From NCBI GenBank assembly GCA_913056395.1, contig CAJXMG010000005.1, positions 1-64,000 on the forward strand: a DNA stretch of 64,000 bases, given 5' to 3'. Source of the stretch: an uncultured bacterium (lineage in GTDB: Bacteria; Planctomycetota; UBA8108; UBA1146). Both the position numbers and the translations under genes were made by a program. The notes under the pieces are model-generated. The model ran no database searches. It was given only the letters and a program-made list of their open reading frames with translations, and had not been told where the DNA came from. Positions 1-64,000 of this stretch are shown here, piece by piece (position 1 is the stretch's first letter; each line of letters begins with the position of its first letter).

Positions 1-2609
1 TTCTTTTTGGTGACCTTCTTTTTCGCCTTTTTCTTGGCAGTTTTCTTCTTCTTCTTCTTTTTGCCTTTTTTGGCATCGCGCTCGCGCTTTTCCAGGATGC
101 GCTGGGCGGCTTCGGAAGAGGTCACTTTCGCCGGGTCCATACCGCTGGCCAGGGTGGCATTGGTTTCACCATCGGTGGCGTAGGGACCGAAGCGACCGTC
201 CTTGATCTGGATGGTGGCACCTTCCAGCTCGACTACATTTTCGAAGGTCTGAATCGGCGGTTTGGCGGCGGCTCGGCCACGGCGTTTGGGCTGGGAGAGA
301 AGGAAGCGGCAGCGCTCCTCGTTGACGGTGAAGGGATCGTCTCCCTCCTCGAGACTGCGGGTTTCCTTGCCGGCTTTCAGGTAGAGACCGTAACGCCCGT
401 TGAAGACGCGGATCTCCTCCCCTTCCGGGGATGTTCCCACCGGACGACCTTCCTTGAGGATCAGCAACTGAATGGCGATCTCTGCGGTGATCGATTCCGG
501 TTCCATGTTGGGTAACAGGGAGGCGAACTCCGGCTTCTCTTCACTGTCGGTATCACCCCTCTGAACGTAGGGGCCAAATCGTCCGCTCTTGAGGAAGATC
601 GGTTTGCCGGTGGCACTGCAGTGGCCGAGAGGTTCATCCTTGCGGGCGCCCGCCTGCATGATCTCGTCGATCTTCGAGGCGTCGAGCTCGTCGGGAGGGA
701 GTTCTTCGGGGATGTTTCCGCGAACTTCACCCGCTTCGAGGTAAGGGCCGTAGCGACCCACTCGCAAGACCACGTCTTCATCCTGGAAGCGGATCGGGTC
801 CCCGCCGGCGAAAGGCATCGGGAAACGACAGATGGCAGCTGGATCGATCACTTCCATTCCAGACTCGAGCAAGCCCTCAAGGCCCGCTTCTCCATTTCCG
901 GCCCAGAACTTCTTCAGGTATTCCTGCGTGTTGAGTTTGCCCTGGGCGATGCCGTCCAGATCGTCTTCCATGCGGCGGGTGAAGTCGTAGTCGATGATCT
1001 GTGAGAAGTGTTCTTCCATCAGTCGCACGACCGCAAAGGCGGTCCAGGTCGGAACCAGTGCCTTGTTCCTGCGGAAGGAGTACTGGGCGGACTGGATGCG
1101 ATCGATGATGGAAGCGTAGGTACTGGGTCGACCGATACCCCGCTTTTCCATCTCCTTGATCAGGCCCGCTTCGGTATAGCGACCGATGGCCTGGGTGCGA
1201 TGCTCCTCGGGATCGAGTTCTGCGAGGGAAACTGTGTTTCCGACCTCGACCGCAGGGAGAAGGGTCTCCTTGGTTCCAGCCGGGTCTGCCAGCATGAAAC
1301 CCTTGTGGTCGATCACGGTTCCACGAGCCTGGTAGCGGGCGGCTTCCTCATGTTGCTCTTCCACTTCGACGATGACGGTTCGGCCCGTTGCCGGCTTCAT
1401 CTGACTGGCGACGGTGCGCTTCCAGATCAGGTCATAGAGACGGGCTTCGTCGTCGCCCACCTTGGTGGCGACTTCTGCGGGATCGTCAAAATCGGAAGGG
1501 CGGATCGGTTCGTGTTCACCACCCGCATCCTTGGAGAGATGCTCGAAGTTTTTCGGGGCGTGTTCGTCCGCTCCGTACTTTTTGGTGATCAGGGATCCGA
1601 TCGCCTGCATCGCTTCCGGTGCAAGAACGTAGTTATCGGTACGCACGTAGGTGATGAAACCTTTTTGGAAGAGCGCATTGGCTGCCCGCATCGTTCTCGA
1701 GGGGGAGAATCCGAGGCGGTTGGAGGCTTCCTGCTGCATGCCACTGGTGATGAAGGGCACGGGTGGTTTGCGCGAGTAGGGTTTTTCCTCCAGTGAGGAC
1801 ACCTTGAAGGTACCGTTTTCGAATCGTTCTTTCAGAGCGGTGGTCCGGCTCTCGTCGAGGACGATGCAATCGGAAGATTCATTCTTCAGTTTGCCGTCGT
1901 CGCCGAAGTCCTTGCTCTGGGCGATGCTTTTGCCGCCGAGGGTCAGCAGTTTGGCGTCGAACGTCTCTTTGGATTCGGTACCAAAAGTGGCGTCCATGTC
2001 CCAATAGACGGCGGGAACAAATGCCAGACGCTCTTTCTCTCGTTCGACCAGCAGGCGAATCGCGACGGTCTGTACACGACCAGCGGAAAGCCCTTGGGCG
2101 ACCTTGCGCCAAAGCAGATTGGAGACCGGGTATCCATAGAGGCGGTCGACCATACGCCGTGCTTCCTGAGCGTCGACCAGCTGGGTATCCAACTCTTCCG
2201 GTTCCTCGATGGCTTTTTCGAGAGCGCTCTTGGTGATCTGTCCCAGGCGCAGGCGTTTGACGGGGAGGCCCTTTCTGGGCTTCAGCACCTGAAGCAGGTG
2301 CCACGAGATGGCCTCTCCTTCACGGTCCGCGTCAGTGGCGAGGAACAACTCTTCCGCTTCCCTCATCTGTTTGCGGATGGCGGTGACGGTCGACTTTTTG
2401 TCTTCATCGATGATGTAGATCGCCTCGAACTCGTCGGTGACGCCGGTGACCACCTGTTTCTTTTTGTACTCCTCGGGAACCTGACTCGCCTTGGATGGCA
2501 AATCCCGGATGTGGCCAACACTCGCCTCGACGACGAAATCTCCGCCGAGGTACTTTTCGATGGTTTTGGCTTTGGTGGGTGATTCGACGATCACGAGCCG
2601 TTTTGCCAT
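1..2609 (-). CDS. topA: DNA topoisomerase I (3' end beyond window)
   Basis: Type IA topoisomerase that relaxes negative supercoils through a 5'-phosphotyrosine intermediate. The start at 2609 reads MAKRLVIVESPTKAKTIEKYL-like, the Toprim N-terminus of the family. The active-site motif GFITYVRTDN is near codon 321 (Tyr codon 1647-1649), close to Tyr319 of the E. coli enzyme. After the core, four Toprim_C repeats are visible (GRYGPYL, GRFGPYV, GRYGLYL, GRFGPYA, roughly at 750, 580, 380 and 210), with no four-Cys zinc fingers seen. The last roughly 30 codons are nearly all Lys, Ala and Thr, a basic DNA-binding tail; the stop codon lies outside the window. It is divergent from mutM. The call is firm; only the C-terminal end is unknown. 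Confidence 0.95.
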   Translation of the reverse strand, partial: MAKRLVIVESPTKAKTIEKYLGGDFVVEASVGHIRDLPSKASQVPEEYKKKQVVTGVTDEFEAIYIIDEDKKSTVTAIRKQMREAEELFLATDADREGEAISWHLLQVLKPRKGLPVKRLRLGQITKSALEKAIEEPEELDTQLVDAQEARRMVDRLYGYPVSNLLWRKVAQGLSAGRVQTVAIRLLVEREKERLAFVPAVYWDMDATFGTESKETFDAKLLTLGGKSIAQSKDFGDDGKLKNESSDCIVLDESRTTALKERFENGTFKVSSLEEKPYSRKPPVPFITSGMQQEASNRLGFSPSRTMRAANALFQKGFITYVRTDNYVLAPEAMQAIGSLITKKYGADEHAPKNFEHLSKDAGGEHEPIRPSDFDDPAEVATKVGDDEARLYDLIWKRTVASQMKPATGRTVIVEVEEQHEEAARYQARGTVIDHKGFMLADPAGTKETLLPAVEVGNTVSLAELDPEEHRTQAIGRYTEAGLIKEMEKRGIGRPSTYASIIDRIQSAQYSFRRNKALVPTWTAFAVVRLMEEHFSQIIDYDFTRRMEDDLDGIAQGKLNTQEYLKKFWAGNGEAGLEGLLESGMEVIDPAAICRFPMPFAGGDPIRFQDEDVVLRVGRYGPYLEAGEVRGNIPEELPPDELDASKIDEIMQAGARKDEPLGHCSATGKPIFLKSGRFGPYVQRGDTDSEEKPEFASLLPNMEPESITAEIAIQLLILKEGRPVGTSPEGEEIRVFNGRYGLYLKAGKETRSLEEGDDPFTVNEERCRFLLSQPKRRGRAAAKPPIQTFENVVELEGATIQIKDGRFGPYATDGETNATLASGMDPAKVTSSEAAQRILEKRERDAKKGKKKKKKKTAKKKAKKKVTKK

Positions 2610-2820
2610 TTTTACCGGCCATCCCTTCAGGTTCAGCGACGACGCCAAGGCGACGTTTAATTACGGGTAACGTTTCATTGGGGGTCGTTGCAAGGGATCT
2701 TTTTTATCACCTGCAGAACCAATTTGGTTAATTCGGCGTGAATTCGACCGTTAATGGCCTTATACGGGGATTTTCGGAAACTCCGGAAGAATTCCACAGA
2801 TGGGGTGCTGGAGGTCTCGA

Positions 2821-3645
2821 ATGCCCGAATTGCCAGAAGTTGAGACGACCCGCAGGGGCATTGCGGAGCTGATTCGGGGTTTGCGGATCGAATCGGTGGA
2901 GGTCCGGCGACCAAAGCTGCGGCTGCCGATTCCCGAGGACCTGGCGATCCGGCTCGAGGGGGCTCAGTGGCAGGAGACGCGCCGGCGCGCCAAATTCCTT
3001 CTCCTCGATTCGACTGCGGGGACGATTCTGGTGCATCTAGGAATGTCCGGCAGTCTGCGCCTCACCGATCCGACCCATGAGTATCGCAAGCACGATCACA
3101 TCATCTGGCATCTTCAGGGGGATCGTCAGCTCCGATATCACGATCCGCGCAGATTTGGCATCGTCACCTGGGCGGAAGTGGACGGAGAGCCCCATTCGCT
3201 GATCGGCGATCTGGGCCCGGAGCCGATCGATGGCATCACGACCACTGATCTGGCGGAGCACCTTTATCAATCCTCCCGGGGCAAAAAGAAGCGCCTCCGC
3301 GATTATCTGCTCGATGGGCGAATCATCGCCGGAATAGGCAATATTTACGCCAATGAGGCGGCCTGGAGATCGGGGATCCGTCCCGATCGTGCCTGCGGAC
3401 GCGTCTCCCGTGAGCGATATCAAAGTCTGGCCGCAGATCTCCAGCACGTCCTGCAGGTGGCGGTTGAGAAGGGGGGCACCACGCTGAGGGATTTTGTCAA
3501 TCCAGAGGGAGAGCCCGGATATTTTCAGCACACCTTCGAGGTTTATGGGCAAGAGGGGGAGGATTGCTCCCGCTGTGGCCGGGAAATCGTCCGCGACGTG
3601 GTTTCCCAGCGTTCCATCTTCTTCTGCAGGGGATGCCAGAGATAG
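2821..3645 (+). CDS. mutM: Formamidopyrimidine-DNA glycosylase (Fpg)
   Basis: Bifunctional base-excision repair glycosylase/AP lyase that removes 8-oxoguanine and formamidopyrimidines. The protein is 274 aa. The start at 2821 is fixed by the family N-terminus MPELPEVE, because the exposed Pro after Met removal is the catalytic nucleophile and the next Glu is also catalytic; an in-frame ATG at 2800 would bury it. Also visible are the RRAKFLLL lysine motif, HLGMSG, DPRRFG, the helix-two-turn-helix GIGNIYANEA, and a C-terminal zinc finger CSRC...CRGC at the very end. It lies 211 bp from divergent topA and 122 bp upstream of icd. Confidence 0.96.
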   Translation: MPELPEVETTRRGIAELIRGLRIESVEVRRPKLRLPIPEDLAIRLEGAQWQETRRRAKFLLLDSTAGTILVHLGMSGSLRLTDPTHEYRKHDHIIWHLQGDRQLRYHDPRRFGIVTWAEVDGEPHSLIGDLGPEPIDGITTTDLAEHLYQSSRGKKKRLRDYLLDGRIIAGIGNIYANEAAWRSGIRPDRACGRVSRERYQSLAADLQHVLQVAVEKGGTTLRDFVNPEGEPGYFQHTFEVYGQEGEDCSRCGREIVRDVVSQRSIFFCRGCQR

Positions 3646-3767
3646 CCAACCCTTCGTCAGGTCCGCTTTCCCCGGTGGTGGACAAGTCCTAGAATCGCCC
3701 ATTGCAAGTTTGAAACACAAACAGACATTTCCCGACCCCAAAGGTCCTGAAATTCAAGGAGTCCAGC

Positions 3768-4991
3768 GTGGAGAAGATCAAGGTCGACAACCCCGTCGTC
3801 GAACTCGACGGCGATGAAATGACCCGCATCATTTGGCAATTTATCAAGGATCGTCTGATCCTTCCGTACGTCGACGTCGAGCTGAAGTATTTCGACCTTG
3901 GTGTCGAAAAGCGTGACGAGACCGATGACCAGATCACCATCGATGCCGCCGAGGCGATCAAGAAGTATGGCGTCGGAGTCAAATGCGCGACCATCACTCC
4001 CGATGAGGATCGGGTCGAGGAGTTCGGACTCAAGAAGATGTGGCGTTCACCGAATGGCACCATCCGCAACATTCTCGGAGGAACCGTTTTCCGTGAGCCG
4101 ATCATCTGTGAAAACGTGCCGCGTCTCGTTCCAGGATGGACTCAATCCATCGTCATCGGCCGTCACGCCCACGGAGACCAATACCGTGCGACCGATTTCC
4201 TGGTCCCCGGTGCGGGCAAATTGTCGATGACCTTTACCCCCGAAGATGGGGGCGATCCGATGAACTTCGACGTCATGCAGTTCGAGGCTCCCGGCATCGC
4301 CATGGGCATGTACAACCTGGATGAATCGATCCGTGGTTTTGCCCGTGCCTGCATGAACTACGGTCTGCAGCGGAAGTGGCCCGTTTACCTCTCGACGAAG
4401 AACACCATCCTCAAAGCCTACGATGGTCGCTTCAAGGATCTGTTCCAGGAAGTCTTCGACAGTGAATTCAAGGCTGCCTTCGAAGATGCCGGAATCGAAT
4501 ACGAACATCGCCTGATCGATGACATGGTCGCTTGTGCCATGAAGTGGTCCGGCGGATTTGTCTGGGCATGCAAAAACTACGATGGCGATGTCCAGTCCGA
4601 CACCGTGGCTCAGGGGTTCGGCTCTTTGGGGCTGATGACCAGCGTGCTGATGACCCCCGATGGCAATACCGTTGAAGCAGAGGCCGCCCACGGAACTGTG
4701 ACCCGCCACTACCGCGAGCACCAGAAGGGGAACCCGACTTCGACGAACCCCATCGCCAGCATCTTTGCCTGGACCCGCGGCTTTGCCCACAGGGCCCGCA
4801 TGGACGGCAATGATGCCCTGAAGAAGTTTGCCGAGGATCTGGAAGCGGTTTGTATCGAAACCGTGGAAGCGGGTCACATGACCAAAGACCTGGCACTTCT
4901 GGTCGGTGGAGATACTCCTTTCATGACCACGGAAGAGTTCCTCGCCAAGCTGGATGAAAACCTCCAGGCGAAGCGCGGTCAGGCTTCCTGA
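3768..4991 (+). CDS. icd: NADP-dependent isocitrate dehydrogenase (eukaryotic-like, type II)
   Basis: Converts isocitrate to 2-oxoglutarate with NADP in the TCA cycle. The 407 aa protein has the short homodimeric architecture of eukaryotic IDH1/IDH2-type enzymes rather than the E. coli Icd type: it begins [19 protein letters not shown], has [16 protein letters not shown], the metal-binding DDMVA stretch, and the cofactor loop [16 protein letters not shown] typical of NADP use. The start is GTG at 3768 with an AAGGA ribosome-binding site at 3756-3760. A perfect 16-bp hairpin follows the stop. Its product is also the end product of the hydroxyproline route encoded downstream, although the hairpin suggests a separate transcript. 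Confidence 0.95.
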
Positions 4992-4998
4992 TCACCGG

Positions 4999-5037
4999 GA
5001 ACCGATCCCGATTCGATTGCGGAATCGGGATCGGTTC
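4999..5037 (+). terminator. Perfect hairpin downstream of icd (terminator-like, no U-tract)
   Basis: A 16-bp perfect inverted repeat (4999-5014 and 5022-5037) with a 7-nt loop lies 8 nt after the icd stop codon. No T-run follows on either side, so it may be a weak terminator, an mRNA 3'-end stabiliser, or attenuate read-through into the hydroxyproline genes. Confidence 0.55.
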
Positions 5038-5071
5038 TCCGACTTGTTGACCTGTTGCAGCAGGAGGTGAC

Positions 5072-6019
5072 TTGATTCGCTATACCGACCTGCACACCGA
5101 GGGGGAACCCACCCGGGTTGTCACCTCCGGATTTCCCGATCTGGGATCAGGCTCCATCCGTGAGCGGTGCCAACGTCTTCAGGACCAATACTCTCAACTC
5201 TGTTCCGGAATCGTTCGTGAGCCACGAGGGCACGAGGCGATGGTGGGAGCACTCCTGCTGGAGTCAGAAGATCCCGCCTGCGATCACGGCGTCATCTTTT
5301 TCAACAATGTGGGGCCTCTCGGAATGTGTGGTCACGGCACCATCGGAGTTGTTCGGGCCCTTCATGAGATGGGCAGGATCACCGCTGAAAAAGTAACCCT
5401 CGAAACCCCTGCGGGCATCGTCGAGGCTTCATTGGAGGAAGACGGCTCAGTCTCTGTCATCAATGTGGAGAGTTATTGCTATCTAAGGGATGTCACCGTC
5501 GAGTTGGCCAGTGGACAGCAGGTCACCGGTGATATTGCCTGGGGAGGAAACTGGTTCTTCATCTCCGACGACTGTGAAATCACCCTGAAAAAATCAAATT
5601 TGTCCCGATTGATCGACTTCACTATTTCGATTCGCAACGCTTTGGAAAAGTCGGGTATCACCGGCAAGGACGGCGAGACCATCGATCACATCGAAGTCCA
5701 TGAATCGTTCAGTGAGAGGGATTCTGAAGAAGGACAAAAGGGTGTTCGTTGCTTCGTTCTTTGCCCAGGAATGGAATGGGACCGTTCTCCCTGCGGGACC
5801 GGCACCAGCGCGACCGTCGCCTGTCAGGCAGATCGGGGCTTATTGGCAGAGGGTGAAATCTGGCTTCAGGAAAGTCTTCCGGGTGGTCGATTTGAGGCGA
5901 CCTGGCGACCCGGGATTGAGGGTATTGTGCCGACGATCCGCGGGCGTGCGTGGATCTGCTCACAGGGTGAATTGATTTTTGAAGAGGGCGATCCCTTTCG
6001 TCACGGTTTCCACTCCTAG
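5072..6019 (+). CDS. 4-hydroxyproline 2-epimerase (proline racemase family)
   Basis: Probably epimerises trans-4-hydroxy-L-proline to cis-4-hydroxy-D-proline, the first catabolic step. The 315 aa protein is a cofactor-independent proline-racemase-fold enzyme. Both catalytic cysteines are present: Cys86 in MCGHGT and Cys241 in SPCGTGTSA. Two cysteines argue against the trans-3-hydroxyproline dehydratase branch, which has Thr at the second position. The TTG start at 5072 is supported by a near-perfect GGAGGTGA ribosome-binding site a few bases upstream. The downstream dehydrogenase, deaminase and semialdehyde dehydrogenase genes fit hydroxyproline rather than proline as substrate. Proline racemase remains possible from sequence alone. 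Confidence 0.85.
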   Translation: MIRYTDLHTEGEPTRVVTSGFPDLGSGSIRERCQRLQDQYSQLCSGIVREPRGHEAMVGALLLESEDPACDHGVIFFNNVGPLGMCGHGTIGVVRALHEMGRITAEKVTLETPAGIVEASLEEDGSVSVINVESYCYLRDVTVELASGQQVTGDIAWGGNWFFISDDCEITLKKSNLSRLIDFTISIRNALEKSGITGKDGETIDHIEVHESFSERDSEEGQKGVRCFVLCPGMEWDRSPCGTGTSATVACQADRGLLAEGEIWLQESLPGGRFEATWRPGIEGIVPTIRGRAWICSQGELIFEEGDPFRHGFHS

Positions 6020-6112
6020 AGGATGGAAGCAGTGCCTGTGAGTCGAAGCAGCACGCGGGAAGTTCAGGGCAGGCAGTCTGGATAAAAGGTGTTCAGGGAA
6101 AGGGGGACCATC

Positions 6113-7207
6113 GTGTTGAGTATCGCCATCGATGCCACGGCCGCATGCACCCCGAAACCCACCGGGATCGGGCGCTACACCGAAGGTCTGACAACGGCGC
6201 TTTCCCAACGTGCGATCCGGCTGAAGATCGGCACCCGCTATTCCCACTTTCACCATCGCAATCACCGTCTGCAGATTTCAGATTCCAAGAGATTCTGGAT
6301 CCAGGAGCCGATCTGGCCACTGGTCCAAGGTGTGGATGTACTCCATGTCACCGATGCCAGAGTGCCGCGCTGGCCACTGTTGAAGAAGGGAACTCCGAGA
6401 GTCGCAACCCTTCACGATGTGTTTCATATCCTCCCTGAGTTTCAAAATGGGGGACTGTACGCCACCGAGGAGTTCACTCTAAAGAAAATCGATCGATATC
6501 GGCAGATTGCCAGAGAGTGTGATCGCATCATTTGTGTCAGTGAAAAAACCCGAACCGATTTTATGCAACACGTGGATTGCGATCCCCGGAAAGTGGAAGT
6601 GGTGCATCACGGAATCGATGCTCACTTCCTTGAAGAAACCAAAGGGAATGATGCGGAAATTCTTGAGTCACTGGGAATCCCGCAAGGTGGCATTCTCTAT
6701 GTGGGCGATGTCTCCGCCCGCAAGAATTTGCAGGGGATCGTCGATGGGTATCTGGCGGCGGACCTCGATCAGGACCACCCCTTGCTACTCGTGGGTGAAT
6801 CCACGTTTGGCTCCGGGGAACTGGAGTCCAGGATTCGCCAGGCAAGAGAGCGAATCCTGAGAATCGGTTGGCAGAATCAGGAGATTCTCGCAGCCATCTA
6901 TCGGCAATCGAGGGCTCTTCTGTTTTGCACCCACTATGAAGGTTTTGGATTGCCGGTTCTCGAATCGATGGCATGTGGCACACCGGTAGTGATTTCCCGG
7001 TCGGGGGCAACACCTGAGGTGGCGGGCGGGCATGGGCACCTGTGTGACCCTGCGGATGTGAATTCCATCGCTGCTGCCCTGAAGTCTGCTATGAACTCTT
7101 CCAGGGAAGACATCAGGGCAGGGCGCGAGTATGCCCGTCGATTCACATGGAAGCGTTGCGCACGGGAGACGGAAGCTGTTTACCAACGGGCAATGGAGGT
7201 TCACTGA
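6113..7207 (+). CDS. Glycosyltransferase, GT4-like (GT-B fold)
   Basis: Predicted retaining GT-B glycosyltransferase of 364 aa, family 4 style. The N-terminus reads IAIDATAACTPKPTGIGRYTEGL, the acceptor-side glycine motif, and the C-terminal half has YVGDVSARKNLQGI and the donor-binding FCTHYEGFGLPVLESMACGTPVV with its EGFGLPxxE signature. The GTG at 6113 is chosen because AGGGGG lies six bases upstream; an in-frame GTG at 6089 would add eight residues and overlap that site. The stop codon shares a base with the next start (TGATG at 7205-7209), so it is translationally coupled to the hydroxyproline dehydrogenase gene although no functional link is evident. The sugar donor and acceptor are unknown. 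Confidence 0.85.
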   Translation: MLSIAIDATAACTPKPTGIGRYTEGLTTALSQRAIRLKIGTRYSHFHHRNHRLQISDSKRFWIQEPIWPLVQGVDVLHVTDARVPRWPLLKKGTPRVATLHDVFHILPEFQNGGLYATEEFTLKKIDRYRQIARECDRIICVSEKTRTDFMQHVDCDPRKVEVVHHGIDAHFLEETKGNDAEILESLGIPQGGILYVGDVSARKNLQGIVDGYLAADLDQDHPLLLVGESTFGSGELESRIRQARERILRIGWQNQEILAAIYRQSRALLFCTHYEGFGLPVLESMACGTPVVISRSGATPEVAGGHGHLCDPADVNSIAAALKSAMNSSREDIRAGREYARRFTWKRCARETEAVYQRAMEVH

Positions 7208-8364
7208 TGGATCGACACCATGTGATCATCATTGGAGCCGGCATCGTTGGAGTTTCCTGTGCCCATCAACTCTCCCAACGGGGCAGTCGAGTCACCCTGA
7301 TCGAAGCAGGCCCGGGGCCCGGTGTTCAGGGAGCGACCGCTGCGGGGATGGGCCATATCGTCGTCAACGACGGTGATCCCGACTTGCTGAAGTTGTGTTT
7401 GCGTGGCCGTGAAATGTGGCGGCAATTGTTGGAAGAGAATGTGGGAGACCGGGGGTACTGGAACACCGGAACTCTTTGGCTCGCTGAAGATGAAGAACAA
7501 TTGCAAAGCCTTGAAAGGGCCCGGGACCGGCTTCACTCCGCAGGAGTCGAGAGCCACACGGTTCAGGGGGCCGGACTTTTCGATCTGGAGCCGGCCCTCA
7601 ACAGAAACCTTACCGGAGGATTGCGGATTCCCCATGACGGTGTGGTTTACGCTCCGAAAGTGACAGCCCGGCTCCTGTCCCAGGCAACGGAAGTGGAATC
7701 TCGATTCGGTACTCGCGTGACTCGTGTCGGAGATGGGGTGGTGACCCTGGAAGACGGCACGGAAATGAAAGCGGATGCCGTCGTCATCGCCAGTGGAGTT
7801 TCCCTGTTGGAAAATCTCGATGGAGAGCAGGATTCCCGGTGGAAAAAAATCCTGAAAATTCTGCCCCGTGAAGGGCATCTGGCGATCACTGCCAGAGGCA
7901 CGGGAATATTGCGTCATCATGTGGTGGAAGCGGGATACCAGAAAGGGGCGCATGGGGTAGTCGAGGAGGCGATCGCTTGTGCCATCCTTCCCAGACCGAC
8001 GGACCAGTTGTGCCTCGGTTCTTCCCGCCGGCCGGGCAGGGCTGGAGCCGTTGATCCTGGGGTCATGAAGAAGGTGATCGATCGTTGTGAAAGATTTGTT
8101 CCCGGAGTACGCCGTCTGCCCATCCTGCGTACATGGACCGGAGCACGCGCTGCCACTGTGGATGGCAAACCGTTGATCGGTCCTGTTCCCGGTTGGAACC
8201 GAACCTGGCTCGCAGGTGGCTTTGAGGGACTGGGAATCACCCAGGCTCCTGCTGCCGCAGAGTTGTTGGCCCAAAGAATTCACGCGGAGACCTGCACCCT
8301 CGATGCGGGCCCATGGGATCCTGGGCGGATGCCGGTGTTGTCTGCAGGAGGTCGAAGTGACTAA
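7207..8364 (+). CDS. FAD-dependent D-hydroxyproline dehydrogenase, DadA/SoxB-like subunit
   Basis: Member of the D-amino-acid oxidase/sarcosine oxidase beta family, 385 aa. The N-terminal FAD-binding Rossmann motif HHVIIIGAGIVGVSCAHQL is complete and is followed by LIEAGPGPG. The C-terminal stretch GPVPGWNRTWLAGGFEGLGIT is the family's second flavin contact. In the context of the epimerase upstream and the iron-sulfur/FAD subunit downstream, it most likely oxidises cis-4-hydroxy-D-proline to delta1-pyrroline-4-hydroxy-2-carboxylate, passing electrons to its partner. It overlaps the neighbours on both sides (1 nt upstream, 8 nt downstream). A general D-amino acid dehydrogenase is the alternative. 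Confidence 0.85.
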   Translation: MDRHHVIIIGAGIVGVSCAHQLSQRGSRVTLIEAGPGPGVQGATAAGMGHIVVNDGDPDLLKLCLRGREMWRQLLEENVGDRGYWNTGTLWLAEDEEQLQSLERARDRLHSAGVESHTVQGAGLFDLEPALNRNLTGGLRIPHDGVVYAPKVTARLLSQATEVESRFGTRVTRVGDGVVTLEDGTEMKADAVVIASGVSLLENLDGEQDSRWKKILKILPREGHLAITARGTGILRHHVVEAGYQKGAHGVVEEAIACAILPRPTDQLCLGSSRRPGRAGAVDPGVMKKVIDRCERFVPGVRRLPILRTWTGARAATVDGKPLIGPVPGWNRTWLAGGFEGLGITQAPAAAELLAQRIHAETCTLDAGPWDPGRMPVLSAGGRSD

Positions 8365-9910
8365 AGCGGTACGCATCACTGTCGATGGGGCTTCACTGTT
8401 GGCTCAAGAGGGGCAATCCCTGACCGCAGCGCTGATGATGGCGGGGGTCTCTGCGATTCGAAGATCTCCCTCGGGAGAAGCCAGGGGAGCCCTTTGTGCC
8501 ATGGGCTCGTGCCATGAGTGTCGAGCCACCGTGGATGGAGTACGGGGAGTAAGAACCTGTCTCGTTCCGGTGAAGGAAGGCCTTCGCGTTGAGCGCGAGA
8601 TGAAACTCTCCCGACTTCCCCTTGAGCCTTCTCCAGGCGGTGATGAAGGCGGTGCCCTGCAGGTCATCGAAACAGGGCTCGCCGTCATCGGTGCCGGGCC
8701 TGCAGGATTGGCCGCCGCCTGTGCCGCTGCCGAGTTGGGAATGAAGGTCGTCATCATCGATGAATCGATGGGGCCCGGAGGACGAATCTGGAGTCACCGT
8801 CACGATCCCCCTCTGGCTGCCCGAAGCTGGCTTGAGCGTGCCCGCGAAGCCGGGGTTCTCAAACTTCAGGGGTATTCGGTCTTCAGTGGACGAGCAGGAA
8901 TACTGGACGTTGCAAGAGTCACGGATGGCAAAAGGGTTCGTATCCATTGTCAATCGATGGTGGTTGCGACGGGAGCGATGGAGCGATTCCTTCCCTTCCC
9001 GGGCTGGACTCTTCCCGGTGTGGTGGGTGCGGGTGCACTGCAATCCCTGATCAAGGGAGGGCTCAACATCGATGGTCGTCGGGTGTTGGTTGCAGGAACA
9101 GGACCGTTGTTGCTGGCGGTCGCCCGATTGGCCAAAGAATCGGGAGCAGAAGTGATCCTCGCAGAGCAATCCTCTCTGGCTGATCGCAGCAGCTTGGCGA
9201 TACCCCTGTTGCTTTCGCCATCACGCTGGAAGCCCGCTCGACAGTTGTTGAAAGCACTGGGGGGCATCGAGCGTTATTCATCCAGCTGGGTCACGGAAGC
9301 CAGGGGAGGCCCGGGACTGAAAGAGGTGGTGCTCAGAACTCCGGCCGGCGATCGGGTGATGGAGGTGGAAGGCTTGGCCATCGGATATGGCCTGATTCCG
9401 GAGACGCGGGTGGCGGTCGGTCTTGGTTGCGACCTTGAACCCACCGGGGCAGTCCGGGTCGACTCTCTTCAGCAAAGCTCGATTGCGGGAATTTATTGTG
9501 CCGGAGAACCGACCGGAATCGCGGGCTGTGAAGCGGCCATCGATGAGGGATTGGTGGCAGGCATCGCTGCTGCGGGGAAGACACCCAAAGCCGGTTTGCT
9601 CGCACGGGTTCGGCGGCATCGATTTTGGGGACAGGCCCTCGAGGATGCGCATCCGTTGCGTGAGGATTTGGGAAAACTGGCCTGCGACAGTGAAATTCTC
9701 TGCCGTTGCGAAGACGTGACGGTGGGAGACGTTTCAGAGATCTCCTCGATTCGTGAAGCACGCCTTATCCACAGGGTGGGAATGGGTCCGTGTCAGGGCA
9801 GGATTTGCGAGAGTGCTGCTCTCTGTCAGTCCCTCTCCGGATCCGATACGATCCGTCCTCCGTGGACCGTGGTTCCCGGAGAAAATCAGGATATCAGTTC
9901 TGCCCAGTGA
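8357..9910 (+). CDS. D-hydroxyproline dehydrogenase electron-transfer subunit: fused [2Fe-2S]-FAD/NAD-BFD protein
   Basis: A 517 aa three-part fusion. Residues 1 to about 90 are a Fer2_4-type [2Fe-2S] domain with Cys47, Cys52, Cys55 and Cys68. The middle is a two-dinucleotide-fold oxidoreductase with VIGAGPAGLAAACAAAELG and a second nucleotide site RRVLVAGTGPLLLAVARLA. The C-terminus is a BFD-like [2Fe-2S] domain (LCRCEDVTVGD ... GPCQGRIC). In the Pseudomonas hydroxyproline dehydrogenase and related sarcosine/opine oxidases, the small ferredoxin and the alpha subunit can be separate genes. The GTG start at 8357 has AGGAGG at 8346-8351; an upstream in-frame ATG at 8216 would lie deep inside the previous gene. 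Confidence 0.85.
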   Translation: MTKAVRITVDGASLLAQEGQSLTAALMMAGVSAIRRSPSGEARGALCAMGSCHECRATVDGVRGVRTCLVPVKEGLRVEREMKLSRLPLEPSPGGDEGGALQVIETGLAVIGAGPAGLAAACAAAELGMKVVIIDESMGPGGRIWSHRHDPPLAARSWLERAREAGVLKLQGYSVFSGRAGILDVARVTDGKRVRIHCQSMVVATGAMERFLPFPGWTLPGVVGAGALQSLIKGGLNIDGRRVLVAGTGPLLLAVARLAKESGAEVILAEQSSLADRSSLAIPLLLSPSRWKPARQLLKALGGIERYSSSWVTEARGGPGLKEVVLRTPAGDRVMEVEGLAIGYGLIPETRVAVGLGCDLEPTGAVRVDSLQQSSIAGIYCAGEPTGIAGCEAAIDEGLVAGIAAAGKTPKAGLLARVRRHRFWGQALEDAHPLREDLGKLACDSEILCRCEDVTVGDVSEISSIREARLIHRVGMGPCQGRICESAALCQSLSGSDTIRPPWTVVPGENQDISSAQ

Positions 9911-9959
9911 GGCAGGCCTGATTCCAACCACCTGAAGAAGCCGTTCTGTCATCATCGAA

Positions 9960-10877
9960 GTGTCACCAGCGGAGAGAGAGGAGGATGTCATCGATCGCAA
10001 AACACTGTTGTTGTTGACCTTTCTCGCTCTCGGTACGGCAATCCTCTCGGGGTTTTCCGGCAGTCACAGTCAGCAATCATCCTATCCCCTGTCTGAAAAT
10101 CACAGGCTGGCTTCATTGGCCCCTTGCCTGACTTCGACCCTGATTGCCCTGGGCGGAGAAGATCGCCTCACACTGATCAGTGACTATTGTCCACCGGTGA
10201 AGGAACTTCCCAGGGGGGGAACCGCTTTGTCACCGGATCTTGAAAGGGTGATGCGTTCTGGAGCAGAGGTGGTCCTCGCACGTGCTGCGGGAGGGGTGCC
10301 CGTCGATGCCATCCGTCGAGTGGGGACACCGGTGGTCTTGCCCTGGTCCAGCGTCAGCGAGATGTGTGACAGTGTTCTTCGCCTCGGCGAATTGAGCGGC
10401 TGTCAGCAGGCCGCCAACAAGTTGGCCCGTGATCTGCAAACAGGACTGGCACCCAGGAATGATGGAACTGGTCCCCGAGTCCTTTTGGTCATCGGTGGAC
10501 CCCTTGATCGCAGTGGGGGGCCTTGGGTGATCCGCGAGGATTCCCTTCATGGACAGACTCTCAAGGCTGCCGGATATCGACATGCATTTCAGGAACCCTT
10601 GCTGGGTGCGCCCCAGCTCTCCGTGGAATCACTCATCGAACTGGATCCGGATGTCATCGTGCACCTGATTCCGGAGGAGGATGATGGTAGCGGACGTCAA
10701 AAGGTTCACGACTCCTACTCCGGCATCCCGGGTTTGAGCGCGTGGGTCGAAGGCAGAATCGGTGCCATCCATGATCCGCAGATTCTCGATGAGGGTCCCG
10801 GATTGTTGGTCCTCGTCGATCAACTGCGCAAAGAGATCGCTGATCTCAGCCAGCAGTCCGGGGAGGCGAATCGTTGA
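9960..10877 (+). CDS. BtuF-like periplasmic substrate-binding protein of an ABC importer
   Basis: A 305 aa helical-backbone (class III) binding protein related to BtuF and iron-siderophore receptors: LASLAPCLTSTLIALGGEDRL near the N-terminus and VESLIELDPDVIVHLIPEE near the C-terminus are the family's typical elements. A hydrophobic signal segment (residues about 15-32) points to export. The start is uncertain: GTG at 9960 has no good ribosome-binding site, whereas GAGAGGAGG at 9975-9984 sits just ahead of non-standard codons in frame, so translation may begin slightly later. It overlaps the ATPase-permease gene by 4 nt. Vitamin B12 is a plausible ligand given metH in this window, but a siderophore cannot be excluded. 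Confidence 0.8.
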   Translation: MSPAEREEDVIDRKTLLLLTFLALGTAILSGFSGSHSQQSSYPLSENHRLASLAPCLTSTLIALGGEDRLTLISDYCPPVKELPRGGTALSPDLERVMRSGAEVVLARAAGGVPVDAIRRVGTPVVLPWSSVSEMCDSVLRLGELSGCQQAANKLARDLQTGLAPRNDGTGPRVLLVIGGPLDRSGGPWVIREDSLHGQTLKAAGYRHAFQEPLLGAPQLSVESLIELDPDVIVHLIPEEDDGSGRQKVHDSYSGIPGLSAWVEGRIGAIHDPQILDEGPGLLVLVDQLRKEIADLSQQSGEANR

Positions 10878-12640
10878 ACCCGCCTGACAAGAACACGCCT
10901 GACAAGAACACCAGTGACAAGACCGATGAACCTTGGCTTCATATTGAGGATCTCACTGCCAAGCGCGGCGGCAAGGAGGTTCTGAAAGGCATCGACCTTC
11001 AGGTTTCCGCCGGCGAGCTGATCGCCATCGTCGGTGCCAATGGCTCTGGCAAGTCGACCCTTCTGGCAACACTTCTGGGACAGGTCGAGGCGACTGCAGG
11101 CACAGTTCGTGTCGACAACCAGTCCATTACCCGATTTTCCCATCAGCAACGGGCGCAGTCCTTCGCCTGGTTGCCACAGGAAAGCCCAACAGCGGAACCG
11201 TTGCTGGTGGAGGAAGTGGTTGCCGCCGCTCGCTACCACATGGATGAGCCGCGACCGGACGCCCTGAAGGAGGCCCGCGCTGCATTGGAAGAGTGTGGTG
11301 CAGGGGGTCTCTCGACTCGCTGGTGGAATGAACTCTCCGGCGGTGAAAGGCAGCGAGTGGAACTCGCAACCCTGAAGGCACAGGGAGCCAAGGCGTGGCT
11401 GCTCGACGAACCGGCCAACCATCTGGATCCTATTTGGAGATCGAGGTTGCTGGGGGAGTTGCAGCGACGGGTGTTGGAGGGAACCACCGTGGTGGTGGTG
11501 CTTCACGACATCTCACTGTTGGAAGAGTTGAACGAAGTCCAGCCCAGAGTGGTCGCCCTTGCGGAGGGCCGAGTCATCTACGACGGCAAGGATCCGCAAG
11601 AACTGGGAGAAGATTGGCGATCCCGTGTCTGGAGTGAAGATCGCAGTGGCGAACCGACTGTGGATTCGGAAGCGATGGGACGCAAACCCTGGGGAGCAAC
11701 CCGTCTCCTCGTTTGGGGAGTTTTGACAATGCTCATCGGAATGGCGTCTGCATGGATCGGGCCGCAGATCTCCGGAGAATTGGGACAGGCGATCCTTCAT
11801 GAGTTGCGTATTCCGAGGGCTGTGGCCGGAATGATCATGGGGGCCGTCCTCGCAGGTGCCGGGGCAGTCTTGCAAATTCTCCTGCAGAACCCCCTGGCGA
11901 CTCCGGGAACCGTCGGCACCACGGCAGGTGCATCCTTGGGAGTGATTCTTGCCCTGTTGTTTGGAGTGGAAAGTGCACTCTTTGGAATTCCCCTGTTGCC
12001 ACTGGCTGCCTTCGCAGGAGCACTCACCGTCACTTCCATCATCGTTCTGGTCGCCTCGCGTCATCGAACGCGGACAGAAGATGTCTTGTTGGCAGGCATC
12101 GCCCTGACATTGATGACCGGTGCCATCTCTTCAGCATTGAGGCTCGGCTTTGATCAGGTGATGGCATTGGATGCCTTACGCTGGTCCCTTGGAAGTTTGA
12201 CCCTGATCGGCTTTGAAAGATTGTGGTTGGCACTGCCGTTCCTTCTCGTCTCCATGCTGGGAATGCTGATGTTGCTGCGACCGCTGGACGTTCTGGTCAC
12301 CGGCATCGACCGGGCGGGGACAAGGGGAGTGAATGTTCCCCGCATTCGGACATGGGGTGTGGGATTGGCTTCGCTGGGTGTGGCCGCAGGGGTGGCCATG
12401 GCTGGGCCCATCGCCTTTGTCGGCCTTGTGTGCCCGCACATCATGAGACTGTGGGGTGGGGGACAACCCCGTTTCCTCGTCCCTGCGTCGATGTGTCTGG
12501 GCCTGGCATTCCTTCCCCTTTGCGACAGTCTGGGCCGGATTCTTCTCGATCAGAGAGAAGTTCCGGTGGGAGTCATCACGGCTGCCATCGGTGCGCCCCT
12601 GTTGTTTCTGCTGGTGATTCGCCGATCTCGCCAACGTTGA
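10874..12640 (+). CDS. ABC importer: fused ATPase (BtuD/FecE-like) and FecCD-type permease
   Basis: A single 588 aa chain carrying both halves of a type II importer. Residues about 20-250 form the ATPase with Walker A GANGSGKST, signature LSGGERQRVEL, Walker B KAWLLDEP and an H-loop HDIS. Residues about 275-588 form a multi-spanning FecCD permease with LRIPRAVAGMIMGAVLAGAG and LQNPLATPGTVGTTAGASLG. The extreme N-terminus has a short NTPDKNTSDK-like repeat. The start is TTG at 10874 in a TTGA overlap with the upstream stop. BtuC and BtuD are normally separate polypeptides, so the fusion is unusual. The cargo is most likely cobalamin or an iron chelate. Confidence 0.88.
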   Translation: MNPPDKNTPDKNTSDKTDEPWLHIEDLTAKRGGKEVLKGIDLQVSAGELIAIVGANGSGKSTLLATLLGQVEATAGTVRVDNQSITRFSHQQRAQSFAWLPQESPTAEPLLVEEVVAAARYHMDEPRPDALKEARAALEECGAGGLSTRWWNELSGGERQRVELATLKAQGAKAWLLDEPANHLDPIWRSRLLGELQRRVLEGTTVVVVLHDISLLEELNEVQPRVVALAEGRVIYDGKDPQELGEDWRSRVWSEDRSGEPTVDSEAMGRKPWGATRLLVWGVLTMLIGMASAWIGPQISGELGQAILHELRIPRAVAGMIMGAVLAGAGAVLQILLQNPLATPGTVGTTAGASLGVILALLFGVESALFGIPLLPLAAFAGALTVTSIIVLVASRHRTRTEDVLLAGIALTLMTGAISSALRLGFDQVMALDALRWSLGSLTLIGFERLWLALPFLLVSMLGMLMLLRPLDVLVTGIDRAGTRGVNVPRIRTWGVGLASLGVAAGVAMAGPIAFVGLVCPHIMRLWGGGQPRFLVPASMCLGLAFLPLCDSLGRILLDQREVPVGVITAAIGAPLLFLLVIRRSRQR

Positions 12641-12726
12641 TCCTCCTGATCGGGGGGATGGGTTTCGGTTGCACGCATCTCCGATCATGATGCCTCTGAC
12701 ATGATAATTTCCGGGAAAGGAACCCC

Positions 12727-13662
12727 ATGGAATCCGATCTGAATTGGGCTGGAGTCATGCCCGCCATCACCACTCCTTTTGATGATGCGGGAGAAGTGGA
12801 CTACGCCTTCCTTTCCGAACACGCGGTATGGCTCGTCGATCACGGGGCGACAGGCATCATTCCCTGTGGTTCCCTGGGTGAGGGGGCCACTCTCTCACTG
12901 GAGGAAAAACAGCGGGTGATCGATACCTGTGTGCGGGCGGTCGGGCACAGGGTTCCAGTGATCCCGGGGATCGCTGCAGCCTCCACCCGCGAAGCCGGAA
13001 GGCTCGCCGCCGCCGCTTCAGTGATGGGGGCGAAGGGGTTGATGGTATTACCGCCCTACATCCACAAAGGTCCCTTCCACGAGATGGAAGCACACGTCGA
13101 GGCGGTGATGGCGGCAACCGATCTGCCGTGCATGCTCTACAACAATCCGGTTGCGTATGGCGTCGACTTTCCCCCTGGGTGGATTGCCGATCTGGCGGAG
13201 CGTCAGGAGAAGTTGAAAGCGGTCAAGGATTCGAGTGGCGATGCTCGCAGGATTACCGCTGTACGTTCTCTGGTGGGTGATCGACTGGCGCTCTTCGCAG
13301 GGCTCGACGACATGGTGGTCGAAGCGGTTCGACAGGGAGCGGTCGGCTGGGTTGCCGGACTCGTCAATGCCTTGCCGGGCGAATCGGTTCTGCTCTTCGA
13401 CAAGGCTGTCGCTGGGCTGGAAGATCGCCCGAGTGCACTGGAAGCGGATGAAATCTATCGCTGGTTCCTGCCGATGTTGCGCCTGGATTGTGTGCCGGAG
13501 TTTGTCCAGTTGATCAAGTTGGTTCAGCAGGAGGTTCAGCGCGGTTCGGAAAATGTCCGGCCACCGAGAATCCCGGTCGTGGGAGCTTTGCGAGAGGGAG
13601 CGATTGCGGTGATTCGCGAGGCCTTGGAGAAGAGACCGTCAGTGCTCGAGGGAGAAAAATGA
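12727..13662 (+). CDS. Delta1-pyrroline-4-hydroxy-2-carboxylate deaminase (DHDPS/NAL family)
   Basis: A 311 aa class I aldolase-fold lyase. Typical elements are GVMPAITTPF, GATGIIPCGSLGEGATLS, the Tyr in MLYNNP, and the Schiff-base Lys167 in KAVKDSSGD. DHDPS itself is a lysine-biosynthesis enzyme, but here the gene lies in a hydroxyproline cluster and directly ahead of a semialdehyde dehydrogenase. The best call is therefore the deaminase that converts pyrroline-4-hydroxy-2-carboxylate to 2-oxoglutarate semialdehyde plus ammonia. ATG at 12727 follows GGAAAGGAAC. The stop overlaps the start of the dehydrogenase gene (ATGATG). DHDPS or another keto-acid lyase is the alternative. Confidence 0.82.
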   Translation: MESDLNWAGVMPAITTPFDDAGEVDYAFLSEHAVWLVDHGATGIIPCGSLGEGATLSLEEKQRVIDTCVRAVGHRVPVIPGIAAASTREAGRLAAAASVMGAKGLMVLPPYIHKGPFHEMEAHVEAVMAATDLPCMLYNNPVAYGVDFPPGWIADLAERQEKLKAVKDSSGDARRITAVRSLVGDRLALFAGLDDMVVEAVRQGAVGWVAGLVNALPGESVLLFDKAVAGLEDRPSALEADEIYRWFLPMLRLDCVPEFVQLIKLVQQEVQRGSENVRPPRIPVVGALREGAIAVIREALEKRPSVLEGEK

Positions 13663-15245
13663 TGCTGAAGGGTGTCCATTGGATCGCAGGCGAGAGTGTT
13701 TCTGGAGATCACCTCTTTCATGCCAATAACCCTGTCACCGGCGAGCGTCTGGAGCCGGGGTTTCCGGAGGCAACGTCGGATCAGATCGATTCTGCTGTTG
13801 CGGCTGCCGTTGCGGTTCATGAAAGCCGCATGCTGTTTCCTGCAGAAGCACGGGTCCGACTGCTGAAAGCAATAGCGAGAAATCTCGAAGAAGCCTTGCC
13901 GCAGATTCAGGAGCGGGGAGTTCTCGAGACCGGATTGCCGGCGGGTCGATTTGAAGCGGAGATGGGAAGAACCTGTTCCCAGTTGCTGCAATTTGCAGAG
14001 ACGGTTTCGACGGGACTCTTCCGTGAACCGGTGATGCAAAGTGCAGATCTGCAGAGGGAACCATTGCCGCGGCCTGATTTGCGTCGACGGCTGATTCCTT
14101 TGGGACCGGTGGCCGTTTTCGGAGCGAGTAACTTTCCCCTCGCATTCGGAGTTGCAGGTGGCGATACGGCGAGTGCCTTTGCTGCGGGTTGCCCCGTGAT
14201 CGTCAAGGGTCATCCCGCTCACCCGGGAGTTTGTGAATTGGTGGGGGAAGCGATTGCTTCTGCTGTCGAGGAAGCAGCCTTGCCGTCGGGAACCTTTAGT
14301 CTGATCCACGGAGAATCTTTTGACGTGGGAGTGGGTTTGACAGCGCACGCTGGAATATCCGCAGTCGGTTTCACCGGATCACAAGCGGGAGGATTGTCAC
14401 TGTGGCGCATCGCTGCCCAAAGAGAAGTTCCAATTCCGGTGTTCGCAGAGATGGGCAGTGCCAACCCTGTCTTTGTTTTGCCTGAAGCGATCATAGAGAG
14501 AGGCGAAGAGATTGCAGCCGGTCTTGCGGCGAGTGTCTTACTCGGAGTGGGGCAGTTCTGTACCTGTCCAGGGATTCTGATTTTGGTTCGCGATGAAAAC
14601 AGTGAGGCTTTCAAGGCTTCCCTCTCCAGAGAGCTTTTTCAGGGGCCCGCTGGAACGATGCTTCACCGGGGGATTCACGCCGGTTACCAAAAAGGACTAC
14701 AGGAAGTCGCCGAAAGAAATGGTGTGGAGTTGGTAGGCAAAGGACCCGCCAGTTCCGGAAGCTGCGATGCGGAAGCGGGATTATTGGCCGCCGATGCACG
14801 TCGTTTCATCGACGATCCTGTATTGCAGGCGGAAATCTTCGGCCCGAGTACCTTGTTGGTAGAGTGTGACGATCTCGAACAGTTGCTTCAGGTGGCTTCT
14901 GTCCTCGAAGGACAGTTGACCGCCACCATCCACGCCACAGAAAATGAGTTGGCGGATCATCCCCAATTGCTCGACCGCCTGGAGGACAGGGTCGGCCGCC
15001 TGATCTTCAACGGATTTCCCACGGGAGTGGAAGTGGGTGAGTCGATGCAGCACGGTGGCCCGTGGCCGGCGACGACCGACTCTCGCTGGACTTCTGTGGG
15101 AATGTCTGCTCTGGAGAGATTTCAGCGGCCGGTTTGCTGGCAGGGTTTTCCGGATTCTCTTCTTCCGGGAGATCTCTCCATTGATTCCGGATCAGGTACT
15201 CCATTCAGATTGGATGGGGAATGGCACGGGGGACCCTCGAGTTGA
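13659..15245 (+). CDS. 2-oxoglutarate semialdehyde (2,5-dioxovalerate) dehydrogenase
   Basis: Aldehyde dehydrogenase superfamily member of 528 aa, the length expected for the alpha-ketoglutarate semialdehyde dehydrogenase group. Visible are GPVAVFGASNFPLAFGVAGG (cofactor domain), the general-base Glu in EMGSANPVFV, and the nucleophile Cys301 in GQFCTCPG. It would oxidise the deaminase product to 2-oxoglutarate with NAD(P), completing hydroxyproline breakdown. Two consecutive ATG codons (13659, 13662) overlap the upstream stop. Its 3' end overlaps the permease gene by 25 nt. Substrate assignment rests on context and subfamily resemblance. Confidence 0.86.
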   Translation: MMLKGVHWIAGESVSGDHLFHANNPVTGERLEPGFPEATSDQIDSAVAAAVAVHESRMLFPAEARVRLLKAIARNLEEALPQIQERGVLETGLPAGRFEAEMGRTCSQLLQFAETVSTGLFREPVMQSADLQREPLPRPDLRRRLIPLGPVAVFGASNFPLAFGVAGGDTASAFAAGCPVIVKGHPAHPGVCELVGEAIASAVEEAALPSGTFSLIHGESFDVGVGLTAHAGISAVGFTGSQAGGLSLWRIAAQREVPIPVFAEMGSANPVFVLPEAIIERGEEIAAGLAASVLLGVGQFCTCPGILILVRDENSEAFKASLSRELFQGPAGTMLHRGIHAGYQKGLQEVAERNGVELVGKGPASSGSCDAEAGLLAADARRFIDDPVLQAEIFGPSTLLVECDDLEQLLQVASVLEGQLTATIHATENELADHPQLLDRLEDRVGRLIFNGFPTGVEVGESMQHGGPWPATTDSRWTSVGMSALERFQRPVCWQGFPDSLLPGDLSIDSGSGTPFRLDGEWHGGPSS

Positions 15246-16165
15246 ATCGATTCGTCGGTACATGGACTTTGCTCGTCATCGGGATCATCGGGATCTCGAC
15301 TTCGACGCTGTGGATCCGGCTCGGGACCGCCCAGGGAGACCTGGACGAGGTTCAGTTGGCGTTTCTCAGACTTGCCCTCGCCATCCCGATCCTGTGGCTG
15401 TTGGGGAAGAGAGAGAAACCGGTCCCACTGAAGTGCAGTGGCCCTTCAATATTGATCGCGGGTGCATGCCTCGCACTGCACTTTGGCGCATGGATGGCCT
15501 CCCTCGCTTACCTGTCGGTGGCCACTTCAGTGGTGCTCGTTTATCTCCACCCGGTCATCATTTACGCCATCGAAGTCATGCGGGGACGAACGACTCTAAA
15601 GGTGCCTTGCATCGGTGGAGTATTGCTGACCCTTTGCGGCACGACGATTCTTGCCTTGTTTGCGGAGGACTCTGGTCAGTCGGTGCAAAACGATCATCGG
15701 CTCTGGGGAATGGGGCTTTCCGTCGTCGGTTCCCTGGCTTTCGTCGGTTACCTCCTGGCGGGGCGAAGTGCTACACAACAGATGCCAACGGTCACATATG
15801 CGACAAGAGCGTACGCCGTGGCAGCATTCGGTCTTTTGATATGGCTGTTCTCGATGGATTCAAAGGTGATTCCAGAAACAGGGTTGGGTTGGGGATATGC
15901 CGCTCTGCTGGCACTGTTTCCCACTCTTCTGGGGCACACTCCGCTGAATGCGGCACTCAAGCGTTTGCCACCTACAGTGGTGTCGACCACCTATCTGGGG
16001 GAGATGGCCGGAGCACCGCTTCTGGTGTGGTTGGTGATCCAGGAGGCTCCGCCTACATCATTCTGGATTGGCGGACCACTGGTAGTGGCAGGGATCATGA
16101 TCGTTGCGAGAAACAGTGAACAGTTGTCGAAAGAGCCGGTAAATCCGGATTCCGGTTCTCAATAG
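15221..16165 (+). CDS. EamA/DMT-family membrane permease
   Basis: A 314 aa inner-membrane protein with about ten predicted spans arranged as two EamA repeats: TWLRLG-like start GISTSTLWIRLG and FLRLALAIPILWLLG in the first, TYATRAYAVAAFGLLIW and LGHTPLNAALKRLPPTVVST in the second. Members export or import amino acids, metabolites or nucleotides. Being the last gene of the hydroxyproline run, it might move hydroxyproline or a pathway intermediate, but this is only context. The start could be ATG 15221 or TTG 15242; the latter would form the TTGA overlap seen at other junctions here. Its stop overlaps the convergent small gene by 7 nt. Confidence 0.82.
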   Translation: MARGTLELNRFVGTWTLLVIGIIGISTSTLWIRLGTAQGDLDEVQLAFLRLALAIPILWLLGKREKPVPLKCSGPSILIAGACLALHFGAWMASLAYLSVATSVVLVYLHPVIIYAIEVMRGRTTLKVPCIGGVLLTLCGTTILALFAEDSGQSVQNDHRLWGMGLSVVGSLAFVGYLLAGRSATQQMPTVTYATRAYAVAAFGLLIWLFSMDSKVIPETGLGWGYAALLALFPTLLGHTPLNAALKRLPPTVVSTTYLGEMAGAPLLVWLVIQEAPPTSFWIGGPLVVAGIMIVARNSEQLSKEPVNPDSGSQ

Positions 16166-16470
16166 TTTCTTTTCGAGGAAAGCACGCCGAGAAGAAGAAG
16201 GATGGCGACTCCAACTCCGAGGGCTTTCTGCGTCGGCATGAACCATAAAATCAGACCTACGGGCAAGCCTGCGATGAGGATCGAAGCGATCATCCTCTGC
16301 TTTCCCTTTTTGAGGTCTTTTTCTTCTTCTGAATAATCTTCTCCCAGATCGACGGACTGGTAGTCCAACTCGGCTGGATCTCCCCAGCCGGTTTCGATGT
16401 CGCTGCCACACTCACGACAGGCCAATCGGCCTTCGGCAACTTCTGCACCGCAGTGTGGACAATCCATCAT
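16159..16470 (-). CDS. Small zinc-ribbon membrane protein, unknown function
   Basis: A 103 aa protein. The N-terminal MMDCPHCGAEV...CRECGSD is a CxxC-x(n)-CxxC zinc ribbon, followed by an acidic linker and two hydrophobic segments (IASILIAGLPVGLILWFM and ALGVGVAILLLLGVL). The ATG at 16470 is preferred: AAGGG lies seven bases upstream, and the longer in-frame start at 16539 would run through the clpC terminator. Zinc-ribbon plus two-TM proteins are common orphans in many phyla; no function is assigned. Confidence 0.75.
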   Translation of the reverse strand: MMDCPHCGAEVAEGRLACRECGSDIETGWGDPAELDYQSVDLGEDYSEEEKDLKKGKQRMIASILIAGLPVGLILWFMPTQKALGVGVAILLLLGVLSSKRNY

Positions 16471-16482
16471 CGTCGATCCCTT

Positions 16483-16522
16483 CAAAAAAAATCCGTGGCC
16501 ACCTTTTTTGGTGGCCACGGAT
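16483..16522 (-). terminator. Rho-independent terminator of clpC
   Basis: On the minus strand a perfect 13-bp stem (16510-16522 with 16491-16503) with a 6-nt loop is followed by a run of seven T (16484-16490 read as A on the plus strand). It sits 37 nt after the clpC stop, ending that transcript before the zinc-ribbon gene. Confidence 0.9.
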
Positions 16523-16558
16523 GATGCGAATTCATTCACACAATCGCAAACGGATTCT

Positions 16559-19009
<2,451 letters not shown>

Positions 19010-19128
19010 GAGCGGGACTCCCTCCCTGGGTTACGAAAGCAGGCACATCGCCTGTATAGGAGAATAGGATGGTCAGGCGGAAGCCGACAAATCCGCGCCG
19101 AACCGTTCAGCCCAAAAAGTTCATAGAT

Positions 19129-19170
19129 GGCCAATAAATGCCTATGGTGACCATCTTGTGTATATTGGCC
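19129..19170. promoter_or_regulatory. Nested palindrome in the clpC/TPR divergent spacer (candidate operator)
   Basis: Outer arms GGCCAATA (19129-19136) and TATTGGCC (19163-19170) enclose an inner palindrome ATGGTGACCAT (19144-19154), both centred near 19149. This two-fold symmetry in the 261-bp divergent promoter region suggests a binding site for a dimeric regulator acting on one or both genes. The remainder of 19010-19270 shows no other clear feature. Confidence 0.4.
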
Positions 19171-19270
19171 CTCTGCGATTCCCGGTTGAATCTGCATTCA
19201 AGTCCCTTGGAAGTCTCTCATGAGCTCTTCATGACAGATTTCAAGGTAGGGTAGACCCCGAGACGGAGAA

Positions 19271-22126
19271 ATGATGAACCGAATCTTCCACTTCCCACTC
19301 CATCGAAGTGTTATTGTTCTGATCTTCATTGGGTGCATATTCAGTTCTTCAAACCCTGTGAATGGTCAGTCCACCGAAGAGGATGCCCGCGAGCTGCGCA
19401 TCCTCATCGAAACCGGTGATTATCAGGAAGCGACCGATTGGGTGGAGGAAGAGCCGGGCCAGTTTCCATTGCTGGAGGCGAGAATCTATCGGGAGCAAGG
19501 GCGCCTCGACGATGCCATCTCTGCTCTTGAGAAAGCCCGGGAGGCTGAGGGGGCAGACGCTCATTTACTTGCTGCTCTGGCGGGCTTGAAATTGGAAACA
19601 GGAAAGTATGTCGAGGGTGAATCTCTTTTGAAAAAAGCCCTCGTCATCGACGACCAGCACGTCGAGGCATTGGCGCGCTTGGGCCTCTATCGCATCGATC
19701 AGGGTCAGCGAGAGAGTGGCCAGGAATTACTGCGCAAGGTGATTCAGATCTACAAGGACATGTCCAGAGAAGAGGCACAAAGGTCTTCTCCGGAAACGTT
19801 CGTCTGGTTTGGAAAAGCCTGCGAAGGATTGCAGAGATTTCGGGATGCCTACGAGGTGATGTACGACAGCGCCCTCTACCTGGATCCGAAATCTGCAGCG
19901 GCCCACACGGCCAGTGGTCACGCCTTGTTTTCCAAGTACAACTACCCCGATGCACGCAGTCATTTTCGCGATGCGCTTGAAACGAACGCCAATCATGTGG
20001 AAGCGATTCTGGGCCTTGCGAGGGCAACATGGACCGACTACGCCTTCCCCGGTGAACGGGGAGAAGAGGTTTCCCAACTGCTCTCGAAGGCGAGCCGAAT
20101 CTGGCCCGACCACCCTGAGAGATGGTTGCTGGAGGGGGACATCGCTTTCGCCAGCGAGAATTGGAGCCGTGCGGAGATGTGCTACCGCAAGGTTTTGGAG
20201 ATTCTGCCCAAGCACCAGGTCGCCCAGGGATTGCTAGGGAGCATTCTGTATGCGGTCGCTCGACTCGACGAGTTTGAAGCGTTGTGCAAGGAGGTGGAAG
20301 AGGGGCACCCCGCTCCAGCACTCTTCTACGTCACACTCGCAGAGAGACTGGTAGACCGTTTCTTCTATCGGGAGTCTGCCGAGTTTTCACTCAAGGCCAT
20401 CGAACTCGATTCCGGGTTACCGAAGTCGTATGCCATCTTTTCCATCAATGCACTGCGCAGTGGTCTTGAAGAAGAGGGAAAGAAGAAGCTTGAGGAAGCC
20501 TGGAGCAAGGATCGCTACAACGTTTGGGTCAAAAATACTCGGACGTTGATGAAGCACATCGATGAAAACTTTATTACCCGCGAAGAGGATGGACTGGTGA
20601 TTCGCATGAAGTCGGATGAAGGTCCGTACCTCATGCCTTATCTGATGCCTCTGATGAAAGAATCGCGGAAGAGTTTTGAAAAGGATTACCAACTCGAAGT
20701 TTATCGTCCTCTGACCATCGAGGATTTTTCCAGTCATGCCTACTTCAGTGCGCGTTCGATTGGATTGCCGGGCCTCGCTGCAAGTGGTGTTTGTTTTGGG
20801 CGACTGGTAACCCTGACGACACCGAACGCCCTTCCGGGCAATTGGGGAGCAGTAGCAGTTCATGAGTTGGCGCACGTGGTGACCTTGCAGAAGGCTCGCC
20901 ACCGTATCCCACGCTGGTTTGGTGAGGGTTTGTCTGTTTTCGAGGAAGCGCGCCGGACCCCCCGCTGGAAAAGGCATGAACCATTGATGGTTTCCACCGA
21001 GTTTCATGCCGGTGCATTGCGCCCCATCGCAGATTTGCAGAAGTCATTCATGAATCCCAGTTGGCCCGGTGAGATCCTGGTGGGTTATGTACAGGGCGGT
21101 TTGATCTGCGAAATGATCCATGAGCAGCACGGCATGGCCAAGATCAATGAGATGCTGGAATCCTACGCAAAGGGTCATGACACCCGCAGAGTCCTCCGCG
21201 ATGTCCTCGGCACCTCGGCAGAAAATTTTGACCGTGTTTTCATGGAGTGGTTGGGCCAAAAAGTGGAGGCCGCAGGGGTAGGGCCTGCGTTCCAGGGCAG
21301 GCACATCGACCAATTGCGTGAGCGCACCGAAGATGAACCCAACGTTGCGCGTCATTGGGTCTGGTTGGCCGCCGCTTACCTCGCAGAAAAGAAAGTTGCG
21401 GATGCGGAGTTGGCCATCGGTAAAGCAGAGAAACTTGATCCCGATTCTGCGGATCTCGCAGTCGTCAAGGCCTCGATGCAACTCAACGAGGGTTTGACCG
21501 ACAAGGCTCTCAAATCTTTAGGCCAGGCAATTCTGGGAGACTCGATCTGGAGTTGGCGTAGCCGATTGTTGAAAGCCAGTATTCTGCGCAAGCGGGGCGA
21601 CACGGAGGAAGCTCTGAAGATGTTGGAAGAGGCGACCGCTCAGGCTCCCACAGCGACCAGTTCGCCGGTGAGTCCGGGAAGTCCATGGGTTCAATTGGCC
21701 ACTCTTCAGAAGGACCTGGATCTCGATGCCCAGGCGATCGAAAGTTATCGCCAGCAGATCTTCCATGATCGTGACGATGCGAACACCCGGCTGGCTCTGG
21801 CAAAAAGCATGGAGAAGGCGGGGGATTATCAGGGTGTGATCGACGCCGCCTGGGATCTTCCCTTTATCACTCCCTATGGAGATGAGAGTCACGCTCTTCT
21901 GGGTCGTGCCTACCTCGAATTGGAGGATTGGCAGAATGCCCGTCGGGAGCTGGAGTTGAGGTTGGCCCTCGAGACTCCTGCGATGGAGGAGATTTATCCG
22001 GATCTGGCATGGGTGCTGTGGAAACTGGGAGAGAACACCGATGCCCTCAAATGGGCGAGACGTGCCCTGATGCTCGATCCAGCCAATGTCAGGGCCCAGC
22101 AGGTGGTCGATTCACTGAAAGAGTAA
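19271..22126 (+). CDS. Secreted TPR protein with peptidase MA-like (gluzincin) domain
   Basis: A 951 aa protein with an N-terminal signal peptide (hydrophobic segment around residues 14-26, then SSNPVNGQ). TPR-like helical repeats fill residues about 35-420. A zinc metalloprotease-like domain follows, with HELAH at residue 531 and the third ligand in WFGEGLSVFEE about 17 residues later, the peptidase MA arrangement. A second TPR block fills residues about 680-945 (for example DPDSADLAVVKASMQL). Likely periplasmic or cell-surface; role and substrate unknown. It has its own spacer upstream and 275 bp before the ATP synthase operon. Whether the protease is active cannot be told, though the zinc-binding residues are intact. 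Confidence 0.8.
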   Translation: MMNRIFHFPLHRSVIVLIFIGCIFSSSNPVNGQSTEEDARELRILIETGDYQEATDWVEEEPGQFPLLEARIYREQGRLDDAISALEKAREAEGADAHLLAALAGLKLETGKYVEGESLLKKALVIDDQHVEALARLGLYRIDQGQRESGQELLRKVIQIYKDMSREEAQRSSPETFVWFGKACEGLQRFRDAYEVMYDSALYLDPKSAAAHTASGHALFSKYNYPDARSHFRDALETNANHVEAILGLARATWTDYAFPGERGEEVSQLLSKASRIWPDHPERWLLEGDIAFASENWSRAEMCYRKVLEILPKHQVAQGLLGSILYAVARLDEFEALCKEVEEGHPAPALFYVTLAERLVDRFFYRESAEFSLKAIELDSGLPKSYAIFSINALRSGLEEEGKKKLEEAWSKDRYNVWVKNTRTLMKHIDENFITREEDGLVIRMKSDEGPYLMPYLMPLMKESRKSFEKDYQLEVYRPLTIEDFSSHAYFSARSIGLPGLAASGVCFGRLVTLTTPNALPGNWGAVAVHELAHVVTLQKARHRIPRWFGEGLSVFEEARRTPRWKRHEPLMVSTEFHAGALRPIADLQKSFMNPSWPGEILVGYVQGGLICEMIHEQHGMAKINEMLESYAKGHDTRRVLRDVLGTSAENFDRVFMEWLGQKVEAAGVGPAFQGRHIDQLRERTEDEPNVARHWVWLAAAYLAEKKVADAELAIGKAEKLDPDSADLAVVKASMQLNEGLTDKALKSLGQAILGDSIWSWRSRLLKASILRKRGDTEEALKMLEEATAQAPTATSSPVSPGSPWVQLATLQKDLDLDAQAIESYRQQIFHDRDDANTRLALAKSMEKAGDYQGVIDAAWDLPFITPYGDESHALLGRAYLELEDWQNARRELELRLALETPAMEEIYPDLAWVLWKLGENTDALKWARRALMLDPANVRAQQVVDSLKE

Positions 22127-22214
22127 TTGCCTTCCAAAGGATTGGCAGATTGCCCAATAGTGGACCTCCGGGGGGCATGGATTTGTGCAAATCTGCAGGC
22201 AAATTTTGATTCGC

Positions 22215-22244
22215 TTGACCCCATTTGGCGGGGTCGACTATCCT
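22215..22244 (+). promoter_or_regulatory. Candidate sigma-70-type promoter of the ATP synthase operon with overlapping inverted repeat
   Basis: TTGACC at 22215-22220 and TATCCT at 22239-22244 are separated by 18 nt. A GACCCC/GGGGTC inverted repeat (22217-22222, 22230-22235) overlaps the -35 box and spacer, so it could be an operator. It lies in the 275-bp gap before the first ATP synthase gene; the rest of that gap shows nothing clear. Confidence 0.35.
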
Positions 22245-22401
22245 CACCAGACGTGTACTTTTCCACGTGGATCAAGTCTTCCCGTGCAGAGGAATTTCGA
22301 CGGGTTTCCGGATGGGTCCGGAATCTTTCGACAGGGTTTTTCCTCTGACAGATCAACCCCGTTGGCGTTGTCGCTGCGGTTTGCTGGAGGATCACTTCAA
22401 C

Positions 22402-22659
22402 GTGGTGAATGACGAGCCGAACTCTCCCGATCCCCAATCCCCGACACGGGATGAAGATGGATTTGGTGGAAACCTGGCCCGGTCTGCAGCGTGGAGTTCA
22501 TTGGGTTGGCAACTTTTGCTCACCTTTGTAATTTTCGCTGCCCTGGGCCGGTGGATCGATGGTCGGTACGACTCGGAACCGTGGGGTGTGCTCGGAGGAT
22601 GTCTCCTTGGATTCATCGCTCTGATCGTGCGAGCCCAACAAGAGTCGAATCGCAGTTGA
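22402..22659 (+). CDS. AtpZ/AtpQ-like small membrane protein of the ATP synthase operon
   Basis: An 85 aa protein with a polar N-terminus and two membrane spans, SLGWQLLLTFVIFAALGRWID and WGVLGGCLLGFIALIV, the pattern of the F0F1-ATPase gene1 (AtpZ/AtpQ) family. Such proteins sit at the head of atp operons and assist assembly or c-ring insertion, or form a Mg/Ca channel with AtpI. GTG at 22402 (or 22405) follows GGAGG at 22386-22390. Reading upstream in frame gives an unlikely Arg/Cys-rich extension, so a late start is preferred. Confidence 0.7.
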   Translation: MVNDEPNSPDPQSPTRDEDGFGGNLARSAAWSSLGWQLLLTFVIFAALGRWIDGRYDSEPWGVLGGCLLGFIALIVRAQQESNRS

Positions 22660-22709
22660 TGCGGCGAAGTCTGGATGTGTGAAACGAAATCGAAAGACCG
22701 GAGGATCCC

Positions 22710-23180
22710 TTGAGCGGACTCTCGCGATTGACGCTGAGATTTCTGCTGAGGACTCTGGGTCTTCTTTTGATCATTGGAGCCCTGGCGTATGTGCCGGTTT
22801 CATCCCTTTGGGGAGAGGAAACGGTGCCCATTCTCGGATACGGAATGGCCGTTGCCGCCCTTTTGGGTGTGTTGGGGATACGAAACCTGTTATCGATCCT
22901 GCGTTCCGAAGCGGACAGGGCGGTAGGCAAGGTTTTCCTGGGGATGGGTTTGCGAGCTCTGGTTCTGGCAGCCAGTCAGGTACCGGTGTTCAACATGTAC
23001 GGCCACGAGACCGGTGGCCGAACCCTGATTGCGGCGGTGTGTTTTTACCTCGTCGTGTTGGGAGTCGAGATCTTCTCTTTGCAGCAGTATCTGCAAGAGG
23101 AAACGGTCCTGAACAAGAAAGCGGAAACGGCGGAAGAGCCGGATTTGCCCAAGGAAACGGAATCGCAGCAGGAGTCTTGA
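22710..23180 (+). CDS. AtpI-like membrane protein
   Basis: A 156 aa protein with about four spans (LLLIIGALAYVPV, YGMAVAALLGVLGI, LGMGLRALVLAASQV, AVCFYLVVLGVEIFSL) and a charged Glu-rich tail. Position between the AtpZ-like gene and atpB matches the AtpI (ATP synthase protein I) slot, whose products help build the c-ring. Sequence similarity to AtpI is loose, so the name comes largely from context. TTG start at 22710 with GGAGG eight bases upstream. Confidence 0.65.
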   Translation: MSGLSRLTLRFLLRTLGLLLIIGALAYVPVSSLWGEETVPILGYGMAVAALLGVLGIRNLLSILRSEADRAVGKVFLGMGLRALVLAASQVPVFNMYGHETGGRTLIAAVCFYLVVLGVEIFSLQQYLQEETVLNKKAETAEEPDLPKETESQQES

Positions 23181-23186
23181 TCCCTC

Positions 23187-23228
23187 GTGTGAAATGAGAC
23201 GTGTGAAACGAGACGCGGGAATCGAGAC
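23187..23228 (+). repeat. Three tandem imperfect 14-bp repeats before atpB
   Basis: CGTGTGAAATGAGA, CGTGTGAAACGAGA and CGCGGGAATCGAGA follow one another at 23187-23200, 23201-23214 and 23215-23228 in the 74-bp gap between the AtpI-like gene and atpB. The first two differ at one base. Possible roles are a protein or small-RNA site in the leader of atpB, or a neutral duplication. Confidence 0.7.
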
Positions 23229-23254
23229 CAGTTCTGCGAGCAGAAAGGTGCGGG

Positions 23255-24031
23255 ATGCTGACATTTGCTGCTGGTGATCCTCTGAGCCATGTGCTCGATA
23301 AGTCACTTCATCCCTTTCTGGATCAGATCGGGCTGACGAAGCATGTCATGATGATGCTGATTGCCACTCTCATCTGCGTCTTCCTCTTCAGCCGTGTGGC
23401 CAAGGGGCTGGCGAAGCAAATTGAGACCGGGGAATCCAAAGGCACTCTTTCGAGTATGCTCGAAGCGATGCTGGTCTTTTTGCGCGATGATATGGTGAAG
23501 CCCACTTTGGGAGCGGACACCTATCGTTTCCTTCCGCTTCTGTGGACCTACTTCTTTTTCATCGTCACCTGCAACCTGTTGGGATTGATTCCCTTCTCCG
23601 CCACGGCCACCGGAAACATCAGTGTGACCGCAGCACTCGCAGGAATCGCCTTCGTGACCTACCACTTCTTTGGCATGAAGGAAAATGGGGTCGTCTCTTA
23701 TTGGAAAGACAACCTCCTCGTGGGTCCGGCACCTCTGTGGCCATTGATGATCATCATCGAGGCCGCTGGCCACCTGATCAAACCGTGTGCTCTGGCGATT
23801 CGACTCTTCGCCAACATGATGGGCGGGCACATTCTTCTCGCCGTGATCATGTCGGGTACCGCCGTGGCGACATTGGACAACCTTGTGGTGGGGGGCGGCA
23901 TTTCGCTGATCTCCGCACTGGGAGCCGTCGCCTTGACATTCCTTGAACTTTTGGTCGCCATGATTCAGGCGTTCATTTTTACAAATTTGACCACTGTTTT
24001 CCTGGGAGCCGCTCTGCATCCGGAGCACTAG
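23255..24031 (+). CDS. atpB: ATP synthase F0 subunit a
   Basis: Proton-channel stator subunit, 258 aa with five or more spans. The conserved block LIKPCALAIRLFANMMGGH contains the essential channel arginine, and FLELLVAMIQAFIFTNLT forms the last conserved helix. ATG at 23255 follows AAAGGTG. Standard position in the operon ahead of subunit c. Confidence 0.95.
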   Translation: MLTFAAGDPLSHVLDKSLHPFLDQIGLTKHVMMMLIATLICVFLFSRVAKGLAKQIETGESKGTLSSMLEAMLVFLRDDMVKPTLGADTYRFLPLLWTYFFFIVTCNLLGLIPFSATATGNISVTAALAGIAFVTYHFFGMKENGVVSYWKDNLLVGPAPLWPLMIIIEAAGHLIKPCALAIRLFANMMGGHILLAVIMSGTAVATLDNLVVGGGISLISALGAVALTFLELLVAMIQAFIFTNLTTVFLGAALHPEH

Positions 24032-24080
24032 GAAGACCTCAATTGATCAATCAATGCGTTTCACAGGGAAGTGATTCGTG

Positions 24081-24099
24081 GATCACCCGGAGGGTGATC
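24081..24099 (+). promoter_or_regulatory. mRNA stem-loop in the atpE leader
   Basis: GATCACCC (24081-24088), a GGA loop, and GGGTGATC (24092-24099) form a perfect 8-bp hairpin ending two bases before the AGAAAGGA ribosome-binding site of atpE. It may protect the message or set the high translation rate that subunit c needs. Confidence 0.55.
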
Positions 24100-24112
24100 A
24101 AGAAAGGAAACC

Positions 24113-24409
24113 ATGGAAACGATTCTGAGTTTCATCGCATTTGCGGCAGCTGACAGCTCTGTCCTCAACTACGGCATCCTGGGTGCCGGTATCGGCGCTG
24201 GCCTTGCCGCCATCGGCGCTGGCATGGGTATTGGTCGCCTGGCCGGATCCGCCATGGAGGGCATCGCACGTAACCCCGAGGCAGCTGGCGACATTCGCGC
24301 CAACATGATCCTGACCGCAGCATTCATCGAGGGTGTGGCCCTCTTCGCTGCCGTGATCTGCTTCCTCATCCAGTCCGGAATCATCAACGCCACCAAGGCT
24401 GCTGCCTAA
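24113..24409 (+). CDS. atpE: ATP synthase F0 subunit c
   Basis: Rotor-ring proteolipid of 98 aa, a helical hairpin. The glycine-rich first helix is GAGLAAIGAGMGIGRLAGSA, the polar loop is RNPEA, and the second helix carries the ion-binding Glu in AAFIEGVALFA. The Gln of the first helix and the ES(T) motif that mark Na+-binding rings are absent, so a proton ring is inferred. A hairpin and a strong ribosome-binding site precede it. The stop overlaps the atpF start (TAATG). Confidence 0.96.
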   Translation: METILSFIAFAAADSSVLNYGILGAGIGAGLAAIGAGMGIGRLAGSAMEGIARNPEAAGDIRANMILTAAFIEGVALFAAVICFLIQSGIINATKAAA

Positions 24410-24996
24410 TGCGGAAACTGAGCAGCAAGCTCTCCTTCCTGATCGTTGGAGTGGCTCTGATCCTCTTCCCCGCGGTTTCATACGCTGCGGACACCAGTGG
24501 CAAAGGTCCGATGGACTTTGATTTCAAGACGGCCGGTTGGACCGTTGGAATCTTCCTGACGGCTCTCCTCATCCTCAAGAAGGCTGCATGGGGACCGATC
24601 GTCAAGGCCATGGAAGAGCGTGAGCACAAGATCAAGGAATCCCTGGAAGCAGCAGATCGCATGCAGGCCCAGATGGAGCAGACCAAAGCGGAGAATGAAG
24701 AGATTCTTCGTGAGGCGCGCCGCGAGGCCAGTGAGATCGTTGCTGAAGGGAAAAGGGATGCCCAGGCTGTGGCTGAACAGGTCAAGGCAACTGCTGCCAA
24801 AGAGGCGCAGGCAATGACCGACAAGGCTTTGGCAGAGATCAGTCGCGCAAAAGACGTGGCCATCGACGAAGTCCACAAACTTTCTGTGGACCTGTCCTTG
24901 ACCATTTCTGAGCGTCTGATCGGTCGTTCCCTCGATGGATCCGATCACCAGCGCATCGCTCAGGAAGCGATCGAGCAGTACCAAAAAATCGACTAG
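24409..24996 (+). CDS. atpF: ATP synthase F0 subunit b
   Basis: Peripheral-stalk subunit of 195 aa. Unlike the usual b subunit it starts with a signal-peptide-like segment (FLIVGVALILFPAVSYAADT) before the membrane anchor WTVGIFLTALLILKKAAWGP, then a long Ala/Glu/Lys-rich coiled coil (EAADRMQAQMEQTKAENEEI) and the delta-binding end. Such an extra N-terminal segment is seen in planctomycetal and some other b subunits. Overlaps atpE by one base. Confidence 0.93.
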   Translation: MRKLSSKLSFLIVGVALILFPAVSYAADTSGKGPMDFDFKTAGWTVGIFLTALLILKKAAWGPIVKAMEEREHKIKESLEAADRMQAQMEQTKAENEEILREARREASEIVAEGKRDAQAVAEQVKATAAKEAQAMTDKALAEISRAKDVAIDEVHKLSVDLSLTISERLIGRSLDGSDHQRIAQEAIEQYQKID

Positions 24997-25030
24997 TTGA
25001 ATCAACTGGTTCATTGACGAGGAGGAGCCG

Positions 25031-25615
25031 ATGGCGGCTTCGACAAAACAGCGACATCCGGCAGCTCTGGCCTACGCATCAGCGATGCTTCAGGTTGGCA
25101 CTGCCCAGGGAGAGGCTTCCGCTTACGGCGATCAACTGAACGCCGTGGCCCATGCCATCTCGGATGACGCCCAGCTGAGGGTTTTCATCGAAAGCCCAAA
25201 AATCAGCCGGGAAAACAAAAAAGCCGCACTTCAGGCCGCACTGGCCGGAAAGGTGGCGGAGCCGGTTCTCAACCTGCTCAAGTTGCTGATCGACCGGGGA
25301 CGTCAGTTCCTGGTGGAGGACATCGCTGACACCTACGGGGAGTTGGAAGATGTCGCCGCCGGTCGTGTCAAGGCCACGATCACGAGTGCCACCGAGATTC
25401 CTGCTGAACAGCGGGATGCGTTGGTGGCCAGCATCAAATCAAAAACGGGCCGGGAGGTTGTCGCTACCGAAGTGGTGGACGCCGGACTCCTTGCAGGATT
25501 GACGATTCAGGTCGGTGACCTGGTCGTCGACGGATCTCTCCGCAGTCATTTGCAGAGGGTTCGTCAGGAAGTGTTACAAACCCGATTCGGGAAAGACCTG
25601 ATCGATGAAAATTAA
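25031..25615 (+). CDS. atpH: ATP synthase F1 subunit delta
   Basis: Stator subunit of 194 aa linking subunit b to the alpha3beta3 head (OSCP family). The start region [10 protein letters not shown] and the C-terminal [30 protein letters not shown] are family hallmarks. ATG at 25031 has GAGGAGG just upstream. The 3' end overlaps the atpA start by 11 nt. Confidence 0.94.
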
Positions 25616-27125
25616 TGCCGACGAAATCTCCTCAGTCCTCAAGAAGGAGATCGAGAACTACCAGTCTGACTTGGCCGTCGACGAGGTGGGCACCGTGCTC
25701 GAGGTGGGTGACGGAATCGCCCGCATCTACGGTATCTCCAACTGCATGGCAGGAGAGATGCTCGAGTTTGCCAATGGTGCCAACGGCCTGGCGTTCAACC
25801 TGGAAGAGAACTCCATCGGAGCGGTGATTCTGGGTGATTTCTCCACGCTGAAGGAGGGTGACTCCGTCAAGCGTACCGGAACCGTCATGCAGGTTCCCTG
25901 TGGTGAGGCTCTTCTGGGCCGAGTGGTGGACCCGCTGGGTAACCCCCTCGACGGAAAAGGCCCCATCAAGACCGACACCTACCGTCCGGTGGAATCCCCG
26001 GCTCCGGGTATCGCCGACAGGAAGTCGGTGCACGAGCCGCTTCAGACCGGAATCAAAGCGATCGACTCGACGATTCCCATCGGTCGTGGTCAGCGCGAGC
26101 TGATCATTGGTGACCGCGGAATCGGCAAGACCGCCATCGCCATCGACACGATCATCAACCAGAAAGACAGTGGTGTGATCTGTGTGTACGTGGCGGTCGG
26201 TCAGAAGGGTTCGACCATCGCCGGTGTGGTGGACCGCCTCGAGAAAGAGGGCGCGATGGATTACACCATCGTCGTCAGCGCTCCGGCGTCCGCACCTGCT
26301 CCGCTGCAGTACATCGCACCGTACTCCGGTTGCGCCATGGCTGAGCACTTCATGTACAACGGGGGACACACCCTCTGCGTCTACGACGACCTTTCCAAGC
26401 AGGCCGCGGCATACCGCCAGCTCTCCCTGCTTCTGCGTCGTCCTCCCGGACGTGAGGCTTACCCCGGAGACGTGTTCTACCTCCACTCCCGCCTTCTCGA
26501 GAGATCTGCAAAGCTCTCCGATGACCTTGGCGGTGGATCTCTCACTGCGTTGCCGGTGATCGAGACCCAGGAGGGTGAGGTGTCCGCATACATCCCGACG
26601 AACGTGATCTCGATTACGGATGGTCAGATCTACCTCGAGCCGAACCTGTTCTTCGCTGGACAGCGTCCCGCGGTGAACGTGGGTATCTCGGTGTCGCGGG
26701 TGGGAGGTTCTGCACAGATCAAGGCGATGAAAAAGATCGCCGGTTCTTTGCGACTGGACCTGTCCGCCTTCCGTGAATTGGAAGCGTTCGCACAGTTGGG
26801 AACCGAGTTGGACAAGGCCACTCAGGCCCAGCTTGATCGCGGTTTCCGCATGGTGGAGATCCTCAAGCAGCCGCAGTACAAGCCGATGCCGATCTCGGAG
26901 CAGGTCCTCATCATTTGGTGTGGATCGAACGGATTCCTCGATTCCCTGCCGGTCAACTCGTTGGCAGATTTCGAGCCCAAGTTCCTGGAGCACGTGCGCA
27001 CCGAGTTCCCTGAAATCATCGAGTCGATCAAATCCACCGGAGAGATCAACGACGAGATGGAAGAGACACTCAAGTCGGTGGCTGGAAACTTCAGCAAGGA
27101 TTTCGCAGCCAAGCTGCCCCAGTAA
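25605..27125 (+). CDS. atpA: ATP synthase F1 subunit alpha
   Basis: Non-catalytic nucleotide-binding subunit, 506 aa. Has [10 protein letters not shown], the P-loop [31 protein letters not shown], and the alpha signature [20 protein letters not shown]. The ATG at 25605 overlaps the end of atpH. Length and composition are ordinary for the family. Confidence 0.97.
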
Positions 27126-27170
27126 TGAATCGGAGGCCCGTGCGGGCTTCCCGAAACAGAGGAGAAACTC

Positions 27171-29535
<2,365 letters not shown>

Positions 29536-29537
29536 GA

Positions 29538-29801
29538 ATGGCCGACATGATTCACTGCCAGTTGCTTTCTCCGGAAGGGGCTGTATTCGACGGTCAGGTG
29601 ACTTTCGTCGGAGCTCACGCTCTCGACGGCAGGGTCGGGATTCTTCCCAACCATGCTCCCCTGATCACAGCTCTGGGTGAGGGTTCTCTGGTTCTGAAGA
29701 CGGAAAGTGATGGAGAGCGAAAGTGGACCGTTCGGGGAGGGTTCATGGAAGTTCTCGACAATCACGTTTCGATACTTGCAGAGGGTCTTCAGGAGTCCTG
29801 A
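29538..29801 (+). CDS. atpC: ATP synthase F1 subunit epsilon, short form
   Basis: An 87 aa protein that matches the N-terminal beta-sandwich of epsilon (CQLLSPEGAVFDGQVTFV, GRVGILPNHAPLITAL, GGFMEVLDNHVSILAE). The usual 130-140 aa subunit also has two C-terminal helices that can insert into F1 and inhibit ATP hydrolysis; here the gene stops right after the sandwich. Short epsilons are known in a few phyla such as Chlorobi. This enzyme must lack epsilon-helix inhibition. Last gene of the operon, followed by a terminator. Confidence 0.93.
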   Translation: MADMIHCQLLSPEGAVFDGQVTFVGAHALDGRVGILPNHAPLITALGEGSLVLKTESDGERKWTVRGGFMEVLDNHVSILAEGLQES

Positions 29802-29830
29802 TTCTTTCAGGAAGCACAAAACGGCATTGA

Positions 29831-29870
29831 ACCGGGTCGGGGCCTTGGGGCTCCGACCCGGTTTTTATTT
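29831..29870 (+). terminator. Rho-independent terminator of the ATP synthase operon
   Basis: A 10-bp stem (ACCGGGTCGG at 29831-29840 with CCGACCCGGT at 29853-29862), extendable by G-C and G-T pairs, is followed by TTTTATTT. It ends the operon 30 nt after atpC. The following stretch to 30083 (about 210 bp) has no clear gene; it should hold the promoter of the secreted protein. Confidence 0.92.
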
Positions 29871-30083
29871 TGTGACCCAGGCATGCTCATTATGTTTCGG
29901 TGCTCTAAGTGAAGGCATGCACGAGCGTTATGGGAAAAGAAGCCGCACTGGGGAAACCCGCCCCCTATTCCTGACAGGAAAGTCAATATCGTTGATCGTC
30001 TGACAATGGAGGGGGATAATCGAACCTCGCTCTGAAATACTATTTTTGAAATCAACAGGCTTATCGCCTTGGAGGAGGACCCC

Positions 30084-31844
30084 ATGAATCAAATTCACGT
30101 AAAGGTGCAGTCAATTCTGCTGACTTGCCTCTTTATTGCAGGAACCGCTTCGGTTCATGCCGACCACATTCGTCCGGCTTTTGTTGCCACCAGTCAGGAA
30201 GTCACTGGAGGAATTCTTGCTACGAACCCGATTCTTGCAGACGGCTTGAATGCATTGCTCGCAGCAAACCTGGCGACCTCGCCATTTTTGTTGGAGGTCG
30301 CCAATCTGGACGATCCGACCTACTTCAATGATCCGGACATCACCCTCAACGCCTTCTCCGGTGTGGATGAGGATGGTGACCCCACTAACAATGCCGACGG
30401 TACCAACAATTTTATTGTCACTCCCGATTCGCTGGATCCGGTGACTGGTGAGTTTCTTTCTACTTTCCCCGGCGGAAACATCACCGACGGTCTGCTGACC
30501 GCAGGGCCCGGAACTATCGTGATCTCCGGTATTCCCCTGAATGACCTGACCGTTTCGGCAAACTTCACCGAGTCGACTACTCCTGGAGTCTACGAGTTTA
30601 TTTCAACTCCAACGGCCGCTTTCCTGACGGAATCTTTCCTTGTGACCCTTCCGGCTCCGGATCCGTTCTCGGGTACCTTGGTGGATGTTCTGAACAGTTT
30701 TGGAATCTTCCCCGATGTGGATGCCGACAATGACGGCACCAACGATTCCTACTCCGCCGAGTTTGTGTTTGCTGGTATCTCCTGCAACATCGTCCCGATC
30801 GACCCGACTCCGTTCGATGGCTTTGTTGCGACCAGTCAAACCGTGACCGGTGGAATCCTGGGAACCAATCCGATTTTGACGGACGGATTGAATGCACTGC
30901 TGGCCAGTAACCTCACCAACTTCCCGTTCTTGCTGGAAGTGGCTGATCTGGACGATCCGACCTACACCAATGACCCGGAGATTACTCTGAACACATACGG
31001 GGGCATGGATGTGGATGGAGATCCTCTCAATAACAACGACGGAACCAACGAGTTCGTCATCGATTCTGAGTCGTACGATGACAATGGAAACATCGTTTCT
31101 CAGTTCCCAGGGGGCGACATCGTCAATAACCTGCTGACCGCCGGTCCTGGAACAATTGTGATCTCCGGTATTCCTCTGAATAACCTCACAGTGGCAGCGA
31201 CCTTCTCTGAGACCACCGCGGGTTCAGGAATTTACGAGTTCACCTCGACCCCGACTTCCGCATTCCTGACGGAGTCCTTCCTTGTAACCCTGCCGGCACC
31301 GGATCCCTTCTCAGGTACTCTCGTGGACGTGCTGAACAGCTTCGGGATCTTCCCGGACGTCGACGCCGACAATAATGGAACCAATGAGTCCTACTCTGCG
31401 GAATTTGTTTTCACGGGCATTTCCTGTGTCCTTTACGGAAACGATTTCGGGCCCGGTGGACCGACTCCGGTTGAGAACTGTGCCAACGGAATTGACGACG
31501 ACGGCGACAGCCTTGCGGATTGTGACGATCCTGATTGTGCTACCGACGCAAACTGTGCTACCGGAAACCAGTTCCGTCGCGGTGATGTGAACGGTGACGC
31601 GGCGCTGAACATTGCAGATGCCATCGCACTGTTGGGATTCCTTTTCAGTGGTTCTGCCGCTCCGGGCTGCCTCGATGCGGGTGACGTCAACGACGACGGT
31701 GCCAACAACATTGCGGACGCCATTTCCCTGTTGGGTTTCCTCTTCAGTGGTTCTGCCGAGCCGCCGGCTCCGGGCACCAACTGCGGAGTGGATCCGACCG
31801 ACACTGATCCTCTCGATTGCCTCAACCCGACTGGCGGTTGCTGA
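30084..31844 (+). CDS. Secreted protein with duplicated unknown domain and dockerin-like C-terminus
   Basis: A 586 aa exported protein. ATG 30084 follows GGAGGAGG and is succeeded by a signal peptide (VQSILLTCLFIAGTASVHA). Two copies of a roughly 214-residue unit follow, each starting FVATSQ.VTGGIL and ending with GISC; I do not recognise this domain. Next comes NCANGIDDDGDSLADCDDPDC, a Ca-binding type loop, and then two dockerin-like repeats, RGDVNGDAALNIADAIALLG and GDVNDDGANNIADAISLLG, each with FLFSGSA. Repeats of this style are abundant in planctomycete surface proteins. It is monocistronic between two terminators. Surface anchoring or protein binding is inferred, not shown. Confidence 0.8.
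   Translation: MNQIHVKVQSILLTCLFIAGTASVHADHIRPAFVATSQEVTGGILATNPILADGLNALLAANLATSPFLLEVANLDDPTYFNDPDITLNAFSGVDEDGDPTNNADGTNNFIVTPDSLDPVTGEFLSTFPGGNITDGLLTAGPGTIVISGIPLNDLTVSANFTESTTPGVYEFISTPTAAFLTESFLVTLPAPDPFSGTLVDVLNSFGIFPDVDADNDGTNDSYSAEFVFAGISCNIVPIDPTPFDGFVATSQTVTGGILGTNPILTDGLNALLASNLTNFPFLLEVADLDDPTYTNDPEITLNTYGGMDVDGDPLNNNDGTNEFVIDSESYDDNGNIVSQFPGGDIVNNLLTAGPGTIVISGIPLNNLTVAATFSETTAGSGIYEFTSTPTSAFLTESFLVTLPAPDPFSGTLVDVLNSFGIFPDVDADNNGTNESYSAEFVFTGISCVLYGNDFGPGGPTPVENCANGIDDDGDSLADCDDPDCATDANCATGNQFRRGDVNGDAALNIADAIALLGFLFSGSAAPGCLDAGDVNDDGANNIADAISLLGFLFSGSAEPPAPGTNCGVDPTDTDPLDCLNPTGGC
30180..31434 (+). repeat. Internal tandem duplication (two units of about 640 bp)
   Basis: The two domain copies start at 30180 and 30822, an offset of 642 bp (214 codons). 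Nucleotides have diverged mostly at third positions, and the protein is strongly conserved (for example both have GPGTIVISGIPLN and FLVTLPAPDPFSGTLVDVLN), indicating an old duplication kept under selection. Confidence 0.85.
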
Positions 31845-31869
31845 TTTCGGGCTGAACATGTCTGATTCA

Positions 31870-31910
31870 AAAGCCCCATCCGGACTGATTGTCCGGGTGG
31901 GGCTTTTTCT
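31870..31910 (+). terminator. Rho-independent terminator of the dockerin-tailed protein gene
   Basis: A 16-bp stem with one G-T pair (31870-31885 and 31891-31906), 5-nt loop, then a T-rich tail. It lies 26 nt after the stop codon. Confidence 0.92.
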
Positions 31911-32016
31911 TTCCTTCGATTTCGTGTGGTCACCCTTGCGAGTTATTCAATCGCCCGGATGATATGAAAGGCCAACGGGAATCGGGCAGTCCGATCCCTT
32001 CCGGAAAGAAGAATCG

Positions 32017-34572
32017 TTGGGCAAGACTGAGGGACTCGACACCCGTAAATTGTTTGCTCCTGAGGTGACCCAAAGGATGGCACAGGCCATCCTCGATGCG
32101 GGCTCCAACGAAGTCTTTTTTCTGGGCTCGTTCGATGAAATTGGCATTCTGGATCGCATCGAGGTGATTGCCCGCGGAACTGCCAACGCTGTCCCTGTTT
32201 TCCTTGAGAGAGCAGAGGAAGGCTTTCAGGTCCTGATCCACAACCATCCCGGTGGTGATCTGACCCCGAGCCCTGCAGACCTTTCCATCGCTTCCGAAGC
32301 GGGAGCCCGTCGTCTCGGCTTCTTCATCATCAACAATGAGGCAACCCGGGTAAATCGGGTCGTTGAGCCTTTCCCCGAGAAGGAAGAGATCCCCGTCGAT
32401 GCGAAAGAAATTGATGGGGTATTGGGTGGGGATGGACTCTTCGGGAAAGTCCTCCCAGGCTTTGAAGAGAGAGCCGGTCAGTTGCGCATGGCTCACTCGG
32501 TCAATCGGGCCATCAATGATGGTGACGTCGCTGTATTGGAAGCGGGAACCGGTATCGGCAAATCTTTTGCCTACCTTGTTCCTGCGATTTTATGGGCTGT
32601 GAAAAATCGTGGCCGTGTGGTGATCTCCACTGCAACGATCCCGTTGGGCGAGCAGTTGGCTCACAGGGATCTCCCGACACTGCAAAGAATCCTCGGGGTG
32701 GACTTCAAGTTTGCACTGATACAGGGGCGGGGAAACTACGCCTGTCGTCGCAAGGCGGAACAGGTTTCATCTGAACCGGAGATTTTCGCCGATGACGATG
32801 AGCGCGAAGGCTGGATTGCAGACATTCTCGATCGTCTTGCAGAAGCAAAAACTGGGACACGTCAGGAGATGCCAGGGGAAGTTCCCGAAGAGATCTGGAA
32901 TGACTTCCAGTCCACTTCAGACCAATCATTGAAGGCAAGATGTCCCCATTACCGAGAGTGTTTCTATTATGAGGCTCGCCGAAAAGCATTCGGCGCACAC
33001 ATCGTCATCGTCAACCATCACCTTTTCTTTGCAGATCTGAATCTGCGCAAGGGAAGAGGGGATTATGAATCGGACCTGGTGATCCCCGGTTACCAAAAGG
33101 TCATCTTTGACGAAGCACACCATCTGGAAGATGTCGCCAGCAAGCATCTGGGCTCTGAAGTTTCCAGGCGTGGAATGTTGCAGGTTCTGGGTCGACTGCT
33201 GACCCCTCGCAAGAAGAGAAGAAGGCAGGGAGGACGTTTGCCCTGGCTTGAGTCCCAGTTGGCGAAACATCACAAAGGTGAAGTCCACGAACTCCTGGGC
33301 ATGAAGGTGATCCCCAGAGTCCACCTCGTTCGCAAGGAAGTGGAGCAAGCTCTGCAGAGGCTCGAGGTACGACTTGAAGATTCACGGCACCTGATCGAGG
33401 AAAGTGGCAGGGATGGATCCTTGATGGCCAGACTGGGAGAGAAAAAGGGTTTCATGCCGATGACAGTGGTGACACCGCCACTTCTGGACGCCCGAGACTC
33501 TCTCGATGGATTGAAGGGATTGTTGCAGGAGTGTCTCGATCTGATGGAGGATAATCCCTTCGAACCGGAGGTCGAGTATCAGGCAGCAATTGCAGAACTG
33601 CGTTCCGCAAAAAGATCCGTCGTCGAACAGATCGGGGCCATCGATTTTGTCAAAGATGCCTCCGGGGCGATTCAGCCCTGGGTGGAATTGTCGAGTCGCC
33701 CTCAAAAACATCTGATGCTCAGGGCCGCTCCGCTGAAGGTGGACGAATTGCTGGCAGAACATCTGTATCGCCCTCTCTCAACGGTGATCCAGACCAGCGC
33801 AACTTTGAGAGTGGGAGAATCCTGGTCTTTTCTTGCGGATCGTCTGGGTTGGGAACAGGTGGAAAGAGAGCGTCTTCGCCAGGAGGAGTTCGATTCACCT
33901 TTCGACTGGCCCCGACAGGTTCTTTTGGGATTACCCGAGGATGTTCCAGAGCCGGACCGATCGGGGTACGACAAAAAGATTCATGAAATCGTTCTCGATT
34001 CGGTAAGAGGGGCGAGAGGAAGAACTTTTGTTCTCTTTACTTCCCACCGATCGCTCAAGAGATGTGCCGAGGCGATTCGCCCAGCTATGCAGGCACAGGG
34101 GATGCCCTTGTTGGTTCAGGGGGAAGCACCGCGCACAGAGTTGTTGCGTCAGTTTGTTGATTCGGGAAGAGCGGTTCTGTTAGGCAATCAATCCTATTGG
34201 GAAGGCATCGACGTTCCTGGAGCAGCGCTTTCCTGTGTCGTCATCCCCCGATTGCCATTCAAGATTCCCAATCATCCTCTGGAGCAGGGAAGAGCGGAAG
34301 AATTGGAGTCGCGGGGGAAAAGCCCCTTTGCCCATCTTGCACTTCCGCGGGCAGTCCTCGGGTTGAGGCAAGGATTTGGTCGACTGATTCGTACCATCGA
34401 TGATCGCGGAGTGGTGGTCATCGCCGACACGCGAATCATCAAGCGGCCTTACGGCAAAAGATTCTTGTCCAGCCTTCCTGATTGCCGAAGGGTTCAGGCG
34501 GAGTGGGATGATGTGAAAAGTTCCATCGAAGGTTTCTTCGCCATCGACGACGTTGAAGAGATGTTGCCGTGA
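32017..34572 (+). CDS. DinG/XPD-family helicase with N-terminal RadC-like JAMM domain
   Basis: An 851 aa fusion. Residues about 1-130 are a JAB/RadC-type domain with a complete JAMM motif: a Glu in GSFDEIG, then HNHPGGDLTPSPAD (H-x-H-x7-S-x2-D). Residues about 150-845 form a superfamily 2 helicase with AGTGIGKSFAYLVPA (Walker A), FDEAHHLED (DEAH box) and GRLIRTIDDRGVVVIADTR near the end. Only three of the four iron-sulfur cysteines usual in DinG are seen (NYAC, and C-x5-C in ARCPHYREC); the expected second ligand position is Ser. Start is TTG at 32017. It overlaps the next gene by 4 nt. Likely acts on recombination or repair intermediates; the exact substrate is unknown. Confidence 0.82.
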   Translation: MGKTEGLDTRKLFAPEVTQRMAQAILDAGSNEVFFLGSFDEIGILDRIEVIARGTANAVPVFLERAEEGFQVLIHNHPGGDLTPSPADLSIASEAGARRLGFFIINNEATRVNRVVEPFPEKEEIPVDAKEIDGVLGGDGLFGKVLPGFEERAGQLRMAHSVNRAINDGDVAVLEAGTGIGKSFAYLVPAILWAVKNRGRVVISTATIPLGEQLAHRDLPTLQRILGVDFKFALIQGRGNYACRRKAEQVSSEPEIFADDDEREGWIADILDRLAEAKTGTRQEMPGEVPEEIWNDFQSTSDQSLKARCPHYRECFYYEARRKAFGAHIVIVNHHLFFADLNLRKGRGDYESDLVIPGYQKVIFDEAHHLEDVASKHLGSEVSRRGMLQVLGRLLTPRKKRRRQGGRLPWLESQLAKHHKGEVHELLGMKVIPRVHLVRKEVEQALQRLEVRLEDSRHLIEESGRDGSLMARLGEKKGFMPMTVVTPPLLDARDSLDGLKGLLQECLDLMEDNPFEPEVEYQAAIAELRSAKRSVVEQIGAIDFVKDASGAIQPWVELSSRPQKHLMLRAAPLKVDELLAEHLYRPLSTVIQTSATLRVGESWSFLADRLGWEQVERERLRQEEFDSPFDWPRQVLLGLPEDVPEPDRSGYDKKIHEIVLDSVRGARGRTFVLFTSHRSLKRCAEAIRPAMQAQGMPLLVQGEAPRTELLRQFVDSGRAVLLGNQSYWEGIDVPGAALSCVVIPRLPFKIPNHPLEQGRAEELESRGKSPFAHLALPRAVLGLRQGFGRLIRTIDDRGVVVIADTRIIKRPYGKRFLSSLPDCRRVQAEWDDVKSSIEGFFAIDDVEEMLP

Positions 34573-35159
34573 AGGTTCGTGGTGTTATCACCGCTGCTGG
34601 AGATTCGAGGCGCGTGGGCCAACCCAAGGCGCTCCTGGAGATTTCGGGAGAGACCTTCATCGAACGCCTTGTACGTGTCATGAAAGCGGGCGGAGTCGAT
34701 GAAGTTATTCCGGTAGTGGGTGGGTGCCATACTCCTGAACTGCTGGAAGAGTGTCAGAGAATCGGGATTGAACCGATCCACAATGCCGATCCGGAGAGGG
34801 GGCCGGTCTCCAGCATCATTTGCGGCATCAGGGAACCGGGTGAATGGGACCTGTTGTTGATCCATCCCGTGGATGTCATCGGAATTACAATAGCAGATGT
34901 CCAGGGATTGATTGAAAGTGGTCGCAAACATCCGGATCACGATGCCTGGATCATGTCCCATGGGATGAGACGGGGGCATCCGGTGATGGTACGCAAGGAA
35001 GTGCTCTCCTCACTGGCCACTGAAGATGGCCCAGAGCACTTGAGGGCTTTGTTGGGACAGCCGCACCTGAGTCTTCACCATGAGGTCACCGACAATCCGC
35101 TGATCCTTGAGGACGTGGATGATCTCCAGGACTGGGAGAGAATACGAAATCGGATCTGA
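34569..35159 (+). CDS. MobA/MocA-like nucleotidyltransferase
   Basis: A 196 aa Rossmann-fold NTP transferase. The N-terminal signature ITAAGDSRRVGQPKALLEI corresponds to the AAGxSxRxGxPKxLL nucleotide-binding loop, and HPVDVIGI holds the metal-binding Asp. Closest in style to molybdenum-cofactor cytidylyl/guanylyl transferases (MocA/MobA) and related sugar-phosphate nucleotidyltransferases. No molybdenum enzyme lies nearby, so the substrate is open. GTG start overlaps the helicase stop (GTGA), implying coupled translation. Confidence 0.75.
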   Translation: MKVRGVITAAGDSRRVGQPKALLEISGETFIERLVRVMKAGGVDEVIPVVGGCHTPELLEECQRIGIEPIHNADPERGPVSSIICGIREPGEWDLLLIHPVDVIGITIADVQGLIESGRKHPDHDAWIMSHGMRRGHPVMVRKEVLSSLATEDGPEHLRALLGQPHLSLHHEVTDNPLILEDVDDLQDWERIRNRI

Positions 35160-35172
35160 GCCTCAGCAAAGA

Positions 35173-37572
35173 TCAGCTACCGATGTTTTTCTCATACCAT
35201 TTCAACAGGTTCAACCAGGAATCGGGCATGGCTCCTTTTGCCTGACGCACGGCAAAGTGTTCACCCGCCACATCCGGAACACCCCGATACAGAGCGAGCA
35301 ATCCCATGGGGATTCTGTACTCGGCTGAACTCTTGCCGAACTTGTCGGCCACCTGCTGGAAGATAAATCGGTCGGTCACTTCAGTGATCTTGAAGGGCAT
35401 CACGGCATTCTGATCAGAAAGTCTCAGCCAGATATTTTCACGATCGATTCGATCGACCACTCCCTTGTCTTTTCGTTCACGGGTGCTTCCTGCAAGGGGA
35501 ATCCGAACCAGCGTGACTTCCTTGCCGTCTTCGCCCTTCTCCAGCAGTGTTTCCAGAGACATTTTGAAAAAGCCGTCGAGAATCTGGAAAGCTTCCAGAT
35601 CGGTATTGATACGAGACTTGGTTTCATCGAGGACCATCTGTGAGTCGAGTCCGACTGCGGCACTGATCATGCCTTTGATGTCGCGGTTTTGGGACAGGGT
35701 TCGGTATTCAGCCCAAAGTGCCTTGTAACCTGCCAACTCCTCAGAAGATCGTTTTTCATTTTCGACACGGACGAACTCGGCTTTTTCTGCCATCACCCGT
35801 TCTTCGAGTTTTTCGGCTTCTGCGACCAGATCTGGGTCTGCATAGCCGCGAATTTTTTCAACCAGTGCCAGAGCCTGATCGAATTCACGACGATTTCTGT
35901 GGAACTCTGCCTTTTGGCTGTCCGCTTCATATTGGGAGTCGATCTGGTCACTCCATACTGACAGCAACCGCTCGATTTCCACATTCAGTTCTTCATCCTG
36001 ACGTGCACTTTTCGGCCGATCGTCGAGGAACTCGATGGCTGCCCAGATTTTTCCAGACTCGACCATACCTGTGGCCTGCATCATCATTTCCCGGCCATCT
36101 GCCTGCCTTGCTGCAATCTGGGAAGATTCGAGTGCGTCCAGCTCGGCCACCATCTCCTTTGCTGCAGCGGTATCGGCGTAGTTCTTGATGGCAAATTTCA
36201 ATTCGCGCAGTTGCATGTCCTGATCTTTGGCTCGAATTGTGGTGAGAACCCTTCGGGCTCCACTCTCGTGACGGTCATAGTCTTCCTGGTCAGCTTTCTT
36301 TCGTCGCTCGATTTTGATCTTACTGATCTCCGCAAGGCGATCATCGATCAGCTCTTCAAAATTCGGCTGACCCTTGGAGGCCTGAGATGCAGCAGAGATC
36401 ACCATGAAGACAGAAATGAGAACACCGAGTCCCGCACCGATCTTTGTGAGCAGGGTTTTTCGGCTTCGGAGATCGGCTCGGCTTGCGCCCCCAACCTGAC
36501 GATTTCCACCTGCAGGAGCGTGAACATCCCTCTGCGGCCGTCGGGCTTTTGCTGCCGCGTTTTTCCCTTTGCGGGGTGAGGCACTCGAGTTTTCCAGATC
36601 ATTGAGAACAGAGATCACCTCTTCAGCGCTACCCGGACGGTCAGCGGGAGCCTTGTTGAGCAGTTGTTCAACAAGACTGTCGAGGTTTGATTCTTTTCCA
36701 GACAGGGTCACGATCGGAATCACTTCTTCACGGACATGCTTTTTCAGAATTTCCCGGTTGGAGTCACCTTCGAAGGGGGGCTTGCCGGTCAGGCAGTGGT
36801 AGAGGGTTGCTCCCAAAGCATACAGGTCGCTGCGTTCGTCGACGTTCTCACCCTTGATCTGTTCCGGAGAGATGTAATGTGGAGTTCCCTTGAGAAGCTC
36901 TTGTTTCTCCAGATTCTGAGCCTGATCTGTGGCGAGAGCCAATCCGAGATCGGTGACTTTGGGGGTGCCATCTTCAGCGATAAGAATATTTGCAGGTTTC
37001 AGGTCGCGATGCAGAAGTCCGGCTTTGTGGGCGTGATTGAGGGCTTGGCTGATGCACAAGGCCAGTTCACTGACTTCCCTTTCGGAGAGTTGGCCTCTGC
37101 GCTTGAGTTTGTCCTGAAGAGTTTCCCCCTCGACATACTCCATGGAGAACCAGCAGACCTCGTCCGTTTTGCCCGCATCGAGGGCATGGACGATGTGGGG
37201 GTGGTTCAAACGGGCGGCATTTCTCGCTTCTGCGATCAGATCCTCAAAGTCGGAGTCCTTGTCACTATTGAGAAAGACTTTGAGTGAAATGATTTTTCCC
37301 AGTGACTCCTGCTTTGCTTTCCAGACAACACTGGTCGTTCCCGCTCCCAGTGGAGAGATAAATTCGAAGCCGGGGATCTCCGGTGGCAGTGCCGCACGGA
37401 TCTTCCGGCTCAGCCGTTGGACTTGATCACGGGTCAGCAGACCCTTCTCGATGAGAAGGGCGCTGACAGTCGTGCCTGATGTGTGGCTTTCGGCGATGGA
37501 TTCGGCTGCTGCCTTGTCAATCAGCCCTTGCTTGAGGGCCAATTGGATCAAAGCCTTGTCAAAGTCGTTCAT
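35173..37572 (-). CDS. Transmembrane Ser/Thr protein kinase
   Basis: A 799 aa receptor-like Hanks kinase. Residues 1-65 form a GSPII_N-like helical domain (LIQLALKQGLIDKAAAESI ... LLIEKGLLTRDQV). The kinase domain spans about 75-330: GAGTTSVVWKA glycine loop, ISLKVF lysine, HRDLKPANIL catalytic loop, VTDLGLA metal motif (DLG instead of DFG), GTPHYISPEQ activation segment. A single membrane span follows (IGAGLGVLISVFMVISAAS, about residue 425), then a roughly 350-residue coiled-coil-rich outer region. ATG at 37572 has GGAG five bases upstream; a longer frame to 37707 looks non-coding. Head-to-head with the peptidase gene. Confidence 0.88.
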   Translation of the reverse strand: MNDFDKALIQLALKQGLIDKAAAESIAESHTSGTTVSALLIEKGLLTRDQVQRLSRKIRAALPPEIPGFEFISPLGAGTTSVVWKAKQESLGKIISLKVFLNSDKDSDFEDLIAEARNAARLNHPHIVHALDAGKTDEVCWFSMEYVEGETLQDKLKRRGQLSEREVSELALCISQALNHAHKAGLLHRDLKPANILIAEDGTPKVTDLGLALATDQAQNLEKQELLKGTPHYISPEQIKGENVDERSDLYALGATLYHCLTGKPPFEGDSNREILKKHVREEVIPIVTLSGKESNLDSLVEQLLNKAPADRPGSAEEVISVLNDLENSSASPRKGKNAAAKARRPQRDVHAPAGGNRQVGGASRADLRSRKTLLTKIGAGLGVLISVFMVISAASQASKGQPNFEELIDDRLAEISKIKIERRKKADQEDYDRHESGARRVLTTIRAKDQDMQLRELKFAIKNYADTAAAKEMVAELDALESSQIAARQADGREMMMQATGMVESGKIWAAIEFLDDRPKSARQDEELNVEIERLLSVWSDQIDSQYEADSQKAEFHRNRREFDQALALVEKIRGYADPDLVAEAEKLEERVMAEKAEFVRVENEKRSSEELAGYKALWAEYRTLSQNRDIKGMISAAVGLDSQMVLDETKSRINTDLEAFQILDGFFKMSLETLLEKGEDGKEVTLVRIPLAGSTRERKDKGVVDRIDRENIWLRLSDQNAVMPFKITEVTDRFIFQQVADKFGKSSAEYRIPMGLLALYRGVPDVAGEHFAVRQAKGAMPDSWLNLLKWYEKNIGS

Positions 37573-37659
37573 CTTCACTCCATGAGATGGCTCGTGGGTC
37601 AGGATTTGACCATCAAAGACGTGTTCCGGGCATGGGGAAGCACAGTTTGGGACTCTTCG

Positions 37660-40600
37660 ATGGCCCTCCAGTGTAAGGGATGGGAGAATGCTCAGGAACT
37701 GAGTCAAAGGGGGGTTACCGAGCCTGAATATCGGTTTGGATCCCTCCTGATAGCGCTGAAAGGTGGCCGTTTCGTGCTACTTCCATGGTTGCTGGCAGTG
37801 ATGTGCCTCTCTCCCTCCACCCACTCAGAAACCCTCTGGCATAGTCGTGGTGAAATCGAGTTACAGCCGGAAAAAGGCCATATTTCGTGGACGGTCCAAC
37901 TCTCTCCAGCAGGTGCAGACACCTCCGGTTCATTGAAAGAGGCTCTCGAATTTGACCTTCATGCCGGATTGGAATTGGATCCTCCCGAGTTTGGAACCCT
38001 GACCCGGGTTTCCGAGGGACCGAGGGATCACGATCCCGGAATCGATCCCAGGCCAGAAATCACGCGCAATCGATGGTTGTGGACCCCTCCCGCTGAAGGC
38101 GCTCCATTTCGATTGAGTGCAAAGGGAGTGATTCAGGAAGAGCGGCAAGAAGTAGGGGGCGGATCGAGTCGCTCATTTTCATCGACGGCAGGAACCATCG
38201 AGGAGCAGGGTGTTTTTCTCGCCGGTTCGAGTGCGTGGATCCCTCAGCCCGTAGGCGAGATGGTCACCTTCGATCTCAGGGTTTCCTTGCCAGCAGGTTG
38301 GGATGCGGTGTCGCAGGGAAAACGTGAAGAACATTCACGTACCGATCAGGGCACCAGGGTTCACTGGAAGTGTGATTCACCCCAAGAAGAAATTTACCTC
38401 GTTGCAGCACGGTTCTTTGAGTACACGGACCGCATCGATAATGTCGAATTGATGGCATTTCTGCGTGAGGACGACTCGGCTCTCGCCTCCCGATATCTGG
38501 AGGCAAGTCAGCAATACATTCGTATGTACAGTGACATGCTCGGCCCCTATCCCCAGCCCAAGTTCGCATTGGTCGAAAACTTTTGGGAGACCGGGTACGG
38601 GATGCCGTCCTTCACACTCCTGGGCCCACAGGTGATTCGACTCCCTTTCATCCTTCGGTCATCCTATCCCCATGAAATTCTTCATGACTATTGGGGGAAC
38701 TCGGTCTACGTCGATGTCGATACCGGGAATTGGTGTGAAGGTCTGACTGCGTATATGGCCGATCACCTGATGAAAGAAGTGGACGGCCTCGGTCATGAGT
38801 ACCGCAGGGATGTTCTGAGAAAATACGGATCCTACGTTCAGGAAGGCCAGGATTTCCCTCTCACCGAATTCCGCAGTCGGCACTCCGGGGCGACCGAAGC
38901 GGTCGGCTACGGAAAAAGTCTGATGCTCTGGCACATGATTCGAAGGGAAATGGGGGACGGGTCTTTCCTGCAGGGGCTGAGCGATTTTTATCAGCGATTC
39001 CGCTACAAGAGAGCCTCATTCTCGGATCTGGCGAATTGTCTTCAGGAGGCTTCAACAGCTGAAGATTGGGATATCCCCAAGTTTGTTGAGCACTGGACAA
39101 CGAACAGCGGTGCCCCCCGATTCAAAATGCAGTTTGTGTTGGGCAACCAAAGTTCGGAGATCACCCTTGAGCAGGTACAGGATGAATCACCTTTTCCGTT
39201 GCGGGTTCCTGTTTACTTCAAGACTCTCAATTCCGATCAATGGCAGATGAGTGCAGTCGAGTTTCCCCTTGTAAAAGATGTGCCCCGTCGGGTCACCGTG
39301 GACCTGGGGCCAGGAGTCGTCAGTGTACGAATCGATCCCCACTTCGATGTCTTCAGGAAACTCGAGCCGGAAGAAACCCCACCTACTTTGGGCGACATTT
39401 TTGGTACCGATCAGGGGTTGATCGTTCTACCGCAAAAAAGTACTGATTTGGCTCTTTGGAAAGAAGTGGCGACACAGTGGGCCCGTACCGGCAACTTCGA
39501 AGTGATCGAGGACAATGACCCCGATACAGAAGCAAAGATCGAAGCCAGCAAAGCCCTCTGGTTTTTTGGTTCGGAGAGTGTGAGGGCCGAAGAAGAATTT
39601 GAAACGGCTCTGACGATCCCCGAAGAGGAATACAACGCTGAAGAGGTTGCCGGCATTCGTGTTCATCAAGCGCAGGGCAGGGTTGTGGGTTGGGTTACCT
39701 CACCCGTTTCCGAAGCGATTCCCGGTCTCGGAAGAAAGTTGCCCCACTACGGCAAATACTCCTATCTGGCCTTCAAGGGTTCTGAGCCAAGCAACTTCAT
39801 CAAGGGGCAGTGGCCGGCTACCGGATCCGCCCTCTCCATGAGCGTGATGGATACCCCTCCCTCCATGTCGATTCCGGAGCGAACCCCTCTGGGCAAACCG
39901 GGGCAACTTCTGGATCCGGAAAAGATGCTCAGTCACATTCGGCTGCTCACCTCTCCAGAGATGGAGGGTCGTGGAAATGGATCAGAGGGTTTGGCGCGGG
40001 CGGTCCAATGGACCGGTGATCGATTCAAAGAGATGGGTCTCGAGCCTGCCGCTCCCGACGGCAGCTACATCGATCGCTGGAGTGTGACCGATGATCAGGG
40101 CAAATCGCTGCAGTTGGAAAATGTTCTGGGAATGATCCCTGGAACGGACCCTGCACTCTCCCAGAAACCGGTGGTCGTGATGGCTCACATCGATCACTTG
40201 GGAATGGGTTGGCCTGACGTGCGCGCTGGCAATGAGGGGAAACTGCATCCGGGAGCGGATGACAATGCCTCCGGAGTGGCGGTCATGGTCGAAGTTGCCC
40301 GCAAAATGAAAAGAACCGTCCGGCCCCAGCGTCCCATTCTTTTCGTTGCCACATCCGGTGAGGAGTGGGGGCTGAAGGGCTCCCAGCGGCTGGTCTCCGG
40401 AGGGTGTGTGATTCCTCTGGTAGAAGCCCTGACTGCCATCAGTGTCGACGCGGTCGGTCGTTATCAGGATGGATCTCTGCTGGTCCTGGGAGCCGGTACT
40501 GCCACAGAGTGGGTGCATATCGTCAGGGGTGTGGGGTTTACCACCGGCATCAAGGCGACCTCCGTGAATGAAGATCCCGGCGGATCCGATCATGTGATGT

Positions 40601-41082
40601 TCCATCGATTGGGTGTCCCCGGAGTACAATTGACCACCGGGGCCCATGAAGATTTCCATCGTCCGGGTGATACCGCCGACAAGATTAATGGGGATGGCCT
40701 GGTTCTCGTTTACCAATGGCTGAATGAAACATTGGGTTATCTGGGAAACCGGATCGAACCGCTGACCTCTACTCTGGGTGACGGGTCAGCAAGTCCTGCA
40801 CCGAGGTCGAGTGGAAGCCGCAGGGTTTATCTGGGAACGGTTCCGGACTTTACCGACTCGCAGGCTGGAGTTCTCTTTGAAGACGTGGTAACCGGTTCGC
40901 CTGCGGAAGCGGCGGGCCTGAGGGCTGGGGACCGCCTGTTGCTGTTGAATGATCAGAAGGTCGAAGACCTTCGTGGCTATTCAGAACTGCTCAAAAAGTT
41001 GAAGCCTGGAGAAACAGTTCGACTGCAGATCGTCCGTGGCGGCGAAACTCTGGAGTTTGAGGTCGTTCTGGGAGAGCGTTGA
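37660..41082 (+). CDS. Secreted three-domain peptidase: M1-like + M28 + PDZ
   Basis: A roughly 1140 aa exported protein. After a signal-like segment (FVLLPWLLAVMCLSPSTHS) comes an M1-like gluzincin domain with HEILH at residue 338 and NWCEGL as third ligand, 17 rather than 18 residues later. Residues about 750-1035 are an M28 aminopeptidase with all metal ligands visible (AHIDHLG, GADDNASG, SGEEWGLKGS, SVDAVGR, HEDFHRPGD). Residues about 1060-1135 are a PDZ domain (VVTGSPAEAAGLRAGDRLL). The start is uncertain: ATG 37660 or GTG 37774, the latter with AAAGGTGG upstream but a signal peptide lacking positive charge. Probably degrades peptides outside the cytoplasm. Ends tail-to-tail with metH. 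Confidence 0.82.
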   Translation: MALQCKGWENAQELSQRGVTEPEYRFGSLLIALKGGRFVLLPWLLAVMCLSPSTHSETLWHSRGEIELQPEKGHISWTVQLSPAGADTSGSLKEALEFDLHAGLELDPPEFGTLTRVSEGPRDHDPGIDPRPEITRNRWLWTPPAEGAPFRLSAKGVIQEERQEVGGGSSRSFSSTAGTIEEQGVFLAGSSAWIPQPVGEMVTFDLRVSLPAGWDAVSQGKREEHSRTDQGTRVHWKCDSPQEEIYLVAARFFEYTDRIDNVELMAFLREDDSALASRYLEASQQYIRMYSDMLGPYPQPKFALVENFWETGYGMPSFTLLGPQVIRLPFILRSSYPHEILHDYWGNSVYVDVDTGNWCEGLTAYMADHLMKEVDGLGHEYRRDVLRKYGSYVQEGQDFPLTEFRSRHSGATEAVGYGKSLMLWHMIRREMGDGSFLQGLSDFYQRFRYKRASFSDLANCLQEASTAEDWDIPKFVEHWTTNSGAPRFKMQFVLGNQSSEITLEQVQDESPFPLRVPVYFKTLNSDQWQMSAVEFPLVKDVPRRVTVDLGPGVVSVRIDPHFDVFRKLEPEETPPTLGDIFGTDQGLIVLPQKSTDLALWKEVATQWARTGNFEVIEDNDPDTEAKIEASKALWFFGSESVRAEEEFETALTIPEEEYNAEEVAGIRVHQAQGRVVGWVTSPVSEAIPGLGRKLPHYGKYSYLAFKGSEPSNFIKGQWPATGSALSMSVMDTPPSMSIPERTPLGKPGQLLDPEKMLSHIRLLTSPEMEGRGNGSEGLARAVQWTGDRFKEMGLEPAAPDGSYIDRWSVTDDQGKSLQLENVLGMIPGTDPALSQKPVVVMAHIDHLGMGWPDVRAGNEGKLHPGADDNASGVAVMVEVARKMKRTVRPQRPILFVATSGEEWGLKGSQRLVSGGCVIPLVEALTAISVDAVGRYQDGSLLVLGAGTATEWVHIVRGVGFTTGIKATSVNEDPGGSDHVMFHRLGVPGVQLTTGAHEDFHRPGDTADKINGDGLVLVYQWLNETLGYLGNRIEPLTSTLGDGSASPAPRSSGSRRVYLGTVPDFTDSQAGVLFEDVVTGSPAEAAGLRAGDRLLLLNDQKVEDLRGYSELLKKLKPGETVRLQIVRGGETLEFEVVLGER

Positions 41083-41095
41083 TTCGAATCCCGAA

Positions 41096-44000
41096 TCAGA
41101 CCTCCCGACCTCCGACCCCGAAGTAATTGGCGTCCGGGTGATGGAAGGCCAGAGCGGAAACACTGGCTTCGGGATCCATCATGAAGCCGTCCGTCAACTG
41201 GACTCCCAAATGCTCCTGCGGTTGAAGCAGTCGCCAGATCGATTCCTGGCACGAAAGATCCGGACAGGCTGGGTAGCCAAAGGAATATCTCTTGCCGCGG
41301 TAGCGAGCCCGGAACAGATCGAGGGCGGGCATCCCTTCAGGATCGGGGAATCCCCAATCGGTGCGAATCTGTCGGTGGACCCGTTCAGCCAGACCCTCAG
41401 CCAATTCCACAGCGAGAGCCTGAATCGCATGGCTCTTCAGGTACTCCCCTTCATTCATCCACGCACGGGACTGGTTTCTGACTCCTGATCCGGCGGTAGT
41501 CACCATGATGGCGATATGATCCTGGGGATCACCATTGGCCGCGGCGGGCAGGACATAGTCACAGATCGACTGGAAGGGAGATTTCTGCTGCCTGGGCATG
41601 GGAATCTCCTCGAGAATTTTTCCCGACTCCGGGCAATGGATTCGGATCATCTTCGAGGTCGAGCTGGCAGGGTAGTGCCGCCACATCGCTCTCGGTAACA
41701 GCAGGTCCCTGCGCGTCACTTCTTCCAGCAACTGATCCATCAGGGTTTTCAATTCCAGTGCTTTCGAGTCGCCCGCTTCCAACTTTTTGTTGAAGTTGCC
41801 ACGCAATCCCATGTGGCGACCGTAGAGCATCTGCGGATTGATCAGTGGGTAGATTTCCCGTGGATCAATGTTGGATTCAAAGTGCAGCTCGGTATCCGGA
41901 ATCGGTGGAGCCGATTCCAGAACCCGGACTTCGGGAGACCGGTCCGGGATGGTGATTTCTGCCACTGCGGTTTTTGTGGCAGGCGATCCAGCGGCAGTGA
42001 TTTTTTCCTGATCACGGCGCACTGACTCGATGAACTCATCCCGCTTTTCTTCATCCAGCAGTTCATTGACGATCCTCAAACCGTCCATGGCGTCTTTGGC
42101 ATAGATCACAGTCGAGTCGGTGACCTTCTGGATGCGGGTGGCTGTAAACTTTTCAGAGAGTGCGGCACCGCCTACCAGAATCGGCAGGTCGATACCCTGA
42201 GACTGAAGATCTTCGGCCGTGACCACCATCTGTTGTGCTGATTTGACCAGAAGGCCAGAGAGCCCGATGGCATCCGGCTGGTGCTCTTTGACCGCATCGA
42301 TCAGTTGGGTCGGAGGAACCTTGATCCCCAGATCGACCACCTCAAAACCGTTGTTGGAGAGGATGATCTGCACAAGGTTCTTGCCAATGTCGTGAACATC
42401 ACCCTTCACGGTGGCGAGGAGAACCTTGCCCCTGGAGGCCGCATCCGCTTTTTCCATGTGGGGTTCAAGATATGCGACCGCTGCTTTCATCGCCTCTGCA
42501 CTCTGCAGCACTTCGGCAACGATCAACTCATTGTCGTTGAAGAGGCGTCCGACCTCGGCCATGCCTGTCATCAATGGACCATTGATGATCGCCAAAGGTG
42601 ACTCATGGGTTTCGAGAGCGATGGCGAGTGCTTCCTCGAGACCCTCCTTGGTCCCTTCGATGATGTTTCGGGCGAGTCGCTCAGGGATCGGCAATTCGAG
42701 AAGAGGTGATTGCCCCTCCGCTGCGACTTTTTTGCCTCGATAAAACTCAGTGAACTCGGCGATGGGATCTGCGGTCCGTTGCCAGATCAGGTTTTCACTC
42801 AGCACCCGCTCTTCTTCGGGGATACTTGCGTATCTTTCCATGCGCTCCGAGTTGACGATGGCCATCGACAATCCGGCTTGAACACAGTGGTAGAGGAAAA
42901 CAGAATTCAGGACTTCCCTGCCTGCAGGGGGCAGGCCAAATGAAACGTTGCTGATTCCGAGAACGGTTCCACATTGGGGGAATCGTTCCTGAATCGCTTT
43001 GACTCCATCAATGGTGGCAGCAGCGGAGGAGGTGTACTTCTCATCGCCGGTTCCAACTGGAAACACGAGAGGGTCAAAGATGATGTCTTCGGGTGGTACA
43101 CCATATTTGTTGGTCAAGAGGTCATAGGATCTCTCCGCGATCTCCAGTTTTCTCTCGACCGTGACCGCCATGCCGTCATCCGGATCCTCATCGATGCAGC
43201 CGACAACCAAAGCCGCACCGTAACGGCGGGCAAGCGGAACGACGGATTCAAACCGTTCCTCACCATCCTCCAGGTTGATGGAATTGATGACTGATTTCCC
43301 CTGGCACAGTTTCAGCGCCTCTTCGATCACCTCCGAATCGGTGGAGTCGATCATCAGGGGAGCCTTGGTCATTCGAGTCAGAACCGGCAGGAAGGCGAGC
43401 ATGTCTTCAAGCTCTTCCCGATCCGGATCGGCCATGCAGACATCGATGATGTGAGCGCCGCCCCGATCCTGCTTGCGACCGATTTCCGCTGCTTTTTCGA
43501 ATTCATTCCTGGCAATCAGTTTCTTGAATTTGCGACTGCCAATGACATTGGTTCGCTCGCCGACGATGAGGGGAGTGGTGTCTTCTGTCACTTCCACGGC
43601 CTCGATGCCGGAGATGGTCAAAAAGTTGTTGGGTTCGATGACGCGAGGCTCTGCTTCGCTGGCGATTTCAGCGATGGCATGGATATGTGAAGTTGTGGTT
43701 CCGCAACAACCGCCGACGACATTGACCCAGCCCTGATCAAAAAACGGTTTCAGGTTTGCAGAAAGAATTTCTGCGGTTTCTTCGTATTCACCATCGGCGT
43801 TGGGCAATCCTGCGTTGGGGTAAACGGAAACCGGATATTTGGAAATACCTGCAAGGGTTCGCAGGTGATCGGTCATGAACTGGGGACCAGTGGCGCAATT
43901 CATGCCGATGAAAATCGGTTCGAAATGCTCCACGCTGGTGTAAAAGGCTTCGATGGTTTGACCGGCGAGCATCGTTCCCATCGGTTCGATGGTACAGGAG

Positions 44001-44608
44001 ATCGCCACCGGTCTTGAAAAACCGAGTTCCTTCTCTGCCTGCTCGATGCCGATTTGTGCCGCTTTCAGATTGAGTCCATCCTGAACTGTTTCCAAAAGCA
44101 GAATATCGACTCCACCACGCAGCAGTCCCAAAGCCTGGACTCTGAAATTCTCAACCAGTTCATCGAAGGTGATGCCTCCGGTGACGGACAGGGTTTTTGT
44201 CGTGGGGCCCATCGATCCGAGAACAAATCGGGGGCGATCGGGCGTTGACAGGGCATCCGCTTCCTGGCGGGCAAGTTGCGCTCCGACCTCATTGACTTCC
44301 AGGGCCAGATGGCCCAATTCGTACTCATCCAGCACCAGAGGTGTTGCACCGAAAGTATTCGTCTCGATACAGTCCGCACCCGCCTCCAGATAACTGCGGT
44401 GGACTGAGCGGATCACCTCTGGTCGGGTCAGGATCAGATTTTCATTGCAACCGTAGAGTTCTTCACCGCCAAAGTCTTCAGCGGTGAGGTCCAATTCCTG
44501 CAGTGCAGTACCGGTCGCGCCGTCGATGACGAGTATCCGCTCTTTGAGAATGGACATGAATTTCTGACGAATATCAGCACCGGATATTTGGGCTGGATCA
44601 AAGGTCAT
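41096..44608 (-). CDS. metH: Cobalamin-dependent methionine synthase
   Basis: Transfers methyl from 5-methyltetrahydrofolate to homocysteine through methylcobalamin. The 1170 aa protein has all four modules: homocysteine-binding barrel (DGATGTALQELDL; zinc cysteines near residue 236 in GMNCATG and near 298 in GGCCGTT), pterin-binding barrel (GERTNVIGSRKFKKLI), cobalamin domain (cap plus KGDVHDIGKN around residue 738, the cobalt-ligand His), and the C-terminal AdoMet reactivation domain (YRGKRYSFGYPACPDL). ATG at 44608 has AGGAG upstream. No cobalamin riboswitch was recognised in its leader. It creates a B12 demand that would fit the BtuF/BtuDC-like importer in this window. Confidence 0.96.
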   Translation of the reverse strand: MTFDPAQISGADIRQKFMSILKERILVIDGATGTALQELDLTAEDFGGEELYGCNENLILTRPEVIRSVHRSYLEAGADCIETNTFGATPLVLDEYELGHLALEVNEVGAQLARQEADALSTPDRPRFVLGSMGPTTKTLSVTGGITFDELVENFRVQALGLLRGGVDILLLETVQDGLNLKAAQIGIEQAEKELGFSRPVAISCTIEPMGTMLAGQTIEAFYTSVEHFEPIFIGMNCATGPQFMTDHLRTLAGISKYPVSVYPNAGLPNADGEYEETAEILSANLKPFFDQGWVNVVGGCCGTTTSHIHAIAEIASEAEPRVIEPNNFLTISGIEAVEVTEDTTPLIVGERTNVIGSRKFKKLIARNEFEKAAEIGRKQDRGGAHIIDVCMADPDREELEDMLAFLPVLTRMTKAPLMIDSTDSEVIEEALKLCQGKSVINSINLEDGEERFESVVPLARRYGAALVVGCIDEDPDDGMAVTVERKLEIAERSYDLLTNKYGVPPEDIIFDPLVFPVGTGDEKYTSSAAATIDGVKAIQERFPQCGTVLGISNVSFGLPPAGREVLNSVFLYHCVQAGLSMAIVNSERMERYASIPEEERVLSENLIWQRTADPIAEFTEFYRGKKVAAEGQSPLLELPIPERLARNIIEGTKEGLEEALAIALETHESPLAIINGPLMTGMAEVGRLFNDNELIVAEVLQSAEAMKAAVAYLEPHMEKADAASRGKVLLATVKGDVHDIGKNLVQIILSNNGFEVVDLGIKVPPTQLIDAVKEHQPDAIGLSGLLVKSAQQMVVTAEDLQSQGIDLPILVGGAALSEKFTATRIQKVTDSTVIYAKDAMDGLRIVNELLDEEKRDEFIESVRRDQEKITAAGSPATKTAVAEITIPDRSPEVRVLESAPPIPDTELHFESNIDPREIYPLINPQMLYGRHMGLRGNFNKKLEAGDSKALELKTLMDQLLEEVTRRDLLLPRAMWRHYPASSTSKMIRIHCPESGKILEEIPMPRQQKSPFQSICDYVLPAAANGDPQDHIAIMVTTAGSGVRNQSRAWMNEGEYLKSHAIQALAVELAEGLAERVHRQIRTDWGFPDPEGMPALDLFRARYRGKRYSFGYPACPDLSCQESIWRLLQPQEHLGVQLTDGFMMDPEASVSALAFHHPDANYFGVGGREV

Positions 44609-44731
44609 TGGGGCTGCTCCTGTTTGGGTTCACACCTGCTTCTCAATATAAATGCGGTCCGAGAGCAGGGATAGTGATCTGGTGCAGATTGAAAGTGGCC
44701 TGTTGAGAGTGGACTAGTAGCTTCCCCGGGA

Positions 44732-45412
44732 TCAGGGCAAGGGACGGGATTTCAGAATTTCGAGCTCTTGTTGCATCGCTTCCTGCGATTGAATCAGCTC
44801 TTCCAGCAACTTTTGCATTTGGCCCTGCCGAACGACAAGGTCGACCCGGTCCTGACTGGATGATTGCACCTGTTGTTCCAGGTCCCGAATCTGTTGTTTC
44901 AATGATTCGACAAGTTTCTGATCATCTGTTCTTGCCTGTTGCATGGCAGACCTGGCGGTCTCCAGATCCGATCTCAACTGCTCCAGTTGTTGATCAAACC
45001 GGGCCTGAATTCCGCTCCGTTCTTCACCGGCTGTTTGCTGTGCCGCTGCCAGTTCCTGATGGCGGCTGTCCAGCCCCTCGAGTACTTCCTTGAGCGAGTT
45101 CCCCTGCTCCCGCAGTTGATCCACTTCTCCATTCAGCGTCTCACGGGTTTCTTTCAAATCGTCGGAGAGAGTTTTTTGCTGTTTGCGGGCTTCCACAATC
45201 TGCAGACGATTTTGCTCGATGAGCCTGGCGGATTCCTTGAGGGTTCCGTCCATGGATTCTTGTGAAGATTTAATTTCCTCGAAGTTGGCATCTATTTCTT
45301 TTTGTTTTCCCTCCAGCTCGTTGACTCTGGATGAGATGGCCGTGTCGCCGAGGATCATGAATGCGAGAACTGCAAGAGTCGAGAGACCGACGGCAAGGGT
45401 GACCGTTTTCAT
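44732..45412 (-). CDS. Membrane-anchored coiled-coil protein, unknown function
   Basis: A 226 aa protein with one N-terminal membrane segment (LAVGLSTLAVLAFMILGDTA) followed by nearly uninterrupted heptad-rich coiled coil full of Glu, Gln, Lys and Ser (for example ELEGKQKEIDANFEEIKSSQ) to the C-terminus. No catalytic motif is visible. It lies upstream of metH on the same strand with 123 bp between them, and downstream of tRNA-Ser. Could be a periplasmic spacer or scaffold; not assigned. Confidence 0.75.
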   Translation of the reverse strand: MKTVTLAVGLSTLAVLAFMILGDTAISSRVNELEGKQKEIDANFEEIKSSQESMDGTLKESARLIEQNRLQIVEARKQQKTLSDDLKETRETLNGEVDQLREQGNSLKEVLEGLDSRHQELAAAQQTAGEERSGIQARFDQQLEQLRSDLETARSAMQQARTDDQKLVESLKQQIRDLEQQVQSSSQDRVDLVVRQGQMQKLLEELIQSQEAMQQELEILKSRPLP

Positions 45413-45500
45413 TTCGCCTCCTTTTGAGTTTTGAATGCGTGCATCTCCGGGATTGGAAAGGAAAGAGTCGTCATGAGACGGTGAATGTTACCGATGGAGT

Positions 45501-45590
45501 TGGCGGTGGGGGTGGGATTCGAACCCACGGGAGCTGTTACACCCCGCCGGTTTTCAAAACCGGTGCAATCGACCACTCTGCCACCCCACC
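45501..45590 (-). tRNA. tRNA-Ser (anticodon UGA), CCA encoded
   Basis: Minus-strand class II tRNA of 90 nt. Acceptor GGTGGGG pairs with CCCCACC, discriminator G and an encoded CCA (45501-45503). Anticodon arm CCGGT-TTTGAAA-ACCGG gives UGA; a long variable arm (CGGGGTGTAACAGCTCCCG) and T-loop TTCGAAT are present. Reads UCN codons, chiefly UCA. Confidence 0.95.
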
Positions 45591-45713
45591 GCTCAGAATC
45601 ACTTCTCGGTGCCTTGTTTTCTTATCCATGCATTTTCTTGTACATGGACCGTAGACCAGGCCGAAGTTTAAAACAGGTCCACGACTTCGTCACACAGGGT
45701 ACTGGATCCCGGC

Positions 45714-46805
45714 TCAGGAACCACCCTTGTCATGATCGTTCTCTTCTTCATTGGAGAGGAATCTGCGTTCTCTCTTAAGCCGCTCGATCCTTTTGTCCCG
45801 CAGTTCCTGGGCATGGGATTGAAGATCTTCGAACCGGTCTTTTTCGTCGACCACCTCGATACTGAGAATGGTTTCGAAAACATCCTCTGTGGTCACCACT
45901 CCGCAGGTTCCTCCCAACTCGTCGGCGACCATGGCGATGGGATCCTGGCCGCTGACCAGATCGTCGAGGGTTTTGCGAAGAGTCGCCAATTCGGGAATAA
46001 AGCGGATATCCCGGCGGAATTCCACGAGGGGAGTCGAATGGGTATTTCCACTCAGGGCGGCGGTCAGGACCTCTCGCAGGAGGATATACCCACTGACTTC
46101 GTCCCTGGATTTGCCGTAGAGAGGGATTCTGCTCGGCAGTTTTCCCCGTTTGTTTTCAGCCAGGAGATCTTCAACGGTCGATTCCTGCCACATATCGACG
46201 AGAACGGTGTGGGGGGTCATCACGTCTTTCACACGGATTTCGTCGAGTCGGAGAATGTTTCTGTAGAGAGCTTTTTCGTGGTGGGCGAGGGTGCCTTCAT
46301 CTCCGGCCATGTCAATCATTGCCTCGACTTCACCTCTTGAGACGTGTTCGCCCTTGATACCCCCAAAAAATCGCGTCAACCGGCTGGTCAATGCAACGAG
46401 GGGGCGCAGCAGGATGGTCAGCAATTTCAAAGAGTACCCGACCAGTCCTGAGAGTTTTTTGGAATGCACCGCTCCGATGGTTTTTGGGATGATTTCCGAG
46501 GTGGTCAGAATGAGAAAGGTCAGGACTGCGGAGAAGGCTCCCACCCATGCCTGAGACAGCTGGCCGACCAGATATCCTGCATAGGAAGCCCCTGCGGTAT
46601 GGGAGATGGTATTGAGAATGAGAATCGCCCCGAGGGCATCATCGAGCCGATCCTTCTTGAGGGAGTACAAAATGTCGACTCCCCGGCTCTTTTCCCGCCG
46701 TTCTTCGAGGCTGGCCAGGGAAACGGAAAGCAGGACTGCTTCGAGGAGAGAGCAGAAAAAGGAAATCGCCAGGGTCAAAAAGACGACGATCAGCAAATAG
46801 GTCAC
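45714..46805 (-). CDS. CNNM/CorC-family membrane protein (DUF21 + CBS pair)
   Basis: A 363 aa protein. The DUF21 transmembrane domain (LTLAISFFCSLLEAVLLSVS, LGAILILNTISHTAG, VLTFLILTTSEIIPKTIGA) includes the conserved TSEIIPKT-type loop. A cytosolic CBS pair follows (VKDVMTPHTVLVD and TCGVVTTEDVFETIL). The CNNM/HlyC-CorC family moves or senses Mg2+ and other divalent cations. GTG at 46805 with GGGAG five bases upstream is preferred; an ATG at 46910 would add 35 Arg/Leu-rich residues. A charged tail closes the protein. Flanked by tRNA-Ser and the flagellar operon. Confidence 0.85.
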   Translation of the reverse strand: MTYLLIVVFLTLAISFFCSLLEAVLLSVSLASLEERREKSRGVDILYSLKKDRLDDALGAILILNTISHTAGASYAGYLVGQLSQAWVGAFSAVLTFLILTTSEIIPKTIGAVHSKKLSGLVGYSLKLLTILLRPLVALTSRLTRFFGGIKGEHVSRGEVEAMIDMAGDEGTLAHHEKALYRNILRLDEIRVKDVMTPHTVLVDMWQESTVEDLLAENKRGKLPSRIPLYGKSRDEVSGYILLREVLTAALSGNTHSTPLVEFRRDIRFIPELATLRKTLDDLVSGQDPIAMVADELGGTCGVVTTEDVFETILSIEVVDEKDRFEDLQSHAQELRDKRIERLKRERRFLSNEEENDHDKGGS

Positions 46806-47065
46806 AGAACTCCCAAATCCAGCACAAAGGCTTCGACAGGATACCCGGAACCACCACAGGAGGGGCCTCAACCCCAACAAAACCGAGTTATCGGAACCAT
46901 AGGGGAGCATTTTGCACTTTACACTTTATAAAGCATGTGTCACCCTCTCACCGGGTTGGGGCACTTTTGTGCACATACGAGCAGGGTTGCACCAACACAG
47001 GGCAATGGAATTGTCCGCAATGAATCAGCATAGGGTGTGAAGAAGTAGGTTTGAGGTGTGCGACA

Positions 47066-47086
47066 GGTCGAATTCGAATTTCGACC
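47066..47086. promoter_or_regulatory. Inverted repeat just upstream of the flagellar sigma-54 promoter
   Basis: GGTCGAA (47066-47072) and TTCGACC (47080-47086) flank TTCGAAT. It ends four bases before the -24 box. That close position could suit a repressor, or an accessory activator site, rather than a classic far-upstream enhancer. Confidence 0.45.
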
Positions 47087-47090
47087 GGAT

Positions 47091-47106
47091 TGGCACGGTG
47101 CCTGCA
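47091..47106 (+). promoter_or_regulatory. Sigma-54 (RpoN) -24/-12 promoter of the flagellar operon
   Basis: TGGCACGGTGCCTGCA carries the required GG and GC with exactly ten bases between them, matching TGGCAC-N5-TTGCA at all but one position of the core. It lies 93 bp before the fliF start. Sigma-54 control of flagellar basal-body genes is known in many bacteria. Confidence 0.75.
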
Positions 47107-47198
47107 TGGGGTAGATGGCCCCGGATCACCCGTGAAAAATTCGGAATCAGGGGAAAGTCTTCCGCCAGTGAAGACATGATCGGGAAAGAGGGAATGGG

Positions 47199-49163
47199 AT
47201 GACGCAGCAATTCGACGGCTCAAGGAGGTCTACTTCAGAGTCGCTCTCCAGCACCCATCAGTTTCAGAAGACATGGGAAGAACTGGGACAAGGGGCAAGG
47301 GTCATCCTGATCCTTGGAATGGTTCTCTTCGTTTACGGGTTTTTCCTGAACGGTGACCGTCTGATTGAGATTCCCGAGGTGGAAGTTCCGGGTGCACAAC
47401 ACACTCAGGTCGTCCAGTTCCTCGAAGAGGAAAACATCCGTTACGACTACACCGACGCGGGAACCCTCAGGGTCGCAAAGAGTGAAACTCCCAAGGTCGT
47501 CGCTTTTCTGGACCGATTTGTCGTCGGTTTTCAAAAGCCTGAAATGAAAACTGCGATTGCAAAGACCGGATTTGGAAATTCTCTCTCTGAGCTGACAAAC
47601 TTCCGGGGCAAGGCGTCCCAGAGATCCAATAGCAGGATCGATGACATCGTTCGATCTGCAGAAGAAGAAGTCGCAAGGTTTGAAGGTATCAATGCTGCGA
47701 CCATTGTTCCAAACAGGATTTCAGCAGAGAGGCATTCTCAGAATAAGTTCACCCGAATCAATCGGGTGAGTGTTCAGCTTGAACTCAATGAAGGCCGCAA
47801 GGATTACGGTCTCGACAGTGGGATGGTCAAACTGATCAAGTCGCATGTCAGTGTCGCATTGGATGTTCCTGCTGTAGCTGTGCAGATTTCTGACACAAGC
47901 GGAAGATTTTACGACGTCAGAAACAGCCAGCCCACCGCCGCTGATCTTCGCAATAAAGTGAATGTAATCGAAGACAGGGTTGCAAAGTTCATGGCGAACA
48001 TCCTTGAAGAGGGTACTTACAGGATTCAGGTAGATGTTGGAGCTCCCGCTTTACCGAATGATCCTGCTGTCTTTGGAGACAACTTTCCCAAAGAGTGGCC
48101 CAGCATCGATCAGATCAATGACAAGCTGATTCAATTGACCCCGGTAACAGGCCCCCTCCCAAGCGACATTGTCACTCTTGATGCCTTGAAAAATGCCCAG
48201 TCCCGCTCACGCTGGAATCAGATTGCAGAAGATTCCACCCGAAATGTGGCTGTCACCGTGTTTGTCGATCGCGGTCCTGCAAAAGCGGTACTCGATCCGG
48301 TAGATCCCATGCAGCACCTGAACTTTGATCCGGTCATCCCGATTCCTGCACAGGACAACTTTCAGTCGATGACCCGGGATATCGCACGCCACCTGGAGGA
48401 GCACCTTCGTGCGACCTTCCGTGGCGACGATGTCACCGCCCGCGTGGTTCCGGTCAATCTGATCGGCGAAAATGGTCAACTTGCAAGTTCAGCCTTCTCA
48501 GTCGCTGAGTTTTACGGCACCGGGGCTGCAGCGGGTGAAACCTCACAAAATACGACAATCTTCTTCTTTTCGGTGATCGCACTTCTCTTTGTCGTACTGA
48601 TGTTCCGTGACGGGCCGAAGGATGCCGAAAAGGGATATTCGATCACAGGGTTCCACGGCGGGTTCATCGAGAGATCGGCGGATAACGTCAGAACCCAAAG
48701 TGATTTCAAATCAGCAGTGTCCTCCTCTGAATATCCTGCCGTCGTTACACAGATCAATCACAAAACATTCGAGGAGCGTCTGGAGATTCTCAGGGCCATC
48801 GTCAGCAATCAGGAGGAAAATCTTCCTGGTAGCGACGTTCTTGCTCTGATGATTTTTGACCTTTCAGAAAATCGTCAAGAGATCTTTGAGTGCCTGAAGA
48901 ATGAGGAATGTGAAGTGCTCTTCCAGTTGATCGATGGGATCACCGGACCCATTGGCTCTGAAGAAATTGAAGACGCCTTTGCCGCTTTCGAACTGATTAC
49001 CACTGGCTTGAATCAGGAAAGCGAGATCCCCGTTCTTGTCACGACAGTGCCTACCCGTCCAGAGATTGATGAGAAAGTCATCGCAGATATTCGAAATCAT
49101 AATCCTGCTTTGGCAGAAGTGATTTCCAAGACACGTGGAGAAGATTCAGGGAAGGTTTCCTAA
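47199..49163 (+). CDS. fliF: Flagellar MS-ring protein FliF with C-terminal FliG-N-like extension
   Basis: A 654 aa MS-ring protein. First span VILILGMVLFVYGFFL (residues about 34-50), ring-building domains including VSVQLELNEGRKDYG and VALDVPAVAVQISDT, second span IFFFSVIALLFVVLMF (about 451-469). The cytoplasmic tail is about 180 residues, roughly 100 longer than usual. Residues about 543-603 align without gaps to the FliG N-terminal domain pattern (ALMIFDLSENRQEIFECL; hydrophobic spacing of FliG AVLLVALG...VMKHL), and the end has IRNHNPALAEVI, resembling a FliG motif. No fliG follows in its usual place. ATG at 47199; the stop overlaps fliH. Confidence 0.88.
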   Translation: MTQQFDGSRRSTSESLSSTHQFQKTWEELGQGARVILILGMVLFVYGFFLNGDRLIEIPEVEVPGAQHTQVVQFLEEENIRYDYTDAGTLRVAKSETPKVVAFLDRFVVGFQKPEMKTAIAKTGFGNSLSELTNFRGKASQRSNSRIDDIVRSAEEEVARFEGINAATIVPNRISAERHSQNKFTRINRVSVQLELNEGRKDYGLDSGMVKLIKSHVSVALDVPAVAVQISDTSGRFYDVRNSQPTAADLRNKVNVIEDRVAKFMANILEEGTYRIQVDVGAPALPNDPAVFGDNFPKEWPSIDQINDKLIQLTPVTGPLPSDIVTLDALKNAQSRSRWNQIAEDSTRNVAVTVFVDRGPAKAVLDPVDPMQHLNFDPVIPIPAQDNFQSMTRDIARHLEEHLRATFRGDDVTARVVPVNLIGENGQLASSAFSVAEFYGTGAAAGETSQNTTIFFFSVIALLFVVLMFRDGPKDAEKGYSITGFHGGFIERSADNVRTQSDFKSAVSSSEYPAVVTQINHKTFEERLEILRAIVSNQEENLPGSDVLALMIFDLSENRQEIFECLKNEECEVLFQLIDGITGPIGSEEIEDAFAAFELITTGLNQESEIPVLVTTVPTRPEIDEKVIADIRNHNPALAEVISKTRGEDSGKVS

Positions 49164-50005
49164 TGGAAAACGAACCTCGCGGCCACGATTCTCCGTTGGA
49201 TGCAGAGCCTGAAGAGAGGGCCATCGCTGAAGCGCGACTGGAACTCGAAGCATTGAGACAGGCTTATGATGATCTGATGGGACAACTGCGGATTGAAGGC
49301 GAAGAGCAGCAGAAGCGCCTTCAAGTCGCTCGGGATGCGGAGAGAGAACGCATCGCAACCCAGATCGAGGAAGCCAACGCCAAAGCTGCAAAAATACGTC
49401 AGCAGGCTCTGGTCGAATGCGAGTCACTTCGCAAAGAGGCTACCGAAGAGGGACGTCGCGGGGGTTATGAACTCGGCTATGAAGAAGGCGTTCATAGGGG
49501 GCTCGAGGAGAGTCGCCGGATCGCTCGAGAGAATACCGAGAAGGCTGCGCGTGAGATTCTGGGTGAATCCTGTGGCACTGTTCCCGCAATGTTGAATGAA
49601 TGCCTCGGTGACTTTGATCGGGTATGGCGTGGAACTGTCGGCGAGATGCGCAGGGACACTGTGGCCCTCTCAAGAGGAATTGCTGAGAGGATTCTCAGAC
49701 GAGAGATCGATCGTCTCCCTCAGCTGGTACTCGAAAACATTGAAGTGGCGATTCAGAGAATCTCCGATCGTCGAAGATTGTGTATTGAAGTTCACCCCGC
49801 AGATCTGGAATCGGTCATCGAGTTTCTTCCTGAATTGGGGAAGCGGATTCGGGGAGCCGAAGCTGCGGAGGTCATCGGCCACGAGGCGATCCAGCGTGGT
49901 GGCTGTCGCGTTAAAGGTGAGACAGGTCATGTCGACCTTTGCATCGACACTCAACTGGATTTGATTGAGTCCGCATTGATCCGAAACACTCAGGTGTCCG
50001 GATGA
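49163..50005 (+). CDS. fliH: Flagellar export regulator FliH
   Basis: A 280 aa cytoplasmic protein that binds and restrains the FliI ATPase and links it to the C-ring. The N-terminal two-thirds is a Glu/Arg/Ala coiled coil with a glycine-repeat segment (GRRGGYELGYEEGVHRG, FliH GxxxG type), and the C-terminal domain has VAIQRISDRRRLCIEVHPADLE and VIGHEAIQRGGCRVKGETGHVD, the FliH/V-ATPase E-like signature ending in D. Starts with ATG overlapping the fliF stop (TAATG). Confidence 0.88.
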   Translation: MENEPRGHDSPLDAEPEERAIAEARLELEALRQAYDDLMGQLRIEGEEQQKRLQVARDAERERIATQIEEANAKAAKIRQQALVECESLRKEATEEGRRGGYELGYEEGVHRGLEESRRIARENTEKAAREILGESCGTVPAMLNECLGDFDRVWRGTVGEMRRDTVALSRGIAERILRREIDRLPQLVLENIEVAIQRISDRRRLCIEVHPADLESVIEFLPELGKRIRGAEAAEVIGHEAIQRGGCRVKGETGHVDLCIDTQLDLIESALIRNTQVSG

Positions 50006-51327
50006 ATCTTATTTCCGCACTGGACAGCCTTGGCAACGATGGACTCGCCAGGGTTCAGGGCAGGGTCGTCGCCGTAACGGGAGTTCTCGTTGAGGCGGAA
50101 GGAATCGCTCTTCCTGTCGGTGCGGAATGTGAAATTGTGTCGCGATCAGGAACCCGAACTCTCGCTGAAGTCGTGGGCTTTTCCGGTGAGCGGACACACC
50201 TTCTTCCAGAATGTGGAATTGATGGAATCGGCCCCATGGATGAAGTGATTCATGATGGTGAGATTCCTTCGGTTCCCGTATCGGAAGAGCTTCTGGGAAG
50301 AGTGATCGACGCCAGGGGGAATCCGATTGATGGCCTGGGCCCCATCACAGGTACCATTCGGTTTCCCATTGAGAATGAACCGACTCCTGCACTGAAGAGG
50401 TCTTTGATCGAGCAGCCGATGTCGACCGGAGTTAGAGCCATCGATGGAGTCTTGACCGCGGGTAGAGGACAACGGTTGGGTGTCTTTTCCGGGAGCGGAG
50501 TCGGCAAATCGACTCTCCTCGGGATGATCGCCCGAAACACCGATTTGCCGATTCGGGTCATCGCACTCATCGGAGAGCGCGGCCGTGAGGTCCGGGAGTT
50601 TCTCGAGCGAGACCTCGGGCCGGAAGGTCTCAAAAATACGGTAGTCGTCGTCGCAACCAGCGATGAAGCAGCGGTTCTTAGAATCAGAGCGGCAAAAGTC
50701 GCTACCTCCATTGCCGAATGGTTTCGAAACAGTGGCAGGGACGTCCTGTTACTGGTCGATTCCCTGACTCGCGTCGCACTTGCCCAGAGAGAAGTGGGTT
50801 TGAGTGCGGGAGAGCCACCCGCTACCCGGGGCTATACGCCGAGTGTTTTCGCAATGATGCCAAAACTGTTGGAACGGACCGGTCCGGGAGAAAGTGCCAG
50901 TATCACGGCATTCTATTCGGTCCTCGTTGAGGCGGATGACCAGCATGACCCGATTGGCGATGCCGTAAGGGGAATTCTGGATGGGCAGATCTGGCTATCC
51001 AGAGACTACGCCAGCAAGGGTTGGTTTCCTCCCATCGATCCCTGCGTCAGTACCAGTCGAACGATGCCGGCAGTTGTGACGGAAGACCATCTGTCGGCGG
51101 CAAGGAGTCTCAGGGAATCGCTGTCGGTTTACTCTGAAATCGAGGACCTGATTCGATTGGGTGCATTCAAGCAAGGTCAGGATGCCAGAGCGGATCGGGC
51201 CGCACGACTCAAGCCGCAGATTGAGAAATTCCTGCGACAGTTACCGGAAGAGCAATCCGGGTATGAACAAACTCGAGATCGTCTGATCGCGCTTGTCTCT
51301 GAAAATGAGGCGGTGAAATCAGCATGA
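50002..51327 (+). CDS. fliI: Flagellum-specific ATPase FliI
   Basis: Export ATPase of the flagellar type III system, 441 aa. Walker A is GVFSGSGVGKSTLLGMIAR, then ALIGERGREVREFLERDLG, Walker B DVLLLVDSLTRVA, and the type III ATPase signature GEPPATRGYTPSVFAMMPKL. The rotary-ATPase N-terminal barrel is present. ATGA overlaps on both sides with fliH and fliJ. Confidence 0.95.
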   Translation: MNLISALDSLGNDGLARVQGRVVAVTGVLVEAEGIALPVGAECEIVSRSGTRTLAEVVGFSGERTHLLPECGIDGIGPMDEVIHDGEIPSVPVSEELLGRVIDARGNPIDGLGPITGTIRFPIENEPTPALKRSLIEQPMSTGVRAIDGVLTAGRGQRLGVFSGSGVGKSTLLGMIARNTDLPIRVIALIGERGREVREFLERDLGPEGLKNTVVVVATSDEAAVLRIRAAKVATSIAEWFRNSGRDVLLLVDSLTRVALAQREVGLSAGEPPATRGYTPSVFAMMPKLLERTGPGESASITAFYSVLVEADDQHDPIGDAVRGILDGQIWLSRDYASKGWFPPIDPCVSTSRTMPAVVTEDHLSAARSLRESLSVYSEIEDLIRLGAFKQGQDARADRAARLKPQIEKFLRQLPEEQSGYEQTRDRLIALVSENEAVKSA

Positions 51328-51773
51328 AGACTCAGGCTCAAAGAATGAATGCCCTCCTCAAGGTCAGGGAAGCAGAGCTGGAGGCTGCGGTCTCAAGGCT
51401 TTTGGAAAAACGTACGGGTCTTCTTGAGGGATTGGCAAAACTGAAAACGCTGGAATCTGAAAAGAAGAAGGCTTCTTCCGAAATCTATGAAAATGCAGAA
51501 GGTCATGACCCCGTACTACACGGAAGATTCATGGCAAGACTGCGCCGAGAAGCATTGCGACTGACAAAGGAAATCACGGGTCTTCAGGAAACCGTCGATG
51601 TCGCAAGAGAGCGGGTCAAATCGGCTCACAACAGGCATGCTTCAGTGGATTCATTGATCAAACGGAAAAATGCAGACGACCTGTTGAAGAAACAGAAATC
51701 AGAAGAAAGACAAATGGATGGCGAAAGTTGTCAGCAGTTTGTCACAAGAGGACTCAGAGGTGAGGCGAGTTGA
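51324..51773 (+). CDS. fliJ: FliJ-like flagellar export coiled-coil protein
   Basis: A 149 aa, highly charged, all-helical protein of two long coiled-coil stretches (LLKVREAELEAAVSRLLEKR; ERVKSAHNRHASVDSLIKRK). FliJ sequences are poorly conserved, so the call rests on size, coiled-coil character and position directly after fliI with an ATGA overlap. FliJ is the stalk-like subunit of the export ATPase and cycles chaperones. Confidence 0.75.
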   Translation: MKTQAQRMNALLKVREAELEAAVSRLLEKRTGLLEGLAKLKTLESEKKKASSEIYENAEGHDPVLHGRFMARLRREALRLTKEITGLQETVDVARERVKSAHNRHASVDSLIKRKNADDLLKKQKSEERQMDGESCQQFVTRGLRGEAS

Positions 51774-51840
51774 TCTGATTGATCAGCAGTCACAACAGAC
51801 AGGTTGAATCAGTTCAACATCGGGGAAAGGGAGTCGGGGA

Positions 51841-52470
51841 ATGAAAAATCAGGGATTCAGGATCTTCCACATCGTTTCAATCGTTTTGCTTCTCGTCATG
51901 TTGGGAACGGGAGAAGCCCATTCGCAGTTGTTTCCTATTACGGAAGGAACCAGCGGATCTTCTTCCGCATCAGCTGTAAACAACACAGCCATGCCCTCAG
52001 CAAATGGATCTACGAACTCTCCAGGTTTGCAGTCTTTACTCGAAGCGATCGGAACAATCTTGATTCTGTCCGGTCTTGGAGTTGGGGTCGTGCTGCTGGC
52101 AAGAAAGTATTTCCCAAATGTGATTCCAGGAACCGATGCACGAATGAAGGTCTTGACTCGACTACCGATTGGAAATCGCCAAAACCTGGTGGTGTTCCGA
52201 GTGGGGGAGCGAGTCCTTGTTGTGGCCCAGTCTCCCAACCGAGTAGATCTGCTTTCAGAGATTTGTGATCCGGAAGAAGTACAGAACCTCAGTTATGGAA
52301 CCGATTTCTCCAGAGAGTTGGAGCGGGTTCGAATCGACACTCAAGACGATGAGTTTCCTGAGCAGTACGAGCCTGAAGCCACGGATACAGGAGTACGTGA
52401 AGAAATCCAGTGGCTGAGAGAGAGACTTGACGGCTACGGAGAGCGAACGGAAGAAGAAGTAAGAAGTTGA
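51841..52470 (+). CDS. fliO: FliO-like flagellar biosynthesis membrane protein
   Basis: A 209 aa protein: signal-like segment (IVSIVLLLVMLGTGEAHS), Ser/Asn-rich linker, one span (AIGTILILSGLGVGVVLLA), then a FliO-type cytosolic domain with VLTRLPIGNRQNLVVFRVGE, close to the family pattern RxxLGxxxSLxVVxVGxR, and an acidic tail. FliO acts as a scaffold for FliP ring assembly. Placed immediately before fliP with a TTGA overlap. Confidence 0.82.
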   Translation: MKNQGFRIFHIVSIVLLLVMLGTGEAHSQLFPITEGTSGSSSASAVNNTAMPSANGSTNSPGLQSLLEAIGTILILSGLGVGVVLLARKYFPNVIPGTDARMKVLTRLPIGNRQNLVVFRVGERVLVVAQSPNRVDLLSEICDPEEVQNLSYGTDFSRELERVRIDTQDDEFPEQYEPEATDTGVREEIQWLRERLDGYGERTEEEVRS

Positions 52471-53303
52471 ATGTAACAAGTTTCAAAACACTGATGATTT
52501 GGTTTGGGGTTTTGGGGGCTGTGGTACTGGGATCTCCAGTAGCAGTGGCCGCAGAAGAAACCTCTGATATCGTCAGCAAAGTGCTCGATGGAAATCCGGA
52601 AAGCTTCGGGATTTCCATCAAGCTGTTGCTGATTACAACGGTGGTGGCAGTTGCCCCGGCATTGCTTCTTTTGACCACCAGCTTTACCAGAATCATCATT
52701 GTTTTGGGATTCGTTCGCAGGGCGATCGGTGCCCAGGATGCTCCACCCAATCAGGTGATTTTCGGATTATCGCTGCTTTTGACTCTCGTGGTGATGGGAC
52801 CAACATGGTCCGACATATACGAGAACTCGATTCAGCCCTACTCCAATCAGGAGATCTCACCAGTCACCGGTGAAGTGGTGACAGCAAATGAAGCATTTTC
52901 TTATGCTGACGCCCGCGTCCGGGAATTCATGTACCCCTTCATCAGCCCAGAGGACTTGATCCTCATGGCGAAGGTGGGTGCACCGGAGACTTACCGCGAT
53001 CTCTACGATGAAGAGGCCGCAGTTGTGACACGCGAGTTTGCGGATGCCTTGCCTTTGACCGTCGTTGTTCCTGCATTTGTTTTGGCCGAGTTGAAGTTGG
53101 CATTCCAAATGGGTGTCATGATCTTTATTCCTTTCCTCGTCATTGATCTGGTTGTCAGTGCGATTCTCGTGGCGATGGGAATGTTCATGCTGCCACCGAT
53201 TTTGGTATCGCTGCCATTCAAGATATTGGTCTTTGTTTTGGCCGATGGCTGGTCGCTGGTGGTGGAGCAGTTGCTCTTCACAGGTTCCAGGGCGGTGGCC
53301 TGA
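52467..53303 (+). CDS. fliP: Flagellar export gate protein FliP
   Basis: A 278 aa core export-gate subunit. Cleavable-type signal (FGVLGAVVLGSPVAVAA), then the conserved LLLITTVVAVAPALLLLTTSF and RIIIVLGFVRRAIGAQDAPP block, periplasmic loop, and C-terminal spans (FQMGVMIFIPFLVIDLVVSA; MFMLPPILVSLPFKIL). TTG start in a TTGA overlap with fliO; stop overlaps fliQ. Confidence 0.95.
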   Translation: MNVTSFKTLMIWFGVLGAVVLGSPVAVAAEETSDIVSKVLDGNPESFGISIKLLLITTVVAVAPALLLLTTSFTRIIIVLGFVRRAIGAQDAPPNQVIFGLSLLLTLVVMGPTWSDIYENSIQPYSNQEISPVTGEVVTANEAFSYADARVREFMYPFISPEDLILMAKVGAPETYRDLYDEEAAVVTREFADALPLTVVVPAFVLAELKLAFQMGVMIFIPFLVIDLVVSAILVAMGMFMLPPILVSLPFKILVFVLADGWSLVVEQLLFTGSRAVA

Positions 53304-53578
53304 TGGAGCTGGATCGTGTACTCGATTTTTTGCAGGCTGCATTGGCCATGGCACTGCAAATGTCGATCCCCGTTCTATTGGCGATCATCATCGTTGGCCT
53401 GATCACCAATTTGATTCAAGCAGTGTTTCAGCTTCAGGACCAGAGTTTGTCTCTCGTTCCAAGGATGATCGCAGTTGCATTGGTGCTGGCTTTGATGATG
53501 CCGGAGATGATCGACTGGATCGTCAGTTTCACGAAGGACAGTTTGCAGGTTTCGGGTGGATTTCTTTCAGGCAGGTGA
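53303..53578 (+). CDS. fliQ: Flagellar export gate protein FliQ
   Basis: A 91 aa two-span protein (ALQMSIPVLLAIIIVGLITN and MIAVALVLALMMPEMIDWIV) with the conserved IQAVFQLQDQSL loop. FliQ forms part of the FliPQR spiral gate. ATG shares a base with the fliP stop. Confidence 0.94.
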   Translation: MELDRVLDFLQAALAMALQMSIPVLLAIIIVGLITNLIQAVFQLQDQSLSLVPRMIAVALVLALMMPEMIDWIVSFTKDSLQVSGGFLSGR

Positions 53579-53581
53579 TGG

Positions 53582-54400
53582 ATGGATCAACTGATTGAAA
53601 TCTCGACCGCTTCCTGGAGCACTTGGCTGCTGGTCAGTGCCCGGTTTTTCGGAGCCATGTTGGTCTTGCCGTTGTTTTCCGAAAATACGATCCCACTCCG
53701 TTTCAAATTTGGATTCGCTTTTTTCCTCGCATTGATCGTCGCTCCCATGGATCTCTCAGGGCAAAGTGCGAGCCTCGCATTTTCTGACCCGGCCTCAGCC
53801 ATCGTTGGACTTGGTGGTGAGTTGGCGTTGGGTTGGGTTTTGGGTTGCGCGCTTGCTTTGGTGATCTGGGGGGCCCGCTTGGGTGCCGCATGGCTTGGTG
53901 CGTTCACAGGTGACGCAGCATTTTCGACGGGACAACAAGAAGAAACCGGTGAGTCTCCGCTGACCACTTTGCTGACCCTGTTCGCTACACTTGCATTCAT
54001 TGGCCTCGACGGACATCGGTTGGTGATGCTGATGCTGATCGACTCTTTCCAGAAAGTACCAGCGGGTGTTTTTGCCTCGGTCATGTCGGGGAATATGACT
54101 GAGCTCGGTGAAGAGGCCGCCTCTGCCGCCGGAGCAGTGGGGCAACAAACCTGGTTGATCGGTTTGGAAATTGCATTCCCCGCGGTTGCAGTTCTGTTGC
54201 TGATCACGCTGGTTCTTGGAATCCTCAGCCGTGTCACACCCCAAATTGATGTCTTCTTTACGGGCTTCGCACTGAGGACAAGTGTGGGGTTCGCGATGAT
54301 TTTCCTCTTCTTGCCCTTTATCGCTGAAGTCTTCTCGTTCGTTGTCGAAAGAAGTCTGCAGGGAACGGGTGCCGTTCTGGACCGATTGGCAGGTGGGTAG
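53582..54400 (+). CDS. fliR: Flagellar export gate protein FliR
   Basis: A 272 aa protein with about six spans. Shows ARFFGAMLVLPLFSENTIP near the N-terminus, ELALGWVLGCALALVIWGARLG, the LIDSFQKVPAG loop and the typical DVFFTGFALRTSVGFAMI end region. One FliR closes the FliP5Q4R1 gate. ATG 53582 is chosen; another ATG at 53578 is out of frame. Confidence 0.92.
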   Translation: MDQLIEISTASWSTWLLVSARFFGAMLVLPLFSENTIPLRFKFGFAFFLALIVAPMDLSGQSASLAFSDPASAIVGLGGELALGWVLGCALALVIWGARLGAAWLGAFTGDAAFSTGQQEETGESPLTTLLTLFATLAFIGLDGHRLVMLMLIDSFQKVPAGVFASVMSGNMTELGEEAASAAGAVGQQTWLIGLEIAFPAVAVLLLITLVLGILSRVTPQIDVFFTGFALRTSVGFAMIFLFLPFIAEVFSFVVERSLQGTGAVLDRLAGG

Positions 54401-54402
54401 TC

Positions 54403-55203
54403 ATGAGCCTGTCAGAGGACAAAATTCACAAGCCCAGTTCCAAAAGACTCCGCAATGCTGCGGAGAATGGGCAATTCCCCTACAGCTCTGATCTGGCAGT
54501 GGCACTGGCGCTTCTCACGGGCTGTATTCTGGTCAGCCTCATCGCACAAAACCTGACGGATAAATTTGTTGGTTTCTACCGAGATTTTTATTCGACTTCA
54601 TTTGCTGAGTTGACGGATGTGCAAACAGTGATGAACGATCTCCCCATGCTCATTTTGGGTTTCGTTGCTCCGCTTGCATTGACGGTGTGGTTCATTTCAT
54701 TGGTCGTGTCATGGATTCAGTCACCCAAAGTGGCTCGCAAAAATGCATTTTCGGATCCTTCAGCCAATTGGAATCCGGCAAATCGCTGGGAGCAGCTGGT
54801 ATCGGTGACCACACCCCTTCGATTGCTGTTTCAACTGGTTCGCATGGCTGCTGTTGTAGGAATCGCCTGGTATGGCTTGCTGCAGTTGGTCGACGTCTCC
54901 GGAAATGCCACAGCGGGGAGTCCGCAAGTCACCGCTTCTGAGGCCTTCGCAATTTACCCGGGAGTTTTGATCCAGATCTGCATGGTGATCCTTGTCTTTG
55001 CGGTCATCGATCGCCTTTGGCAGCAAAAAATATGGTGGGATTCGGTGCATATGACTCCTGAAGAACTCAAGAAAGAGAGCAGGGAAACCTATGGTGACCC
55101 GCTCATTCGGAAAAAACGGAAACAGTCCCACCGAAAATTGATCTCTGCATTGTCGGGGAGCCTCCCCGCTTCACTGAGAACCGACGAGGGGAAATCCCAA
55201 TGA
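54403..55203 (+). CDS. flhB: Flagellar export protein FlhB lacking the NPTH cytoplasmic domain
   Basis: Only 266 aa, against the usual 350-390. The N-terminal KIHKPSSKRLRNAAENGQFP and four membrane segments are normal for FlhB, as is the linker start MTPEELKKESRETYGDPLIR. The chain ends about 30 residues later, just where the VPxADVVxxNPTH autocleavage region should begin. The stop overlaps the flhA start (ATGA at 55200-55203), so no cut-off remnant follows. The missing FlhB-C domain normally switches export from hook to filament substrates; it may be encoded elsewhere or be dispensable here. Confidence 0.9.
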   Translation: MSLSEDKIHKPSSKRLRNAAENGQFPYSSDLAVALALLTGCILVSLIAQNLTDKFVGFYRDFYSTSFAELTDVQTVMNDLPMLILGFVAPLALTVWFISLVVSWIQSPKVARKNAFSDPSANWNPANRWEQLVSVTTPLRLLFQLVRMAAVVGIAWYGLLQLVDVSGNATAGSPQVTASEAFAIYPGVLIQICMVILVFAVIDRLWQQKIWWDSVHMTPEELKKESRETYGDPLIRKKRKQSHRKLISALSGSLPASLRTDEGKSQ

Positions 55204-57401
55204 ATCAAAGTCCACTGAACCGCTTTCCTGATTCAGGAGAATTGCGCAGTTCCATCGACAGGAACCGGGATCTCGCTCTGATCCTGGCATTGGGTGGGAT
55301 TCTCGTCGCCATTCTGGTTCCCCTCCCTGGTGCTGTCATGGACGCACTTCTGGGAGTGAACATTGCCGTGTCGGTGTTGATTTTGCTGACGGTGGTCTAC
55401 CTCAGAGGACCCCTCGAGTTTGCGGCTTTCCCGTCGATGTTGCTCATCGCCACTCTTTACCGATTGGCTCTCAATATCGCCACCACACGTCTGGTTCTGA
55501 GCAAGGCTCAGAATGAAGGCTCGATGGCTGCGGGCAAGGTGGTCAACTTTTTTGGTGAATTTGTCTCCGGTTCAAACGCCGTCGTCGGATTCATCATCTT
55601 TTCTGTTCTGGTGGTCATTCAATTTCTTGTGGTGACCAAGGGTGCTTCCCGAATCGCCGAGGTCGCAGCACGCTTCTCCCTCGACAGGATGCCAGGGGCG
55701 CAAATGTCCATCGATGCGGATTTGACCGCTGGCAACATCAGTGCCTCCGAGGCCCGACTGGCCAGAGAAGACCTTGCTCTCAAGGCAGATTTTTATGGAG
55801 CCATGGATGGTGCCAGTAAATTCGTCAGGGGAGATGCCATCGCCGCGGTTCTGATCACCACCATCAACATTTTGGGTGGTATCTGCCTCGGTGTTTTCTC
55901 TTACGGCATGGGATTCACTGAATCACTTCAGGTTTTCGCCACTCTGACCATTGGTGACGGTATCGCTACCCAGTTGCCGGCACTTTTCATTAGTGTTGCC
56001 GCTGCATTGATGGTGACCCGTGCTTCGTCGCAGGGACAAGTGGGGCATGCCCTAGTAGGGCAGGTTTTCGCCAATCCCAGAGCCTTGTTCATCACTGCAG
56101 TGATTCTGATTCTTCTGGGATCCTTCGGTTTGTCCCCCGTTGCATTGGGTGGACTGGCCGTTTGCTTGCTGGCGGTAGCGTTCTTTAAAGGCAGCCGTGG
56201 AAATGGCACCGAAGTCTCGGGGGCTGGCGGTCGCACACCAGCGCTGGACAGCCGATCTTCGGTGGAGCCCATCGAGAAAGAAATGGCAACGATCTCCTCC
56301 GATTCGGAGATTTATCGATACCCCCTCGCCATCGAGTTCGGGACTGGCCTGTACCCTCTGATTGAACCGGAGGATGGCAAGAAAATCGGAGTGGCAGTGG
56401 AGTCGTTGCGTCTGAAGCTCCGCCAGCGCCTGGGAATCGATTTGCCGGCGGTCAAAATCGCCACGAATTCAAAGCTGGGCCGTCGTGATTATCAGATCTC
56501 CCTGAGGCAGATCATCGCTGGCAGGGGAACAATCGAGGGTGAGATGAATTTCCTCTGTGAAGGAGGGGGTAGATCTCTTGCCGGTGTGCCTGGAGATCCC
56601 GGAACCCATCCGGTCACAGGCCAAAGTGGAAAGTGGGTCGACAACGAGGAGGCGATCATCCGCAAGGGCCTGGGAAGCCCCTGTGACAGTGGGCAGGAGA
56701 TTGTTCTGCGCCACTTGGAAGAGGTCGCCATGTCCCATGCTCCGGATTTGCTGACCCGGTCCGAGGTGCAGATCTTGCTGGATCACCTCCATGCAGGGGC
56801 AAAGCCCCTCGCTCAGGAATTGATTCCGGGGGTCTTCTCTCTGGCGGAATTCCAGAGGGTCCTTCAGGCATTGTTGGCAGAGAGGGTCTCATTGAGAGAC
56901 CTTGAGAAGGTCCTCGAAGCCCTCGGTGAGGTCGCCATCGAGTGGCCTGAAGCCAGTCGGAGACCGGTGGAGGCCGTGGTTGAAAAGGTCAGAAACCGGG
57001 TTTCCCGGTCGATTTGCGCCCCATTGGCCACTGATGGTGGGGTGATCTACGCCGTCACTCTCGCACCGGAGATCGAGCAGAAAATCCACGAAGCCCGGCT
57101 TCAGGGGATCCCGGGGGCGGTCCCGGAGTTGGCTCCGGTGGAACACCGGGCGATTCTTCAGGCGATTCGTGGGCAGCTGGAAAATCTGCTGGCGAGCGGA
57201 AAATCTGGAGTGATTTTGTGCACTCCGGAGCTGAGAAGTTCCATCCAGAAGTTATTGGAGAAGGAAGTGCCAACGGCCGCTGTCCTCTCCTACAATGAAG
57301 TCGCTCACGGGTTCACCGTGAAATCCGGGGGGATTGCGAGTGTTGATTTCTGCTCAGCAGATTCTTCGCTCACAGGGGAAAGGGAAGCATCCTTTGAATG
57401 A
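55200..57401 (+). CDS. flhA: Flagellar export protein FlhA
   Basis: A 733 aa export-gate protein. Membrane half: PLPGAVMDALLGVNIAVSVL, the strongly conserved FPSMLLIATLYRLALNIATTR, the FHIPEP-like loop ARFSLDRMPGAQMSIDADLT with AGNISASEARLARED. Cytosolic nonamer-forming half: YPLAIEFGTGLYPLIEPEDG, LLTRSEVQILLDHL and LSYNEVAHGF at the end. The FHIPEP proton-coupling region is intact. Overlaps both neighbours. Confidence 0.95.
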   Translation: MNQSPLNRFPDSGELRSSIDRNRDLALILALGGILVAILVPLPGAVMDALLGVNIAVSVLILLTVVYLRGPLEFAAFPSMLLIATLYRLALNIATTRLVLSKAQNEGSMAAGKVVNFFGEFVSGSNAVVGFIIFSVLVVIQFLVVTKGASRIAEVAARFSLDRMPGAQMSIDADLTAGNISASEARLAREDLALKADFYGAMDGASKFVRGDAIAAVLITTINILGGICLGVFSYGMGFTESLQVFATLTIGDGIATQLPALFISVAAALMVTRASSQGQVGHALVGQVFANPRALFITAVILILLGSFGLSPVALGGLAVCLLAVAFFKGSRGNGTEVSGAGGRTPALDSRSSVEPIEKEMATISSDSEIYRYPLAIEFGTGLYPLIEPEDGKKIGVAVESLRLKLRQRLGIDLPAVKIATNSKLGRRDYQISLRQIIAGRGTIEGEMNFLCEGGGRSLAGVPGDPGTHPVTGQSGKWVDNEEAIIRKGLGSPCDSGQEIVLRHLEEVAMSHAPDLLTRSEVQILLDHLHAGAKPLAQELIPGVFSLAEFQRVLQALLAERVSLRDLEKVLEALGEVAIEWPEASRRPVEAVVEKVRNRVSRSICAPLATDGGVIYAVTLAPEIEQKIHEARLQGIPGAVPELAPVEHRAILQAIRGQLENLLASGKSGVILCTPELRSSIQKLLEKEVPTAAVLSYNEVAHGFTVKSGGIASVDFCSADSSLTGEREASFE

Positions 57402-59037
57402 CTTTAACGACTTGGTCGATGCGGAGCACACCCGCGTCGTGGCACCTGACTACGCCACCGCTGTTCGTATCCTGCAGGAAAGATTTGGCAGCGACTGGAC
57501 CGTCGTTCACTCACGCAAAGTTCGCCGTCCAGGGATTCTGGGTTGGATCGGTCTCTCTGATGTTGTGGTGATCGTCAGAACCCAAAAATCGAGTAACGAT
57601 ATTCTGACGACGCCAATTCAGCTGGACGCTGCGATCGAGGAAAAGATTCCTGTTCTGGCCGGGGATTTCTCCAGCGAGGAAATGGAATCCACGGTGCCTG
57701 AGTCGGAGGTTTCCAATCCGGAACCTCTGGTATCACTGAATTCCATCGACGTCGTGGATGCTCCGACGTTGACTTCAGCGATGGAAACAGAATTGGTCGC
57801 CGGGGTGAATGAGGAAATGACGAATCCAACTGTTTCGGTTTCCGAGTCTGATGTGTTCGCTTCCGCAGATCAGAACACTGAAGCTTCTTTCGGTGAGTCG
57901 GTGAATCAGGACTCCAACACCAGTCAGCCTACTTCGACAGACTCCGTAACTCTGAATACAGAAGTGAAGGAGCAGGAAGGGTTTAACCCGATTGCTTCCG
58001 TGAAAGAGCAGGGCACTGTGAGCCACGAATCCTTTAACTCTCTTTCAGCAAGACTGGAAGATTCCAAGCAACGCATCGCGGAAGAGTTGAGAGCCTTCAA
58101 TTCTGCCTCACCCTTCCACAGAGCACCGGACCCGTGGCAAACATCCAGCGAGGGATCGACGGGAACGACTTCAGATGTGGTCGGAATAGCTTCCTTCTCT
58201 GAAGAAACTGCCGCTGAGAAGAGCGTCTTTGATGATCCGCTGTTCCTTGGCAAAGTCTCCACGGTGCTGGAGAGATGCGGATTTTCTGCCAATGCATGTC
58301 GGGAAATCAAAAATGCAGTCAGCAGCGCCAATGTTCCTGACAATCTGGATGAGGCCGCTCTCGACACCCTGATCGAAAATCGTGTCGGCGCCTGTGTCAT
58401 GGGCCGCATTCCTCAAGCAGGCGGAATCTCGTTGGCAAACACCGCTGGCAAGACCCGTTTTGTTGCATTGGTGGGGCCGACCGGTGTCGGAAAAACGACA
58501 ACTCTTGCCAAGCTCGCCGCCTATTTCCATGTGGTGGAAAAGAAAAAGGTGGGTTTGATTACCCTCGACTCCTACCGCTTGGGAGCCATCGAGCAACTTC
58601 GCCGTTTTGCAGACATCATAGGTCTCAATTTCAAGACGGTCGATCAGCCAGAAAAGGTTCGCGAGGAAATCGAGTCATTCAGCAAATATGACATCGTGTT
58701 CATCGACACTGCGGGGCGCAGCCAAAAAGACGTCGATCGCCTGAGAGAGGTGAGAGACTGCTTGTCCAATGTCAACGATCTTGAGATTCACCTCTGTCTT
58801 TCTCTGGGAGCCGCACCTGAAGCTCTCATGGCCACTGCGGATGCATTCCGGATCGTCGGCTACGACCATGTGATTCTTACCAAACGCGATGAGTCCTACA
58901 GCAAGGGTTTCCTTTGGGATCTCTTCGGGGTCATGCAGAAACCGATCTCCTATGTCACCTGCGGACAGGAAGTTCCGGAAGATTTCGATGCCGCCTCCCG
59001 TGAGGAGATTCGCGACATGATCCTCGGAGTTGAATGA
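57394..59037 (+). CDS. flhF: SRP-family GTPase FlhF
   Basis: Flagellar placement GTPase, 547 aa. N-terminal B domain (APDYATAVRILQERFG), then a long acidic Ser/Thr/Glu-rich, probably disordered segment (about residues 70-290), then the NG module: [20 protein letters not shown] near residue 360, LITLDSYRLGAIEQLRRFAD, VFIDTAGRSQKD, and ILTKRDE. The TTG at 57394 follows AGGGAAG; an ATG at 57334 would lie within flhA. Works with FlhG to set flagellar number and site. ATGA overlap with flhG. Confidence 0.92.
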   Translation: MNDFNDLVDAEHTRVVAPDYATAVRILQERFGSDWTVVHSRKVRRPGILGWIGLSDVVVIVRTQKSSNDILTTPIQLDAAIEEKIPVLAGDFSSEEMESTVPESEVSNPEPLVSLNSIDVVDAPTLTSAMETELVAGVNEEMTNPTVSVSESDVFASADQNTEASFGESVNQDSNTSQPTSTDSVTLNTEVKEQEGFNPIASVKEQGTVSHESFNSLSARLEDSKQRIAEELRAFNSASPFHRAPDPWQTSSEGSTGTTSDVVGIASFSEETAAEKSVFDDPLFLGKVSTVLERCGFSANACREIKNAVSSANVPDNLDEAALDTLIENRVGACVMGRIPQAGGISLANTAGKTRFVALVGPTGVGKTTTLAKLAAYFHVVEKKKVGLITLDSYRLGAIEQLRRFADIIGLNFKTVDQPEKVREEIESFSKYDIVFIDTAGRSQKDVDRLREVRDCLSNVNDLEIHLCLSLGAAPEALMATADAFRIVGYDHVILTKRDESYSKGFLWDLFGVMQKPISYVTCGQEVPEDFDAASREEIRDMILGVE

Positions 59038-59909
59038 GGGATCAGGCGTGGAAACTTCGATCGCTACTGGCTGAGAGCCCCACTCGTTTGAATGGCGGGG
59101 GAAGGGTTCTCGCCGTGACCAGCGGCAAGGGAGGAGTGGGGAAGACCAACGTCTCTGTTGGTCTTGCCTTGAGTGCTGCCCGCTCCGGCCTTTCCACCGT
59201 ACTGATAGATGGAGATCTGGGACTCGCCAACATAGATGTCATTCTCGATATTCACTCAGAGAAAAATCTGGGTCATTTGGTCGAGGGTGAAGCTCAGTTG
59301 AGGGAAATCCTGGTAACAGGTCCAGAAGGGATCCGTATCCTTCCGGGTGCCAGCGGATTGACCCAGGTTGCGGATATGGGTCACACCAGACAGCAACGGC
59401 TTCTCGATGCCATGGGTGAATTGGTACACAGCCATGAGCTGGTGATCATCGATACCGGTGCCGGAATCTCAAGATCTGTGATTGACCTGTGTCAGGCCGC
59501 GGGAGAGGTGTTGGTGGTGACCACACCTGAACCGACAGCAGTGGTTGATGCGTATGCCATGCTCAAGGTTTTCTCGTGTGATGTTCCGACACCCAAGTGT
59601 TGGTTGACCGTCAATCAGGCCCAATCCAGGGGCGAAGCCCAGCAAGTCGCATCCAGGATCACTGCTCTGGCCAACAAGTTCCTGTCTCTCGAGGTCGAAA
59701 ATGCCGGATCAGTTTTGTTTGATCCGCGTGTGTCGGCTTCTGTGAGAAAAAGACAGCACTTCACGAGGGCCTATCCCGCCTCACCGGCCTCAAGGAGTAT
59801 CCGCGAATTAGCCTCTACGTTGGGGGTTCAGAAGGTTCAGGAATCCAGAGGTGGATTCCTCAATCGACTGAAAGAGGTATTTGTGGGGGATATCGGAGGG
59901 GCCCGATAG
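59034..59909 (+). CDS. flhG: MinD-like ATPase FlhG (FleN), flagellar number regulator
   Basis: A 291 aa deviant Walker-A ATPase: VTSGKGGVGKTNVSVGLAL, DGDLGLANIDVILDI, VIIDTGAGISRSVIDLC. The N-terminal DQAWKLRSLL matches the DQAxxLR helix of FlhG that stimulates FlhF GTPase, which separates it from MinD. Coupled to flhF by an ATGA overlap. Last gene of the tightly packed operon; 164 bp then separate it from fliA. Confidence 0.93.
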   Translation: MRDQAWKLRSLLAESPTRLNGGGRVLAVTSGKGGVGKTNVSVGLALSAARSGLSTVLIDGDLGLANIDVILDIHSEKNLGHLVEGEAQLREILVTGPEGIRILPGASGLTQVADMGHTRQQRLLDAMGELVHSHELVIIDTGAGISRSVIDLCQAAGEVLVVTTPEPTAVVDAYAMLKVFSCDVPTPKCWLTVNQAQSRGEAQQVASRITALANKFLSLEVENAGSVLFDPRVSASVRKRQHFTRAYPASPASRSIRELASTLGVQKVQESRGGFLNRLKEVFVGDIGGAR

Positions 59910-59968
59910 CGTTGTCATTAAAGGAGTGACGAATGTCATTCCTGAAGTGAGGGTGTGCAGCAATGTTT

Positions 59969-59985
59969 CGGGTCCGTGATTTGCC
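59969..59985 (+). promoter_or_regulatory. Possible second sigma-54-type promoter ahead of fliA
   Basis: GG (59971-59972), ten bases, GC (59983-59984) with a good TTGC -12 box but a weak -24 box. It lies about 90 bp before the fliA start. The same 164-bp gap holds several very short reading frames, one of five codons at 59932 behind a strong AAGGAG. Confidence 0.3.
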
Positions 59986-60073
59986 TTAAGTGAGCGGGAC
60001 TTGAGTCAGGGGGAAGCTGGTTCATGACGAGTATTCCCAACGAGACTGAAGTGTAGAAGAACAGGAGAACGAA

Positions 60074-60919
60074 TTGGCTCAGGCCGGAAAAGACACCACC
60101 CAGAAAGATTTCCCGGGCACTCATTCCCTGGTCGGCAAGACCCGGTTGAGCGATGACCCCGAACTTGAGCGCAAATGGATCCACTACAAAGAGACCCAGA
60201 ACAGTGATTTGAAAAATGATTTGCTGGAGAGGTACCTTCCCATCGTTCGTTACGCTGCGGACCGTTTGCACAGAAAACTTCCCCAACAGGTGGATGTGGA
60301 TGACCTCTACGGTGCAGGTGTATTTGGTTTGATGGACGCGATCGAGAATTATGACCTCGAGCGGGGTGTCAAGTTTGAGACCTACTGCAACACCCGCGTG
60401 AATGGATCGATCATCGATTCTCTGCGTGCTCAGGATTGGGTTCCAAGACTGGTGCGCAGTACGGCCAATCGTCTGGAGAAAGCCTGGAAAGAGTTGGAGC
60501 TGGAATCGGGGCGAGAGCCGACCGATCTTGAGATGGCTCATCATCTTGGAGTGACGGAAGAAGAATACGAGCAACTTCAGCGCGAAGCTTCGGCGGCTTC
60601 CATCGTTTCATTGACAGACCATGTCTCTGACGAAACTGATTCCCGATCACTTCGCAAAATAGATATGCTCAATGATGCAAAAACTCCAGCGCCGGAATCC
60701 AATCTGCAGATGGAAACCATCATGCAGGCTCTGAATGAGAAGCTGGATGAACGTGAGCGGCAGATTTTCATTCGCTATTACTGGAATGGTGAGACGATGA
60801 AGGAGATCGGTGAGCGATTAGGCCTCTCCGAATCCCGGGTTTGCCAACTCCACTCGAGAACCGTACTCAAGCTGAGGCAACTTTTCGGTCACCGAGCGGA
60901 AGATTTCGCGACCGATTGA
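60074..60919 (+). CDS. fliA: Flagellar sigma factor FliA (sigma-28 / WhiG family)
   Basis: A 281 aa group 3 sigma factor. Region 2 has YAADRLHRKLPQQVDVDDLYGAG-like residues and VKFETYCNTRVNGSIIDSLR with DWVPR, the sigma-28 hallmark; region 3 is LESGREPTDLEMAHHLGV; region 4 ends MKEIGERLGLSESRVCQLHS. Directs late flagellar and chemotaxis genes; an FlgM anti-sigma is not in this window. TTG start at 60074 with AGGAGA upstream. Confidence 0.93.
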   Translation: MAQAGKDTTQKDFPGTHSLVGKTRLSDDPELERKWIHYKETQNSDLKNDLLERYLPIVRYAADRLHRKLPQQVDVDDLYGAGVFGLMDAIENYDLERGVKFETYCNTRVNGSIIDSLRAQDWVPRLVRSTANRLEKAWKELELESGREPTDLEMAHHLGVTEEEYEQLQREASAASIVSLTDHVSDETDSRSLRKIDMLNDAKTPAPESNLQMETIMQALNEKLDERERQIFIRYYWNGETMKEIGERLGLSESRVCQLHSRTVLKLRQLFGHRAEDFATD

Positions 60920-60981
60920 TCATTTTTCGACTCTGAAATACCATTCGGTGTACTTAACGTGCCCTCACAGGGAAGTGCCGA

Positions 60982-62859
60982 ATGATCGATCCAAAAATGC
61001 CACCGGAAGACGAGCCGCATATTGATGGTGAGGCTCAAGGCTCTGATTCTAAGTCTGGAAACGATGAAGAGGCGAACGGGCTTTTGCGTGGCATAGCATG
61101 GATTATGCTGGCTCCCGTCATTTTCCTGAAAGAGCTCCTCCACGGGCTCGGGTTCTATCTGGCCATTTTTCTGGTTGCTTTATCTCTCGGTCAATATCTC
61201 CCTAAAGCGTTCGAACTGATCTCTTTTCCCCATCAGTTGAGATATGGGGAAGCGGTGGTCGTGGATCAGGTCCGCAGAGTTTCCGAAGACCCGGGGCTTT
61301 ACCCGCCGATTGGTGCTGAACCGTGGCTTTTTGACCAATACGCCCCAGGTTACCCGGTATTGGTCAGCCTCTTTCAACCGCTGTTTGATTCTCCCTACGA
61401 AGCTGGGAGATGGATCTCCCTTCTCTTCACCATGCTCGCGGCAATCTTTTTGGCGCTCTGGGTTAAATCGACCGGCGACTTCTCCCTCGATCAATCAAAG
61501 AAAATTGCAGAAGAAAAAAGGGGACAGTACCTACCCAGGACTGCCGCTCTCATGGCAATTGCCGGCGTGTTTTCCCTGCTGGAGTTCATTCAATTTGGTT
61601 ATCTGATGCGAATCGATGCGATGGCATTGGGACTGACGGTCGCTGGTGCATGGTTGACCTTGGGAGTTGCCCCGCGCTGGCGCTGGCTGGGGGCAGCTTG
61701 TTTCTTTTTGGCGGTCTATACCCGACAGACGATGCTGGCGATGATTCTCCTGACCTATGCCGAGCTTTATCTCCGTGAGGGCAAAGTGGCGTTTCGCTGG
61801 GGGAGCGGCCTTCTTGCGGCAGGACTGCTCTTCTTTGTCGGCCTGAACATCTCCACCGATGGCGGCTTTTATCGCCATGCGGTCGCTTCAAACCTGTTTC
61901 CCATGAATTGGGAATACGGAATCAAAAAGTATCTGGGTTCTTTTCCCCAATGGAAGACTCCCGTCTTTTTGGCGATGTACATGGCGCTGTTTCTTCACTT
62001 GCGAGCGGTTCCCCGATACCGGGCGATGGCGTGGACTTTGTTGACAGGAATGGTCTCGCTGACGCTACCGGTGTTTTGGAGTTCATTCAGTAGTGGGACG
62101 ATGACAGAAGATGATCTCGGCTTTTTGTTGGGGGCACACGGGGTTCTGGTGTTTACCAGTCTCGCCCTGGTCATCCTGCGCCCATCCACCGCAGGAGCCT
62201 TCGACGGAGTTCGATCTTTGGCGATCCTCGGTTTTACCTTGCTGATTGCCAGAGATGGATCAGATCTGAATTATCTTTTTGAACCCACGCTGTTGATGTT
62301 GCTGATTCCACTGCAGTACATCTTGCGGCAAGAAGAAGAGAAAGATTGGTTCAAGGGGACAATCCTGTTGCTGGTCATATTGCAGGTATTGGTTGGTGTT
62401 TATCGCAGTGGGAAGATCACCGAGTTCAATCCGGAACGATTGGAAGAGATGGCAGAGCGAACTCGTGTGACCAAGAGACTGAACGAGATTGAAGGGCCAA
62501 TTCTCAGTGAGGAGCCCTGGGTGCTGGTCGAATCGGGGCGGCCTCTGGTTATCGAGCCTTATACCGCGAGACAGATGTACGAATCTGATGTGTGGGATGC
62601 CAATGACCTTCGAAAAGCCATCGAAGAGGGTAAATATCCCGCTGTGATTCGATCGAAACAAAGGGTGTATGCGGGCATCGACCCAAACACAGGGCGGCCC
62701 TACTTTGGTCCATGGACGTACAACAGTGTGAGATCCTTCCCCAGAAAAATTCAGGATATTCTCGATCGCCATTATGTCGCGTTGGAGCGATCCGAGTTTG
62801 TCGAAAAGGTCACCGATTATTATTTGGAGGGGCGCCAAATCTGGGTGCCGCGCCGATAG
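60982..62859 (+). CDS. GT-C-type polytopic membrane glycosyltransferase, probable
   Basis: A 625 aa protein with a polar N-terminus, about eleven membrane spans and a soluble C-terminal tail. The first extracytoplasmic loop YGEAVVVDQVRRVSEDPGLY followed by LFDQYAPGYPVLVSLF resembles GT-C enzymes that use polyprenyl-phosphate sugars (ArnT/GT39/GT87-like), where an early acidic residue is catalytic. ATG at 60982 has AGGGAAG upstream. It follows fliA by 62 bp, so co-transcription and a role in glycosylating flagellar or surface protein are possible but unproven. Confidence 0.68.
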   Translation: MIDPKMPPEDEPHIDGEAQGSDSKSGNDEEANGLLRGIAWIMLAPVIFLKELLHGLGFYLAIFLVALSLGQYLPKAFELISFPHQLRYGEAVVVDQVRRVSEDPGLYPPIGAEPWLFDQYAPGYPVLVSLFQPLFDSPYEAGRWISLLFTMLAAIFLALWVKSTGDFSLDQSKKIAEEKRGQYLPRTAALMAIAGVFSLLEFIQFGYLMRIDAMALGLTVAGAWLTLGVAPRWRWLGAACFFLAVYTRQTMLAMILLTYAELYLREGKVAFRWGSGLLAAGLLFFVGLNISTDGGFYRHAVASNLFPMNWEYGIKKYLGSFPQWKTPVFLAMYMALFLHLRAVPRYRAMAWTLLTGMVSLTLPVFWSSFSSGTMTEDDLGFLLGAHGVLVFTSLALVILRPSTAGAFDGVRSLAILGFTLLIARDGSDLNYLFEPTLLMLLIPLQYILRQEEEKDWFKGTILLLVILQVLVGVYRSGKITEFNPERLEEMAERTRVTKRLNEIEGPILSEEPWVLVESGRPLVIEPYTARQMYESDVWDANDLRKAIEEGKYPAVIRSKQRVYAGIDPNTGRPYFGPWTYNSVRSFPRKIQDILDRHYVALERSEFVEKVTDYYLEGRQIWVPRR

Positions 62860-62880
62860 AGGCGCCTACCGAAGAAAACT

Positions 62881-62978
62881 TGGCGGGGGTGCATCGGAAT
62901 CGAACCGACCTACGACGTTGTTCGCGCCGCACCATGGATTTGAAGTCCAGGAGGCCCACCAGGTACCCATTCACCCCC
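62881..62978 (-). tRNA. selC: tRNA-Sec (anticodon UCA), CCA encoded
   Basis: Minus-strand tRNA of 98 nt. Begins GGGGGTGAATGGGTACCTGG; anticodon loop CTTCAAA gives UCA; the long variable arm (GGTGCGGCGCGAACAACGTCG region) and T-arm GTCGG-TTCGATT-CCGAT precede CACCCCC, discriminator G and encoded CCA. Size, extended acceptor/T stack and UCA anticodon identify selenocysteine tRNA. selD lies directly upstream on the same strand. Confidence 0.95.
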
Positions 62979-63011
62979 TGAGTGGAAACAAGAGTGTGGC
63001 CACTCAGCAAC

Positions 63012-63049
63012 GATTTGGCAAGAACCCCTGCGGGGGAACTTGCCAAATC
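63012..63049 (-). promoter_or_regulatory. Strong hairpin between selD and selC
   Basis: GATTTGGCAAG (63012-63022) pairs perfectly with CTTGCCAAATC (63039-63049), with a further CCCC/GGGG stem inside. No T-run follows on the minus strand, so it looks more like an RNA-processing or stability element separating the selD message from tRNA-Sec than a terminator. A T6 run lies downstream on the plus strand, but no plus-strand gene ends here other than the one at 62859. Confidence 0.5.
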
Positions 63050-63075
63050 CTGCTCAAACACCTTTTTTGAAGGAC

Positions 63076-64000
63076 TCAGGAGCGAATATGAACCGTGGGA
63101 GTCGGTGAAGCCGCCACGACCTCTCCGATGACGGCATACTCTGAAACATTCGCCGCTTTCAAACTGTCTCTGAGTGCTTCGACCTCACTCGCAGAAACCG
63201 ACAGCAACAATCCACCGGAGGTTTCTGAATCGAGACACAGGGAGACGAGGGAGTCTTCGATGCCATCTTCCACTGCCAGCTTTTCACCGAGGTGCTGGCG
63301 ATTGCGAACAGAGCCTCCAGAGCAGAATCCTGCTTTGGCCAAATCTGCAACACCGGGGAGGAGTGGCAACGCTCCGGCAGAGATCACCAGGTCGACACCA
63401 CTCGCCAAAGCCATTTCGGAGCCATGGCCAGCCAAGCCGAAGCCGGTCACATCGGTTGCGGATTGAACCTGATGTTCGAGAGCCAGTCGTGCAGCTGTGG
63501 CGTTCAGAGTTGCCATCGATTGGGAAGCCGCAGCGACGATATCGCTGTCCACTTCCGATTTGTTGAGGGCAGTACTGACAGTTCCGGTTCCGAGCCCTTT
63601 GGTGAGAACGAGCACATCTCCCTCGCGGGCCCCGCCATTGGTCAGCATGTGATCGGGGTTGATGGTACCTGTGACTGCCAGACCGTATTTGATTTCTGCA
63701 TCGCGGACACTGTGTCCACCGAGGAGAGCACACTGTGCTTCTTCCATTTTCTCAGCACCACCGGCGAGTATCTCGCCAAGGATGGAGACGGGCAGATCGG
63801 CCGGGAAACCGACAATATTGAGTGCGCTCAGTGGACTGCCACCCATGGCGAAGATGTCCGAAAGGCTGTTGGCCGCAGCAATACGACCAAACTCCCGGGG
63901 GTCGTCGACGATGGGAGGAAAGAAGTCTACGGTTTGCACGATGGCACGATCGGACCCGGGAATACGGATTACACCCGCATCATCGAGTGTGTCCGGTCCA
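63076..64000 (-). CDS. selD: Selenide, water dikinase (N-terminus beyond window)
   Basis: Makes selenophosphate from selenide and ATP for selenocysteine and selenouridine synthesis. About 308 C-terminal residues are present. The frame runs in from the right edge through TLDDAGVIRI and VQTVDFFPPIVDDPREFG, then AAANSLSDIFAMGGSPLSAL, ALLGGHSVRDAEIKYGLAVTG and TDVTGFGLAGHGSEMA, all family hallmarks. The N-terminal catalytic Cys/Sec lies outside the window; in some organisms that position is selenocysteine. Neighbour of selC. Confidence 0.95.
   Translation of the reverse strand, partial: GPDTLDDAGVIRIPGSDRAIVQTVDFFPPIVDDPREFGRIAAANSLSDIFAMGGSPLSALNIVGFPADLPVSILGEILAGGAEKMEEAQCALLGGHSVRDAEIKYGLAVTGTINPDHMLTNGGAREGDVLVLTKGLGTGTVSTALNKSEVDSDIVAAASQSMATLNATAARLALEHQVQSATDVTGFGLAGHGSEMALASGVDLVISAGALPLLPGVADLAKAGFCSGGSVRNRQHLGEKLAVEDGIEDSLVSLCLDSETSGGLLLSVSASEVEALRDSLKAANVSEYAVIGEVVAASPTPTVHIRS

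Follow-up and report, generated by a model that had tools for sequence, protein, structure and literature searches.

We describe a locus of Planctomycetota that we interpret, with moderate confidence, as a flagellum pared down to its export machinery, in which the N-terminal domain of FliG (FliG-N) and a piece of the linker between its middle and C-terminal domains (the M-C linker) have been fused into FliF. The locus lies in a window of 64,000 nucleotides, the whole stretch of DNA analysed, which belongs to a metagenome-assembled genome (MAG) with 57 contigs, a size of 2.77 Mb, and a completeness of 95.1%. The genes of the operon and the segments of FliF given below are all on the forward strand.

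A divergent FliF with a long tail, and no fliG beside it

The fliF gene (47199-49163) encodes 654 residues with transmembrane helices at residues 32-50 (47292-47348) and 451-469 (48549-48605), the second one (TM2) being followed by a long cytoplasmic tail. No Pfam or NCBIfam FliF model recognises this protein, which is too divergent. The profile-profile alignment (hhalign) of its family with ordinary Planctomycetota FliF has a P of 4.7e-24 over 250 columns, and on this comparison the protein, with its two transmembrane helices, is unambiguously a homologue of the ring-building region of FliF. The tail after TM2 has 185 residues in the window and 185-190 in most relatives (one is an outlier in the transmembrane call), as against 64-103 in 12 ordinary Planctomycetota FliFs. 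The excess of around 90-120 residues agrees with the sequence-only reading of this DNA, which had put it at about 100. The gene coordinates also bear out its statement that fliF is followed directly by fliH and that fliG is absent from the operon, as fliH starts at 49163, immediately after fliF, with no fliG between them. Upstream of fliF, at about 46909-46990, the block TTGCxCTTTACACTTTATAAA is conserved in six genomes and is perhaps the promoter of a divergent CBS-domain gene; the sigma-28 promoter consensus has no match within the window.

The tail resembles two parts of FliG

Within the tail, whose residues 543-654 correspond to positions 48825-49160, we distinguish a predicted helical connector leading from the TM2 region, with a weak likeness to the second half of FliG-M (residues 505-539; 48711-48815), a FliG-N-like segment (residues 540-606; 48816-49016), and a motif like helix MC of the FliG M-C linker (residues 623-646; 49065-49136). 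The FliG-N-like segment emerges from several kinds of comparison. When a profile of the tail built from 11 relatives was searched against 177,635 PDB sequences, residues 3-63 of Salmonella FliG ranked first and second (E 0.006 and 0.0078), and the next match had an E of 0.47. Aligned by hhalign to 20 FliGs, residues 540-606 scored 31.3 at the FliG N domain, above the maximum of 200 column shuffles (21.5) and the reversed alignment (20.3). When 1806 open reading frames (ORFs) of the loci examined were ranked against the tail, the top five other than self-matches were all FliG; the best (E 1.1e-4) matched both tail segments in order, and in several of the five the two segments were colinear. Position-specific matrices (PSSMs) applied to residues 558-583 fitted for FliG-N (reached by 0 of 300 shuffles) and not for FliG-M. 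Four of 11 members matched the Pfam FliG_N model, weakly and below its cut-off (best E 0.0068), and the model found nothing in the window genome at E<=0.001. The tail spans only about four helices of FliG-N. An earlier claim, that residues 543-603 or so follow FliG-N without gaps, thus stands as a likeness, weak in any single sequence though better than chance, and is nearly right in its detail, the alignment having one gap of 1 residue. The structural comparison suggested with that claim had a mixed outcome: the PDB profile search puts FliG first, while two AlphaFold models, made from four near-identical sequences (the window and three other loci), had a pLDDT of 59-62, and none of the folds that Foldseek returned for these low-confidence models was a significant match, FliG coming up in a single search at E 8.9.

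For the linker-like motif, the highest score of the FliG-linker PSSM falls at residue 623 (z 7.4, 0 of 500 shuffles, next site 29 bits lower), which substantiates the 'DPELAExI'-like motif noticed at the C-terminus, and residues 618-654 score 28.7 against the M-C linker in hhalign, with a maximum of 18.8 in 200 column shuffles. The Pfam XPC-binding model also matches this motif in 7 of 11 members (best 2.2e-5), a caution that likeness over short motifs, that to the FliG linker included, can mislead. We set the XPC-binding identity aside, as the model describes a short helical motif of a eukaryotic family. The FliG-binding helix that ends canonical FliF proteins (V..l..dP..aA.vLr.WL) aligns to the window tail at noise level in hhalign, and its PSSM finds on the window FliF a best site of negative score (z 3.6, reached by 38 of 500 shuffles). 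Two placements of this helix were considered and rejected: residues 505-540, before the FliG-N-like segment, look plausible by eye and are supported by neither hhalign nor PSSM, and the extreme C-terminus, which is the best FliF-motif site, fits that motif far less well than it fits the FliG linker.

Two other readings of the tail deserve attention. It could be a FliF-specific helical domain, ARM-like by convergence and unrelated to FliG, in a system that would still be a reduced exporter. The weak single-sequence scores, the lack of a significant Foldseek match for low-confidence models, and the XPC-binding match to the C-terminal motif are compatible with such an origin. We nevertheless think it unlikely, because two blind procedures, the PDB search and the ranking of 1806 ORFs, both choose FliG, because two distinct segments correspond to FliG and do so in the proper order, and because the gene missing at this very position is that of FliG. 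Alternatively, the fused part could be the middle domain of FliG plus the linker, as in Chlamydiaceae, whose FliF tail was assigned to FliG-M (Bergeron 2016, PMC4768692). The top alignment of the whole tail in hhalign does continue from FliG-M into the linker with no large gap. Yet residues 540-606 taken alone score only with FliG-N (no second match exceeds 14.7), the PSSMs prefer N over M, and the PDB search aligns residues 3-63 of FliG, so that we regard this assignment as improbable. Four lines of sequence-profile evidence agree, each modest alone, and we conclude that the tail is quite probably homologous to FliG, with the N domain and the linker as its preferred sources.

The tail is restricted to one family and under purifying selection

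The tail was found in 13 of the 392 Planctomycetota genomes searched. All 13, which are MAGs of 83-95% completeness, belong to the family of the window, in the genera g1, g3, and g4, and the chimera is conserved among relatives, as the sequence-only reading had proposed to check. Codon comparisons with three close relatives give dN/dS values of 0.05-0.08 in FliF residues 543-603 and 0.06-0.07 in residues 619-646, around 0.05-0.1 for the tail overall, and 0.03-0.15 for most genes of the operon. These low values indicate that the tail is under purifying selection.

Motility parts are absent and FlhB is truncated

Profile models of FliG_C, FliM/FliN, and rod and hook proteins have no match in any of the 13 tail-bearing genomes, and the ten of them also tested for flagellin, MotB, FliG_M, and FliE lack these as well. 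The same tests find a full flagellar set in the sister genus g5 (G010 for all these proteins, G012 for FliG_C, FliM/FliN, and rod and hook proteins). The earlier suggestion had left open whether the remaining FliG domains were supplied separately or absent; they are absent, since neither FliG-M nor FliG-C has a match in the window genome, and the search of this genome for a FliG devoid of its N domain, or for a normal full-length fliG, found neither. It had also proposed that the fusion makes a permanent connection between the MS-ring and the switch complex. This part is not supported: with FliM/FliN, MotB, rod and hook proteins, FliE, and flagellin absent too, there is no switch or motor with which the MS-ring could be connected.

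The losses extend to FlhB. In the ten tested tail-bearing genomes it covers profile positions 1-250 of 335 or fewer, ends before the NPTH autocleavage site at a similar point throughout, and has no FlhB-CC part. Truncated forms of this kind occur in the window (54403-55203), in G008, G009, and G011, in the g1 genomes, and also in G020, discussed below. One could suppose that these bacteria build a working flagellum with switch, rod, and filament proteins so divergent that profile models miss them, given that FliF itself is beyond the recognition of Pfam and that FlhF, FlhG, and FliA are retained. This is the least probable of the explanations that we considered, because several independent families would have to be jointly missed in at least ten genomes and yet be found in the sister genus, and because the switch domain of FlhB, needed for the hook-to-filament transition, is absent as well.

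The export operon is complete and ordered

The type III export apparatus itself (FliPQR, FlhB, FlhA, and FliHIJ) is all present, FlhB being without its C-terminal part. After fliF come fliH (49163-50005; Pfam FliH E 3.2e-15), fliI for the export ATPase (50002-51327; FliI/YscN family, above cut-off), fliJ (51324-51773), fliO (51841-52470), and fliP (52467-53303), these last three recognised by the Pfam models of the same names, then fliQ (53303-53578; Pfam Bac_export_3), fliR (53582-54400; Pfam Bac_export_1), the truncated flhB (profile positions 1-240 of 335), and a full-length flhA (55200-57401; Pfam FHIPEP E 5.7e-199). They are followed by a flhF-like SRP GTPase gene (57334-59037; NCBIfam FlhF E 1.1e-46, slightly below cut-off), whose true start may lie slightly downstream of 57334, by a flhG-like MinD/ParA ATPase gene identified by family profiles (59034-59909), by a fliA/whiG-type sigma factor gene (60074-60919; TIGR02479 above cut-off), and by a gene for a conserved multispanning membrane protein (60982-62859). 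The latter is recognised by synteny, which it keeps across all clades of the reduced system (g1, g3, and g4). Three of six members of its family have a weak match to the PMT_2 glycosyltransferase model, a structure-database search found no solved relative, and its membership in the export system is uncertain.

The order fliF-H-I-J-O-P-Q-R-flhB-flhA-flhF-flhG-fliA plus the membrane protein gene (14 genes) is constant across the three genera, with the exception that BLAST did not recognise fliJ in the two g4 loci read. Flagellar models outscore injectisome models for FliI, FlhA, and FliP, and in the FliI tree the reduced systems form one clade (100/100), with the FliI of the sister genus placed nearby without firm support. 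The set fliFHIJOPQR-flhBAFG-fliA looks like an export-only remnant. Could it be instead a decaying and functionless relic of a lost flagellum, as the disappearance of every external part and of the motor, together with the truncation of FlhB, might suggest? We hold this to be very unlikely, since the 14-gene order is retained in three genera, dN/dS is 0.03-0.15 in most genes, FlhB ends at a uniform point, and no pseudogenes were seen in the operon.

A putative path from flagellum to exporter

If the locus is an export-only remnant, its history may be outlined as follows. In an ancestor, fliF would have merged with the fliG beside it into one reading frame, which is one small step, as in g5 the two genes touch or overlap. 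FliG would then have lost its middle and C-terminal domains, which bind FliM/FliN and transmit torque, so that FliG-N and a remnant of the M-C linker would make up the tail of FliF. The built-in FliG-N might replace FliG as a scaffold for the FliF ring around the FliPQR/FlhAB gate. In Vibrio, efficient formation of MS-rings by FliF requires FlhF, FliG, or the fusion of FliF to FliG (PMC11481574). Given that FlhF is kept and that FliG-N is inside FliF, the simplest role for the tail would be that of an internal scaffold of the ring. No C-ring would be needed for FliHIJ to dock there, and the putative machine, presumably non-rotating, would export its substrates without the early/late switch made by the C-terminal part of FlhB. 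This part switches export from rod and hook to late substrates (PMC7911332), and its loss is expected where no rod or hook is left.

Comparison with known fusions and reduced systems

Fusion of FliF and FliG has already been reported for Chlamydiaceae, where a truncated FliF carries a part assigned to FliG-M (Bergeron 2016, PMC4768692). What is new here is the combination of a full-size FliF, a probable remnant of the N domain, and a complete flagellar export operon; our literature search, which left out most subscription journals, found no report of this chimera in Planctomycetota. Both cases concern a natural FliF with a C-terminal FliG domain, a probable one in the window, in a bacterium of the PVC superphylum that is non-flagellated, here by its gene content, and has a few flagellar genes left. 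They differ in that the chlamydial FliF has about 330 residues and a shortened periplasmic part, whereas that of the window is full size; in that the FliG part is assigned to M in the former and looks like N plus linker in the latter, the tail fitting FliG-N better than FliG-M (compared by published description); and in that the window keeps the full flagellar export operon. Chlamydia also has an injectisome.

Engineered or selected FliF-FliG fusions (Salmonella; Vibrio FliFG, PMC11481574) likewise put FliF in frame with FliG, and the Vibrio one promotes MS-ring formation (PMC11481574), but they contain full-length FliG in complete flagella. The basal bodies of Buchnera represent another reduced flagellum, retained, as proposed in PMC8109811, for the sake of export; Buchnera keeps basal-body structural genes, which are absent from the window system. 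The non-flagellar type III systems of Myxococcales ('Myxo') are likewise conserved export loci without motility parts, once deemed relics and then argued to be functional (Abby and Rocha 2012, PMC3459982). They belong to another lineage, whereas the window system keeps FlhF, FlhG, FliA, the flagellar gene order, and a FliG-like FliF tail. The latter would be a second, apparently independent case of a flagellar-type exporter stripped of motility parts, and bears on the origin of injectisomes from flagella.

Other prunings of FliG in Planctomycetota

Four Planctomycetota lineages seem to retain different pieces of FliG, a pattern that comes from few genomes, several of them incomplete. In the family of the window, G007 has a separate FliG of 234 residues with the N and M domains only (L104, 13998-14702), and keeps FliM/N, FliE, and a full FlhB. 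G017 (L105, 9789-10724) and G019 (L106, 12143-12799) encode FliG as a protein of its own that comprises the N and C domains without M; both have FliE, and neither has FliM/N. G020 encodes next to fliF a standalone protein of 196 residues consisting of FliG-N only (L107, 3416-4006), seen only there; its FlhB is truncated, and it lacks both FliE and FliM/N. G034 has a different FliF-FliG chimera, a FliF-like protein whose C-terminus matches FliG-C (L108, 7321-8892). FliG-N is thus retained in all these prunings but that of G034, and truncation of FlhB accompanies the loss of FliE.

We see even chances that a flagellum became independently in Planctomycetota a non-rotating exporter with a putative role in secretion, FliG being cut down to its ring-building part and the C-terminal part of FlhB lost, and that the related lineages represent alternative stages of pruning. 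If true, these lineages would be natural experiments on which parts of the switch serve export and ring assembly and which serve rotation only. As a separate observation, the FlhB of G017 has NPSE in place of the expected NPTH.
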